From contig CM076259.1 in the NCBI GenBank assembly GCA_038380795.1, positions 96,645,739 to 96,709,738 on the forward strand: a stretch of 64,000 nucleotides of DNA, in the 5' to 3' direction. Shown in pieces: positions 1-64,000 of this stretch. Source of the stretch: Pyrocephalus nanus. Lineage: Eukaryota > Chordata > Aves > Passeriformes > Tyrannidae. The position numbers and the translations under genes were made by a program. Below the pieces are notes generated by a model. The model was not told the DNA's origin and searched no databases. It was given only the letters and a program-made list of their open reading frames with translations. Each line of letters begins with the position of its first letter. Position 1 is the stretch's first letter.

Positions 1-1259
1 CCTAAAGGTCTTTATTTGATATAAAATCAGATGTCAAGGTGAACAAAAAGCTATTTGAGTCTCATAGTATAGCCTAGTAATCAAAGTATAGGTCCATCCC
101 CGGGAGATGGATACCTAGGAAAAGGAGGAAGAAAAACTGGCTCCTTAATAATCTGTCTCATCCTTCAGCACTTTAAACCATTTTCAAACTCAGTTTGATA
201 TAACTTTGGATGATGCATACAGCTTCCTTGATAATCCTACACTTGGTCCGATGTGGGTTTGTGTGTATAACTTCTCTCCTTAATAGTAAATTCCATTGAA
301 TCAAATGGTTGCACACACCTAATAACCATTGTTTCTTCACACGACTTGGGAAAACTTGTAACTTGTGCTTAATGTCTGTGTGGGATTAAAGCAGACACTG
401 TAGCAACCAAGTCCCACATAATGCAGCCAATTATTTATCCTAAGTGGTGATTTTCTTGCTTTATCCAAAGGCCTGTATAAGGTGTTATGGGGTGGATCAT
501 GCATCTTAAAGTGTATCATGTAACCCAGTAAGGTGTAACAGTTCAGGAAAAGGTGCATTTGGCTGCATCCATGAGGTCAGCTGAATGTAATGTTTAGCAA
601 AGGTAAAAGCAAACAGGTACCTGTTACCTGCAGCTGCTCAAGCCAAATCCCACTTAGCTCTACAGCTGCTATTCTGGATGCTTTTAAGCATGGAAAGCTG
701 CATGCACTAGCACTGTAAAGGCTGAGAAGACAAATTCCTAATTCTATTCAGCTCTGCTAAATTGTAGAACAGAACCAACTAAATGCTCTGTGAAAAACTG
801 AAATCAGTTATTAAAGTGAGGAGCTCAGTGCAATTTATAGAATCAGAAATTATGGAACCATTCCATAACAAAAATTATACCAGACCCAACCACATTAGTT
901 GAGACCATTAGATTTACCTGAAATTTTGCCGTGGTTACATGAGGTTTTCTTCTAGGTTAAGCAGCTGAATTGACGAGAACTTCTGCAAATCTCAGAACTA
1001 GTCTCTATTTGTCCTTGTGAAAGTTTCAGAGAGACAGTAAAAAAAGCAAGCTAAGACAGTTCAGTACCAGAGCAACGCAAGGGTTAAGTCTGAAAAAAAT
1101 GAACAGATTAAAAACATCATAAGACCTGTAAGATATCTGTTGTTTTCCTCTTCATTGTTTTCCTCTTTAGAATTGAGACAAAGTCAGCATGATTTTGTCC
1201 TTGATGGCAGGTGTTTTAAAGCACTGTTTGAATCCTTGAGCACGAAATCAAGACAGAAT
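1..1259. other. Unique AT-rich DNA, no gene seen
   Basis: I see no recognisable repeat or coding sequence here. Open frames are short, the longest near 337-558 on the minus strand at 73 codons with no known domain. It is probably intergenic or intronic. Confidence 0.55.
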
Positions 1260-1800
1260 TTGAATTATTTTATTCCTCCCCCCATATATATATTGACTTG
1301 TACATTCAGGTTAAAATAAAGAACAATATAAAAACTATGCATCACCCAGGAAGATAGTTGATGCTACAGATTGCATAAGGTAACAAAAAGGAGAAGCTCA
1401 GGGTTTTAGGGAGTTTGACGAATGACTGAATATCCTCTACTTCTAAGTTTTCTTCAAAATCGTTTCACTTCCGTAAGTGAAACAACCCTAAACTGCAGCA
1501 GTTAAGATGGCAAGTCACTTGGTATAATATCTGACAGACACTTCAAGATTTTTTTTCCTGTCAAGGTTGAATTACATCATTAATTATTTGAAAAAATTAC
1601 ATTACTGTATCAAAAAGTACTATATGCATGGCATGCTATGCGATGTATACATGAAAATTACACTGAATTGTTCCAAACTAGGCAATGATATTATTGCAAT
1701 TATACACATCCTTGATGTTTTTTATGTTGATATGTTCCTATGTTAATACGTTTTGTGGGCAATATGTATATAACAAATATAAATAAAAATGCTGTATATC
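1260..1800 (+). other. Possible 3' UTR or conserved noncoding element
   Basis: This non-repetitive stretch has several features of a vertebrate 3' UTR end on the plus strand. A canonical AATAAA lies at 1782-1787 and is followed by a T/G-containing stretch. A Pumilio-type element TGTATATA lies at 1765-1772. A perfect 9-bp hairpin with a CCGT loop lies at 1462-1483. No coding exon is visible upstream, so the assignment is weak. It could equally be an ordinary AT-rich spacer or a conserved enhancer. Orientation rests only on the poly(A) signal. Confidence 0.2.
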
Positions 1801-1926
1801 TTGCTGCTTTAAAGGATTTTAATAACAACCTAGGCCTGTGTCAAATCCACACCTGCCCCTAATTCATCTGAAAAACAGAAAATAAAAGAATATTAAATTG
1901 TCGCAAAACACAACATAGAGCAAATT

Positions 1927-1942
1927 AAAAAAAAAAAAAAAA
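1927..1942. repeat. Poly(A) tract, 16 A
   Basis: An uninterrupted run of 16 A follows the possible UTR region by about 130 bases. It is too far from the AATAAA to be a genomic record of its tail, and is most simply a mononucleotide repeat. Confidence 0.9.
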
Positions 1943-4900
1943 GAATTTGGCCTTCACACTTTTGAAAATACACTGTATAATAGATGGTCACAAGAGAAAC
2001 AATAGGAAGTATTAACACAGGTTTACCTAAACCATGGGGCTAGTACCAACATGCAAAGATATTTATCTTGCATTATATGGAGATGTAGACATCATTATAG
2101 GTTTATGCCAAAAATAGAAGCAAACTTTTTTAGAATTATTTAAAGGATTACTGAACAGTTAAAAATACTAGTCTATACTTCTGAAAAAAATATTTCTTCA
2201 ACTGAGTTTTTCAATGAGCTGTGAATTATAAGCATCTGCATATAAGTCAAATAGTAGGATTTCCATGTTGTTTGGTCTTTTAATCCTTAGATTTTCTTAT
2301 TTCATAGAAATTTTAATCACTTTCCCACCTTGCATAATTATGGATGTCTGACAGTACACTAGAATGAAGGCTTTTTGTGTACCTTATGGGATAATTCAAG
2401 GTCAGGTATATATTTGATCTGCACTTCATTGCCTAGCCCATTTCTGCTGCCACACAGACAACAGAAATTAAACCAGTATGACAAGAAAGAGAAAGGAAAA
2501 ATACCTTAGACATAAAAATGAGGGAGAAGAATGGATTCCAGTCAAATTAGTATCAAAATATACTAGCTTTATTACTGACAGATTAATTTTTTAAAAAATA
2601 AATACAGCCACATATTCTAAACTAATACAAATTGGCATGAATGTCAATATATATGTCTGGCACTTCTAATTAATTAGATTGCAAAATTAGTGATCGAAAA
2701 TTCACAAAGTACCCCATGTTGAGAAGCTTTAATCCAATTCATATGATTAACACAAGCTTTCAGGAATTAAGATAACAGTTAAAGGATGTTTTTCCATTGC
2801 TTCCAGCTAAATTGAATCCCTTGCAATTAACTTTCATTCTTTCAGGACCTTGATTCAGCTGAGAATTTGATCACGGTGTTTTTGGCTAGTAAACCTATTA
2901 ATGGACAGTTGGATTTTTTTGTCAATAACACAATACTACATTTTCCAATTATATTAAAACAAATTTAAAAAATGTTTGAGGCAGATATAAATCTGGTCCC
3001 ATAATGTTACAATTTCTTTGCTGTAGTCTCTGTGCAGATTATTATGTAATTGCACTTTAGTGGTGAGCATGTAACTTATATAATATATGTCATAAGAAAA
3101 CCCTTCTGAAAAGGTGCAATAACACATTCAAACCCTTCTCTTTCCTGTTTCATATTACTGAGTTATCAATAGAAACAAGGTACTTATTTTCCCACTTTTT
3201 ATGTGATTAGAATTGAATTTAAGAAGACTATTTCAGAAATGCTTATTATGGACTTCTCGTACCAATTGTACTTTTGAGCAGTACATATAAATTTCTGTCC
3301 ATCAGTTTGCTTAATAAGAGTTGTTAGGTGATAATTTTCTCAAAATAAAATTACCTAAGTTTCATTCTGAGTAAAATATTCCTTATGCGGGGAATTTCAA
3401 AGCAAAATATTAAATGAGAAAACATAGGGAATTTCTTGATAATGGAAGTAAGCTAAACACATTACATATTCCATAAATCTGAACATACAGATACAGAATA
3501 TGTTTCTGAAGTAAGAGGAGAAGAATGATAGAAAGAAAAAAGGTGAAGAATGTATTGAAAAAGCACAGTCATGTCTCCCTGACGTCATATACCATTGAAT
3601 GTTTATGAGATACAATCAGAACAAAACCTACGGAACCAAACCCCACAGTGAAATATTTCATGTGAAATACAGCACCTTGGACAGTGCTGAGACATGCTGA
3701 CCCCATGGGCTCATCAGCCATGATTTGTTAGTTATCATGAATAGCTAATCATGTTTCAGAAAAAGAAATAAATTATTAGAATCAAGAAATGTGAAAGTTA
3801 GTTCATAGAAAAATTTATATTTTCCCTTCGTATATCTATCCAAGACATGAGTTCACAGTGGATTTGTTGTTCTGCTGCTCTGGTTTTGAAATGGAGTAAC
3901 ACAATTGGCTCAAAATCAGAAAAATTGAGTTCTCATGAACTTCCTTCAAATGTAGAAACCAATGACTCGCTGCTTATTACTGCTTAGAGTTTTGAAATCA
4001 GTTATGACAGGTCTGTATCTATCTTAGAAGTTGCTTTTCCACTGCTGTAGTTCAAAGATAAGATTTTAAAAATAAATCCTTCTTGGAATAATTACTCTCT
4101 CATTGAAACCAGTATTAAATTTTCCATGATTTAAATAGGAAACTAGGCTGATCATAAATGAGCATTTGATAATAATATTTCAGTTGATTGGCTCTCAGTT
4201 TGTACAGATTTAACTGCCAGGAGAATGAGACACTGTATTTATCTTTTATCACTTATAGAAAAGAAAACTATTGTGTTAAGAGGATATAGTTGACATTCTG
4301 TGACATCAATGTGGATTTTAACTGAATAAAGACCAGGAGTCTGGACTTTAAAGCAGAGGAAGCAGCAATTTAAGGCTGAGGTTTAAAAAACAGATGGGAA
4401 AAATATGGGAGTTTTCCAACTTCTATTTAACCCTTCATTTTATATTATACCCTTCACATTCTCACTGGTACTCCAGATGTCACTAAGATCTGTAATGAAA
4501 CTATACCTTACAACCTATTTTTGCCTCATATTTTTTGGGGGGGTTTGTGTGGGTTTTTGGGGTTTTTTCCCATTTCATGTGCTTTGGGACATGTACTAAA
4601 GGGCACATTTCTTCATTCTTTACTTGAGTCCATGGAATTCTAACTATGTATTGAATCACTGAAAATATGTTAAATCCTGGAACTAGAGAGATCTTAACCT
4701 ACTGGTGCAAGTACCTTCATTTTACAGACACTTAGTTGTATTATTTTCCTTTCCATGCCCTGTCCTTTCCATTACCTGATAAGGAGCTATACCTACTCCA
4801 TCTGAAAACATTCTTATAACCTCTTTGAGCTAGAAAGCTTATTCAAAATTCAAGTTCTCATTAATTCATATGCATATTCATATGTAGTATGTAGTAGCTT

Positions 4901-5388
4901 TTGTTCCAGCCTTCCCTATATCTTAAGTTGTTTTGATCTGGTTGGTTTTTCTCCTTCTCTAATCCTTCATTCATTAAGAAATTACAAATTTTACTCATAT
5001 ATGTCCTGGATGTTGTTTAAGTAGGTTGAAGAAACAATGTGGTTTAAATTCCCTGCTCTAAATTAGAGTTTTCATCCCCTTTACTGCTCAAGTAATCCTT
5101 CCTTTTGTATTCTCACATCCATTTGTTTTTTTAGATATGAATTGAAAAATATGTGTTTTATTTTCAGTACTATTTGTGCTTCTTTTCTATCAGAGGAGGT
5201 ATCTGCCACTTCTTCAGAACTGCCTTTTTTCAGACTTGTATTATCATGGGAATACATAGTCCTTTATTGATCAACTACTACAGCTACTAAGCTTTTCAAT
5301 CAATTGATCTCAACAGGAAAGAAAATTCTGTGTGCAACTTTTCGTTATGTGTTACTGATTTTCAGCTTGTACATTTCAGTCTTGTTAT
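1943..5388. other. Unique AT-rich DNA, no gene seen
   Basis: No interspersed repeat or gene is recognisable. Between about 2640 and 2890 there are several homeodomain-type TAAT/ATTA clusters, as found in many vertebrate enhancers, but nothing decisive. A T/G-rich patch at 4530-4566 contains three runs of G. Open frames are short (under 80 codons) and have no known domain. Confidence 0.5.
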
Positions 5389-5795
5389 AGAATCATATAA
5401 TAAATGGTTTGGATGGGAAGGGATCTTAAAGATCATCTAGTTCCAATGCCCCTGGCAGGACACCTTCTTCTAGACTAGGATGCTTAAAGCAGTATCCAGC
5501 CTAGCCTTGAACACTGTCAGAGGTGGAGAATTCTCTACTTCTCTGGAAAGCCTGCTCCAGTGCCTCACCATCCCCTAAGAATTTCTTCCTCATATCGAAT
5601 CTAAACCTGCCCTCCTTCAGTTTAAAACCTTTTCCCCTTGTCCTATTGCCACAAGTCTTTTTAAAAAGTCCCTCTCCAGCTCTCTTATAGGTTTCATTTA
5701 GGTACTGAAAGGCTGTTACAAGTTCTCCTAGGAACATTCTGTTCTCCAGGCTGAACAGAATTCTCTGTCTTCATAGGAAAATACAAGATGTTGCT
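5389..5795 (-). mobile_element. CR1 LINE fragment (3' end with ORF2 C-terminus)
   Basis: A non-LTR retrotransposon of the CR1 clade, truncated at its 5' end and inserted on the minus strand. The plus-strand reading starts with the reversed CR1 tail (atagaatcatataat) and continues through the conserved 3' UTR ('gggaagggatcttaaagatcatc') into the C-terminal end of ORF2. On the minus strand the frame 5501-5737 reads GKGFKLKEGRFRFDMRKKF, a typical CR1 ORF2 C-terminal segment. It is about 400 bp of a roughly 4.5-kb element, so it cannot move. Divergence is moderate. Confidence 0.93.
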
Positions 5796-7014
5796 CAGTA
5801 GAACTCTTAGCTTTTTTTAAAATGGCTTCCAACAAAATCTATTACCAGTCCAATGATCTTGTATTAATTTATACATTTAATTAACTGTAATGAATACAAG
5901 ACCCTCTCATATGTAAATATATGCAGTTCTTTATGGTCTGTGTGTTTGGCAGTGCATAAGCTTCTTGGTGCCAATCTCAATCAATGACTGAAGTGTATAT
6001 ATTCATAATAATTTACTATAAATTTGACTTGGGGGTTCAGGATTTTCTGCATTTGATTTTCAGTTATTCAGTGTATTTATTGAGGTTGTATAGTGCAACA
6101 CAGAAATGTTAAGGTCATAGCCTGTAAAAATACAAAGCTTTCTGACTGAAAAAAATAACATTGATCTGCTGATCAGAATTTTGGTTTAGTTGTATGCATT
6201 AATTCTGGAACTTCTTGAAAGTATGCTTCAAGGACTTTGCCATTTTAGCATTCTTACCTGACAGTTAATATTGCACAGTGAATGGTTTGTTGGAACACAT
6301 GCTTTTTCTTTTCAGTAGTTTTTCAGTCTCTGTTCCAGCTTTGCCTTTATTTCTGAAGTATTATTTGTCCCCCACTATAACCCAGTGAGGCATAATAAAC
6401 CAAAATTCTTAGCACTTTGTAGGGTGAATATTATTGTCAGGATATTGTTATACATATTCCTTATAGCTGGGGGCCTTCATTCCAATTTTCACTCCACTCA
6501 AGAGATCTCATTTGGATCTAATTCTGACTTAGGTTGGGAATATTTTCAGCAAAGCCCAATGAGTATATTTATAATGAAAGCACACACTGTGCTGGGTGGG
6601 AAATGACATAATGCAAACAAATCTGTCGTCTTCAAAATAGATGTAATATCTGCAAATCAACCTCAAAGTCACTGTGTTTTAGATTTTCTTGCTGTTGATG
6701 TTAAGGGAGTTTTATTTTCTGAAGCTTGGTGAATATAATAAATGCCACCAGAAAAGTTTTTAGCAAATGATTTTCATTACCAAAGTTTGAATGACAAGTA
6801 AGTAATTATAGTGAATAGCAATAATAATGCAAAAAAGATTATGCTCTCTGGTAGCCAAAATATTTAATTCTAATCTTTTTCATTGAAGGAAAATGACTTG
6901 CCCTATATTTTGAAATTTGAAAAATGTGTAAATCCTATATGAGGCATATAAACATGCAAGCAGGGTAAAATGTATCCCCTTCTCTTCTATATTTTGCTGT
7001 ATTTAGAATTATCA

Positions 7015-7560
7015 TATCACAGGATAATTCAGGCTCTGAGGGACTTCAGGAGGTTTCCAGGCTAACTCTTTGCCCAAAACAGGTCTAGCTTTAGGTTCCT
7101 CACCTCTTGGTCTTGCCAGGCCTTGAAACCAACCATGGACAGAGACAAGCCAGTCTTTTCGGTTAACCTGTTCTGCTGCCTTATTATCCCTATGTGAGAA
7201 CAGAACCTTCTTATACTTAGCCTGAACCTCACCTACACCCACTGTCTTTCACGGTTCTCCTATGCACCAGTGTGCTGAGACCACCTCAGTCTCCCTGATG
7301 ACCTCTTGCAGTTGCTGTGAGTCTGTTTGATGCATTGCAAGCCGTCCCTTCTCCAGCCTAATACAACCCTGCTCTGCCAGTATCTCCCCATGGGGCAAGT
7401 GCTCCAGCCCTCACCACCTCGGGGGCCCTGCACTGAGCTTCCTACCATTTACCTACATCTTTGCTTTGCTGGGGACAAAACTCAATGCAGTCCTGGAATA
7501 TGGTCTGACAAATGCCACATAAAGGATTGACAATCCTGACAATCCCAGTTCAGGAGCTGT
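7015..7560 (-). mobile_element. Old CR1 LINE fragment
   Basis: The antisense text matches the older CR1 subfamilies: 'ggcaagtgctccagccctcaccacct', 'gcactgagcttcctaccatttacctacatcttt', and the 3' segment ending in 'caggataattcaggctctgagggacttcaggaggtttcc'. It has many substitutions and small deletions compared with the element at 5.4 kb, so it is probably an older insertion. The ORF2 C-terminal reading is broken. Boundaries are approximate. Confidence 0.75.
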
Positions 7561-7604
7561 TCACAGTCTTTGTTGTTAGGGCACACCATGTTTGGCTGAC
7601 TGAC

Positions 7605-7700
7605 CTTCCACTAGATCAGACTGCTCAAAACCCCATCCAGCCTGATCTTGAACACTTACAGGGAGGGGGCAACTTATGGAAGGGAACACTGCATAAAATG
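7605..7700 (-). mobile_element. Short CR1 LINE fragment
   Basis: The CR1 antisense block 'ccttccactagatcagactgctcaaaaccccatccagcctgatcttgaacact' starts inside the family's 3' region and has lost the tail. It sits directly beyond the older CR1 at 7015-7560 in the same orientation, so it is either a separate insertion or a rearranged piece. Confidence 0.75.
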
Positions 7701-7963
7701 GGTCTCCAGATTTGAAATGACTAATGGCATTTTTGATTCATAGTGGTTTGTAGAGAGATGTATACACACGGTAAATACTCTGGTATTGACAGAACAACAG
7801 ACAATAGGCTCAAGTTGAAATTACAGAAATGTCTATTTCTTTAGTTCAGACTTGGTGACCCTCACCCTTGCACATCTGCTGTTTGCTCAGACCTACTTTG
7901 TTTGCATCTGTGATAAGATGCTGCAACTGACCCTGGGGTCCAGATTACATCAGGAGGACAGAG

Positions 7964-8053
7964 AATAGCATAGCATAGCATAGCATAGCATGGCATAGCA
8001 TAGACTAGACTAGACTAGGCTAGACTAGACTAGACTAGACTAGAATAGAATAG
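7964..8053 (-). repeat. Pentanucleotide repeat forming a CR1 tail
   Basis: About 90 bp of pentamers in blocks. On the plus strand ATAGC-type units come first, then TAGAC-type units, then two AATAG-type units. It abuts the 3' end of the CR1 at 8054-9710, so it is the expanded tail of that element instead of the usual octamer. Confidence 0.9.
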
Positions 8054-9710
8054 TTTTGAAAGTCACCTGCAGTGATCACCTAGTTCAATTGCCTTACCAA
8101 TTCAGGGCTAACCAAGATAAAGCCTGTTATGCAGGACATTTTCCAAATGCCTCTTAAACACTGACAGGCTCAAGGCATTGACTCCCTCTCTAGGAAGCCT
8201 TTTCAAGTGTTTGGTTGCTTTCTTGATAAATGCTTCCTGATAAACCTTTACTGAAGCAACTTTGAACCATTCCCATACATTCTTTCATTGGATACTGGGG
8301 AGAAGAAATAAGCATCTCCCTCTCCACTTCCCCTTCTCAGGATGATGTAGAATGATGAGGATGGCCCTCAGTCTCCTAACCAAACTAGAAAAGCCCAAAG
8401 TCCTCAGCCAGTCCTCTCAGGACTTGCCTTCCAGCTCTGTCACCAGTTTTGTTTTCCTCTTCTGGATGCATTCAAGGACCTTCATGACCTTCATAACCTT
8501 CATAAACTGTGGGGCCCAACACTGCACACAGCAGGACTACACTAAATACAGCGGGATAATCACCTTTTCTGAGCATCTGCTGATGCTGTGTTTGATGCAT
8601 TCCAGGATGTGGTTGGCCCTCTTGGCTGCCTGGGCACTCTGTTGACTACTACAGAGCCTGCTGATGACCAGAACCCCAGATCCCTTTCTGCAGGGCTGAT
8701 CTCAAGCCACTCCCCTCCCCTCCCAATTTATAGTTGTGCCCAGCATTACTCTGTCCTAGATGCAGAATCTGGCATTTTGATTCGTTAAATTTCATCCCAT
8801 TAATCATTACCCAATGCTCCAAGCTATCTAGACCCCCCTGTAAGGCCTCTTGTCCCTCCAGAGAGTCAACAACACCTCCCAGTTTGGTATCATCAACAAA
8901 CTTGCATTCAGCTCCTGCATCCAGATTAATGACAAATACGTTAAACAGAGCTGACCCTAGAACTGAACCTTGTGAAATGTTGCTGGGGACTTGTCACAAG
9001 CCAGATGTAGGCCCATTCACTCCAACTCTTTGAGCCCCACCTTTCAGCCAGTTCTTCATCCAGCACACTATGAAACCACTCATCCCACAGTTGGGCAGAT
9101 TGTCCAGAAGGATGCTGTGAGGGATAGTATTAAAAGCCTTACTAAATTCAGAAAAACTACATCCTCTGTCTTCCCTTCATCCAGTAGGTGGGCGAATTTA
9201 TCACAGAAGGATATCAAATTAGCTAATCAGGACTTTCCCTTTGGAACTTATATTGACTCTGCCTGATGATTGCATCATTCTTAAAATGTCTTCTGATAGT
9301 ACCCATTAGAGTCTTCTCCATAATTTTTCCAGGAACTGACATTAAACTGCCAAGTTTATAGTTTCCTGAATCTTCCCTCACACCATTTTTGTGGATTGAA
9401 ATAACATTGGTTAGATTCCAGTCAGCTTAGGGAAGAGGTTTTACATCCAGAGTCTGTGGCTCAACATTGATGCATAGTCATTCAACCTCAGACCTTTATT
9501 TCTCCTTACATGGTGTTGCACGTCCATTTAAGTATGTTCCCCATAATTCCCTCAGCTCTATACTGCTGAGGGTTTTTTAGCCAGCTTTTGACATCATTTG
9601 CCAATCACGTCACTCCACGACACTGTGATACACCTTTTCCACAGTTTCAGGCACGGTTCTCCTGCTAGCTGTTGATCTAAAATCTTTGTTAAGATTCACT
9701 TATTGTCAGG
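8054..9710 (-). mobile_element. CR1 LINE with decayed reverse transcriptase
   Basis: The longest retrotransposon in the window, about 1.65 kb including part of ORF2. On the minus strand at 8874-8903 the sequence reads KFVDDTKLGG, the CR1 form of the reverse-transcriptase palm motif with the paired catalytic aspartates. It is preceded by LGSALFNVFVINLD, the expected upstream motif. Frameshifts and stops break the remainder. The usual distal ORF2 text follows (plus-strand 8200-8700) and then a pentamer tail. The 5' end fades near 9.7 kb. It is inactive, and its subfamily differs from the 5.4 and 49 kb copies. Confidence 0.88.
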
Positions 9711-11389
9711 GTTTTTTTAAGTGTTGTTCTTTTCGCTATGGCTCATCACAGTCAGCTCCTCTTTGCATTTGACTCAGCTCCTGGCTATGAAAAACTCATG
9801 ATATTTCTTCATCTCCTTAGATGGCTAAAGGTGAACTCACCAGATGAGCAGTAGCTGTCTGAACAGTGAAAAAGAATAACAAATGGTCTTTTCTAGAAAA
9901 GATCCCTAAAGGTGAGAATAGAGACAGACTGGTAGAGAAAGACAAAGATGTTTTGTTTAGTCTTCAGTCTCTGATAAACTAAAGCATTTTTTTGAAAGAC
10001 ATAATTAAAAATAATTTTTGAAATGTAAAAAGTTAACCTTTTTCTTTTGTGCATAATGATTGCTTCATTTTCACTGCCTCCTCTACACTTTCTGAAACCT
10101 TAGAAAACTAAAGACAAATAAATGATCCAAGGGTTATACTGCATAAAAATTTAGTGAGCTGGTTATTTGCAAACGACCTCCCATTCTCTGTGGCTTAGGA
10201 GAACTAACAAGGTTTCAGCTGTCAATCTGACAGATGCAATAAATTAAAACCAAAAATAACAATCATGTCATGTATCAAATATTTACATAAAATATGCAAA
10301 AGGAAAACTTATTACAATGTTTCTTTACAAAGAAATATGAAAACATTAGGAAAATAAGAGAAAATCATTAGTTTCCTCCGATCTAGAGGCAGTCCTTTTT
10401 CTTCGGTAGACAAGTCTTCTATCTATCTGGATCTAGTATCTGTCTGGATATATTAATTTATCTACACTTGTATCTATTTGAATGTATTCCAAAATTCCAA
10501 CCTTTCTTACCTACTCCATAAAAATAAAAGGTTATAACATATTTGATAATCCTAGTCTTATTAAGAAATAAGTTTGATAACAGATAATCTAATCATACCC
10601 TCAATATGGGGAATGAATTTCATCTGTAGGAAGCAATATACATTTGTAAGCCTATAGTAACTTTTTATTCAATAAGATTTTGGAAAAGTCATAATAATTT
10701 CAGTGTTGTGTCAAAGGCAGTTCGTAGGTTTAATTAAAAGAAAAATTTTTCACCCAGGGTGTATAAAGCTTTTGAACTGACAGAATGTTTGGCAGCTATT
10801 CTTTTGTCTGGTTATAGAAAACAAAGAAAACTTAGGTATGTTGCTGTAACTACTCTGTTGGTGACTTGACAATATATACCATACTACAGACTTTTTTAAA
10901 TGCTTTTTGTGCACAAATATGTAGTATAAAAGGACAGCACATGAAGGATTCAATTTATTTTCTTCCATTACTTTCTGTCCTCTGTTTTTAAAAAAAAAAA
11001 AAATTCCATGCAAGTGAGCATTAAATACTCTCTTATTATATAAAAAAAATCCCATCAGCTTCTACATCCCTTAAATCTGAAGGACTAATGCTTGCACAGT
11101 TTGTTTTTTCTCCCAGGCGGAATATGAACAGATAGATTATTGCTTCACTCCATTGTTCGGGCTACATTAAAAAAGAAAGTTGTGTGAAATTATTGGATCG
11201 AGATATGTATATGCTATCCTGAGCTTCTAGTTGTCCATAACATCAGGTTAATAACAGCTGCCTGTATTTTCATGCTGGGTAATGTCAACCAATAAGGATT
11301 CAAATTCTGTAGGCAACCTTGTTTGAGCATCCCCTGCTTATTCTGCTGAATATATCTAACAAGATAGACAAGTAACCGTAATTGCAAAT
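9711..11389. other. Unique AT-rich DNA, no gene seen
   Basis: The first 150 bases may still hold unrecognisable CR1 5' sequence. The rest is unique. A run of A lies at about 10989-11001 and there is no coding signal. Confidence 0.5.
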
Positions 11390-11940
11390 TGTGGTGGTTT
11401 GACCACAGACAGCTGTAAACCACCCACAAGGTCCCTCACTTACTCCCTTCTCACACAGGATGGGAAAAAAATTGAAGTAAAGTGAAAAGACTTGTGAATT
11501 TAAATAATGGCTATTTTATAGGAAAGCAAAAGCTGTCCAAACAAACAATGGAAAAAGAAGAATTCATTCACTACATTCCAACAACAGGCAATGAACCTCC
11601 AGCAACCCAGTGCTCATCCCATGTAACTGTTTCTTGAGAGGATAAATGCCATAACCAAAGATGTCCCTTCTTCCTTCTTTCCCTGAGCTTCTATTGATGA
11701 ACATAACTTAGTAAAATGTAGAATATCCCTTTAGTCAGTTTGGGTCAGGTGGCTCACCTGTGTCCACACCCAACCACAACCTGCTTTGGGAAGGGAGGAA
11801 TAGGCTAAAGCTTTCTTACCATTCATCAACAGTCAAAACATAGGTGTGTTATCAACACTATCTGAGCCACAAATGCATGACACAGCACCACTAGGATTGC
11901 TAAGGAGAAAGGTAATGCCATCCGAGCCACATCCGTTACA
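11390..11940 (-). mobile_element. Avian endogenous retrovirus solo LTR (ERVK-like)
   Basis: This 551-bp segment matches the layout of a widespread avian LTR read in antisense. It starts TGTGGTGGTTTGACC, carries the block around 'ggctattttataggaaagcaaaagc', then 'gaattcattcactacattccaacaacaggca', 'gaatatccctttagtcagtttgggtcag', 'gtgttatcaacact', and ends with 'gagccacatccgttaca'. Sense transcription would run on the minus strand. The TATA position near 11690 is decayed. No internal gag/pol sequence is attached. Flanking bases (gcaaat left, tgtgta right) do not form a target-site duplication, so the copy has been rearranged or joined to the neighbouring LTR. Confidence 0.8.
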
Positions 11941-12284
11941 TGTGTATTCAAGGAAAAAGTCTCAAGCTTGGTGGAAAAATGTGACCATAGACAGTTTTGT
12001 TCACTGTTTCGCTTCTTTGGCTTGGGAGTCACATGGTGCCAGCTGGGGTAGCATCAGGCCAGTCAGACTATGTGAGCATTTTACATGTAATCACCCTCTT
12101 TTTATACATTGTTGTATATTAGTATTGTTGATGCTACTGTTTGTTTTCTTATCTCACTGTTGTTTTCCAATAAATTGTGATCTCTACCCATAATCTCTGC
12201 TTTTTGTCTCTCTCTCACCAGTGGCGGGAGAGGAAGCGAGCAGCTGCATAGGGTTTAATTTCCAGCTGGACGTAAACCACAACA
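11941..12284 (+). mobile_element. Second LTR, plus strand, opposed to its neighbour
   Basis: The 3' part looks like a retroviral LTR in sense orientation. It has a TATA-like 'tttttatac' near 12100, AATAAA at 12169-12174, a T-rich downstream stretch, and the terminal 'ggacgtaaaccacaaca' ending at 12284. The 5' limit is uncertain and is set at the end of the opposed LTR. The two LTRs meet 5' to 5' and the joined segment has inverted ends TGTGGTGGTTT / AAACCACAACA. Confidence 0.6.
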
Positions 12285-12300
12285 GTTTATGTAAACTGTT
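12281..12300. repeat. Perfect hairpin at LTR end
   Basis: Arms AACAGTTTA and TAAACTGTT are perfect complements around a TG centre, spanning the LTR terminus at 12284. The preceding 'acgtaaaccac' is repeated just downstream at about 12304. Confidence 0.85.
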
Positions 12301-12373
12301 AAACGTAAACCACTTTATGTTTCACCATAAAATGTCTAGCCTTCTTTGGAGAAAAAGCATCAGTGATCTAGAA

Positions 12374-12376
<3 letters not shown>

Positions 12377-12414
<38 letters not shown>
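12377..12414. repeat. Poly(A) tract, 38 A
   Basis: An uninterrupted run of 38 A. It may be a simple repeat or the tail of a retrocopy. The sequence upstream is not recognisable as any transcript. Confidence 0.9.
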
Positions 12415-12418
<4 letters not shown>

Positions 12419-14048
12419 GTCATAACTTCCAGTGCAGATACATTACCAGAGTTACAGACTTTAGGGCAAGAAAGAGCTGCTAGCCATGATATCTGGCCTA
12501 CTTGGCTTGTATGTCAATGCATTTTTATTTTTTAATCAGCAGGAAAGCAAGGCAAAAGATTGTTGTAGAAAGATCAGATCCTAATTCAAGTTTCATTCAG
12601 GTGGACAACTACAGCCAAAAGATAAATATTTTGAAGGAAAAGTTTCAAATGCTACCTACAAATATCTATCTATCAGTTGGTTGGTTAAGGAGCTCTGAAC
12701 CAAGAGTCTATGAGCATGCTTGACTCTAGAATTTCTTGTCCAGAATTAGGTGGGTTGCTTTTGGCACTGACTGTTATTTGTCACAACACTAATTTCCTAA
12801 TTTTTTGGTTAAATACCTGATGTACTTCCAGGAACCATGGAAATAAAAATTTTATTCCTGAATAAAATAATAATAATTCCTGAATAATAATTCCTTAATA
12901 ATTCCTAAATAATAATTCAGGAAATTATGTTTATGCAGCAATTAGACTAGGAATCTGCTATAGTGCCGGTATCTTCTGACCAAAAAAAACCACCCCAGAT
13001 CTCAAAACTGAAATTATCATTTTCATTTTACCTTTCTGGTGCATGTTACTTTAAATGCTGTGCAATTCTTGTCTCAAAGATAATTGTCAATGCTCTACCC
13101 CTACAGCATCAAATCTTTCCAAGGAGTCTTATGCTGTAATTAGAGATACTGCAGAACGGTCTGTCTTTCATCTCTCTAAAAAATCACATCGAATTGACAA
13201 AACTTTTCAAGACATTTTGAAGACAAACTAACCTCTTTATTACTATCTTATCCTGTCTCAGAATTAAAGGAAAACTGTTACTAGCAAGTCCAGATACAGT
13301 GCTTGACACTTTATCATGCAGCACAATGTGATTGCAGGGAAACTATGGAAATGACCTTTTCAACATTTTTCTTGAGGTATTCCTTGAACAGCTAAAATGA
13401 TAGAGCACTGGCAGTCAACCCTAAAATCAAATGAAATCCACTGAGCATTGGAACTGAAATAAGACCAGAGGACCAGGGAAAATTATTCAATAGACCATTT
13501 TAGTCCCAAGCTTGTAGACAGTAACTTGAGATGGCAGATGAACTGGTGTGAAAATAACACAGACTCATCCTTAAACTTTCTTCCAAAGCTTAAACCAAAT
13601 ACTATTAAAATCTGAACCACTACTTTGGGAAATCCCTAAAGACAATACCTTTTAACTCAACCTTTTAACATTGGTTTTGTGTTTGTGTAAATGCATTCAC
13701 ACACGAAGAGCTTTCATTTTCAAAATAGTAATGCAGATTTATTTGCATTTTACTAACACAGATTTGGTTTTAGCCTTCAAGAGTTGTAATCTACATCACT
13801 GACATTACTGAAAAGGTATTTATTCTAAGATGTGTAAAGATTTGTATATTATATGAATAATTACACTGACAGGACTGGAAGTATTTTTCTTTCAAATTTT
13901 TAAAATTATTCTCTCTCTAGGAATAAACCATACTCATTGCCACATTTATTTTTCTGCTGATGGCATAGTACTTACTGTAACAAAAAATATGGAAAAAAAT
14001 GAAATAGTATAAAATAGAATACGGTAAAAATCACATGAGTGTCTTTGA
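12415..14048. other. Unique AT-rich DNA between LTRs
   Basis: No gene or retroviral internal region is visible between the flanking LTRs, which belong to different families. An AT-rich patch with repeated 'attcct' and 'aataat' words lies at 12850-12924. Confidence 0.5.
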
Positions 14049-14492
14049 TGTGTTGGCAGCAGGGCAGCGCTGCAGGCACATCCTCTGTGAGAAGAGACCT
14101 GCTGAATGCTGAACCCAGTTGGTTTCAGATGTCTCAAAACCAGATCCACTGCAGGACACAGAGGAATCTTGTCCCTGCACCAGCTCTTCCCACTCCTCTG
14201 AGTCTGGGTAGACATGTCTGAAGCAAAGGAGTGAGTTGGAGTCTGACTAGGTGGAAGGAAAGCTGATACTTTAATGTTTGTCTTTGTTTCTCACTAGCTA
14301 AATCTAGTTCACCAAGAAAAATATGCTATGCCCCAATAATAACTGGTAAACAATGTCCCTATCTTTATCTCAACCCACCAGTTTTCTCATCCTTGGGGCT
14401 TTTTTTTCCCATTTCTCTTCCCCAGTCCTACTGAGGAGGAGGAATAAGAGAGCAGCTGGGTGGGCATTTACCAGATAGCCAAGGTTACCACA
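14049..14492 (+). mobile_element. Avian endogenous retrovirus solo LTR (ERVK-like)
   Basis: The sequence has the order of a known avian LTR in sense orientation: TGTGTTGGCAGCAGGGCAGC at the start, a 'ctgtgagaagagacctgctgaatgctgaacccagttg' block, 'gaagcaaaggagtgagttggagtctg', 'gccccaataataactggtaaacaatgtcc', 'atctcaacccaccagttttctcatcc', a purine-rich 'actgaggaggaggaataagagagcagc', and the terminal ggttaccaca. It begins TG and ends CA. I found no convincing target-site duplication, and no internal viral sequence adjoins it. Confidence 0.78.
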
Positions 14493-15490
14493 ATAAGAAA
14501 ATGTGTTACCACAATATGAAAATTTTTAACAACCTTGATGAGAATTCATAAAAAGCATTGTGGCTGGTATTCAGATCTTTAAGCAACATGAACAGTAGGC
14601 TTATTTCCAGTCATTCCTGATCTCCTGGCATACATCCATCTTTTGGGGGTAGCTCAAAGAGATATATGGTGGGAGTTCACGGGGGTTTTTTGCCATGTCT
14701 GCTCTGTCAATTGTCTACTTGATTTTTCCTATTCAGTCAGTCTATTGCCAACCCCTACAAGCTCCAGAGGATTTTTGCTTAGAACATTCTAACTCAATAA
14801 AATGTAGCAATACTTGACAGAGTTTTTCTGTGGTTTGACAATGGAAAGATTTGTTCCATTTAACCACATGAAGACTTCATGGAAATTATCTTCCTTGAAG
14901 TACATGATCAACAGAAACAGATGGATACCAATACAAAAGGCACAGTGTTGTAATCAAACTTTTACAGAACTTTTAACAATCTTCTCAAGTGTGATGTCTG
15001 AGCTCAACTGATTCTCACGACCCCCAGCAAGATGAAAGTATATTTTAATTATTTAGGAGGCTAAAATGTAATGGTATTTTCTCTGTTTTTTTGGGAAAAA
15101 GTGGATGCTTTCTGCTGTTGAGATCTCTTTTAGAATAACATTTGTTATTCTAAAAATGCGCAATATTTGGTATGTTGCAAAATAATCTCAATCTTTTAGA
15201 CTCTTTGTATTGTTAACAGTTAATTGAACCAAATTCAAGTATTATTATACTTAATTCATCTGTTCATTTGACTTAAACTTTTGCAAAGATTTTTAAATTC
15301 TACATTTGTATCACTTTTTTTTCTCTGCTAAGTCTTAAAATAAAAAAATTTTGACATATCAAAGCAGAAAAACTGCACAAAAATTAAAGAGTTATTACAG
15401 ACAACAATAACCATTAAAAAAGGAGTGAAGTTTTCATAATATTTTGATATTTAGTCTTCTACTTCTTCACTTGCTTATCTAGGTACCTTA
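14493..15490. other. Unique DNA with a long perfect hairpin
   Basis: No gene or interspersed repeat is recognised. A perfect 13-bp inverted repeat lies at 15128-15155. Confidence 0.5.
15128..15155. repeat. Perfect 13-bp inverted repeat, 2-nt loop
   Basis: Arms TTTTAGAATAACA (15128-15140) and TGTTATTCTAAAA (15143-15155) are perfectly complementary around TT. Confidence 0.9.
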
Positions 15491-15824
15491 TGTGTCCCAA
15501 TTTCAATGGGACAAGGGTCTTCTGCTGAGGATGGATTAGGAGGAAAAGACCCCAAACTTTTTCCTAAGCAATTATTAATCCAAAACCAAGGAGCTTTGAT
15601 TGAAGGGAAAAAAAACAAATTATGGAAAAGGGAAAACAAAATAACAGCCCTTTATTAAAAGGTATGTTTGTATTAACAAGAACACAAAAAAAACCCAAGT
15701 AAACAACCAAGCAATACTACTATATCCACCAATAATCCCCTTCAAGAACAAAACCGATAGCCCGGCAAAAGGAAAATTTAAATAGTTCAATTTTTAGCAC
15801 CCTTTGGTGTAGTTCCAACCACAG

Positions 15825-15839
15825 TCAGCAGGGGGCGCC
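15825..15839 (+). promoter_or_regulatory. CTCF-like core motif 1
   Basis: TCAGCAGGGGGCGCC fits the CTCF core CCANNAGRKGGCRSY at every position except the first. Confidence 0.55.
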
Positions 15840-15882
15840 GTCGGGTCACTGGAGATGTAAAACTTGTAATGTCCTGTACCAT

Positions 15883-15897
15883 TCACCAGGTGGCGCT
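15883..15897 (+). promoter_or_regulatory. CTCF-like core motif 2
   Basis: TCACCAGGTGGCGCT fits the core at every position except the first, and contains the CpG whose methylation is known to block CTCF. Confidence 0.6.
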
Positions 15898-15940
15898 GTT
15901 GGGTCGTTGGAAGTGCAGAACCTGTAGTGTCCTATGGTAG

Positions 15941-15955
15941 TCACCAGGTGGCGCT
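15941..15955 (+). promoter_or_regulatory. CTCF-like core motif 3
   Basis: Identical to motif 2, 58 bp downstream in the same orientation. Confidence 0.6.
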
Positions 15956-15998
15956 GTTGGATCACTACAGGAGCAGAGCTTGTAATATCCAGTGCCTG

Positions 15999-16013
15999 TC
16001 ACCAGGCAGCGCT
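15999..16013 (+). promoter_or_regulatory. CTCF-like core motif 4, decayed
   Basis: TCACCAGGCAGCGCT has CA in place of the KG of the core. These are important contact positions, so binding is expected to be weak or lost. Confidence 0.35.
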
Positions 16014-16146
16014 GTGGGATCCCTGGTCACTGCCACGTGGGATGGGGAAAACAAAAAAAAAACAACAACAACACCCCCCAGGGTATATCGGAGAAAAAAC
16101 AACAAAAAAACCTGATTCCTCTTCCCCTCCCGAGGAAAAGGAGGAA

Positions 16147-16174
16147 GGGGGGGGGCCGAAGGGGAAGGGGGGAA
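16147..16174 (+). other. G-quadruplex-prone tract in LTR
   Basis: Runs of nine, four and six G are separated by ccgaa and aa. The nine-G run can supply two strands, giving a possible four-stranded fold on the plus strand. Confidence 0.5.
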
Positions 16175-16451
16175 CGGAAAAAAAACAACACCGACAACAC
16201 AGAAAGTTCTCTCAATGGAAGAAAAAACTCACGAACTCCGGGGGGGCCCCGACGAGCAGGAATAGCGGGGAAAGAACCGCAGCAGCCAAAAAAAAAAACT
16301 TCCCTCCGACAGGAAAAACAACAACAAAAAAAAAAAAACCAAAAGAACCAGTGTCTGCCGCTCACAGCAGCCTCTCCTCCTCCGCGCGACCCAGCCGACT
16401 CCCCCCCACCTCCTTCCAGCCCCACACACCAGCCCCAACTCCTCCCCCTTC

Positions 16452-16464
16452 GTTGCTAGGCAAC
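16452..16464 (-). promoter_or_regulatory. RFX X-box-like palindrome
   Basis: On the minus strand the sequence is GTTGCCTAGCAAC. It matches the RFX X-box pattern GTNRCC-N(0-3)-RGYAAC exactly with a one-base spacer. In the minus-strand reading it lies about 130 bp from the start of the LTR, in the expected U3 enhancer region. Confidence 0.5.
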
Positions 16465-16526
16465 TAATGTTCGACCATTAGCGCTGCGGCTAGTTCTTTT
16501 GTTTTCACCTGAATGGGTGTGCTGAG

Positions 16527-16542
16527 CACACACACACACACA
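16527..16542. repeat. (CA)8 microsatellite
   Basis: Eight CA units close to the right end of the LTR. Confidence 0.9.
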
Positions 16543-16592
16543 GGGGGAGGGGAAGGGAAGAAAAATTCCTTGCTAAAGTCAGAACTATGACA

Positions 16593-18789
16593 CTTATGTC
16601 AATAGTTCAAGTCCTCCAAAGTAGTATTTGCTTCAGAAGGCAGCAACAAAACATCATTAGTCTAAAATCCGATTTCAGATAAAGGTATTATCAGTTCTAC
16701 AGGTTAAAACAGGTTCTAGGTTCTACAGGTTAAAACCTGTAGAACATGCAATGACATGTTCTTTTCTCAGTTCCCTTCACAAGGGTATTTATTCTGTGAG
16801 TTAGCAACAAGAGTATGGGAATCAGAACTTTTATAACTTGTTCAGTTTGGGGTCACTGCAAGTGAACTTTTCAGCTTTCCTAAGCCATAAGCATTTAAAA
16901 CTCATACTAGCAATGCCAATATCAAACAAAAAAGAAAACATCATAAATTACATATAGTCACTGAATCTCTCATGAAGGTAAGCTGTATAACTTAATTATG
17001 TTTTTTAAAATGGACCAGGAGAGCAATCTATGGTGCGAATATAAAAGTTCATCTTAGGGGACAAGATTACATAATGTTGATATTTGTTGTATGCCGTAAT
17101 TTGCTATTTTAAAATCAACCAAAATAAAAAGCTGTAAGAATACCAGCTCTGACTATCAAACCTGAAGATACATAACAAAACAAAACAAAAGTAAAAATCT
17201 CAATTTCACATAGCAATATACTCTTTACATTTTATCAAGAAGACATTTAGTAGTCTGTCAAACTTTCATATTTTAAATATAAATTAAAATCTATGACATT
17301 TTTCTCTTTATGGAAATGGAAATTAAAAACATTTTAGAAGCCTCAAACAGCGTCATTTGCCTCTTAAATCTTATCACTTCATTCATTTTCTCAGACTAGC
17401 TTTTCTACTCCGGCAACTACTTATTTTGAATACAATGAAATAATTTTTAAGTGTTAGAACAAGGTCTATATCAAATTCCAGGACTGACCTGGCTCAAAAT
17501 ATAGTTTTATTGGGATGCACTTGCACTTTTTATCTAGTGCCAGTTTAGGTCATAAATACAAACCTAATACAGCATGGAAGGTTTTGATTGCAATTATACA
17601 TAGGTAAATCTAAACCATTTTTTTTTTCAACACTGATAGTAACTACGTTGTTGTAACTGTTGTCAATCAACTATTTCCACAAAATTATGACTTGTAGTAC
17701 TGCATCTTGTCACAGAGTGCTGAATTCAGTTTGTGTCCCACTCAGAGAGAGGTGCTGGTGCAGCCTGTCAAGTAGAAATCAAAGGGCTTCACTTGGGAAT
17801 TTGTCAATAGGGTCAAAAGATAATGGAATTTGGTCATCAATGATTTTCCATCCTCACCATGACCCAAACTCGTAAATATTGACCTTTTTTTCCAAAGTCA
17901 ACAATTGTACCGTTCCACTAAGGCTGCAATTCACAATGTTACTGCTTCATTTGGGCAGGTAAATGGTTTACTAAGGCTACAAATGATAATTGCTTATCCT
18001 TTGCTTCCCATCTTGTTTGGGCAGATGATGTTTCCAGTTGTTGGTTGTTCCCACCTCTACCATCCAAGTGCTCCTGGTATGATCAGGGAGTGTTTCAGAG
18101 CTTGGCTGATACAGTCATTGGATACTTCACTGCTCAGCTGGTTCAGTCAAAGGCTCATCAGGAGCTTCTGAGATCATAGAGCAGGTTTGAGGATGTGAGC
18201 TGGGGGGATGGACCACCACAGTGATATGAACTTATAAATTATGGGTGTCATAGCTTCACTACAGTAGTTACAGAAACAAAATTCAGCAAAAGTGAATGGG
18301 ATACTTGGCATTAAATATGCCAGGCCATGTAGGAGAATGAATTTGCAGCCTGTGGAGCACTAAGCCTGGAGATTTGAGTTCAAGTTCTACCTGTCATGCC
18401 ATTTGCAATTCAGAATGAAACAGCTTCAATAAGCAAAATTGGAAGGAGGGCACTCAAAATGCAGAGTAAAGAAGAATACATTGTTACATAAAATGTCAGG
18501 ATTCAGAACTCTGCTCCAGGACCGAGGACAGTGTGATGCGTTCTGAGTCACCTTCTTTGCAAGTGTCTGTGGAACCCACCAGGATATGGTCATATAATAT
18601 TGGATCTAAATGATAAATTAAGTAGATCTGAAGGCTCTCACTTCTCTTAAACTCATCATAAGCAGACATTTGGATATCTTTCACAGAATACTTTCACAGA
18701 AATCAAACAAACAAACAAAATCCCTCAGGACACTAGATAGCTCTTTCATGAAAATTCAGCTAGACAGGTTGAAATCTTCCTTCAGCCAT
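16593..18789. other. Unique DNA, possible SINE remnant
   Basis: No gene is recognised. At 16694-16745 there is a combined direct and inverted repeat. A stretch around 18350-18400 reads 'gcactaagcctggagatttgagttcaagttctacc', which resembles the box B region of a tRNA-derived SINE, but the match is too weak to classify. The frame 17905-18171 (88 codons) has no known domain. Confidence 0.45.
16694..16745. repeat. Direct plus perfect inverted repeat
   Basis: The 17-mer gttctacaggttaaaac occurs at 16694-16710 and 16720-16736. The second copy continues into a perfect inverted repeat, arms GTTCTACAGGTT (16720-16731) and AACCTGTAGAAC (16734-16745) around AA. Confidence 0.9.
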
Positions 18790-19216
18790 TCCAGTCTTGA
18801 CCAGTGCATCCAATTGGCAGCTGGTCACAAGCGGTGTTCCTTAGGGCTCAGTGCTGGGGCCAGTCCTGTCTAATGCCTTTATCGATGATCTGGATGAAGG
18901 GTTTGAGTTCATCCTCAATAGATTCACAAACAATCAATAAGTTGTTTCCAGAATGGCTGGAGAGTGGCCAGTGGAAAAGGACCTGGGGATGCTGGTCAGC
19001 AACCAGCTGGCCATGAGCCAGCAGTGTGCACAGGTGGCCAAGAAGATGAATGGCAATCTTGCCCGTATCAGAAATAGTGTGGCCAGCAGGACTGGGGAAA
19101 TGATTGTCTCTCTATGCTAGTTTCTGGTGAGGCCACACCAAGTACTGTGTCCAGTTCTGGGCCCAATGATCTTGGAGGTCTCATCCAACCTTAATGATCC
19201 TGTGATTCTCTGAACA
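18790..19216 (+). mobile_element. CR1 LINE fragment with internal deletion
   Basis: The plus strand reads SVLGPVLSNAFIDDLDEG (start of the reverse-transcriptase palm region). It then jumps past the catalytic FxDD block to VEKDLGMLVSNQLAMSQQCA and ends with the tail 'atgatcctgtgattctctga'. An internal deletion between about 18930 and 18965 removes the catalytic core and several hundred bases of family sequence. Frameshifts are present. Confidence 0.88.
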
Positions 19217-20270
19217 GCACTTTATAGATTTACCAAACCAGGCAGGAACTCTTCCTGGAGCTCAGACTGAAAAGAAATTAAATTCTATGTCAGTATCGTT
19301 TTGAACACTCAGAAGAATGTTCTTTATAATTCTGTAACACATATTCAAATGAAAAAAAAAAAAAAAGGAAAGGAAAATACTGCTAGTCGCAGACTGTAAC
19401 AGCTGAATACTGGCCTTCTGGAGAATTTTGTTTCATGTACTTGATGTACATTACCAGAATGGGAATATTTGGAATAAAAAAAAACTACACACCATTCAGT
19501 AGAAATATGTAAAAGGATTTGACAAAGCAGCACATTTGCTTGAAGACAGAACTTGTCATCTGAAAGGAAAAAGGGCCACTCAATTAGCAGAATAAGATCA
19601 GATGTGTGAATAGCAGCTCTGCAGAAGGTAGATTTACTTCCTAGATCAACAGGTAGTAAACTATGACTGCTAGCAGATGACTCGTAAAGAAAATATTTCA
19701 GATAATTCATTATTTTACAAGCAGAAATGCCGAATAGCAGCCATTATTTTTTCATCAACTGGACATATAGCTAATATACAATGATCCTTGTTTTAGAAAA
19801 ATAACATTTCCTTTAGATGTAAAGCTCTGAAACTATTTTTCTCAAAAATACTGTCCATACCAAAAAAAGCCTGAAGGAGTAATGTATTTTTTAACTAGAA
19901 AAAGGAAAAAAAAAATTCTTGGTTATCAACATTTATTTTATCTTTTTATCAATATTTAGGTCTGATACTTCATATACTTCTTGTCATCAGGCAGTACTAA
20001 TAGATTTAAGTGGTGCCACATGAAACTGACACGCATGTAATTAGCTAAATAATCATATACTGGGTACCCACTAACATTTGGTGTTCTTTAAAGACTATAG
20101 GCAGCTTGGTAAAATCTTGAAAAATTAGATATGCATCTCTAAATGCCTGAGAAGCTTTGAAAATCTCGTCCACATGTAATCTTGAGATATTTTTAAACAG
20201 GTGTTAATGGTCCTATAACTTCCTCAAATACAGTTACTTCTGTGAAAAATAGTTCAGTTTTCAAGGAAAA
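19217..20270. other. Unique AT-rich DNA, no gene seen
   Basis: Only short A runs (for example 19351-19366) and non-coding AT-rich sequence are visible. Confidence 0.5.
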
Positions 20271-20430
20271 CAAACAAACAAACAAACCATCGAAAACACA
20301 ACACCCCCCCCAAAAAAAAACAAAAACAACAACACAAAAAAAAACAAACAAACAAAAAAAAAACACAGAAGCAAAAAAAAGGAAGAAATAATCTCAAAAA
20401 CAAACCAAACAAACAAAATAATAATTAAAA
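20271..20430. repeat. A-rich (AAAC)n low-complexity tract
   Basis: About 160 bp composed almost only of A and C, with AAAC units, interrupted by a run of eight or nine C. T is nearly absent on the plus strand. Confidence 0.9.
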
Positions 20431-20989
20431 ACTTATTAGGTCAGCAGTTCTTTCTGTACATTGTACTGAGCTAGGAACAGATTTAGCCCTCAGCACACTG
20501 GAGACTGTGCTTTTCCTGTCTACAGAGCAGACACATGGACTCAGACTTTGAGACAGCAGCTCTTGTTGATGACTCTCAAAGCTGCACACAGCTGCCAGTT
20601 GTAAGCTCTTAGTTGCAAGAAAACTAGAAAAACTGACCCAGAATATTTATTACTGGCGCATAGAAATGTCTCCTCTGAAATGGTTCTCTAGGTCATGGCT
20701 GTCATTCCACAAACGGACAGCTTTGCTAATTCCATTTTGCTTCACTGAGACCAAGAACAAAGACAGCAGTCCTTTGAAACAGCAAGCTGAAATGATGCAA
20801 GGGGAGAAGCTGCATGATGCAGAAGGAGAAGCTGGGAGAAGTCTGGAGGAGGCAAGGAGGGAATCCAATTGCTGTCTTCAATAACCTAGTGGGTAGTTGC
20901 AGGGAAAACAGAGCAAAATATTTTTTGGAGTTACACATGCAAAAGTATAGGAGGCAGTGAGTTCAAGCTGTAGTAAGGTGAACTGGGAT
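20431..20989. other. Unique DNA, no gene seen
   Basis: Composition is more balanced than the surroundings. A 72-codon plus frame at 20666-20884 has no recognised domain. No repeat is recognised. Confidence 0.45.
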
Positions 20990-21184
20990 TCTATTTGAAA
21001 AAAGAGGGCTCAAAGTGAGGTTGGTCGGACCCTGAAACAGATTTCCATACTGGTTGTGAGATCCCTATCCTTAGAAACTTTAAAAGCTTGACCTGATAGT
21101 ACCTTGAGCAACCTGGTTTGCCTGCTAAGAGTAGCAGGTTGATCCAGATAGCATTTAAAGAAACCTGAATTATTTTATGATTAT
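20990..21184 (+). mobile_element. Old CR1 LINE 3' fragment
   Basis: The text 'gggctcaaagtgaggttggtcgg', 'ccttagaaactttaaaagcttgacctgatagtaccttgagcaacctggtt' and 'gcaggttgatccagatagca' follows the CR1 3' region, ending with the decayed tail 'acctgaattattttatgatt'. It is highly diverged. Confidence 0.75.
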
Positions 21185-21365
21185 TTTATTATATGCATTG
21201 ATAATACACATTAAAGTCCTCAATATGAAAACAGGACTGCAGTTTTTAAGTTTATCTAAGTGAATCTTAGTTTATTCTATACTTCCATGGCCTACAACAG
21301 TTCTGGTTAAGGAAGAAAATTTTAAACTAAATAATGGTTTTCAAAATTACTAACTTTTAAGGATA

Positions 21366-21424
21366 CATGGAACTAAATGATCTTTAAGGCTCCTTCCAAC
21401 CCAAATTATTCTATGATTCTATGA
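21366..21424 (+). mobile_element. Very short CR1 LINE 3' end
   Basis: 'aaatgatctttaaggctccttccaacccaaattattctatgattctatga' is the canonical CR1 3' end with two tail units. Only about 60 bp was copied. This severe 5' truncation is usual for CR1. Confidence 0.9.
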
Positions 21425-21583
21425 ATATCAATTCTTTTGTTCTCTTGAGAAAAATGGAAATTACATTTATATCCCCTTGTGTAGAGGAACTTCTGAAAAG
21501 AAAAATTTTTCTGTGGGTTTTGCAATTTAACGTAGCATAGCTAACAAAGTCCTAGTTTTAAAGTCTTTGAAAATAATGAATGC

Positions 21584-21657
21584 TATTAAAAATAATAATT
21601 TTATTAAAAATAATAAATAAAAATAATAAATAAAATAATAAAAATATTAAAAATATC
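21584..21657. repeat. (AATAA)n-type AT-rich repeat
   Basis: Irregular units of aataat, aaataa and aaaat over about 75 bp. Confidence 0.85.
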
Positions 21658-21879
21658 AGAGATATTTTAGTTGATAGCCTAGTGAAACCAGATTCCTAGT
21701 AGAGGCATTTTGAGAGTCTGAGTGGAAGAAAAGAAAAGCTGAACCCATCAGGTCTAGTATATCACACTACAAGAAGCCTTGTGGATAGACAAAAAGCATA
21801 TTCAGAGGATATGTTTTCATTGGCATAGTGAAGGGCATACAAACCTGGTTTCTGCAGGATTTGTCCTGGTCCAGCTCTA

Positions 21880-22595
21880 ATTAATAAATTTATTAATATC
21901 TGGCTGATGCAGAATGTTATTATTAAATCTGGAGATTATACCAAGGTTGGGAGGACTGCCAGAGATATGTACACAGAGTTTGGAAATTGGTATGAAAAAG
22001 ATGTAATTCAGTACAGGGAATATATTGCTCTGCACTCAAACATGTCACACTAGACAAAAAAAATCAGGTCTAAAAACTGAACTATACTGCTGTCAGTCCT
22101 TTAGAAAAAAAACCTACGGGTTACAGTGGATCACAAGAACAACATGAGTCATCAGTGTCATGCTGCTGTGAAAAGTGCAGATATTGTACAGACAAATGAT
22201 CTTTCTGCTCTGGTCTGCACTGAGAAGATCTCAGCTGAGTATGTCTTTGGGTTTTGGCAGTCCTTCAATAAACTTCTGAAACTACTGGAGAGACTCCAGA
22301 GAGTTTAATTATAAAAAATTACATACAGGAAAGATTGAACAGAATGGGAATGTTTAAATTAATGATGAAAAGACCAATGTGTTATGTGACAGCAGTGTTC
22401 AGGTACAAAACATGCTGAACAATTGGGTAGTTTCCATCTGTATCAGTGTGGATAGGACAAAAAGCAATGAACTACAAAAACACTTGAAAAACACTACTAA
22501 AATATTAGAATAGATTTCCTGGGACACATTGTGGAGACTCATTTATGAGGGTTTTTTAAGAAAGGTTTAGCAATCATACATTCTGCCTGATGGAG
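21880..22595 (+). mobile_element. Old CR1 LINE with ORF2 remnants
   Basis: Plus-strand words line up with the distal half of CR1 ORF2: IKSGDYTKVG (a decayed form of the palm-region FADDTKLGG), then MSHQCHAAVKSADIVQTN near 22145 and 'gagagactccagagagttt', then the 3' region 'aggacaaaaagcaatgaactacaaaaacacttg' and 'tgtggagactcatttatgagggttttttaagaaaggttt'. It is strongly diverged and no tail is visible. Confidence 0.75.
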
Positions 22596-25230
22596 CAAAG
22601 TGAGATACTTGAAAATTTGTGTTTGGCCTGTTTTGTCTCAGGAAGGTCCAAATCAGCCAGTCTTTCACTGTGGGTAGTGGCTTCTGGGGAAAAGGGGAAG
22701 GATATTCCGGAGGATGGGAGCCATCAAAACAACAATAGAAATGTTTCAGAATTCACACCTATTCTCATCCTTAGCTCATATGGTTATTTTGTGGGAAAAC
22801 AATATGTTTACCTCTAATGTGAATAACAGATTTAATTTTTCACTGGTTTTTAACATCAACTTGCCTATAATATTTATGGAGCCTAAAATATTATATTACC
22901 TCAGATTAGAGAAGATCTTAGTGGAAAGCGGACAGCAGAAATCTCTCCTACCCTCCTCCCCACTTTAATCATGGGCGCAAGAGAGAATCTAAAATAAGAG
23001 ATTTAGGTTGGCTCAATGATCAAACCTCAGTGCTCAGAGTAAAACACTGAACTAGCAAAGGAGCTGATTTGTTCATGCTTTTGCATAGCCATAGGGAATG
23101 TCAGAAATGTAATGAATAATATTCTGGCCCATACCAGAGGGATGTCATATGTTCCTGAAGAAGAACTCTATTGTCTTGGGACAGGACAAAAAAGTTATAT
23201 GTAATACTGCATGTTATTGCAAATAATTCTCTTGATTATCAGTTTTATAAAATGGTGTAAAAACCCATGAAGAGATACATCTTCAATAAATACAGGACAC
23301 AGCAGGTGCCATGGATACATTTTTTATAAGAGATCACCATTGAATGAAGATTATTGTTTGATTAAATTGACTGCCTGATGATGAGGCCTCCGACAGATAA
23401 ACACAGCCAAGAATTTAATCAACAAACTGCATCATATTTGCATCTATTCCACATTCTGTCTACTTAGAGAAGGAACAGATGCAGACTCAGTAGGAGTCAG
23501 AAGGCAAGAATCAATAGGGAAATACTCTATTAAGAAGTTTCTGAATTTATAATCCAACCTTGACCTAAATATATGTAGATTCGCAGTCTGATAGTTCTCT
23601 CAAACTGATGGTCTACAAAATCCTTATTCTCTCTACTTAATGATGTCCCTTTGCTGGCATTATTAGTCTAAATGAAATGCTGAAATAAATTTTTTAAGCC
23701 CTTCTGACATATGCTAGTGCAGATGTTACCCTAAATAGCTACCTCTGCCTGTGGTTTATCTTAGTATTTAGCCTACAGCTGCTTTATAAGGATTTGTTCC
23801 CCAAAGTAAATAAATAAACAAACAGGTCTGTTCCAATCCATCTAGGGCACAGAATTATAAGTGCCAGACTCGTTTTTGAGGGACTCACCAGATCATAGGG
23901 TTTATGGACACACGTGGGGATCAGCATTATCCTTCATTTTGTTGTTCAAGGTTGTGTATAGGCTTGGGCTGGAGATGGCTCATCCTGTGTTCATGAAAGC
24001 AACTGTGCAAGAGAAAGCTGAAGCAATCAAAAATGGCTGTGTCAAAATGCCTCCAGCAGCCTCCATAATCTTGCCACAGCCTGCTTTCTTGGAAGCTGAA
24101 TCACAAAAACATGGTAGAGCAAACTTCTTCTCTGTACCAGCGTAGATGCGTTCCATCCTTGGTCTTCCTCTTCCCCTTCCTTTTTATACAGCTCAAACTG
24201 TCTAGTCTTAGTTTGGCAGCTTATTCCTCAGTAGTTGTAAATAAAAGTAATGGGGATGTATATATGTATGTATATCTATGTATATGTATGTATATATATG
24301 GATATATATGGATATGTAAATGAATATACTTTAATTCAGAAAATACTTCTATTTATATATACAGGTAGTTTCATTTTGAGACCTGAAGTATAAAAGCTGT
24401 ATTTGGAATAATCAAACATGTAGCTGCAAACTTCTTAAATTAAAGTGTAATAGATAATGAAGCCATAGCAGCCTAACTATATTTTATGTCACATGGGTTT
24501 GACCCTAACTAACACCATAAGACCATGCTGAATATTTTGCATTACTCATAGAAATTTTTTTCGGGAGGGGGTGTGTAATTTATATTCTCACCAGCTGATC
24601 AAATGATTTTTTTTTACTTTTTCCAATGAGAGGACAGAGAAAATTTAAATCTTTACAGTCTGACAATTGTTTAAAGAGGATCTGGGCTGTTGATTAATTG
24701 GATTGGAATTTAATTTAGGAAAGTGCCTTCTGTAAGAAAGGTTCATCTTTCTTAAGGAAGATTCAGCTACTATAGGGGCATAATATTAATGCAGAATTTG
24801 TAGATGTTTCAAGTAGGATCCACAGTAGTTAATAGGGACATACCCAGGTATTTTCATAGATGGGGTCAGTGGCAGTTAACCCATCTTAAAACAGGTAAGA
24901 AGAACCATTCTCAAGAAGATGACTCTGTCCTTGCCTGGCTTCTAACAGGACAAACTGATAATGGATGTGTATATTATAAACTGAAGGGGTTAAGATGTCT
25001 AAAGCTGTCTGAGATGACTTCTTCCCTCAGTTGCCTATACTGCCCTATATCCTCAATGCCTGAGTTTTCAGATAAGTGGAAACCCACTGAGTTCTCATAC
25101 TTTTGTGAAAGTGAGCTACAGTACATGGGGATACTTTTCTCCACTCCTCCCACAAAGAAATATATCGTAAAGTATGCAAGTTATTGTTCCTGAGTGAGAT
25201 ATGTAGTCTGTACATTTATTTAATTGCATT
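22596..25230. other. Unique DNA, no gene seen
   Basis: No recognisable repeat apart from the TA-rich microsatellite at 24256. Open frames of 94 codons (23861-24145) and 129 codons (24804-25193) show no known domain. Confidence 0.45.
24256..24317. repeat. (TATG/TA)n microsatellite
   Basis: About 62 bp of alternating tatg and ta units with occasional gga interruptions. Confidence 0.9.
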
Positions 25231-25235
25231 CCCTG

Positions 25236-26173
25236 TGTGCTGGTTTCAACACAAGCCAGAAATTAAACTCCAAGTAAACCACTCCCTTTCCCTCACCCTT
25301 TCCAATAAGGGAGGAACAAAAGCAGAAACTATGGGTTGAGATAACAATTTACAATGGAATAAGACATGCACAGTAACAATGGCTGTGTTAATAGCAAAAG
25401 CATACAATAAGAGAAGGTGTTTTATCTACAAAAAGATGTTCATCACTGGAATATCAAAATGACAGATGCTCCCCCTAGGTCAGGTCCACGCGGCTTCCAC
25501 AGACAAAGGCAATATGGTGACTGCTCCCACACACCACTCACATGGCTGTCAGGAACAAGGGCAAGATGGCAGAGAAACCCCCACGTCTAGCATTTCCTGC
25601 CCTCCAGCCTACAACAACAAAAAACAATGACAATCAAAACCCCTGAAAGCTAGGTTGTCTGAGTCAAGATGTGCCACCACTGTGCTGGGCTCAGTTCCAC
25701 GCAGGTGCCTGTGGTGCCATTTCTATTGCTATTGATTGGTCCCCTGGGCCACCGCTGCTTTCCAATTATCCCACAGCTCTTCTTTCAGCTTGGTTTACCT
25801 GGTCTTGGCTGGGTTCCCTCCTCCTTAGCTTGACAGCATTGGCTGGGCTGCAGTCGCCCCCACTGGTCCTTTCCCAGCAGTAGTCTCTGCGTGGGCGCTG
25901 TTGGTTCAGCACTGCTCTAGATTCGTGTTTTCACTGCTTTCCTTTTCAGCACCATATCCTGTAGTCAAACTCCAGAAAAAAACAGAGGGGGACCACCAGG
26001 CCAGCAAAGGGATTGATCCCAACAGTCCCTCCACTAGAAAGAGAGAACAAGGCAAAATAGTGCCCACTTCCAGGGGGGTGCACTCATTTTTTTCTCTAAA
26101 CCACATCCCACAGCAACGACAGCGCTAGTATATAGTATATAACAATTCCACCCCTCTCTCTGCAACCAGTACA
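25236..26173 (-). mobile_element. 938-bp solo LTR with perfect target-site duplication
   Basis: Both limits are well defined. The element starts TGTGCTGGTT and ends AACCAGTACA, an imperfect terminal inverted repeat (9 of 10). It is flanked on both sides by ccctg (25231-25235 and 26174-26178), a 5-bp duplication. The segment 'gggttgagataacaatttacaa' is the antisense form of a conserved avian LTR block, so transcription would run on the minus strand. A YY1-like CAAGATGGC lies near 25562. No gag, pol or env adjoins it, so it is a solo LTR left by recombination. The terminal bases and duplication are intact. Confidence 0.88.
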
Positions 26174-26178
26174 CCCTG

Positions 26179-26694
26179 TTTGGTACTTTTTCCTTTATAT
26201 CCAGTATAAAAAAATGGGCAACTTTGCTACAAGTGAAAATTGTTCCTTTTAAAGGTAATTTTATAATACTTCATATGCATGTGTAGGATTTTCTTCTCCT
26301 AATACATATTTCCCTGTTTACTTGGAATAATTATTGAACTTTCATATTACATAATCTGTAAAATAGGTCTTGGCTGTAGCTAGAAACAATGTAATATGTA
26401 CAAATAACTTAGGCAAATTACCTCCTTATATTTTTTTACTCTGCTTAATAAATTCAGAAGTAGAAATTTTCGTGACCACTTTCTGTTGCTAAATGACTCC
26501 ATCTGGTATGTAAAGATTTAGAAATGCTGATTATCTTAACTTCCCTAAAGGCTGCATTCCAGTTGCTTTTGGAAATCTGGTGAAATACATATAAAGGATT
26601 TTACTGTTGGTGGAGAAATAAAGAAAACGGGTTCTTCTTTGGTTGGTTATAAGAAAATATATGGCATAAAAACCCACACAAGTCTGTTATCAAT
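26179..26694. other. Unique AT-rich DNA
   Basis: No gene or repeat recognised. Confidence 0.5.
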
Positions 26695-26793
26695 AATCAT
26701 AGAAAAATAGAAAGATTTGGGTTGGAAGGGAGCTTAAAGGTTCCCACCCCCTGTCATGGGCAGGGACACCTTCCACTAGGCCGGCTCAAATAA
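26695..26793 (-). mobile_element. Short CR1 LINE 3' end
   Basis: 'aatcatagaaaaatagaaagatttgggttggaagggagcttaaagg' followed by 'ctgtcatgggcagggacaccttccactaggcc' is the antisense CR1 3' end, about 100 bp. Confidence 0.92.
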
Positions 26794-28930
26794 GCAAAAG
26801 TATGCAAATGCATGTTATACACAAAAAATATACAAATGCATAATGCAAAAGTAAAACAAAAATAAATCATACACATTAAAACATTTTATCTAACCAAACA
26901 TCTGAAAATCCTATTAATAATATCATAAACAAAGACTACAACAAATCCAATATTATGATCATGACATGCATTATGAGTCATCCAATATTTTCCAAAATCA
27001 GCTCTGTAGGCACATTATTCCAGTGTTTAGAAAAAAAATTGGCCACAGAAAAGTTTTCCTCCTTTCACAAAAAAATATTCCAAGTGTATTATTTAGATAG
27101 CTGGTTCAGGGAGATGAGAGTCCATTTTTTTTATTATTTTTATTTTTTATTTAAAGTTCTCTTGACAGAAGTGACAGCGAGTTTAGATAGATCTCATTTT
27201 AATTTGCTTTCTCCCTTTTTTGTTTTAACCTCTCTCACTCTATTCCAGAGAAGAGATGGTGTAGCTGAACACGACCTCAGTCTATTATTTTGTACTTACA
27301 CTAGATCTCCTTTCTCTTTAAAAATACTCTCAGGAAAAAATAATTTGAAGTACTCAGGGGTGTATTAACTTGCTGACTCAAGATTTGAATATTATTGGTT
27401 TGTTCTCATAAGCTACTTGACCTATTGATGAACCAAAGTACATGTTCAGATTAAAGTGAAAGTCTGAATCTAATCAATAGTTTGAAATTTTCTGCTACAT
27501 CAGGTTTGATGATGGCTTTTCAGGCTGTACTATATCCTTTTGACAGATTAAATAAGTATATTCATACATCTTGTAGCTTTGACAAACTAATCACTAGAAG
27601 GTGAGACATATATCTTATGCACCCAGAAGATCTTTGCCACATTGATTAGTTACCTCCAGGCACTGCAGTAAGAAAGCTTCACATTTAATGCTTGACTACT
27701 TCTGTCATAGGTGCCAAAAATATTGTGATAAAATGGTTTAGTGTGTAATTTTCAAACTTGTAATAAATAATTCTGATCACTAGTGCCAAAAAGGAAATGG
27801 TTTGAGGATCTCGGTTATTTTTAATAGCATTTTTTAATTTGACTACTTATAAATTTGATTGATGTATTGTTTGCAGAAGTATGTAGCCATATGGAAGAGT
27901 TGGGCCCATCACTTTTAACATCTAGTCAATGTGAAACAGTTGTTGGTGGGGTATTAGACTGTTCAACTCATGGAGCCTGTCCCTGCTTTAGTAAAGATGA
28001 GGAGGAATACATGAGGTTGACAAAAGACAGCAAATACAGATGTTCAGACCAAGCGTGCAGACAATATATTTGCTAAACGTTGCAAAGTGAGTTGCAATTC
28101 TCCAAGGGAGAGATTACACTACCTGTTGTATTTATCTGTTTATTTGTTTTATTTGGGGAAAAAAGATCATTTCACAAATCTAAGCAAATTTAAAATCCTT
28201 AATGAATACTGAAGTCCTGATGGTAGGATACAGTAGTAAATAGCTGAATGGCAATTGGTTTCCTGTTGTAATTAAAATATTCATTGACCTTGTTTCTTGG
28301 TGATATAGAAAGAGACTTCTCAAGTTATAACAAGCAGTTTAGGCCTTCCAAGATTTTCACTGCTCATTGAGACCAAAAGAAGTACTGAGAGAGCTAGCCA
28401 GCCTTCAGAAATGTAATTAAATTTTCAAAATCGCAAGTTTATTGGGACTTGATGGCCTCATAAGAAGAATTCTACTGTTTGCCTTCTACAGTTGAGGATT
28501 TGTGATAAAACTGAAAAGAACTCCATCTCTGTGGTTCCCTGTTTTGGACAGGATTCAAGAGTCTAAAGTAGTAAGTGCTGGCAGTGCTAACATTAATATT
28601 AGGAACACAATTTATGGGGTTAAACTCTAGACTTTTCTGTAAAGAAATGAACACTTTTATGCCAGTGACAGTGCACGAACAGCAACTTTTCAGAAATATT
28701 TTTAGCTGTAAGTAGATCAATGGCTCCTACTACCATTTCTGGATTAATATAATCTTAGGGAAAACTAAGAGTATATGTCAACCAAAACCTGCAAAAAGAC
28801 AGATTTAATTTATGACAATTTCAAGGTTCCTTTTCCTTTTCCTTGAATATGTGATTTCACCAATATCAATGAAAAAGTAATTCCTAGTATTTCAAATAGC
28901 TTTACCGGGATTATGAAGGTAGACTGGAGC

Positions 28931-28953
28931 CTGGATAGACTCAGTCTATCCAG
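28931..28953. repeat. Perfect 11-bp inverted repeat, 1-nt centre
   Basis: Arms CTGGATAGACT and AGTCTATCCAG around a single C. Confidence 0.92.
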
Positions 28954-29205
28954 TTTAGATATACCTATAGTTCTTGTGCTTGCTATCTTGCTGTAGAAAT
29001 AAGGATTGGATGCTGTAATGAATGCATAAACTCTGGTATAGCCACAGACACTACTAACTTGTTTGAGTGAAGCTGCACATTGCAATGAAGAATGAAGGTC
29101 TTTCAGTAGCCTGACTGCTTGTTGCAAATGCTGTCATCAATGGAAGTCCATCCAGAACGTGTCTAATGTGTCATGGACACCATGTTTTATGTATACACAT
29201 ATATA

Positions 29206-29208
<3 letters not shown>

Positions 29209-29254
<46 letters not shown>
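29209..29254. repeat. (AT)23 microsatellite
   Basis: Twenty-three uninterrupted AT units. It is self-complementary and able to extrude a cruciform. Confidence 0.95.
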
Positions 29255-29257
<3 letters not shown>

Positions 29258-31515
29258 AAATGTTTTATATTATCTCCTAGAAGGAGAAAGGCATGACTAC
29301 CCTAGGGAATGCTTCAAAGTCAGTCTTGACAGAATACAGTTTACTAGCTAATAACAGGTAAAATAGGTGTTTCTTGTGAAGAAACTCTATACTTTCACAC
29401 AGGAAATACCTCTGAATCTCTAAAGCAGAGGATGCAAGTGCAACATTAGAACAGATCATAGAGTGAGCAACAGCATCTGCAGTATAATAAACTGTGAAAG
29501 GTACTGTGCTGCATGTACTGCATCTGTCTACTAAGTAAGTCATTCTCACTTCAACACTATCTTTCTTAAGTACCAAGAACCCAGGACAATGGGTATCTTA
29601 CAGCCTTTGTAATTTAAGGAACACAAAAATTATGGAATAAATTCTAGGTTCATCATAATTACTAGGAATCCTATTTCTGCATTACAGTAAATCATTGAAA
29701 CCATGGAGACTACTCATTTGGAGAAGAGATTGACAGCATAAGTAGATGATTTTGTGGATAATCTTAGTAATCAAACATCATAAATGCAAAAGAGTATAAT
29801 CCTGCACTTTTCCTCAAATCTTTGAAATTTACATTATGTTTGCTAAACCATTTATGGGAATGTAATTTTCTTAACCAACCTTCAAGATTATTCTTCCCCA
29901 ATTGCAGGCTTTTTTAGGCATATGAATTTTAAAAATATTTTTCATTGTTATTTGTGAGAAAAATACAAATGAGCAGTCTCATGTGTGTACAACACAATGA
30001 GCAAATCCTCATCAGTAGCATGAGTATGTTCCATTGCATTATCTCTCTAGCCTGTTGAGACACATACGTCCAGTCACAAAGAAGGTCTGTGAAAATCTAA
30101 ATCTGGAGGCTAGACACAGTAGACAGCTATCTAACATGAAGAATTAACTATTCTCTGTCTATCTACCTCAACACAAAAAAATACAACAGGTCAGGTCTTG
30201 GAATAAATCTTCAGCTATGCAGTCAGTGCTTTGCTAGTTCCAGAACAGTTCCACATAATCATCTCAGTTTTCATTTGAACCTCCACTTCAGGAACTTAAA
30301 GCAGAAATTTACTATGAGGAATAAGTCCATAGAGGCATAAATCCGTCCCTGGCATAAAATATTATCTCTGGACCAAATCTTGTGACTATTTCTATTTGCC
30401 TTAAAAGGAACCAGCAACATCTGTATGATCAGGTTGATGTATTATATAGCAGAACCTCTGCTTCTATGACTTTTAGTAGGTGGACACAAGGATTTGGAGT
30501 ACTGAAAAATATCCAGTCAAAACATACATAATTTCTAGTTTGTGCACTGTAGCACAGTAAGAATGAGAAGACAGCCCTATAGAGAATATTAGCAGTTCTG
30601 GTCAGAAATAATCTGCTAAAGCAGAAAGCTATGCCCTCCTAGCCTTCCAAATACATGGATTACAGATAAGATTAAAAAAACCTGGTACCACAAATTATGA
30701 CCTAGCAATTTACTAGACGTGACAGGAGCAACCACAGTAATATATTTATAATAAACAAAAAGAGGAAACAGTAAGAGGAAATGAATCCTTGATATATACA
30801 GGTAAGAATAAACATATTTACATCCTTGTTTTTCTCTCTGTGTAATGGAGGCTTCCACTCTAGGTTCGAATGGGTTTAATTATAATCTAAATTATTATCT
30901 AGTTGGTTTCTTTCAGTATTTTTTCATGTGTTTTTTCATTTCTTGTTTACACTGAAAACTAGATCCTAATTGCATCTTTCCAACTGACAGTAACATTTCA
31001 TTTGAGAATTGTTGCAAGTTGTCTGTCACTTTACTGCATGTGACTCATCCAGAAATAGGACACTTCATTCTGATAAAACGTTGATGTGAAATAAGATAAG
31101 ACATGTTTAAAATTTTATTCCAGAAGAAAAGTTATATATTTGTAACAACAAAGACTCATACTATTTTTTGGGATTAATCAATAATGCAGATCAGACCTGG
31201 AACTCACGACACCATGGCAAGACAATTTGCCTTGTTCATGGAATAAATCTCTGAGTAGAAAAAAATATGAATTCTTTGGAATGTAACATTTTGACAAACC
31301 AACTCTTGAAGGAGAAGCCTTTGATTTTCCTCTTCTGTACTTCTAGGAGACTATGAAAACCAAAGTTACCACCATAAAGACATTTACTTGTAGCAAATAA
31401 GGCTTCTAGAGTTGGCAAACCTATTGTAGCCTTGAAAGTGTCCAGAAACTCAGATCACATTATAAAAATGGAAAGTGGAAAGAAAACCTGCCAGATTGTA
31501 TCAAGAATGTACTGG

Positions 31516-31541
31516 AAGAATTAGCTGGGAGGCTAATTCTT
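31516..31541. repeat. Perfect 10-bp inverted repeat
   Basis: Arms AAGAATTAGC and GCTAATTCTT around TGGGAG. Confidence 0.92.
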
Positions 31542-32889
31542 AGCTAGTGAGCTTAGTGACAAATACTGTTATATGTATAGTTTTCCTGCTTTATTGAATA
31601 TAAAGGTTCTTAACTTCACGCTATTTGTTCAGCGGTAGGTTTGGTTTCAATTATGTGGTAATTCGCTTTACAAGTTCTTCCTAGGTGGTCTTGGAAGACC
31701 AGTTGTTTTATTAAATAGCAACACTCTGAAAAGACCAGGCTTGAAAATAATTGTAAAATAGCAATTAAAAAAGACACTCTATGATTTTACAAGTTACAAG
31801 CACTTTTTATTGAGAAAATTACTGCCCTTTTACATGTGATTTAGTTGAACTTGTCCATGAATGTAATGATGCATTGTCACTATATATTGCCAGCATATGG
31901 GAATTCATTCCTGCTTTTCACTTTTCACATTTTTTTGAGTTGAAAAAGAACCATGTAGCGCTGTAACATTGTACTGAAAATGAGATTATTAATTTAGCTG
32001 GAATGAGATTTAGTAGTGGGAACCTAGTGCAAGCTCCATACAGTTTGGCTCAGAACACAGTAAGAAAGACCCTCTATATATCATCAACTTTGAATGTAAA
32101 AGTATTCTACTGATTTAAGATGAAAATTCATAAAGGGCTGGTAATTCGAGGTGTCTATTGGACTACGATTAAGATCTGTATTTTGCTTACCTGTCCCCTT
32201 CCGAGAGCACAGCATGTCTCCAGGTTGAGAGGTAGTTATGAGCTGGTACACCCATAGCCCTGCTCTTCAGGGGTGACTCTGCCATACTTGGGTTTTACTG
32301 TGTAAGGATACAGTTAGTTCATTGTTAATTTGGGATGAAGTGCCTCTATCACGAACAATTTCGAGGGTAAGGCTTATGGCAAACCGGGAAACAAAGTGAT
32401 TCCCCAATAATGATGTGAAAAAAATAATTATTCTAATATTTAGAATCCTTAGCGTCAGCTATTGTCACCTGAAAAGCAAATAAAGTCCCACTCCAAATCA
32501 GACCAAAGGCAAAATGTCCTCATAATAAGGGTGTCAACAATAAAAGAATTTTTAAAAAAATGACTGCACCATATCTCATCCATCATGCTGGAAAGATGAC
32601 AGTGGACAATATTTTTTAGCTCTGATTTTTAGTATGCATTGGACTAAAAGGGTCATAGTTCCATTAAAGTTTCATTATTGATAGTGTGAAACAATTATAT
32701 AAATTATTTAAAGTCATAATTTAAATTATAATGGAAAATGTAACATGACTAATCAATCAGTTCATTAATGCAAAGAGTGCTTTAATAGCACTGTTTTCCA
32801 CTGTCTTTCTCACTGCCACTCTCCAGTGTGCTTCATTTTATGTGGTTAAAACTAACACCACATCTAGTTTTATGCAAAAATTGAGACTA

Positions 32890-33500
32890 TAAAAAAACCC
32901 AAGAGTGTCAGGGTACCACAGGGAATGGCTGTCCTGAGGAAGACAGCTGGGAGCTGAAGGCAGCCCCAAGACGTAGGTCCAGCAGGACCATGCCCTTGCC
33001 ATGCAAGCCATGCCAGGCAGCACAAGGCAGAAGAGCAGGGCTGGGATGGGGACAGTGACCTGGGCCAGCTTAGAGGCCCACAAATCCTTGGCAAAGCTGT
33101 AGCAGTGGGGTTATCCAAGGTCTGGCCAGGATACAGCCCACAGGTTGGGGTGAGGATGAAGACTGGTGAAATGAATGACCAGGAACCAAAACACCTACAA
33201 CAGTGTCCAGCCTGGAGCCACAGCCAGGTAGCTTGCCAGTGTGAGGGTGTGACCAAAACCCTGGAACTGAGTTATTATGATGTATTTTACCATAGCACTA
33301 TGTAAAAGTCCTGACTGCAGTACTGAGAATTGAACTCCTGGCCTTAAGTGTGTTACACACTGAAAAAAGCACAGGAACAGAAAGACTTGCAGGCACACTG
33401 GAGAGCACAGCAGCTTAACCAGGAAGACCCAGCAATACAAAGGACAAATGCAAGGGCAAAATCTATTCCGTGCCCATGCAGAAAATCGAGATGCTTTCCA
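32890..33500. other. GC-rich island of unknown origin
   Basis: This is clearly richer in G and C than its flanks but has few CpG, so it is not a CpG island. No CR1 or LTR match was recognised. A minus-strand stretch near 33310-33355 ('ggccaggagttcaattctcagtact') resembles a tRNA box B region, weakly. Confidence 0.35.
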
Positions 33501-33887
33501 GATCAAGTCTGTTGAATTTTTAAGTCAATAGTCCACTCTTTTTCAACTTTCTGAGTTGCAATATTTAATATCATGTCTGGTTGTTCTGTTATTTTTGTAA
33601 TGTCTTTTTGGGGAATGATCACGTGTCTTTGGATGTGATAAATACTTAGGAAATTTTCAGATTTTTTTGGAAGATTTATGAATATCTACTAATTCTCAAA
33701 ATACATTTCTCTGCAGTAAAAAACATACTCTAGACAGTTTGCTTTTGGAAGGTGGCTGAAATTATTTCAGTGGACTAGACAATACCAAGTATATAAAAGT
33801 AATATTTTTTCCAAAGAAGTCTAAAGGAAAGCAGATCTGATCTTTAGATAAGAACTTGTTTTGAAATCATCATATTGTAATATTTTC

Positions 33888-33953
33888 TTTGTTTTTTGTT
33901 TTTTTTTTTTTTTTTTTTTTGTTTTGTTTTGGTTTTTTTTTTGTTTTTTTTTT
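33888..33953. repeat. Poly(T)/(TTTTG)n tract
   Basis: A long T-rich run including 23 uninterrupted T, with scattered G. Confidence 0.9.
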
Positions 33954-34148
33954 ACACAATGACAAGTATCCAATGATAATATGATAATAATATCTATGGT
34001 GGAGTGAGAATAATTTTCATGAGGTTAAAGATACACAGTAAGCATATAATTGGTACTACTATAAAAATAATAGATGATGATTGCAATAATAATGATGTGT
34101 CATAATCTTCAAATTTATAGTATGGAAAAAAGGAAGAAAATAAAGTTT

Positions 34149-34185
34149 AAAAATAAAAAATAAAAAATAAAAAATAAAGGTGACA
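34149..34185. repeat. (AAAAAAT)5 minisatellite
   Basis: A regular 7-bp period, with T at 34154, 34161, 34168, 34175 and 34182. Confidence 0.92.
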
Positions 34186-34374
34186 GAGCTCTATAGAATA
34201 TGTTTCAAGGTACACTGTGTTCCACATATTCCATACCAAGATGTAATGTTCAGGGCAAGACAAGAAAACAGTATTTTCTTCAACTTACATATTTTCTTTA
34301 GAAAAAACTCTTTCATAGGGCTTTCAGATGAAACAGCGAATGGAAACTCCATATTCTTCAAAGCAATAATCTAT

Positions 34375-34428
34375 CAATGATCTTTACGGGTCCCTTCCAG
34401 CTCAAGATATTGTATAGTCTTATGATTA
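34375..34428 (+). mobile_element. Very short CR1 LINE 3' end
   Basis: 'atgatctttacgggtcccttccagctcaagatattgtatagtcttatgatt' is a CR1 3' end with a mutated tail, about 54 bp. Confidence 0.85.
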
Positions 34429-37400
34429 AAAAATGACCCAATAATTTCTCTCAAATCAGAAAGCTGTACAATAAAAGAAGGGCAGAAGAAAGAAACTTAT
34501 TTTTTCCAGTCTCAGATGATAATTGATGCTTGAACCACAAAATTTACTGTCACATGAAATCTCACCATCAGAAAGTACCTTGACAATAGAGTTGCAGAAA
34601 AGAAAATAAAATAAAGAAAATAAAGAATTTTTAAACCTTTTCCTAGTGAGCTGTGGGAAGAGTAGCAACAACATTATTAAATATGATCAGGGACATATAT
34701 TACCTATGAGACTGAGGCTGCACAAAAAGTAGCCAAAACATAATTTATGCAATAATAATTTGTTATTTTCCTCATTTTTTATGAGAAAGTACATAATAAC
34801 CAAAGTATTTTTCATAAACTGGTTAAAATAAGAAAGATAGTATAGAAATGGATGGAAACTTTGTAAGACCAAACTTTTTCATTGGTACAGCAATACATCA
34901 GTAATAAGGAAAATGTGGCATGATGAAGTGTACCTCTCAAATTTGATACTTTTTTGATGTTAATTGTGATCAGAGCCTAGTGAAGAATTCTCCACTTCTA
35001 TACTTTTTTCTATTTCTACCTGCTCAACAAAGGCATCAGGAGCTATGACATGTACTGTTTTAAAGACAGGACTAAGAAGCTTAGAGGGACTCTATTAGCC
35101 CTGTCTTCTTTCAGTACTCCCCAGGTTCATATTCTAGCACTCCATGGTACAAATCTGTCCTGCATTCAGGCCTGGGTTGCAGCATCTATAGCAAACTCAC
35201 TAGCTTTAATTTGGTTTGCTAAATGACAGTGAAATTTGAAACTACGGCTACCTGAGCAAATACATTCCCAATAGTCACAACCAGGATTATGCAGGCTAAG
35301 GCTTGTTATCCTGATTGAGGAATTATGGGGTGTGTGCATTTCCAGTGCTAGTCTAGAAGCAACCTATGGAACTCTATATCCACAACCAACTTCATCTGCC
35401 ATGTAATTGCTGAGGCATTGAACTGCTGTAAAATCAGATCTAGTTTAGCTATAAAAATGTGGTAAGCTTCAGTTCCTAACTGAGCCAGATGAAATTTGGG
35501 TATGTGAAACATAAATGTCTACTACATGTGAACCAGCTGTTGAAGCTCAATTTCCCTCATGTGGGTTTCACTCACTGTATCAGCTGCTTTCATATCTGGA
35601 ACAAGTAATGGGAATAACCAATACTTTAAAACTGACTATGTGCTGATTATGTGTTGAACGTGATTATTAGATTTGATTATGTAATGAGCTTAGGGTGACT
35701 ATACTTAGATGTGTCTGATAGATGTTAATGGTAGCTAAATCTCACTGACTTTAAGATAAATCATGTCAATTTTTGATCATACTACACAAGGGAGAAGACT
35801 TAGATGACACCCTAACTGCCAAGTTAGGCAAAATCAAGATTTGGCTGCCTTTCTATATGTGAAAAACCACCAAATTAGATGACAGAATAACTTTCAGCTA
35901 TTTCTGTAATACAGGTACTTCCTCTAATTCATGTTTTCTTTGCAATTAAGAATGAGAGATTTATTTGTTTGCTTATAAAACTGCTAACTGGACTCAAATA
36001 GCTTGAAGCCAAATCAAATATATCTTTTACATCAAAAAATACTTTCTACAACTTTGGATGAATTCTGTGACTCTGTAGTTACAGAATATGCCCTGTATAA
36101 GGCTGAAGTCAGTCTTCAAGACTGATGGCTCAAGAGAAGTAATAGTACTCTTAATTATCTCACAGATGAGACAGGTGGAGGTGATTTAGGTGTTCTGCAC
36201 AGCATGTGTCGTGCTATAGCAGGAATGCTCCCTGGATCTGTAATGAGCTGCTCAGAAGTCTGCTGTGACTCAGTGCAAAGAGGAAAGGATCATGTGCCTG
36301 GGTGATATGCAGCCCTCTTAAAGTCTGACCTTATTTTCGTGAAGTGAGGGAACTTTTTTGTCATTAACTTACATGAGAGGTGGAGTACTATAATGAACTG
36401 AGCATTTGGCTCAGGATTAACCTCACCTAAAATTGTGCAGTGCTGGCAAAGATCTAAAATGAGCAATTTTTTTTAAACAAGCAGTTCATCCTCCCACAAA
36501 ACATTTTGTTCATTTGAATTTAAGATATGCCCTTCATAAAAAATACCTTTACCATAACAGGAAATAGGTTCATCAACAAAGGCTCATCATCTGGTGGTTT
36601 AATGGTGGCAAAGCATGAAAATGTTCTTCTGTCTCCTTCTATCTTTTAACTACTTCTTGTCTGTTATATTTACAATATAATTACATCACGGCAAGTTGAT
36701 GTTCAAGTAGAATGAATTTTGTCTTCTGAACAATGAAGTAAACCTTCTCCTATTCTCAGCAAAAGCATGGATTTTTCAAAATTTGTTAAACTGTCAGGGA
36801 ATTGTTAAATCATGATTCCAGGGCATAAGTCAATACTTAGTACTCAGTAAATGTGTCTCATTTAGTCTTCAAATTAATAAAAGAATAAGAAAGAAGAAAA
36901 TTGTGTATTTTTCAGGGTAAGGATCTGCCTTTTTTTCTATCACTGTTTATGTAACTTCTGACACTGGGATTTTTGAGCACAAGAAAAATTATACAAAGCA
37001 TATACATTAAAAGCCTTTTCACATAAAGGATTTAAAACACAGGAGATTTAACTGTGAAGCAAAGCTTTTGCAAGAATTGTTTACCTTTTTATATTAGCTA
37101 TGATCAAGAAAATGTGATTTTTCATTGCTATCAGGATATTAAATTGTCTCAGGTTCATCCACACTATAAAGCGAAGTAGTCTTCTGGAGTTGATTCTATT
37201 TTCTGGATGAATGCACAGTGCTTGGTTTTTTTTTTTTCTTTTCTTAATTTTTTTTTCCTAAGAGCAAAATGAGAAGTGGAATATGAATCAAAAGGGGGAA
37301 AATGGTCAACTTTGCAAATAAATTTTTATTGCTGCAGTATTATGTTTAGTTTTGTTTCAAACCCTATTATCTTTATAGGTTTTGATTTGTTCACAGACAG

Positions 37401-40400
37401 ATTCTCTAGCATTGGCACCCTGACATCTGTGTTTAATATTTTCAGACATCTTCTGGAGAAAACACTAAAAATAAATAAAGACAGAAGATGCACATTTTAA
37501 AAAAACTGCTGTTGAGTCTGTGAAAATGAGATTTCATAACAGTCATTTCAACAAAAGAAGAAATGTGCCTGTTTAAATTCCATGGAGCATTTTTCCTTCC
37601 CTCCCTTAAGATACAGCCTATTTTATGGATTTCAGCTGAACTAATTTTATGGTGGTATGGAACTGAGAAATGCTGGCATCAAAACAGTGTTGAATCTTTG
37701 AGAATAGAGCTGTCAGCCATGGTTTGGCAAGCATGGCACATTTTTGAAGGAGAAATGTCAGAGTAACTGATAAATTTTTAAAACACAAATTTTTTTGGAA
37801 AGGAGGATTTTATTTAGTGCTGGTTTTTTTCCTATTTAGTGCTAACCTTTTTTGCTTCTTACCCTAGATGATGGTCCTGAAGTGCTTAGTTTTCTGTAGT
37901 ATTGCATATGATTGATTAGAACTGAAGTCTGACCTGCCAGATGCCATTTCACAGTGGTTTCTCTTCTCCTTTGCAGTGTGATAATACCAGCCTGGCAAAA
38001 CCTTACCATGATTGGGCTTACTGTTTCTTATAAAAAGAAAGATTCTTGAGGAGTCAGAAAACCTGTCTCAGATTTAGAATTCTTATTTTGAGAGTAACTT
38101 TTATGTTTATCCTTGCATAAGTTTCATAACCTTTTAGGAATTGACTTTCCTATTTCTGAGCAAAAGTTTGGATAAGAGTTTCCTTCTTCATCAGATGGGG
38201 GAAAAATAAGTGGTTTATTTTTTTGAATTAACTTTATTTTTCCCAATGAATACCATATGAGAAAAAGTGTTATGCATGATGATTATTTGTTCTTTAAAAG
38301 TAAGGTATTACATACAGAAAATATCACAATATATATTAGAAAAATACAAATTATTAGAATAATAATCCTCCCCCATCTCTAAGAAAGAATTTGAGGGTTT
38401 ATGCTGAAATTCCAAGGGGAGAAATACTGTAATACACGAAAAGAAGTAGAAAATATTATTTCATCATTCACCTGAAGAGACTTCATGGTATGTGAAAATG
38501 GAAAAGAGAAAAGAAAATTATAACCTGTTAAAGTTACAAGAAAACTAGACCAAAAAAAAGCATCTTCTCTCTTCAATTTTCACTATAACCTCTTGAGTGT
38601 CTCATAAGCTGCTATGCACACCTGGTTTCCTGTCCTCATGGTAAAGAGCATCAGCAACAACTGACTGCTTTTAAATATTTTTAAATATTGTTTCAGTCTT
38701 CTAGGTGGCTTCCTTTTCAAATAACAGTTAATTTTATGTGTCACTGCTTAAGTGTAGCTAAAATTCATAGATCTGAAAACAGTTTAACTCTTCAAGTTTA
38801 TAAAACAGTAGCTGTAGTAAGAAACAATAGAGTGGATTTTTGGTTTTCAGTCAGATCCCCTCCAAGTCATTAACTGTTAGAGTCTCTGAATGCCATAATT
38901 TTGGAAATCATAAGGTTTTTAAGGTGATCTTAAACAGTAATGTTGGGAAGGTGTACCCTCACCTGTGGGGTAAATAGACCTTCCCTGTATGAATAAAAGC
39001 TTAGAAAATCAGATTAATTATTCTAGTACAAATTATTAATTATTAAAGTATTAATGAAACTTAATAGGACCATACAAATACAGTGTTATCTGCCTCTAAT
39101 AGCAGAAGAACAAAATGTTCATCATCAGGGAAGCTACAACAAATCTCCATATAGTTGGTATAGCTGATACATGTCACTCTTTATTTGTCTTAATAATCCT
39201 AAAAACTAAACGTAACTTGCATCACTTCCAATGGCTTGAGCCTGTTTACAGCATTATTTTGAAAGGTATTTGCTAGTATGCTTCATGCGCTGGTTTTGAT
39301 GGTCTACCATCTTGTGGTTATGAGCTCATCTATTTCTAGGTGTTTGTGGCTGTGGAGGGTTATTGCCTATCAGCATATCAGTTTGATGTTAGTCTAAAAC
39401 AATTACACCAGCATGACAATGTAATGAAATGGCTCTTGGGAAACTGAGTTCAGCTGAAGTGAGTAATGGCTCTTTCCTTTTTCCTACTGTTAGAAGATCC
39501 CTAAATTTTTGGCAGGCATCCTGCCACCATGAAGGAATAATTCCAGGTATCAGTTACCAAAATTGCCTCTAAGTAATTTAAAAGGGAGAGAAAAGGGAGC
39601 ATCTTGATGGGTATAATGGAGAACACAAGATTTAAGAAGCAATTAAAGACCTGAGTTCTCATTTTGTTTCTGCAACTGTAGTTTTCATGCGTTCCCCTCA
39701 GTACTTTGATGTCATCTTAGATTTTAAGTTGAGTATAAGGATATTCTAAGCCCGAAGCAAAAAAAACCCAAGCAGACAAAAATCACTGCAGACAGGACAT
39801 GCAATGCAATGCATTAAGCAAAGCTCTCTTGAGACTGAAATTCTAAATTTCATTTAATTGTTCTAGAGCTAAAGCAGTCCCTTAAAGAAGAGCATAAGGT
39901 GAGCGCTAGGTCAATGAGGCCGCATAGATGTACTCTGAAGTGATTTATAAGCTGAAGGGGTATAAATGTGCAGGTACACATTTCTATCCACCCTTCCTTT
40001 GGTTTAGCCACAGAACTTCATATTGTCCTAAAAAGAATCAGAAATGCAAACTGAAGAAGCAACTGCATTTACATTATTTCCTTTCCTGTCAGAGAAAATA
40101 TGGGGGTTTACATCATGATCTGAATGCCAGAAAACCAGCTTCTGAAAGGTAGCTGCCTTCAGACATCTGAGTTCTCATCCCAAGGAGCACCCCTTGCCAC
40201 TTCATTAGCAAAAAAAAGTAGGTGGGCTTTCAAGTGCATAGGAACAGGCATATTCAGTTTTGGCTCCTAATTTTTTTCTGAGGCTTGAAGAAATCAATGT
40301 CTCAGCCACCCTCCTTTCAAAAATGCAACAGATGGCAGGTAGCTTTGATGGATGGATGTAGCTACAGTGCTAAAAATGGTCTTGGTGCATGATGCATCCT

Positions 40401-43363
40401 TACCTATAGAGAGTGACACTGAGCACACAAGGCACAGCAGGCAGCTAGTGGTCTGTAATCAGCTTCTTCTTCCTCTTCCCACTTCTTCAAATCCTGCCCT
40501 AGTTTCCAATACAGCACAAGGCTTGTATAACAGGCTCCTGCATTCTCATTTGTCAGCAGGATCTGAAATAGTTTAATTCATGGCTTACTGTAGAGTGTTC
40601 TCTAGTAATTTGGATTTGAAATGGTAAATCTATAAGTGATGATAGTGAGCTCAGACAATAATGTTGCAGCCAGTAGACATAGTAGAATCAAAATGATCCT
40701 TGCACAGCAATATTGCTACCTCAGAAATTGAAGTTAATGAAACATCATTCTGGGACCATGAAATCTACCAACAATTTACAGGCAAATGTCTGTAGTAAAA
40801 GGACTATTTATAGTTTCAGGTTGCTTCTCTTTCTCAGTTACAACCACCAGCCTGCACAGCAGAAAGTATTCCCCCTCCTTTAATTTCTCTCCAAGAGATC
40901 AAAATGAACCCAGTGGAGAACAGTCTCAGCAGTTCCCAATGAGATCTTTAAAACAACAAATAACATTATTCTAATGATTGCACTGAAGGCACTGATTGCA
41001 CCCTAAACTAGCATAAACATTTTGTCCAAGAACAGGTGTTTTTTACAGAGGTCATATGCTAGTTACAACCAGCCTGAAAGGAACTAAAGACATCTTAAAT
41101 AGTGCTGGTTTCTAAAACATTTTTTGTAATCTTAAGTAAATATTGCAGATTAGCTGATGAATCATAGAACCATCTATATGTTAATTTTCTTCATATTGGA
41201 TGGTCTTCATATGGTCCCATGAGTTAGAAGCTTCTAATCTTGAAGTGGTGACTGATGGCTTTCAATCATCCCTGAAGTAAACTCTCCACAAAGACCCTTA
41301 CTAGATAACAGAAACAGATGTCCAAGTCGTATGTTGTAATGTAATACAGTCTCAAAATCTACAGTCACCTGAGTGATCAAAGCTTGTCTAAACTGCAACA
41401 GAGAAAACTTAAATCTCACTATCTGAAGATAGTGCAGTATTTTCACACTACAGCCAGGCATCCAGTTTACTCTGAGTCTTTCAAGAAACTTCAAGAACAA
41501 ACTAAAGAACATAGCTTTCCATTTCATTGCTCTTGCTTTCTTTTTAATCACTTCTTTATCTTCTTTTCTAACCTCAGTTTACTGTTCTAATGTCTTTAGC
41601 ACTTCCCATGGCTTCTATTAAGTTCTCCAAAAGTTTTATATGCTTTCTTCCTAGGCAATTTCTTCCAAGCTCCCATGGCTCTACTTTTGATGACACTAAT
41701 ACATTTCTCAGTGTATTTCTTGGTCTACATTTCTTCTGGGTCTTTCTTTTTCACAGCAAATGGTGACTTTTATGAAACTTTGTTGTCTCTGCCACAAATT
41801 CACTGCAGAAAGCAATCAGCTCTGCTGCAGAATATGATCCTAGAGTATAAGATCTCCAGTGCCTTTATGAATACTAGTATATATAATTAAGTCCTTTTGT
41901 ATAATTTTACAATATCTGCTGAAAGTGCAAAGGACATTAAACATCAAATCTTTCTCCTATTGTCACATAATATGACTTTGTTCTGTAGAAAGAAAATAAT
42001 ATTTACCCTTCTAATTTTGCCATTAGTTTGCTGTTTGGGGTTGTCTTCTGTCTATTCCTTTCTTCATGTCTCAGTTTAACTGGTAATAAAAAGGCAGGTA
42101 AAATATGGGCTATGCTTAATTAAAAGTCATATTAGTATTCTCATGACATTACCTTCTAAAAATATGATATGAAACCAATCCATTTGGAATAGAAAAATAA
42201 ATTGAACTAGACAAAAAAGATTGATATGATGGATTTTATTGATCAAATGCAGTATATCACAGTTCTGCTAGAACTGGAAATACATTCACTCCCGTTAGAT
42301 AACATTACCACTGCCAAATTCTTTTTAGAAAGGAAATCAAAGAAAAAAATACTCATGACAAAATGACCAAATGATTTGTTCATTTTGATTCAATGTATGA
42401 CAGCAAGCCACTTGCTCAGTAATAAAATTTATTTTTTAATGGTATCAGGACATCATGTTGAAATGAGTAACAGAAAGACAGTTCCTGTCCAAAAGAACAT
42501 TCATCCTAGCACAAACAGTGTGGGGATTGTTAAAGGAAATAATGATTAAACACAGTGTAGCAACGAGTCACTACAGGAAGTGTATACTCAACATGTACAC
42601 ATCACCAAGCGGTTTTGTACCAGTGATAACATAGCTGCATTTGAAAAGTGATTAAAAGATTAATAGTGCGGTCTTTGAATTTTCTTACAGAGAGTACTTT
42701 CTGTGCATAAAGATTGTTCTGGGAGAAAGTATAATAGTGTGTATGAGAAAAGTTGACAAATGGGCAATCTAGGTGAACATAGTTGGCAAGGTGGCACTTG
42801 ATAAGATTTAAATCTGTTGTGCTAAGGAAGCAGATGCTGTGGAATGGCTCTCTCACAATGAGTTCTATTAATAACTTAGATTTGATGGTGGCATATGATG
42901 TTACAAAAATATATTTGAATGTTCACTTAGTTGCATGCCAGACTGCCACAGAAATTAGAGCTGATTAATGTTGCCAGGGGGACTACTATAGATATTTTGA
43001 GTTGCCTCTAGTTATTCATTAGGTGCCCCACTTCAGCCTGTGAGTTCTGTGAAAACAAGGCACTTACAACATGATCACAGCCTTAACATTCATATCAATG
43101 CTTCTGCAGCTTAGTAGTTTTTTGTGGTCTTATGTTTAATTTTATTTTATTTTGTTTTGTTTGTGATTTTGGAGGGGGGAGTTGGTTTTTTTTGTTGTTG
43201 TTGGGGTTATTTTGTGTGTTTTGTTTTTTTTGGTTTTTTGTTGGTTGGTTTATTTTGTGGGATAGTGTATTCATTCTAAAGGTCACAGAAAAATGTAATC
43301 ATCAGGAATAAATCCAAATGCTTTAAACATTGTCCTGCTCAGATTTGGACTGTCAGTTTAATA
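34429..43363. other. 8.9-kb repeat-poor AT-rich stretch
   Basis: Almost entirely unique DNA, with no interspersed repeat or gene recognised. A G/T-rich low-complexity tract lies at 43115-43258. All open frames are short (at most 105 codons). Confidence 0.5.
43115..43258. repeat. T/G-rich low-complexity tract
   Basis: About 145 bp made of TTTTG, TTGTTG and TTTTTTGG words with one G6 run. A and C are nearly absent on the plus strand. Confidence 0.88.
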
Positions 43364-43607
43364 AGATAAGAGACAATGGGCAGAAACTATTGCACAGGAA
43401 ATTCCAGCTGAAAATGACAAAGAACTTCTTTATTGTGAGGGTGACCAAGCTCTGGAACAGTGAGAGAGATTGTGGAGTCTCCCTCTCTAAAGATAGTCAA
43501 GAACCATCTGGACGCATTCCTGTGCCATGTGTTCTAGGATGACCCTGCTTGAACCAGATAACCCACTGTGTTCCCTTCCAACTCTACCCATTCTGTGATT
43601 CTGTAAT
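43364..43607 (+). mobile_element. CR1 LINE 3' fragment
   Basis: The text 'attccagctgaaaatgacaaagaacttctttattgtgagggtgaccaagctctggaacag' followed by 'gagattgtggagtctccctctct' and the tail 'cccttccaactctacccattctgtgattctgtaat' is a standard CR1 3' region. Confidence 0.93.
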
Positions 43608-45848
43608 GCCACAATGAATTGGGCGAGTACTGAAACACTATCAGAATCATTTTCCTGCCCATTACCAGATGACTGAGAAGAACAGATCACTACTGGGATG
43701 CTGCTGACCCATCAAGGAACAGATCTCAATGCTGACCAGCTCCATGTATCAGGTTTTGGAATGCAGCATGACTCAGATTATGCTTTTCAGGTTTCTTATC
43801 TATCACAATGGAGCACATCATTACTGAAAGCAACTTGAAGAGGGCAGAGACCTTAAGACACACTGAAATACATATTAACATGTAAATTCTGCTGAGTGAT
43901 ACTGCAACCCCATCCATAGAACTTTAATTTTACTGGTTAGGGCTACACTTTATCAGATCACTTCTACCTCTTAAATTACCTCAAATGAAAAACTAGGAGA
44001 GTCTTACCTGTTTCAGGCAAAATGCATAGTTACTAAAATAAAACCCTCCTATTTATGCCAGTTTACAGAAATGGACATAGAATAAATCTGTTGTGGAAAA
44101 TGTTGAATTGGGGTAGATGACACATGATTCTGCACTCTATGTCCTGGAGAACTTTCCACAATTGAAGATGATCACAGAAATTCCATAATAGAACACTGTG
44201 CCCTGTGAACTTTTTATGATTTATAAAAAAAGGTTCACAAATTATTCAGAATTCTGATAGTGTTTTAATGGAATCAGAAAGAACCTACCTAGCTTTAAGT
44301 AAGATTTAAATACTGATTATGGAATAGCATTGTCAAAAGAAAATCTTTAGGGTAGGAATCAGAGATGTCCCTTTCTTTGACTTACCTATAAAAGAGGCCT
44401 CTTTTAAGCATAGATTCTTTTCAATTGACTTCAGTTATGAACACAAACTTAACTGAATAGTTCAGGGCTTACTTAAAGCCAGGAAAGAATGGTTTATGAC
44501 TGCTTCAGTTTCCTAAAATCAGCTTTTGGCAATGAAATTTCCATACTGATCCTTCACAGTTCACTGGGAATAATTTCCCCACCTGGAGTTTGCTGGCATT
44601 GAGGCACAAGTTCATGAGGGTGACTTCACACAGGATACCTCTGGTTTTTTGACAATTGACCACCCTGGTTTTAAAATTTTTTACCACATTCAAACTGCCT
44701 TCTGGTATCATATATATTTAAGGCTAAAACACAGAAGAGGTAAAGTAACATTTTCAGTCAAATTTGGCTTTTTCCCCACCTTCAATGCATCAGCTTTTAA
44801 AGGTAAGTACAACTTCCAGATCTGTGTTAACTTTAACAATTTATTCAGAAAATAAAATATTCCCTTACATGTCTTTTAAACAAATACTTTTTTTTTGTTT
44901 GTTTGTTTAGCTTTTCTATAATTATTTACAGTAAAGAAGATAAATTGGAGTAAGTAGCAGTCATAGTACACTAGAGGTGGAAAACCTCTCTGCCACTTCC
45001 TTGGATACTTTGGATGTGTCTGACTGTAATTCTATTAGGTAGACTAATAGGAGACTATTAGGTAGAGTGAGCACTCATACTATTTCTGTGAAATCAAGAG
45101 TGGTGTCCATATTCAAAACACCATGCTGATATTTCATGGCATTGATTCATAGGGCAAGACTGGAGATCGTGTGCAAATATGCATACACAGAGGTTCTGTA
45201 CTAAGGTGACCAGATCATGATTCTTCATATCATTATGCAACATTTTTCTCAACTACAATTCCTCGGATGTATTCCAAGAACCAAGGAGGGAGGCTCAAAA
45301 AGGGAACAGCCTTCGAAGACAATCTCTATTATGGAATTAGCTCTCCAGTTGCATTGACACAGACCAAGTATGTAAATTTTTTTCATAGCTTTACTTGAAA
45401 CTAGCATTTAACAATGTGTCTCCTTTCCTTCACTGGTAGCAAATCATTTGGTGTTATGCAAGACGTGGGAATGTGGCTGATGATGTCTCCTGGATCTGGA
45501 CGCTGAGAGTATTTCTCTTTCGTTTCTGTCTGGTCTGCAAGGTAACAGCTTTCTTTCCAGTATAAAATGGTCCCTTTAAAAAGTCAAATAACATACACAA
45601 AATAAATATTTTCCAAGATGTTGGCTGCAGGCAAGCTTTGCCAAGCCCATGATTATTAGGAATTATTGGTTTTATTTTATTATTTATTTTATTATCTGAC
45701 ATTATATTAGTGTAACCCCTACACACCCCCTTTTCATTCCTGGAAAGGTCAGTAACAATCTCATCCATTGGAATTTTGTTATAGGCCAACAGGTCAGACT
45801 AAGGAGAGGGATGAAGTCTACTTTAAACAACCTGAAAATATCCCTCTG
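43608..45848. other. Unique DNA with a TATA-like palindrome
   Basis: No gene or interspersed repeat is recognised. A perfect palindrome lies at 44389-44406, a (TTTG)4 run at about 44890-44909, and a direct/inverted repeat combination at 45032-45065. Confidence 0.5.
44389..44406. repeat. Perfect 18-bp palindrome overlapping a TATA-like box
   Basis: TAAAAGAGGCCTCTTTTA has no spacer. The preceding bases make TATAAAAG at 44387-44394, an exact TATA-box consensus, but there is no gene evidence nearby. Confidence 0.9.
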
Positions 45849-46075
45849 TCACAGAATCACGGAGTAGTTGAGGCATGAAAGCACCTCTGGAGTTTATCTA
45901 GTCCAAATGTCCTGCCCAAGTAGGGTGAGGTAGAGAAGTTTGCTAGGGTCTTTGTCCAGTCAGACATTATCTCCTAGCATGTTTGTGGCCCTACACTGGA
46001 CTCCACTGCAGTAAGACCTCACCTTTTTTGTGCTGTGGAGCCCAGCACCAAACTCAAAGTTCCATATGTATTTCA
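45849..46075 (-). mobile_element. CR1 LINE fragment with deletions
   Basis: It starts with the antisense tail 'cacagaatcacggagtagttgaggcatgaaagcacctctggag'. After an internal gap it continues as 'gtggccctacactggactccactgcag' and 'gagcccagcaccaaactcaaagt', matching a more upstream part of the CR1 3' half. Confidence 0.8.
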
Positions 46076-46220
46076 CCACAGTTGACTGCAGAGGAAATAG
46101 TGGGGAAAACCTGGAATCTCCCCTTGTTGAGGAGATTCCCAATTTACTTAGTTGTGGGAGTGTTGTGAACCACAACAGGACTGTTTCAAGTTCAGATCAA
46201 TCCCTGAACAGTCTGGTCTG

Positions 46221-46298
46221 ACCCCAGAGCTGTTTTGGCCAGGCAGTTGGACTGCAGACCTCCTGATGTGCCTTCCTGCCTGAGTTACCCTGTGGTTC
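46221..46298 (+). mobile_element. Short CR1 LINE 3' end, opposite orientation
   Basis: 'ccaggcagttggactgcagacctcctgatgtgccttcctgcctgagttaccctgtggttc' follows the CR1 3' end on the plus strand. It lies 150 bp from a minus-strand CR1, so the two are inverted relative to each other. Confidence 0.7.
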
Positions 46299-49129
46299 AA
46301 GTGAGATATGCTTTCTAATTGTAGGAGTTACAGTCAGTGGTGCAATTTATGACACAGCTTAGTTTTCTGAGCACAAGTGTTGAGTTAAAAACAGAGAAAC
46401 ATCTTTGGAAAAAGAACAAGTCATGACAATAGTATGCATTCTCCATTTGCTTCAGAATTCACATGTGACTTTACCCAATAACAATTTCAAGAAGTGAACT
46501 TTGAGTACAGTGTGTCTCCTCTCTTGTTCACTCTGTCATTTTTCTTAACCTCTGTTGCACATATTGTTTCCTACATCTTAAAGGAAAAAAATGGCATCAA
46601 TAAGGATATCTAAAACTATATTTCACCAGTTTTATACATTTGGCCTTACTACAGTAGATTAATAATCCTGCATAACTCTTCCTAAAAGATGGAATTTGTA
46701 TTGAGATATATTAATCCTGGCCTTGGGGATTGTTTCCCCCTATTTGTACCATGTCTCTAGAGAGGTGTTCAGTGCACTGAGAAGAGCTGATGGAAACCAT
46801 AATTTTTCACTCCAGAAAATAGATGGTACAGTGCTTACTGTGCTACTACAAGATTTACAAGACTTCAACTCACTTCACTGCTACATGTGCAACTTAAGTG
46901 ACTTGTCTCCTCTGTAGTTTGGTTTCCCATTTGTAGTACTGAGATAGTCCCAGTTTTGTGTCTTTTGGGATTGATGTGAACAGAAAGATGTGACAGTAAA
47001 GAAAACCATATCAGCACCTAAGGAGGAAAAATGCAAAAACCTTGAAATTTTGTACTGTCATCCATAATTGAAATCTAGTGTCAGTTGAAATTCCAGCAAA
47101 TAATATAACTTTTTTACAGCATTTGCAGGTGACATTTATTTAGTTAAGGGAGTTTTCCACGTGATAATTTAATTATAATTTACTGTGCTAAGTAATTAGG
47201 ATGGTAAATTATAAAAGTATTAATACCAGCTCCTTCATGAGGTCACATGAAAGACTACTGTAGGAAACACTAACTCTTTTCCAGACATGTGGAAGACAGA
47301 GTTCATAAAAAAGCATTGCTGTTCCAAAAGCAAGTTATCAGCAAAGATGTTTTATTCCTTAAAACCGTGCTCATGTTCTTTTATGAGTCATTATTTCAGA
47401 ACTGCGTGTTTCTAGTTTAAAAAGCTCAGTTGCCTGGTTTACAGGATATAAGGAGTAACCATAAGCATGAAATCCCCTTTGACTGACTGAAAAGGTTGAA
47501 GAAGTGCAACTAAATCTATTCATCTGGGACCAGTGTAACATCTGCTTTGTCTGAAAATTGTTTCCTTTAACAGTGTGTTTTAACGAGTTAGAGCTTCTCA
47601 CTTCAATTACTGGGGTTTTATTGTTGTTTTAGTTGGGGGGGAGGGGGAAGGGGGTGGAGGTGGGGCTGTGATCCTTTATCACCTGGTGGTATCCTGCAGT
47701 TATTTTTTTCCTTTTAAACAAATTTAAGTGGTCACATCTGAGTTGTGAAAATTAACATATGTATGTATAGGCAGTACTTATATAGGTATTTATCTGCCCA
47801 TATACACAGTTATTAAACCAAGCAAGTTTAAAAACAGTAGAAATTATACTTAAATATGTATAGTGAAATTTTTTTACCCATCATAATATGTGAATAGCAA
47901 CCCCTCTTGAGCCTTAACTATAGCTATGAAACAATTAATAACCAAACTGATGTCAGAATGAACTCCCTTTTCACTTCTTTGCTTGCTTGATATATTTTAT
48001 TTTCATAATAAGGGAAAAATAACATAGTGAACAAAAATGTTTTTTCTCACCCTAAACTGTAGCTTGCAAATAGCTACAGTAATGTGACCAAAGAGCAGGG
48101 AAAGTGCAAATTATGAATACTTTTAAGTTAAGAACTGTTGTGGTAAGGGTCACCAGAAAAGTACAAATCTAGTGAATGGCTACAGGAATAAAAATTAAGC
48201 ATAGCTGCTTATAGTACAAAGTCAAGGGAAGCAATCACTGCAGCAGTTGCACACACTGAAATCACAAAGGATTTACTTTTGGAATAGTTCTCAATCTGAT
48301 CTTAGAGTCTCGGTGACCATTAGCAGTTGGATTGAATTAAGAAGGAGCCTTCTGGTCTAGTTTCTGAAAGCAAACTTAGTCACATGCTCTGAAATGATTT
48401 GTGATATCAAGGACAACAGTGGTACTCAAAGGCCAGCTGGGAGATTCACTTGAAAATTGCACTCATGACCCTAACCTGAAATGCTGAAGTAGACAGACCC
48501 ACAGTCTCTATAATTTTTTTAATCCCAGAATGATGCTTGAAAGGATTATTACTATTAAACGTATACCCATTTTAGAAATTTTTCTCCTGAAACACTTTTT
48601 TTGTCAGTCTGCTTTCTTGATAAAGAAGTCTTCAAGAAACAAATTTTAATGTGTTTTCTGAATTTTGAGAATGTTCTCCTTTGATGCAGCTTAATAGCTA
48701 GAGTTATTAGAGTTCCTTTATAATCTTTCAAATACTATAAGCCAAGACCAATGTTTTCAAAAAAGAATAGTTCAGAGGTGATCTTAAAGATGCCCAAGTA
48801 AGTATGTTGTCTACTGAAGGCATTGATTACTCCAGAGGTCTAGTTAAAAACAGTGGTAGTTTTATTTTTAACCCTTATTTTTCCAAAAAGAATTTGCATT
48901 GTGACTTTGTATGAATAAGAACAGTATGAATCTATTTTCTACATCAGTACAACTTTCCTTTTTTTGTCTTTTTCCTAAAATGTCATTTAAACTTATGGAA
49001 GGAGTCAAACAGGGAAAAATGTAGGGAATTTTTTCTTTGCTTTATGCCTGGTTTTTATACGCTTGTTTAGTTGGTTAGTTTTGATGAGTATGTTTTTTAT
49101 TTTGCATACTAATTCCTGATAAATTATAA
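46299..49129. other. Unique DNA with a strong G-rich motif
   Basis: No gene or interspersed repeat is recognised. The G-quadruplex motif at 47635 and a cluster of E-box plus TAAT words at 47158-47215 are the only notable points. Confidence 0.5.
47635..47664 (+). other. G-quadruplex motif
   Basis: Four long G runs (7, 5, 5 and 4) are separated by A, AA and TGGAGGT. This is a strong short-loop G-quadruplex pattern on the plus strand. Confidence 0.8.
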
Positions 49130-49885
49130 GATATATGATAGAAATCATAAAATAGTTTAAGTTGTAGAGGACCTTAAAAATCATTTAGTTTCAACACCCT
49201 GACATGGTAGCAGGGACATCATCCACTAGACCATTTTACTCAGAGCTCCGTCCAACCCAGCCTTGCACACTTCAAGGGATGGAACATCCACAGCTTCTCT
49301 GGTCAACCTATTCCAGCACCTCACCACCCTCACAGTAATGAATCTCTCTTAATATCTAATCTAAATCTACACTCAGTTTACATAAGTTGCCCCTCATCCT
49401 TTTGCTACACGGTCTTGTAAAAATTCCCTCTCCAGCTTTCTTTTCAGCCCCCTTTATGTACTGGAAGGCTGCAGTAAGATCTCCCTGGAGCCTTCTCCAG
49501 GCTGAACAGCCCCAGCTCTCTCAGCATGTCTTCACAGAAGAGGTGCTCTATTCATCTGAAGAGGTGCTCTATCCATCTGATCATCTTTGCGGCTCTTCTT
49601 TGGACAAATCCATTCCCTTCTTATGTTGGGGGCCCCAGAGCTGGACACAGTACCCCAGATGGGGTGCCACAAGAGCAGAGTAGAGCAGCAGAATCACCCC
49701 CTTCACCCTGCTGGCCATGCTGCTTTTGACGCAGCCTTCGACACAGTTGGTTTTTGGGCTGCAAGTGCACATTGTCGGTTCATTTCAAGCTCATCCATCA
49801 ACATCCTCAAGTCCTTCTCCTTAGGGTTACTCTCAGTTCATTCTTAGCCCAGCTTATATTTGTCCTTGTGTTTTTGTACTGTCTT
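49130..49885 (-). mobile_element. CR1 LINE, about 750 bp, with ORF2 C-terminus
   Basis: The second longest CR1 in the window. The antisense tail at 49130 is followed by the full 3' region and the C-terminal part of ORF2. On the minus strand it reads ALVAPHLGYCVQLWGPQHKK near 49610-49690, a signature of CR1 ORF2. Relatively few indels suggest a younger copy than those at 7 and 22 kb. A 21-bp tandem duplication sits inside it at 49537-49578. Confidence 0.95.
49537..49578. repeat. 21-bp tandem duplication inside CR1
   Basis: Two adjacent copies of gaagaggtgctctatYcatct, differing at one base. Other CR1 copies have a single unit here. Confidence 0.92.
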
Positions 49886-52800
49886 CGTGGTATGTTTTTG
49901 AGTCCTTTGCTAGGAAAGTGATCAACCTACAACTCCTGTAAAATACAGCAAAATACTTAGCTACAACTGATCTTATAATTAGAAAAGGAAGTTTAACTTG
50001 TTACATTAAGGCTTCTCTATAATGCACTATATTATTTGCACTTCTGGTCAAGGACAGTTCACTACTTCACTTGAAACATGATTACAGTGCAACCAAAGAT
50101 GAAGGAAACATTAATTGTTAGGTTATTTGTGTGGGTTAAATCAGCTACTAAGAATCAGTTAGCAAATGTTATTTGTTCTCAATTATTGATACACTCAAAT
50201 CTGAATGGAATTGTATATAAACAAACACAACAGGAAAGGGCTTTTTAGCAGACTGGGAAATCCTTTAAGCACACTGATCCTTGAAGAATTTCTTATAATT
50301 GTTCAACATTTAAGAGAGTTTAACAGACACAGATTTTAAATCTCATTCTGACTCCTGTGTTTGTGACATGGACCCACTTTTACTTCCAGCTTTCTGAGGT
50401 AACAGACCTTGGTAATGATTTCCAGCAAACTGGTGGACTGACACTGAAAAAACTAATATCAAGTTGTTCAATGTATTTTTTTGTTTTAAAACATACCAAA
50501 TGATCATTTATTTTCATCCCTCTGGCTTCTTCTCCATGTGGTAAAGCAATTTTATTGCTGCTGGCAAATGCAGCATATCTCATAGGGTTCACAGGGATAG
50601 TTCTGCCAAAGATGAAACTCAAATTAACTCCAGATCAGCTTATACCTTATGTAATGCCATCCTATTTAGAAATCAGCTATCATTTTCAGTATAAAGAAAC
50701 CAAATGGATTACAAATTTTCCCATGATCTTGTTCAGTCAAGTGTAAAATTTGATTTTTTATATTCATTATAACATGTGGTTGGAAGTGTCACATATGGTT
50801 GGCAGTGTCAGTCAAAACTCAAACGTCCATTCTCCTCTCACCTCACATCCCAGTTTTCCTGATATTTTAATGATTTTCTAGTCTCCCATCATGCTATTGA
50901 AATATTTCTACTTGGATTTTCATATGCACATATATGTATTTATGTGGAAAGTATAATTGTTATATAAGTATATATAAAGTATAATCATTAACATACAGAT
51001 TCAGAAACTGGCTTTGAAGTAAGGAATAAACCTGCAGATGTGAATTTTTTATATATGCTTCAGGAGCCGTCAGTGTTTATTTTAGTCTACTTTACTCAAT
51101 AATAGAGAGTTTACAAATACTTTTAAACATCAAAACAGATAAAGCCTTAAAAACAGTTGTATGGAATGAGTAAAAATAATCTTTATGCACTGCCACTGTC
51201 CTGAATATAATAACAGATTCAGATCCTGCAGGTATTTTATTCAGTAGACACGTGTTATCCTGCCTGAGGTGGTATGTACCATCTGTGAAATATACTAGCT
51301 GGTGAAAAGGAGATCATCAGTAAACATTGTTAGTATTTAAAATTAATATTTTCTAAATTTTTAAGGGTGGTCTGTTGTATAATTATTATTATAACATTTG
51401 GAAATTGTACACAACTATATCCATGACATCTTTGAAAATATAATCCACAACTCTCTTAAAACTAGTCAGCCTGTACTTTGTATGTTGAAAAAAAAGTGAA
51501 ATTTGCCACAATATTTTCAAAACTCCTCATCAATCTAGATCAACTTTTTGGCTGTATGCAAAGTAAGATTCTCTCACCAAAGAGTGTTCTAAATGAGCTG
51601 TTACATTTGGCTGTTTAAAATGCTGTGAAAGTCTTTCAAATTTAATAGGTTGTTTATGAACATGTCAAGAAATGGAGCCTTTTATTCATAGCTTTCTTCT
51701 TCTGTGCTCTCAGGAAAGATTGTCAGATGATGAATAAAGAAAATAGATTGCATGCTTAGTGAAAGGAGGAGTGACAAAAGCTTGAAAAATGTGAAAACAC
51801 AACCCAATATAGCATATGGTATTTTCCTGTTTCTAGATGAAAAAATTGTCATCTTTTACTTCTATATGACAGCATGTTTAGAAAAGTGTTACCTTCATTT
51901 TCAAGTTGTCTCATTCTGTCTTATGCACTAAATCACATAAGGCAAAAACCGTTTTATTTTGGTACTGGTTTCTTTTGGAGGGGTGTTTTGGTTTGGGAGG
52001 TTTTTTTACCTCTATGTGTTGAAATGTCATGGTATTTTCATCATAGAGAGTTCATTATTACCAGACTAAGGACAAGAGCTATAGATGAGAAAGCATTCAG
52101 AATTCTCATTGAATTCTAACAGCTTCTTTACATTGCCTTTCCCTGGGGTTCATATTTTGCATAATTTGCTAGTAGCTGGGTTGGTTTTTTTTTAGAAAAC
52201 CAGCTAAACTGGTTTAGCTTTGGATGAATCTGGATTCACACTTTTTAAGAAAAATATTTACTATGAAATGTTCTACAACCTCAATGTAGTACTCTGTTTT
52301 TTGAATGAGCCAAGAGCACACCAAGTGTAATATAGAATTCAATGTTAATTGTTAAAGTCTTGAAATACGTACTTTTTTCCTTTTAAATTTCCTTTGCACT
52401 CTTCTACATAACTAGATTTCCAACCCCTACATCATTAGATTTCTAAGCCATAAGGTAGGAAGACCCCATTGTTATTGTAATGTGGACCAAGACTGGTGAT
52501 TTTGCACTCTCCAAGCTCTCCTTCCCTTGCTGCAGAAGCATTCTTCAGTGTGAAAAATGGTATGGTTATCACTTTTTCAGCTATCCACTCAGCCTCATCC
52601 TCTCTCAGGTCATGTGGGAGACTCTTTGTTATCCTGTATGTTCCCTGGTTGCTGCTTTAGGTCTTGCAGAGCTTATTTTATACTTGACAGTGTTGGGTGG
52701 CTGTTTTGGTTCTTCAGGAAATTGAATTGGACCATTATCTCTTAAATACCAAAGTAATACCCCTGAATAAGCAGGATCCCACTCTTCAATCTTTTTAGCA

Positions 52801-54390
52801 CAATCAGCTAATTATTTGAATGACATCTTTCTGACAAAGCATTTCAGAAAAATACTACTATTCCTCAGGAGATTTCCATTTTACAGTAGTTATTTTTTTT
52901 ATATTATATATACATATATAAACAATGTTAGATAAAGTTTTTAGTTAGACACAGAATAATGCTTGTTTTTTTAATGAGTTTGGGAAGCAGTCTACTGGAT
53001 TTTTTTTCTGAGGAATCTGAATTGTTTTACATTATGTCAACTTCCAATTGTGTTTAATCCACTCTACATGCATTTTTATAAATCCTTCAGATTGACCTGG
53101 AATTTCTTAACAGGTTTTAAGTGAATTAATTTTTTTAATATGTTTCCCCAATGAGATTCCAAGTTAATGTGAAATGCCCAATAATGAGGAATTCTCCTAC
53201 AAGGTACTCAGACTTAATAGTGCCCAGAAGTTCATTTTGTCTTGGGCAATCCAGAATGATGATTTTTTTATCTCGCTTCTAGATATAGCTCTTGTATTCC
53301 CTGTGGTCTTCCACTATACCTGTGCAAGCATTTACATTGGTACAAAACTAATATGGAGAGTGTGTTTTGGGTTTTTTTTTACTATTTATAAATTTTTTGT
53401 TCTTGCTTTGCAGACCTAGTGTAAAGGGCTACAACAGAGAAAGGCCACACTGGAGATTATCTAATTGAGAAACGTGGGGGTAGTACTAAGAAGGAAGGTT
53501 ATTTTGCTGTCAACTTGTATTGGAGGTATCCATATGTTACAGGTAAAGGTAAAATCTTTCCTACTCTTACAAAAAAAAGGAAGCCACAAGGTGATACTAA
53601 CACAGCACTGAGATTAAGCTGATGGACTTGGCGGCTCCAGAGGCTTTCCCTGCTTTCTTTTTTTCAGCACCTTTTCAACTAAAAGCCCAGCTAAAATGTC
53701 ATACATAAGTGCATGCGATAAACAATATACAAAACCTGAATTTGAATGGCTTGCAATATACCCAGTGTACTTATTACAAACTCAACGTGTCTTGTGTTCA
53801 TTACAATGGACTTTTATATATTAGATAAATTCAGAAAAGAGGCCATTGCCTCATTGCAGTGAAAGTGTCTTGATTTCGTTAAAACATAACATCTGACTTT
53901 AGAATAATAAATGTGCTACTTATAGATAGAACAACTGAAGCAAAAAATAAAAATGTATAAACCTTATAAATCACAAAATTATATCAAATATGCAGTCTTC
54001 ATTTCACATATAGTGAAATCTTTGAAATCTCTCATTTGGCTTGAGACTTTTCCCAGTCATTTTTCTTGTTTAGTGGAAAGGAGACCTGTATATTTTTGCT
54101 TTTCTACAAGGGTAAATTCTCGATTTTCATCTTTTTCATTATATCTATTTTATTTTTACGATGTAATTTTTATTACGGTAAAGCAGATTTTGAATGCAAA
54201 AAACCCCTCCAAACTACCACCAACAAAAATCCTCAACCCACTTCTTCGTGATTTACCAGACATAAAGTTACTTCACCATACATGAGGGAAAACAGATATT
54301 GAAGAACTTCACTAATGAAATAATGTGTTTGTACACTTCACCTTTCTTAGAAGGAGAAAACTCTAAGAGAAATATATGAGGTTTCAGTTT
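49886..54390. other. Unique AT-rich DNA, no gene seen
   Basis: No interspersed repeat or gene is recognised. A 19-bp tandem duplication lies at 50772-50809. Confidence 0.5.
50772..50809. repeat. 19-bp tandem duplication
   Basis: acatgtggttggaagtgtc is followed directly by acatatggttggcagtgtc, with two differences. Confidence 0.9.
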
Positions 54391-54512
54391 TCACAGAATC
54401 ACAGAATATGTTGAGTTGGAAGAGATCCACAAGGATCATCAAGTCCAGCCCTTAGCCCTGCACAGAACCATCCCTGAGAGTCACACCATGTGTCTGAGAT
54501 CCTAGTGGTATT
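54391..54512 (-). mobile_element. Short CR1 LINE 3' end
   Basis: 'tcacagaatcacagaatatgttgagttggaagagatccacaaggatcatcaagtccag' is the antisense CR1 3' end of a subfamily carrying the 'cacaaggatcatc' variant. Confidence 0.92.
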
Positions 54513-57500
54513 TAAGCTTAGGATTTGAAGTTAAAAATTATGGGCCTAAACAAATAATTGCTTAATTGCTGTAAAATGGTAAAATAGTTATATACTTTCA
54601 AGAATGCTAAAACAGAAAACAAAGGAAACAATTACTTACCAAATTGTTCTGCCTTGCTGAAGATACAAATAAAAACTCTTAAATGGCTAAGGTTACATGG
54701 GTATGTTTTGTGGGTATTTTTTTCGCTTTCACAACAGTAGGGATATGATAAAGGAGCTAAAAAAAAAGGTATAAAAATATATGAATTTCACTCCAAGTTG
54801 ACTTAACCTTAAGCACAAGATCCACAGCCAATTTGAATTTGCAGTACAAACTCAGACACATTTAAAGGCAAAATTTTGAATCAGGCCAGGATCTGGTTTT
54901 TGTAATTTTTTTTTCACCAACATGTAAAATATGCTGATTTCGGACAGACAAGATCTGTTCATGGAACATCAGATGGTCAGAAATTAAACTTCAACCAGAT
55001 TTTTTGCTGAAGAGGTCTTTCCACGGAGACACAAGGTACTCCTATGATACCATACGGCTTTTATTTTCTGAGGGAAAAACCTATTTGTAGTTTTATAAGT
55101 AATACTTGCAATTGCACATCGGTTCCAAATCTTCACAGGAAAATACAGACAGCAGCAGTCCTTTTTAATTATCAGAGTGCCTAGAAGGTCACAACATTAT
55201 TACTGGATTAACTTACTAGGGCTGAAACCCAGTAATATGGCACCATAAGCCTGTACCTTGTCAGATTTGCCCTACTTCTTGAACTCATTTTAATGAACTA
55301 AAAGAGTCACAGCAGCCTTATTAGGTATTAGTAATTTTATTTACCTGCATGTTGAGATGTGAACTAACATCTCTCCTACCTGGCTAGCAGGTAGGAGATT
55401 AGACAGCAGGCAGCTGCAAATATAAAGATAAACTTACAGATTTCTTTTCTGTGGATAAATGTCACTTATTCAAGCATAGAAACTCCAGAAGTCATCACAG
55501 GGTGGCTGGGCACCTAGCTGATCTCTTTGCGTGTCAGATATTTGATGTTTCTCATGATATAATCTATACCTGCTGCAACAGCAAGTTTGTCCATATGTTG
55601 TATTTTACAACTCATTTTGCTTTTATTGCCTCTGGGACTATTAAACAAACGTAGAGAACAGGAAAAAACTTTCTGGCTGGTACACGCAAAGTCTTCAGAC
55701 ACTTCAGAGGTTCCTTCACAGCCCATCTCACTTTACAGCAGCTATGGATGGAAAACAGCAACCCCTCTATAAACTCAACTGTAAATAATGACCTCCATAT
55801 GCTTAAATAGCTTGAGGAATATTAGCTCATTAGTGAAGATACCTAAATAGTGTGGTATGTGCAATACTTACATTCAATTGAATTCTTACCAGAAAGCTGT
55901 GCCATGTTTCAAGTAACACAATTATATTCTATACCATTAATAGAACAAAATGCACTGTAAACTATTATATATATTCAAGCTTTCACTTAATTAGTTGAGG
56001 GAAATATTTGGTCCTGGCCCATTGTCAACTATGTGATTATGTATCAATGATGATAAGAAACTTTCACTGAAGTAAAGCTTTTGCCTGCTTAAAGATTACT
56101 TCATTTTGTGATACAGTAAGTGCCTGTAGCTCCTGTTACAAGCAATATAAGTTCCTTTGTTTTCAGTAAGCATAACTCCTAATTATATGCCCCATCAGTA
56201 ATCAAAAGTTACAATTTATAAGAATGATAACATATAAAATATGAGTATATAAATATCACACAATATAAAATCACTGGGTGATTTAGTGTGGGTTTTTTTG
56301 CTTAGTTTGTTCAGGTGATCAAGGGAATAAGAAGGGCAACTCTTCTACAGAGACCATAGTGACTGTATTAGTGACTGTAATCTTGAAAATGTAGGAGCTT
56401 GAGCTAGTCCAGAGTTTTCGTTCTGAAGCTCAGTACAAATCTGGAAACTGAGTCTGTTTTTGCAGATTTCATTCTGGAGTATGGATCCAGCTAAAAGAGG
56501 TGTTGCTGCTGCTTGGCTTAGTTTTGATCCTTCACTTAACCAGAATCAGATGTGATATATTGTGGTAATATGCAGATGATGCAGTCTCAGATTATTTGAT
56601 TACTGTGGTGCAGGATGTACACTCCAGGAGAAACCACTCAGTGATGTTGAACATAAATTTGTGGAGTGATTTAAAAAGAGAAAGACTTCAGCCTATAAAA
56701 TTGTTTTTATCTAATCTCAACAAATATTTTTAAACATCTTGATTTTTGCACCCTGATTTGCAACATTGAGATTTCATCTCAAAGTGATTATGCCTTAAAT
56801 ACATCCGTAACAGATATTTGATCCTAAAAAAGGCACTATTAGCACTAGTATTATTCACTATGTTCAAAAGAACATGTTGGAATCTGCTTTCCAAAATAAT
56901 ATCAAGAAGAGGTAAAATTGTTCAATATTAAAAAGCAAGCAAACAAAAAAAAAGCCTGAACATTGCAAACAAGGCTCTGTATCACACTCATCTCTCTGAC
57001 TATCCTAAGAGATTTTTATCCCCAGTGATGTCTATAAATATAATTTATTGTATTTTCCACTATTTAAAATAACCTTTCCCATTCTTAGTATTTGATGAAG
57101 TTGACCATATGCTTCTCTAATAAGAGTAAGATAGGAACAGAAGATTACATAACAGAACGAAATAGTGTAGAACTGGCAGAGGATTTGTTTACACAGATTG
57201 ATGAAGATTTTGGAAAAAAGTATGATGTATCACATGTGATTATTAGGGATAGCTTCATAATAAGTTAGAAAGATAGAAAGGAATTGTCTGTTCACCAAAA
57301 AAAAATATCATTAAAATCAGTCCCCAATTTCTTCGGGAAGAAGGTGGGGAAGGTTTCTCAAAATAATATATGGAAGGAGTAGGCCCAATGAGGTTCTCAT
57401 TTGGTTACTATTTTCAAAACTTTGTCATGTGTTTTTTCTAAAAAAATAATTAGTGAAATCAGTGTGAGCCAGGAAACCTACAACTTCAGATATCAGTGTA

Positions 57501-59673
57501 CCTTTATATAAATATATACAAATATATGTCACAAATATATGCCATCCTCTGAAGCTCTGTTGGAGAATTAATTGAGCAAGTTTTTTGAGAACCCTTATAA
57601 TAAACAGAACAGTATTTTCTTAGCAGAGTATGCAAGTTGGGTTTCAAGTTAACATTAGATTGATATTCTCTGTCTCCTGACAGAAATGGTGTCTTGATAA
57701 TGAGACCACCTTCTTTTAGAATATAAACATTATTTGTATGTTTACATAGTCTTTTGTAGTGTTTTGTAAACATAGAAGAGGATATTACGTTCTGGGTAAT
57801 TTTGGAACACTTACTTGATTTTACCTCCGACTTGTTAGTCTCGCACCTTGAGTTGTTCTCAGTACTAAAACTACAATATAAATCTCTAAATGCATGGTCT
57901 TCACTCTTTAGAACTAATTTTGATTTTTTTTACCTCTATGTGACAGCTCATTATTTTGATCAAATTCTTCACTATTGACATAGACCTTTATTGCAACCCG
58001 TTTTACTTTCATTAGGTTTTATATAGTATATTTTAACATATATAAGTGAAAAGATGAAAAACAAGCCAGACCTGAACCATTATCTTTCAACATCTCATCT
58101 GGAATTCCATAATGAGAAAACTGCTATTGACAATCTGTTCTTTCTGCACTGCTACATTATAAAGTCTTGTCAGTCACATAGTTCACTTATCATAATCTTC
58201 CATATGAGTTCAAATTCCATTCACATCTAACTGAAATAACAGACATAGCATTTTGAGAAATAATGTACTTCAAGCTGTCTGATATGCCATTTCTGGAAAC
58301 AAACTTTTTTGTTTTATTAGAAAATCAGCTGTAGGCTCTCTCAAAACAATTTCAAAAGTCCCTGAATCCCAACATAAAATTTTTACATAAAAATGCATAA
58401 AATTACTAGAGATGTAACACTGACATTGACAAATAATCTAAGGCATTGTCATTACAAGCTGTCTTCTAAAGGTGAAACTTATTATGTTTATGTTTTTAGG
58501 GTATGATAAAAATCTGCATAAACTTTGAAAAATGAAGTATCTTTTAAAAAATTTGAAGGAGGAAATTAATAATGCTGATGAACTGGAAAGGCAGAAACAT
58601 GCTGTGCACCAGTTAAGGAATTTCTGTTTTTAGGCAAATATATTGCACTAAGCATCAGCCAGACACTTCTGAACAGTTGCAAAGTACATTTGGAGTTGTG
58701 ACAAGCAGATAACTGGGCTGAGTACATTAGAAATGCAAATCTGTAGCTTTTTTCCCATATTATCTTTTTATCTTTCCCCCCTTTGTGCTTCTTAGACTTT
58801 CCTTGGGCTGAGCCTCTGGTTACTGCTACCATTACTGGATTTGATTTGTTGAAGATCAGAGGAGTTTGGTAGCATTGCTTACTCTTTCCTCTGCTACAGC
58901 TGAGGACATCAGACTTCTTCAGGTTATCCCTTTTTTGAGCCAAATAGTTTGCACTTGACAAAATAATCTTGGATAAATTTATGTGACAGTCTACAGGAAT
59001 GTGAAAGAATGCTCCACCACGCTCTTCAGTTCAGCAAAGCAATTGCTGTTCTGTTGTCTCTGTAGTAGAGTCATGGTGGATCTATTTCACCTCTCGCCAC
59101 CAGTTCCACCATAAACAAACCTCTTGATGCAGGTGAGATTCTGCAGTATGAGCAGAATACCTTTTCCTACATTTACAGTACACTTCATGGGTGAAAATTG
59201 TCTTAGAGAGGTGCCATTCTCCTCCATTTTTATTGTTGTCATTTTTAGTCTGCAATTTTAACTAATCCTTTTGCATTTAAAATCAAATTCCATCACTGAA
59301 GGGCTTCAGGTAAGTTTGTGAGAATTTAACAAGGAGGCCTTCAATTAAGTGAAAGAATGGACTGCACTTCTATTTTTTCCATACTTGTTTAAAATTTTTA
59401 TTATCTCTACTTTTGGTTTACATAAAAAAAAGGAAAGAGGGAGAAGGATTAATTTAATAACTAATCAATGTAGATTAGTATATATTCATCCTAACAATAA
59501 AGGCCAGTATCATCATCCTGCATGAAATGAAACTTACCCATTGTACTTCCCCTTTTTAGTGTTGGCTTGTTTGTTTGCTTGGGGTTTTATTATTTTAGAT
59601 TTGGATTTAGTTTATTTTGTTTCTTAAATATGTATTATGCAGCATGACAAGACCCAAGTGAATGACATAAGCT
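54513..59673. other. Unique AT-rich DNA with a perfect hairpin
   Basis: No gene or interspersed repeat is recognised. A perfect 11-bp hairpin lies at 55372-55398. The 131-codon minus-strand frame at 58566-58961 lacks an ATG start and has no known domain. Confidence 0.5.
55372..55398. repeat. Perfect 11-bp inverted repeat, 5-nt loop
   Basis: Arms TCTCCTACCTG and CAGGTAGGAGA around GCTAG. Confidence 0.92.
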
Positions 59674-59915
59674 GTGCTGGGGAGGTTAAGGCTGGATATC
59701 AGGAAATGGTTTTTCATTCAGAGGGGGCATTGGAACAGGCACCACAGAGAAGTGGTCACAGCACCAAGCCTGACAAAGGTCAAGAAGCATTTGGATGATA
59801 CTCTTGGTGCATGGTGTGACTCATGGGGTTGTCCTATGCAGGGCCAGGAGCTGGATTTTGATGATCCTAGTGGTCCTTTCCAACTCAGAATATTCTGTGG
59901 TTCTATAATTCTATG
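59674..59915 (+). mobile_element. CR1 LINE 3' fragment
   Basis: 'gaggttaaggctggatatcaggaaatggttt' through 'gatgatcctagtggtcctttccaactcagaatattctgtggttctataattctatg' is a CR1 3' region of the same 'gatgatcc' subfamily type as the one at 54.4 kb, in the opposite orientation. Confidence 0.94.
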
Positions 59916-62900
59916 TCATAGAGAGAAAAAAAATGTCATTTCTTTCCCCTAAGAGTCGTGACAAACTTAAGTAGAAAGATACATAAGAAATCTGAACACT
60001 TCTGAAAATGACCTTCTGCTTAGACACTGAAATATATAACGCCAGTGGCAACATTTAAAAGTTATAGCAGCCACTGATGGTAATCATTCAAATTTGGGAT
60101 GGTGTATTCTCCTCTAAGTACATGAATATCTAGTGATCTCTTAATTTCTGAGGCATGAAAATGTCTAATAGTTGTTAAAACTAATAATTTTTAAATCTCA
60201 TAAAACTTTTAATATTGAGTATGGATGAATTGAAAATATATCTTTTACTTATAGATATGGGCAAATGGAGTCTCACTGTAAATCTAAGGATCATTGATAG
60301 TCTTGTGGGTTGCCAGTCAATTCTGACATGACTATGTGTGTTTTCTGGAAAGCATCAGGCATTATGTGTGGAAATCACTTTCATGAATTTAGATGTTGAT
60401 CTTCTTTACATATATTTATATGCATGTATAAAAGTTAGTCTTTGAAAGCAGATGATGGAAGCTCTGCAAAACCTGATTTCTTACTCAATAATGCATTACA
60501 TTTGTCAGTGCATTTTTTCAGGCCTAAAGAATAGATATCAAGCAAGTGAAATACACACCTCTATGTCCTTGTTTCTCTGATCATTCAAAATGTTAAATAT
60601 TACCTATTTCTATTGATAAAAAATGACAATCAAAGTTTCACATTATAATGCAGCATTATTCATCCCAGTATACATTTTCCCTTTTAATAAACAATCCAAC
60701 TATTCCATAATTTAGAGAAGCCAGGAAAATGTGACTCTGTTATTAGTCAATTTCAGCAAGCACTATTCATAACCATAGTGTGTAGATGCAAAAAGTAGAA
60801 AATATGGTAATTTCCTGACAAAGATAATTTTAAGACTGTATCCTCTTTTTTTCCCACTAATCTCGAAATAATAGGGACAATTTAGACCAAGCTTTGATGT
60901 TCAGAAGTGTCAATATCTTAGCTGTTAAGACAGCTGATAGCTTAATGCCTTTGGCTTACTATCTTTAATTTCAGAAATACTCATCTTCTCACTGTATAAT
61001 GAGATTTCTCCCTCCATTAAAAATAATCCAAACTAGCTGTCTGTTAATCTAAAGATAAAACTTTAGGTGAATAAGACATGATATAGAAAGTGCTATAATG
61101 TGTTGGGTATCAAAAATAATTTTAGGAAAAATTTCAGACAGAAATTCAGAGCTCGTGAACTACTCTATATCATGAAAGCTATTATTTAAAGTGTGATATC
61201 TTTGTGCCCCTCCCATCATAAACTTAAAATTGCTTCATACTGTGAAAAGCATTATGGCAATTAATCAAAATAGAACTAATACCATGTCAGATAATTGCCA
61301 GCAAGTAGGGGACTGTAAGTACTACCATCTGCAAGACACATAGAAACACTGGAGTAGGGGAAGGAGGTTGACCTGTTTGGTTGCATTCTACTCCATTATC
61401 CTTTTAAAAAAAAACTTAATTGGAAAAAATGCTTTCTTAAGTGATTTTGTAAAACAAAATATATATCTATTTATATGGCTATATTGACATAAATTAAGCT
61501 TTCTTTAAGTAGCTCTTTGTAACTGTTGAACTCTCTGAATATGCATTCATATTTTACGTTGTCTTAAGTACATAACATATCATGACAATTAAATAGGAAA
61601 TTTTTCATCATTTCAATGAAGAAGTTTCTGCAAAATAAAAGTAGCTGAGAAATTGTGTTTATGAGATGTCTAGCTCAATTTAGGAGTGGAAGAGTTAATG
61701 CTAACAATGAAAAAGAAGATGCTTAACAAGATCTGAGCAGCCATTTGTTTTCTTCTGTTTTCACTTGTACATGAAGCCATCTCTGCAAGGTATAAGACAA
61801 ATAAGACATTTTATACAATTCTAGAAAAACAGAACAACTTAGAGTGAATAATGATACAAAATGTTTACCCAGAAGACAACTGTGCTTCTGAACACAAATA
61901 AGCTTTTATTATTTTAACTATTTTATACTTTCTGGTCTTAAACTCACTGCTACCTTGAATACAAAATTTTATAAGATACATAGCCATTGACAAAAATTTA
62001 TTTTTCTAAAGGAAACAAATGTAACAACTTTTGCAATTTTTCTATAATTAAAAAACCCTAATGAGTCTTACATTTATGATTTGGCTTTTGTATTCATGAC
62101 TCTCTTAAAACAGCCTTTATTATTTTGATTATTTTAATGCTGATTTTTAACAAGGAGTCTACATATTTATTATTATAAAAAAAATTCCTGAACAACAATG
62201 TCATATGTCTATAAAATTATATAATTGAATAATATTCTGTTCTTATACATACAAAAAAAAGAGGTTTTTTGTATTATTTATAGTTCACAGTCATAGCTAA
62301 TTCCTGTTTTAAAAGAACCAAATATCCTAACCATATGGGACAATTCAGCAAACTAATCCAGCTCTTTAAAGAAACTTACACTAAGTCTAAGCCAGTTAAA
62401 AACCTCTGACAAAAGTGAAGAACAGTTGCCTAGAAAAGAGTATAAGTAATAAGGCTGAATTGTTTCCAAAATAACCAAATGTACTACTTTTAGAAGAGAG
62501 CCTGAAGGTTTCTCACAAAAATTTTCTAAATAGGATAAAGAAGTACATAGTTATATGCCTAAATAAGTATTCTGATCTCCAGTTTCTCTATCCACAAAAT
62601 GTTGAATAGAGAGCAGCTTCTGCTGGAATAAAATGGAATTGAGTGGTTCTCACATCTGGTGAGAAAGGAGTAATTTGTGCAATTTCTTAATGGAGTAGTA
62701 ATTTTGACATCCTTTTTCTCTACATGCATCATTATATCAACTTTTTACTCGTATTCATTATGGTGATTAAGTGATACACTGAATATGTGACCTCCATAAC
62801 AGATCCTTTATTTTAGATGGTAGAAATGAGTCTATTCATCTCCAAAAATGAAAAGCTTTTTTTTTTTAATACACTGTTCAGGGTTTAGTTTTGTTCCTTT

Positions 62901-64000
62901 GTATTTTGTCTTGAATCTTCAAGATATTATGTTTATATAAACTGTTAATTTTATATATTAAAATATGGCCTGTCACAAAGGGCAAGGAATGATCGCAGAA
63001 CTAGTGAAGGTTTCTTCACCTCTTAGAAGGCTCAGGCAGTTTATACAGAGAGGAAGGAGACAAATTTCTATATCTTTGAACATTCAAGGCAGGAAAAAAT
63101 TGCATCTTTATCATGACTTCTGAAACTGAAGGAAATAAATAAATCTTTTAAGTGCAGTTCAAGTGTACTTATAAATTTTAGTGTCAATGTCACTTCAACA
63201 AAAGAAGTGAACATGTTAAAGCAGATGATAAAAGAATCTTTTTAAGGAACTCTTACTTCTGAGGGTTTGTCCTTAAAGAAGCTTTTATAACTTTTTATAT
63301 TTTTCTCCTTGCTTGCAAGAAGTATCCCCAGCTTTGTTTTCCTAATCATGTCACTCAGTATGTTCTATTCATTCGTCCTTTAAAAAAACCCCATAGTAAT
63401 TTCAGATTTACAGTGTTTCTAGCAATGACTATGCACTAATCTGCATACAGTCCCAAGAATACTGGTTTATATGGACCCTCTACAAGAACATTTTTACTTT
63501 TATTTTAAATAATTTTGTATAGATGGATAATAAACTTTGATTCATATCTGATTGTATTCACTATTTAACACACACTAGCCAGACGAACCACTTGAGGTGT
63601 GTGTATATATAGATGTGTGTGTATAAAGAAGTTAATTTTATTGTAGGAACGCATACAACACAGACTCCTTATGTTCTGCTATAACAAGTGGGTGAGAAAT
63701 GACATGATTCTTTTAACACACATTTCATGTAATAAACCTTAACTTCAAGCAAATGCAGGCTATAAAATTCTACTGATGGACTTCCCAGATGTTGCCAGTT
63801 GTGCTGTTTTAATAGATACCTTTCTTCTTTCAATACACTTTCTTTTTACTCTGACATATATCTTTAACAGAAATGCCTGTCAAATGACCAGCAGGGTGCA
63901 GATGATAAACCCTGATTCATCCTTTTACTACACCTTAGATGTCATAAACTATACACAGATATCAACTGATATATACAGATCTTACTATATATAACATTGT
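59916..64000. other. Unique AT-rich DNA, no gene seen
   Basis: No interspersed repeat or gene is recognised. Short (TG/TA) stretches lie near 63597-63625. Open frames are few and at most 72 codons. Confidence 0.5.

What the first reader, a model, noticed from the sequence alone, without database searches (positions are those of the whole stretch)
15825..16013. Tandem array of CTCF-like sites in exact 58-bp register inside an LTR
Four copies of a CTCF core-like motif occur at 15825, 15883, 15941 and 15999, all on the plus strand and all exactly 58 bp apart. Three match CCANNAGRKGGCRSY at 14 of 15 positions, and the fourth is decayed at two contact bases. The unit is a 58-bp minisatellite, so unit amplification also amplified the site. 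CTCF orientation sets loop direction, and each strong site contains a CpG where methylation could switch binding. A tightly spaced same-direction stack carried by a mobile LTR could spread ready-made directional insulators. The CTCF identity is inferred from the motif only.
Basis: partly seen in the sequence, partly recalled or inferred. Interest (0 to 1): 0.85.

Follow-up and report, generated by a model that had tools for sequence, protein, structure and literature searches.

The report
Bird retrovirus LTR with stacked CTCF sites
A young, high-copy retrovirus-like element in a bird-like genome carries a stack of one to four same-facing predicted binding sites for the genome-folding protein CTCF, so its spread may have sown ready-made directional boundary signals, although actual CTCF binding has not been shown.

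Summary
Four CTCF-core matches sit on one strand in exact 58-bp register. Three score 18.1, 16.8 and 19.2 bits, the best three of the 64-kb window on both strands; the fourth scores 7.8 (recalled JASPAR MA0139.1 matrix). They lie in an 1100-bp solo LTR on the minus strand (15493-16592), so they run antisense to it. The LTR belongs to a young, high-copy, ERVL/spuma-like family. In 78 insertions chosen without looking at the array, 73 keep a site of 12 bits or more, none has one on the minus strand, and 93 of 99 spacings are exactly 58 bp. Unit number runs from 1 to 4 and tends to rise towards the young clade. The weak fourth site is a family state.

Selection is partly supported. Shared (lineage) changes in the motif harm the matrix score less than random, while private changes overall look random (weaker with midpoint rooting). 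But the core is not plainly more conserved than the spacer. Motif CpGs in diverged copies decay about as fast as other CpGs, so the sites look methylated in the germ line. CTCF occupancy is untested.

The parts
15493..16592 (-). solo LTR, 1100 bp, TG...CA ends, sense on the minus strand
   Evidence: ends, duplication, AATAAA in minus-strand sense; 40 full-length matches (one is the window copy) with the same ends, give or take one base
15487..15492 (.). target-site duplication CTTATG, left copy (6 bp)
16593..16598 (.). target-site duplication CTTATG, right copy
15822..15840 (+). CTCF-like site 1, 18.1 bits (CpG at 15836)
15880..15898 (+). CTCF-like site 2, 16.8 bits (CpG at 15894)
15938..15956 (+). 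CTCF-like site 3, 19.2 bits (CpG at 15952)
15996..16014 (+). weak CTCF-like site 4, 7.8 bits; the weak state is shared by the young family
15822..16021 (+). 58-bp tandem array, three full units and a partial fourth
15807..15816 (+). weak upstream-motif-like 10-mer of site 1, 6 of 10 matches to the published CAGCTGTTCC, linker 5 bp
   Evidence: consensus and linker from PMC12885311
15778..15784 (-). TATTTAA, TATA-like, 37 bp downstream of the array in LTR sense; role inferred only, poorly kept in older copies
15651..15656 (-). AATAAA polyadenylation signal of the LTR

Best explanation
The array is part of the LTR of an ERVL/spuma-like endogenous retrovirus family that recently amplified in a bird-like genome. 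In this family the direct-repeat block of the LTR consists of a 58-bp unit built around a CTCF core site. Unit number ranges from 1 to 4 among copies and is highest in the youngest clade. Shown by sequence: motif quality, register, one orientation, family-wide presence, unit-number range. Inferred: the sites bind CTCF when unmethylated, and a promoter-side CTCF cluster helps the element, for example by shielding or opening its promoter or setting the side from which cohesin is stopped. Its spread then leaves same-facing CTCF clusters as a by-product. By the published rule the N-terminal side of CTCF faces right in the window, towards the upstream end of the LTR. After insertion most copies seem to decay neutrally and look methylated in the germ line, so occupancy today is probably limited to some tissues, stages or young copies.
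For: Top three matrix hits of the window. In 78 array-blind insertions (one is the window copy), 73 have a site of 12 bits or more, 60 have two or more, 0 have one on the minus strand, and 93 of 99 spacings are 58 bp. Old copies reach 24.1 of 26.05 bits. Unit counts are 4, 3, 2, 1 in 38, 26, 11, 2 of 77 copies. Unit number correlates with identity to the window outside the array: rho 0.81 over 77 copies and 0.51 over the 38 old ones. Lineage changes in the motif average -0.95 bits against -2.44 expected at random (outgroup rooting); private changes average -2.25 against -2.33. Non-CpG lineage changes go to a base tolerated by the matrix in 23 of 44 cases, private ones in 29 of 92, p 0.024. Chicken CTCF uses the same core and upstream motifs as mammals (PMC5504073, passages). 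Insulation grew with tandem CTCF sites in assays reported or cited by PMC12885311 (passages and introduction).
Against: Raw diversity does not single out the core. Lineage changes per column are as frequent in the core as in the spacer (0.70 against 0.68); core against spacer plus flank in lineage and private changes gives Fisher p 0.45. The selection signal weakens with midpoint rooting: -1.47 against -2.40 expected, 0.064 of column-permuted matrices reach it, against 0.005 with outgroup rooting. At site 4 private non-CpG changes are also milder than random (-1.29 against -2.75, p 0.021), so the lineage/private contrast rests on sites 1-2. Motif CpGs decay like other LTR CpGs on long private branches (35 of 93 against 110 of 260, p 0.46). 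The upstream motif is weak at site 1 and absent at sites 2-4 of this copy. All four sites have T at the first core base. The longest low-diversity run of the unit is a TCAC block after the core. Nearest neighbours among old copies do not share unit number more than chance (19 of 38, shuffled mean 16.4), so in-register losses blur the growth story. No occupancy data.
Confidence: 0.55

Rival explanations
1. A neutral minisatellite: the ancestral LTR happened to hold one CTCF-like site, slippage or unequal exchange multiplied the unit, and CTCF is not used by the element or the host.
For: Core no more conserved than spacer in raw diversity or in the number of lineage changes; CpG decay without clear protection; in-register losses occur in young copies (2-3 units in L090, L115, L131, L140).
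Against: Lineage changes in the motif are milder than random while private ones overall are not (with the limits told above); last sites of some old copies reach 24.1 of 26.05 bits; 73 of 78 copies keep a site of 12 bits or more.
Confidence: 0.25
2. A U3 direct-repeat enhancer whose main factor is not CTCF. The unit also holds an E-box (CAGGTG) and a strongly conserved TCAC block next to the core; another factor may drive repeat growth and the CTCF match may be secondary.
For: The longest low-diversity run in the unit lies at register 24-27 (pi 0.05-0.08), outside the CTCF core. Tandem repeats upstream of the promoter are typical of retroviral U3 (recalled).
Against: Site 1 has CAGGGG instead of the E-box yet keeps 18.1 bits for CTCF. 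Scores of 18 or more came up once in 4 million random 19-mers at 40% GC (2.5e-7). Motif changes on lineage branches follow the CTCF matrix (outgroup rooting).
Confidence: 0.15
3. A host-side insulator array: individual insertions were kept by the host as domain boundaries.
For: TE-derived CTCF sites act as loop anchors in mammals, one LTR41 copy tested by deletion (PMC6979391, passages).
Against: After insertion the motif changes overall as random mutation predicts (private changes; site 4 is an exception), so the bulk of copies does not look kept for CTCF. Single loci were not tested.
Confidence: 0.05

Closest known systems
Rodent B2 SINEs and other mammalian retroelements that spread CTCF sites (PMC3368268, summary and passages)
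   Same: A mobile element carries a CTCF site and multiplies it through a genome.
   Different: As recalled, one site per SINE copy; here an LTR with up to four same-facing sites in 58-bp register, in a bird-like genome.
Human LTR41-derived CTCF loop anchor (PMC6979391, passages)
   Same: An ERV LTR provides an oriented CTCF motif; deletion of one copy shifted a loop anchor.
   Different: 'Tandem' has 0 occurrences in that main text; function was tested there and not here.
HTLV-1 viral CTCF site (PMC12165413, abstract)
   Same: A retrovirus carries a CTCF site with insulator-like activity on its own chromatin.
   Different: Single site per provirus there; a multi-site LTR array here, so two arrays per provirus.
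TguERVL2-type songbird ERVL LTR retrotransposons (PMC6523648, passages)
   Same: Young avian ERVL elements, mostly solo LTRs; LTR superfamilies there were assigned by duplication length.
   Different: CTCF and minisatellite have 0 occurrences in that paper's main text. Sequence identity to TguERVL2 was not tested.
Tandem CTCF insulators in reporter assays (PMC12885311, passages and introduction)
   Same: Several tandem CTCF sites insulate better than one.
   Different: Those are engineered insertions of host sites; here the array arose inside a mobile element.

Membership tests
CTCF binding site | match to the core motif well above chance | tested here: met
   18.1, 16.8 and 19.2 bits, top three of the window; fourth 7.8 (matrix recalled)
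CTCF binding site | upstream motif at linker 2-7 bp (present in a minority of sites) | tested here: inconclusive
   site 1: 6 of 10 at linker 5; sites 2-4: 4, 5 and 3 of 10; in LTR copies 6 or more arises at about 14% of random places
CTCF binding site | occupancy by CTCF in cells | not testable with these tools
   no ChIP or CUT&RUN data on hand
CTCF binding site | CpG in the motif protected from decay by germ-line binding (optional feature) | tested here: not met
   private branches over 0.02: 35 of 93 motif CpGs changed against 110 of 260 other CpGs, p 0.46; over all private branches, transitions only, 32 of 233 against 93 of 489, p 0.09
ERVL / class III (spuma-like) LTR | LTR with TG...CA ends and polyadenylation signal | tested here: met
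ERVL / class III (spuma-like) LTR | 5-bp target-site duplication | tested here: inconclusive
   of 21 non-proviral copies 19 show 5 bp, one (L042) none, and the window copy 6 bp
ERVL / class III (spuma-like) LTR | reverse transcriptase closest to spumaviruses | tested here: inconclusive
   one 2-kb piece of one provirus: best PDB chains are Pr125Pol (7o24; foamy virus, recalled), E 1.7e-52, closely followed by p80 reverse transcriptase (5dmq), E 4.5e-51; Pfam RVT_1 and RNase_H. No tree was built.
Insulator / TAD boundary | enhancer blocking or boundary in contact maps | not testable with these tools
   no assay or Hi-C data on hand

The most novel reading that the evidence does not exclude
An avian ERVL-like retrovirus lineage built a CTCF-site array in its LTR by successive unit duplication while selection kept the sites bindable. 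Its recent burst then planted several hundred same-facing CTCF clusters, so that more than half of all places with the strict CpG-bearing core word CASCAGGKGGCGCYG in this genome come from this one family.
Probability: 0.4. Interest if true: 0.78.

Novelty: new variant of a known kind. Interest (0 to 1): 0.6.

Why it matters
If CTCF binds, this is a natural series of one, two, three and four tandem same-facing CTCF sites on related inserts scattered through one genome, with young copies differing by a few percent. Published assays say that insulation depends on site number and orientation, but with engineered inserts. Here dosage, spacing, orientation and methylation could be read at hundreds of native places. 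It would also show a retrovirus lineage amplifying an architectural-protein site inside its LTR, which bears on why ERVs carry CTCF sites at all.

Tried and rejected
Counting lineage changes per column: no depletion. Full two-part CTCF site in every unit: my hunch after reading the upstream flank; rejected for sites 2-4, weak for site 1. TATA-like TATTTAA as proof of the promoter place: TATA-like match in all 40 young rows but in 5 of 38 old ones, so the U3/R border stays unproven. Clean stepwise growth by clade: nearest-neighbour test not significant. Viral-contig scan for the unit: 0 matches. Rfam scan of the window: 0 matches. The TCASYAGRKGGCRSY baseline did not complete, so the family's share of all CTCF-like sites is not estimated. 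The script stopped with an error after the provirus pairs, so its planned summary of distances among copies was not obtained.

Paper searches for an avian LTR with CTCF arrays (open-licence PMC papers only; listed of found: 20 of 39, 20 of 71, 2 of 2, 20 of 53, 12 of 20, 10 of 63, 4 of 4): none of the listed titles and abstract beginnings describes one. One search asked for at least two of CTCF, GGLTR, TguLTR, TguERVL and avian ERV; CTCF occurs in two of its 4 papers (PMC7787181, passages read; PMC8375133, listing only).

Full report
WHAT IS THERE. The window is a stretch of a 1.07-Gb genome in 153 contigs. At 15822-16021 lies a 58-bp tandem array, three full units and a partial fourth. Each unit starts with a CTCF-core-like 19-mer on the plus strand. 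In simulation a score of 18 or more came up once in 4 million random 19-mers at 40% GC.

THE LTR. The array sits in an 1100-bp LTR at 15493-16592 with TG...CA ends, flanked by the 6-bp repeat CTTATG. Read on the minus strand the LTR holds one AATAAA, at 15656-15651. The LTR therefore reads leftwards and is solo. The CTCF-like sites are antisense to it. CpG observed/expected is 0.50 in the LTR against 0.13 in the window, in line with a recent insertion.

THE FAMILY. A 451-bp query gave 933 first-look candidates, of which 40 were scored, all at 98-100% identity and one of them the window itself. Six pairs of hits lie about 6.4 kb apart on one strand and one pair 4.35 kb apart, as LTRs of proviruses would. 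Of the 43 loci held, 40 gave full LTR matches and three partial ones. Nineteen of the 40 are proviral LTRs; of the other 21, 19 have 5-bp duplications, the window copy 6 bp, and L042 none. The 11 proviral 5' LTRs are followed by TGGCGCCCAAC (10) or a one-base variant (1), a lysine-type primer site (recalled). The two LTRs of seven proviruses differ by 0.18-0.91%, so insertion is recent. One 2-kb internal piece is open in one frame, holds reverse transcriptase and RNase H domains, and is closest among solved structures to Pr125Pol (foamy virus, recalled), closely followed by p80 reverse transcriptases. Together this suggests an ERVL/spuma-like element, without proof by a tree.

AN ARRAY-BLIND SAMPLE. 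To avoid choosing copies by the feature under test, I searched a 20-mer from the polyadenylation region of the LTR: 604 exact places genome-wide, reversed control 0. The 100 listed places lie on contigs 1 and 2. I dropped 22 second LTRs of presumed proviruses (spacing 6.2-6.4 kb) and fetched the remaining 78, one of them the window copy. The sample is by position, not random, and is conditioned on that 20-mer. Of 78 copies, 73 have at least one site of 12 bits or more and 60 have two or more. None has such a site on the minus strand in the array zone. Of 99 spacings between successive sites, 93 are exactly 58 bp. At 10 bits two copies, L113 and L116, have a minus-strand hit. One copy, L071, has no array-like sequence and was left out of the alignment work (77 left). 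Unit counts are 4 in 38 copies, 3 in 26, 2 in 11 and 1 in 2. Unit number rises with identity to the window outside the array (rho 0.81 over 77; 0.51, p 0.001, over the 38 old copies). Against clean growth: nearest neighbours among old copies share unit number in only 19 of 38 cases, shuffled mean 16.4, and some young copies have lost units. In old copies the last site can reach 24.1 bits, whereas it is weak or missing in the 39 young copies. The weak fourth site of the window is thus a family state: 27 of the 28 loci scanned (the window copy among them) have it at 7.8 bits and one (L022) scores below 7.

SHARE OF THE GENOME'S STRICT WORDS. CASCAGGKGGCGCYG, a class of eight CpG-bearing core words, has 1540 exact places, reversed control 0. 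The 20-mer TCACCAGGTGGCGCTGTTGG, which contains one such word and is the young family's unit sequence, alone has 835 places, control 0; taking these as family copies, at least 54% of the strict words are the family's. In the 100 listed places (contig 1, 0.6-86.7 Mb) 94 lie in 58-bp-spaced chains. Six are single: three lie in LTR copies already held (L026, L065, L088), two are older family copies with a match across the word (L144, L145), and one, L143, has a clear LTR match beside the word (E 5e-18) but only a weak one across it (E 2e-4), so it is doubtful. The rest of the genome is less one-sided: three strict words on contig 2 (L159, L160, L161) show no family match at all. The CCA-type consensus CCASYAGRKGGCRSY, which the young family does not match because of its T, has 645 places, control 29. 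I fetched 20 of the 100 listed: the three single places above and 17 others that I picked by hand along the list, leaving out places in copies already held. Two of the 17 were family copies (L157, L158). Eight more listed places lie in family copies held before, so at least 12 of the 100 listed are the family's. The TCA-type count did not complete. The family's share of all CTCF-like sites is therefore unknown; its share of this one word class is more than half.

DOES SELECTION KEEP THE SITES? Three tests, mixed result. (1) Raw pairwise diversity among 38 old copies (sites 1, 2 and 4; site 3 had too few): informative core columns 0.213, spacer 0.244; the core ranks 22 of 58 register shifts, and diversity does not follow information content (rho -0.08, p 0.58). 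The core is not singled out. (2) Parsimony on a tree built without motif columns: lineage changes per column 0.70 in the core and 0.68 in the spacer, no depletion. (3) Effect of changes on the matrix score: 60 lineage changes average -0.95 bits against -2.44 expected for random changes of the same class from the same parent; 150 private changes average -2.25 against -2.33 (simulation). With outgroup rooting 0.005 of column-permuted matrices reach the lineage excess; with midpoint rooting 59 lineage changes average -1.47 against -2.40, and 0.064 reach it. By site, private non-CpG changes are as harmful as random at sites 1-2 (-3.07 against -2.79) but milder at site 4 (-1.29 against -2.75, p 0.021), where the lineage changes are milder too (p 0.024), so the contrast between lineage and private changes rests on sites 1-2. 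The outgroup, the two one-unit copies, was my choice. I read this as moderate support that the matrix mattered while the family was active and matters little in dead copies.

METHYLATION. On the 41 private branches of 0.02 or more, CpGs in the motif changed in 35 of 93 cases, other CpGs in 110 of 260, and all bases in 1432 of 24149. CpG decay is thus strong and the motif is not clearly protected (p 0.46). Over all private branches, transitions only, the figures are 32 of 233 in the motif, 28 of 189 elsewhere in the array and 65 of 300 in the flank (motif against the other two, p 0.09), so a slight protection is not excluded. Diverged copies are probably methylated in the germ line.

UPSTREAM MOTIF AND PROMOTER. 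The published upstream element resembles CAGCTGTTCC with a linker of usually 5 bp, range 2-7 (PMC12885311, introduction). Site 1 matches 6 of 10 at linker 5; sites 2-4 match 4, 5 and 3. In LTR copies 6 or more arises at about 14% of random places, so this is weak. A TATTTAA lies 37 bp downstream of the array in LTR sense; all 40 young rows (39 copies and the window row) have a TATA-like match in that stretch but only 5 of 38 old ones. If it is the TATA box, the array occupies the promoter-proximal U3, where retroviral direct repeats usually sit (recalled). That is inference.

DIRECTION. PMC12885311 states that loops extrude on the N-terminal (ZF3) side, which lies downstream of the core (for both). 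In the window that side faces right, towards the upstream end of the LTR. The array would thus stop cohesin that arrives from the right. This is a prediction from the motif only.

COMPARISON. TE-borne CTCF sites are well known in mammals (PMC3368268, summary and passages; PMC6979391, passages), and HTLV-1 has a single proviral CTCF site (PMC12165413, abstract). Chicken CTCF uses the same core and upstream motifs as mammals (PMC5504073, passages). The duck genome paper reports putative CTCF motifs at TAD boundaries and says that it found various TEs in this connection; the passage as shown breaks off there (PMC7787181). None of the titles and abstract beginnings listed in my searches (lists capped in five of the seven) describes a tandem CTCF array inside an avian LTR; subscription papers and bioRxiv are outside that library. 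I call it a new variant of a known kind.

Noticed in passing
15846-15849 and the same register in later units: The longest low-diversity run of the 58-bp unit among old copies is not in the CTCF core but is a TCAC block at register 24-27 (pi 0.05-0.08). No factor was assigned.
   Followed up: partly
16452-16464: GTTGCTAGGCAAC (GTTGCCTAGCAAC in LTR sense), an X-box/RFX-like palindrome (resemblance recalled), in the distal part of the LTR.
   Followed up: no
16694-16745: GTTCTACAGGTTAAAAC twice directly and once inverted with 88% complementarity, just outside the LTR.
   Followed up: no
8649-8993, minus strand: Reverse transcriptase fragment, CR1-like (naming recalled); Pfam RVT_1 at 25.1 bits, below its cut-off.
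   Followed up: partly
L067, L069, L070, L073 and others, between sites 3 and 4: Many young copies share 55 instead of 58 bp between sites 3 and 4, a 3-bp deletion that marks a sub-lineage; the window copy has 58.
   Followed up: no
15487-15492 and 16593-16598: The window copy has a 6-bp target duplication whereas 19 of the other 20 non-proviral copies show 5 bp.
   Followed up: partly
L159, L160, L161: Three strict CTCF core words on contig 2 without any match to the LTR family, so not all such words in the genome come from it.
   Followed up: partly
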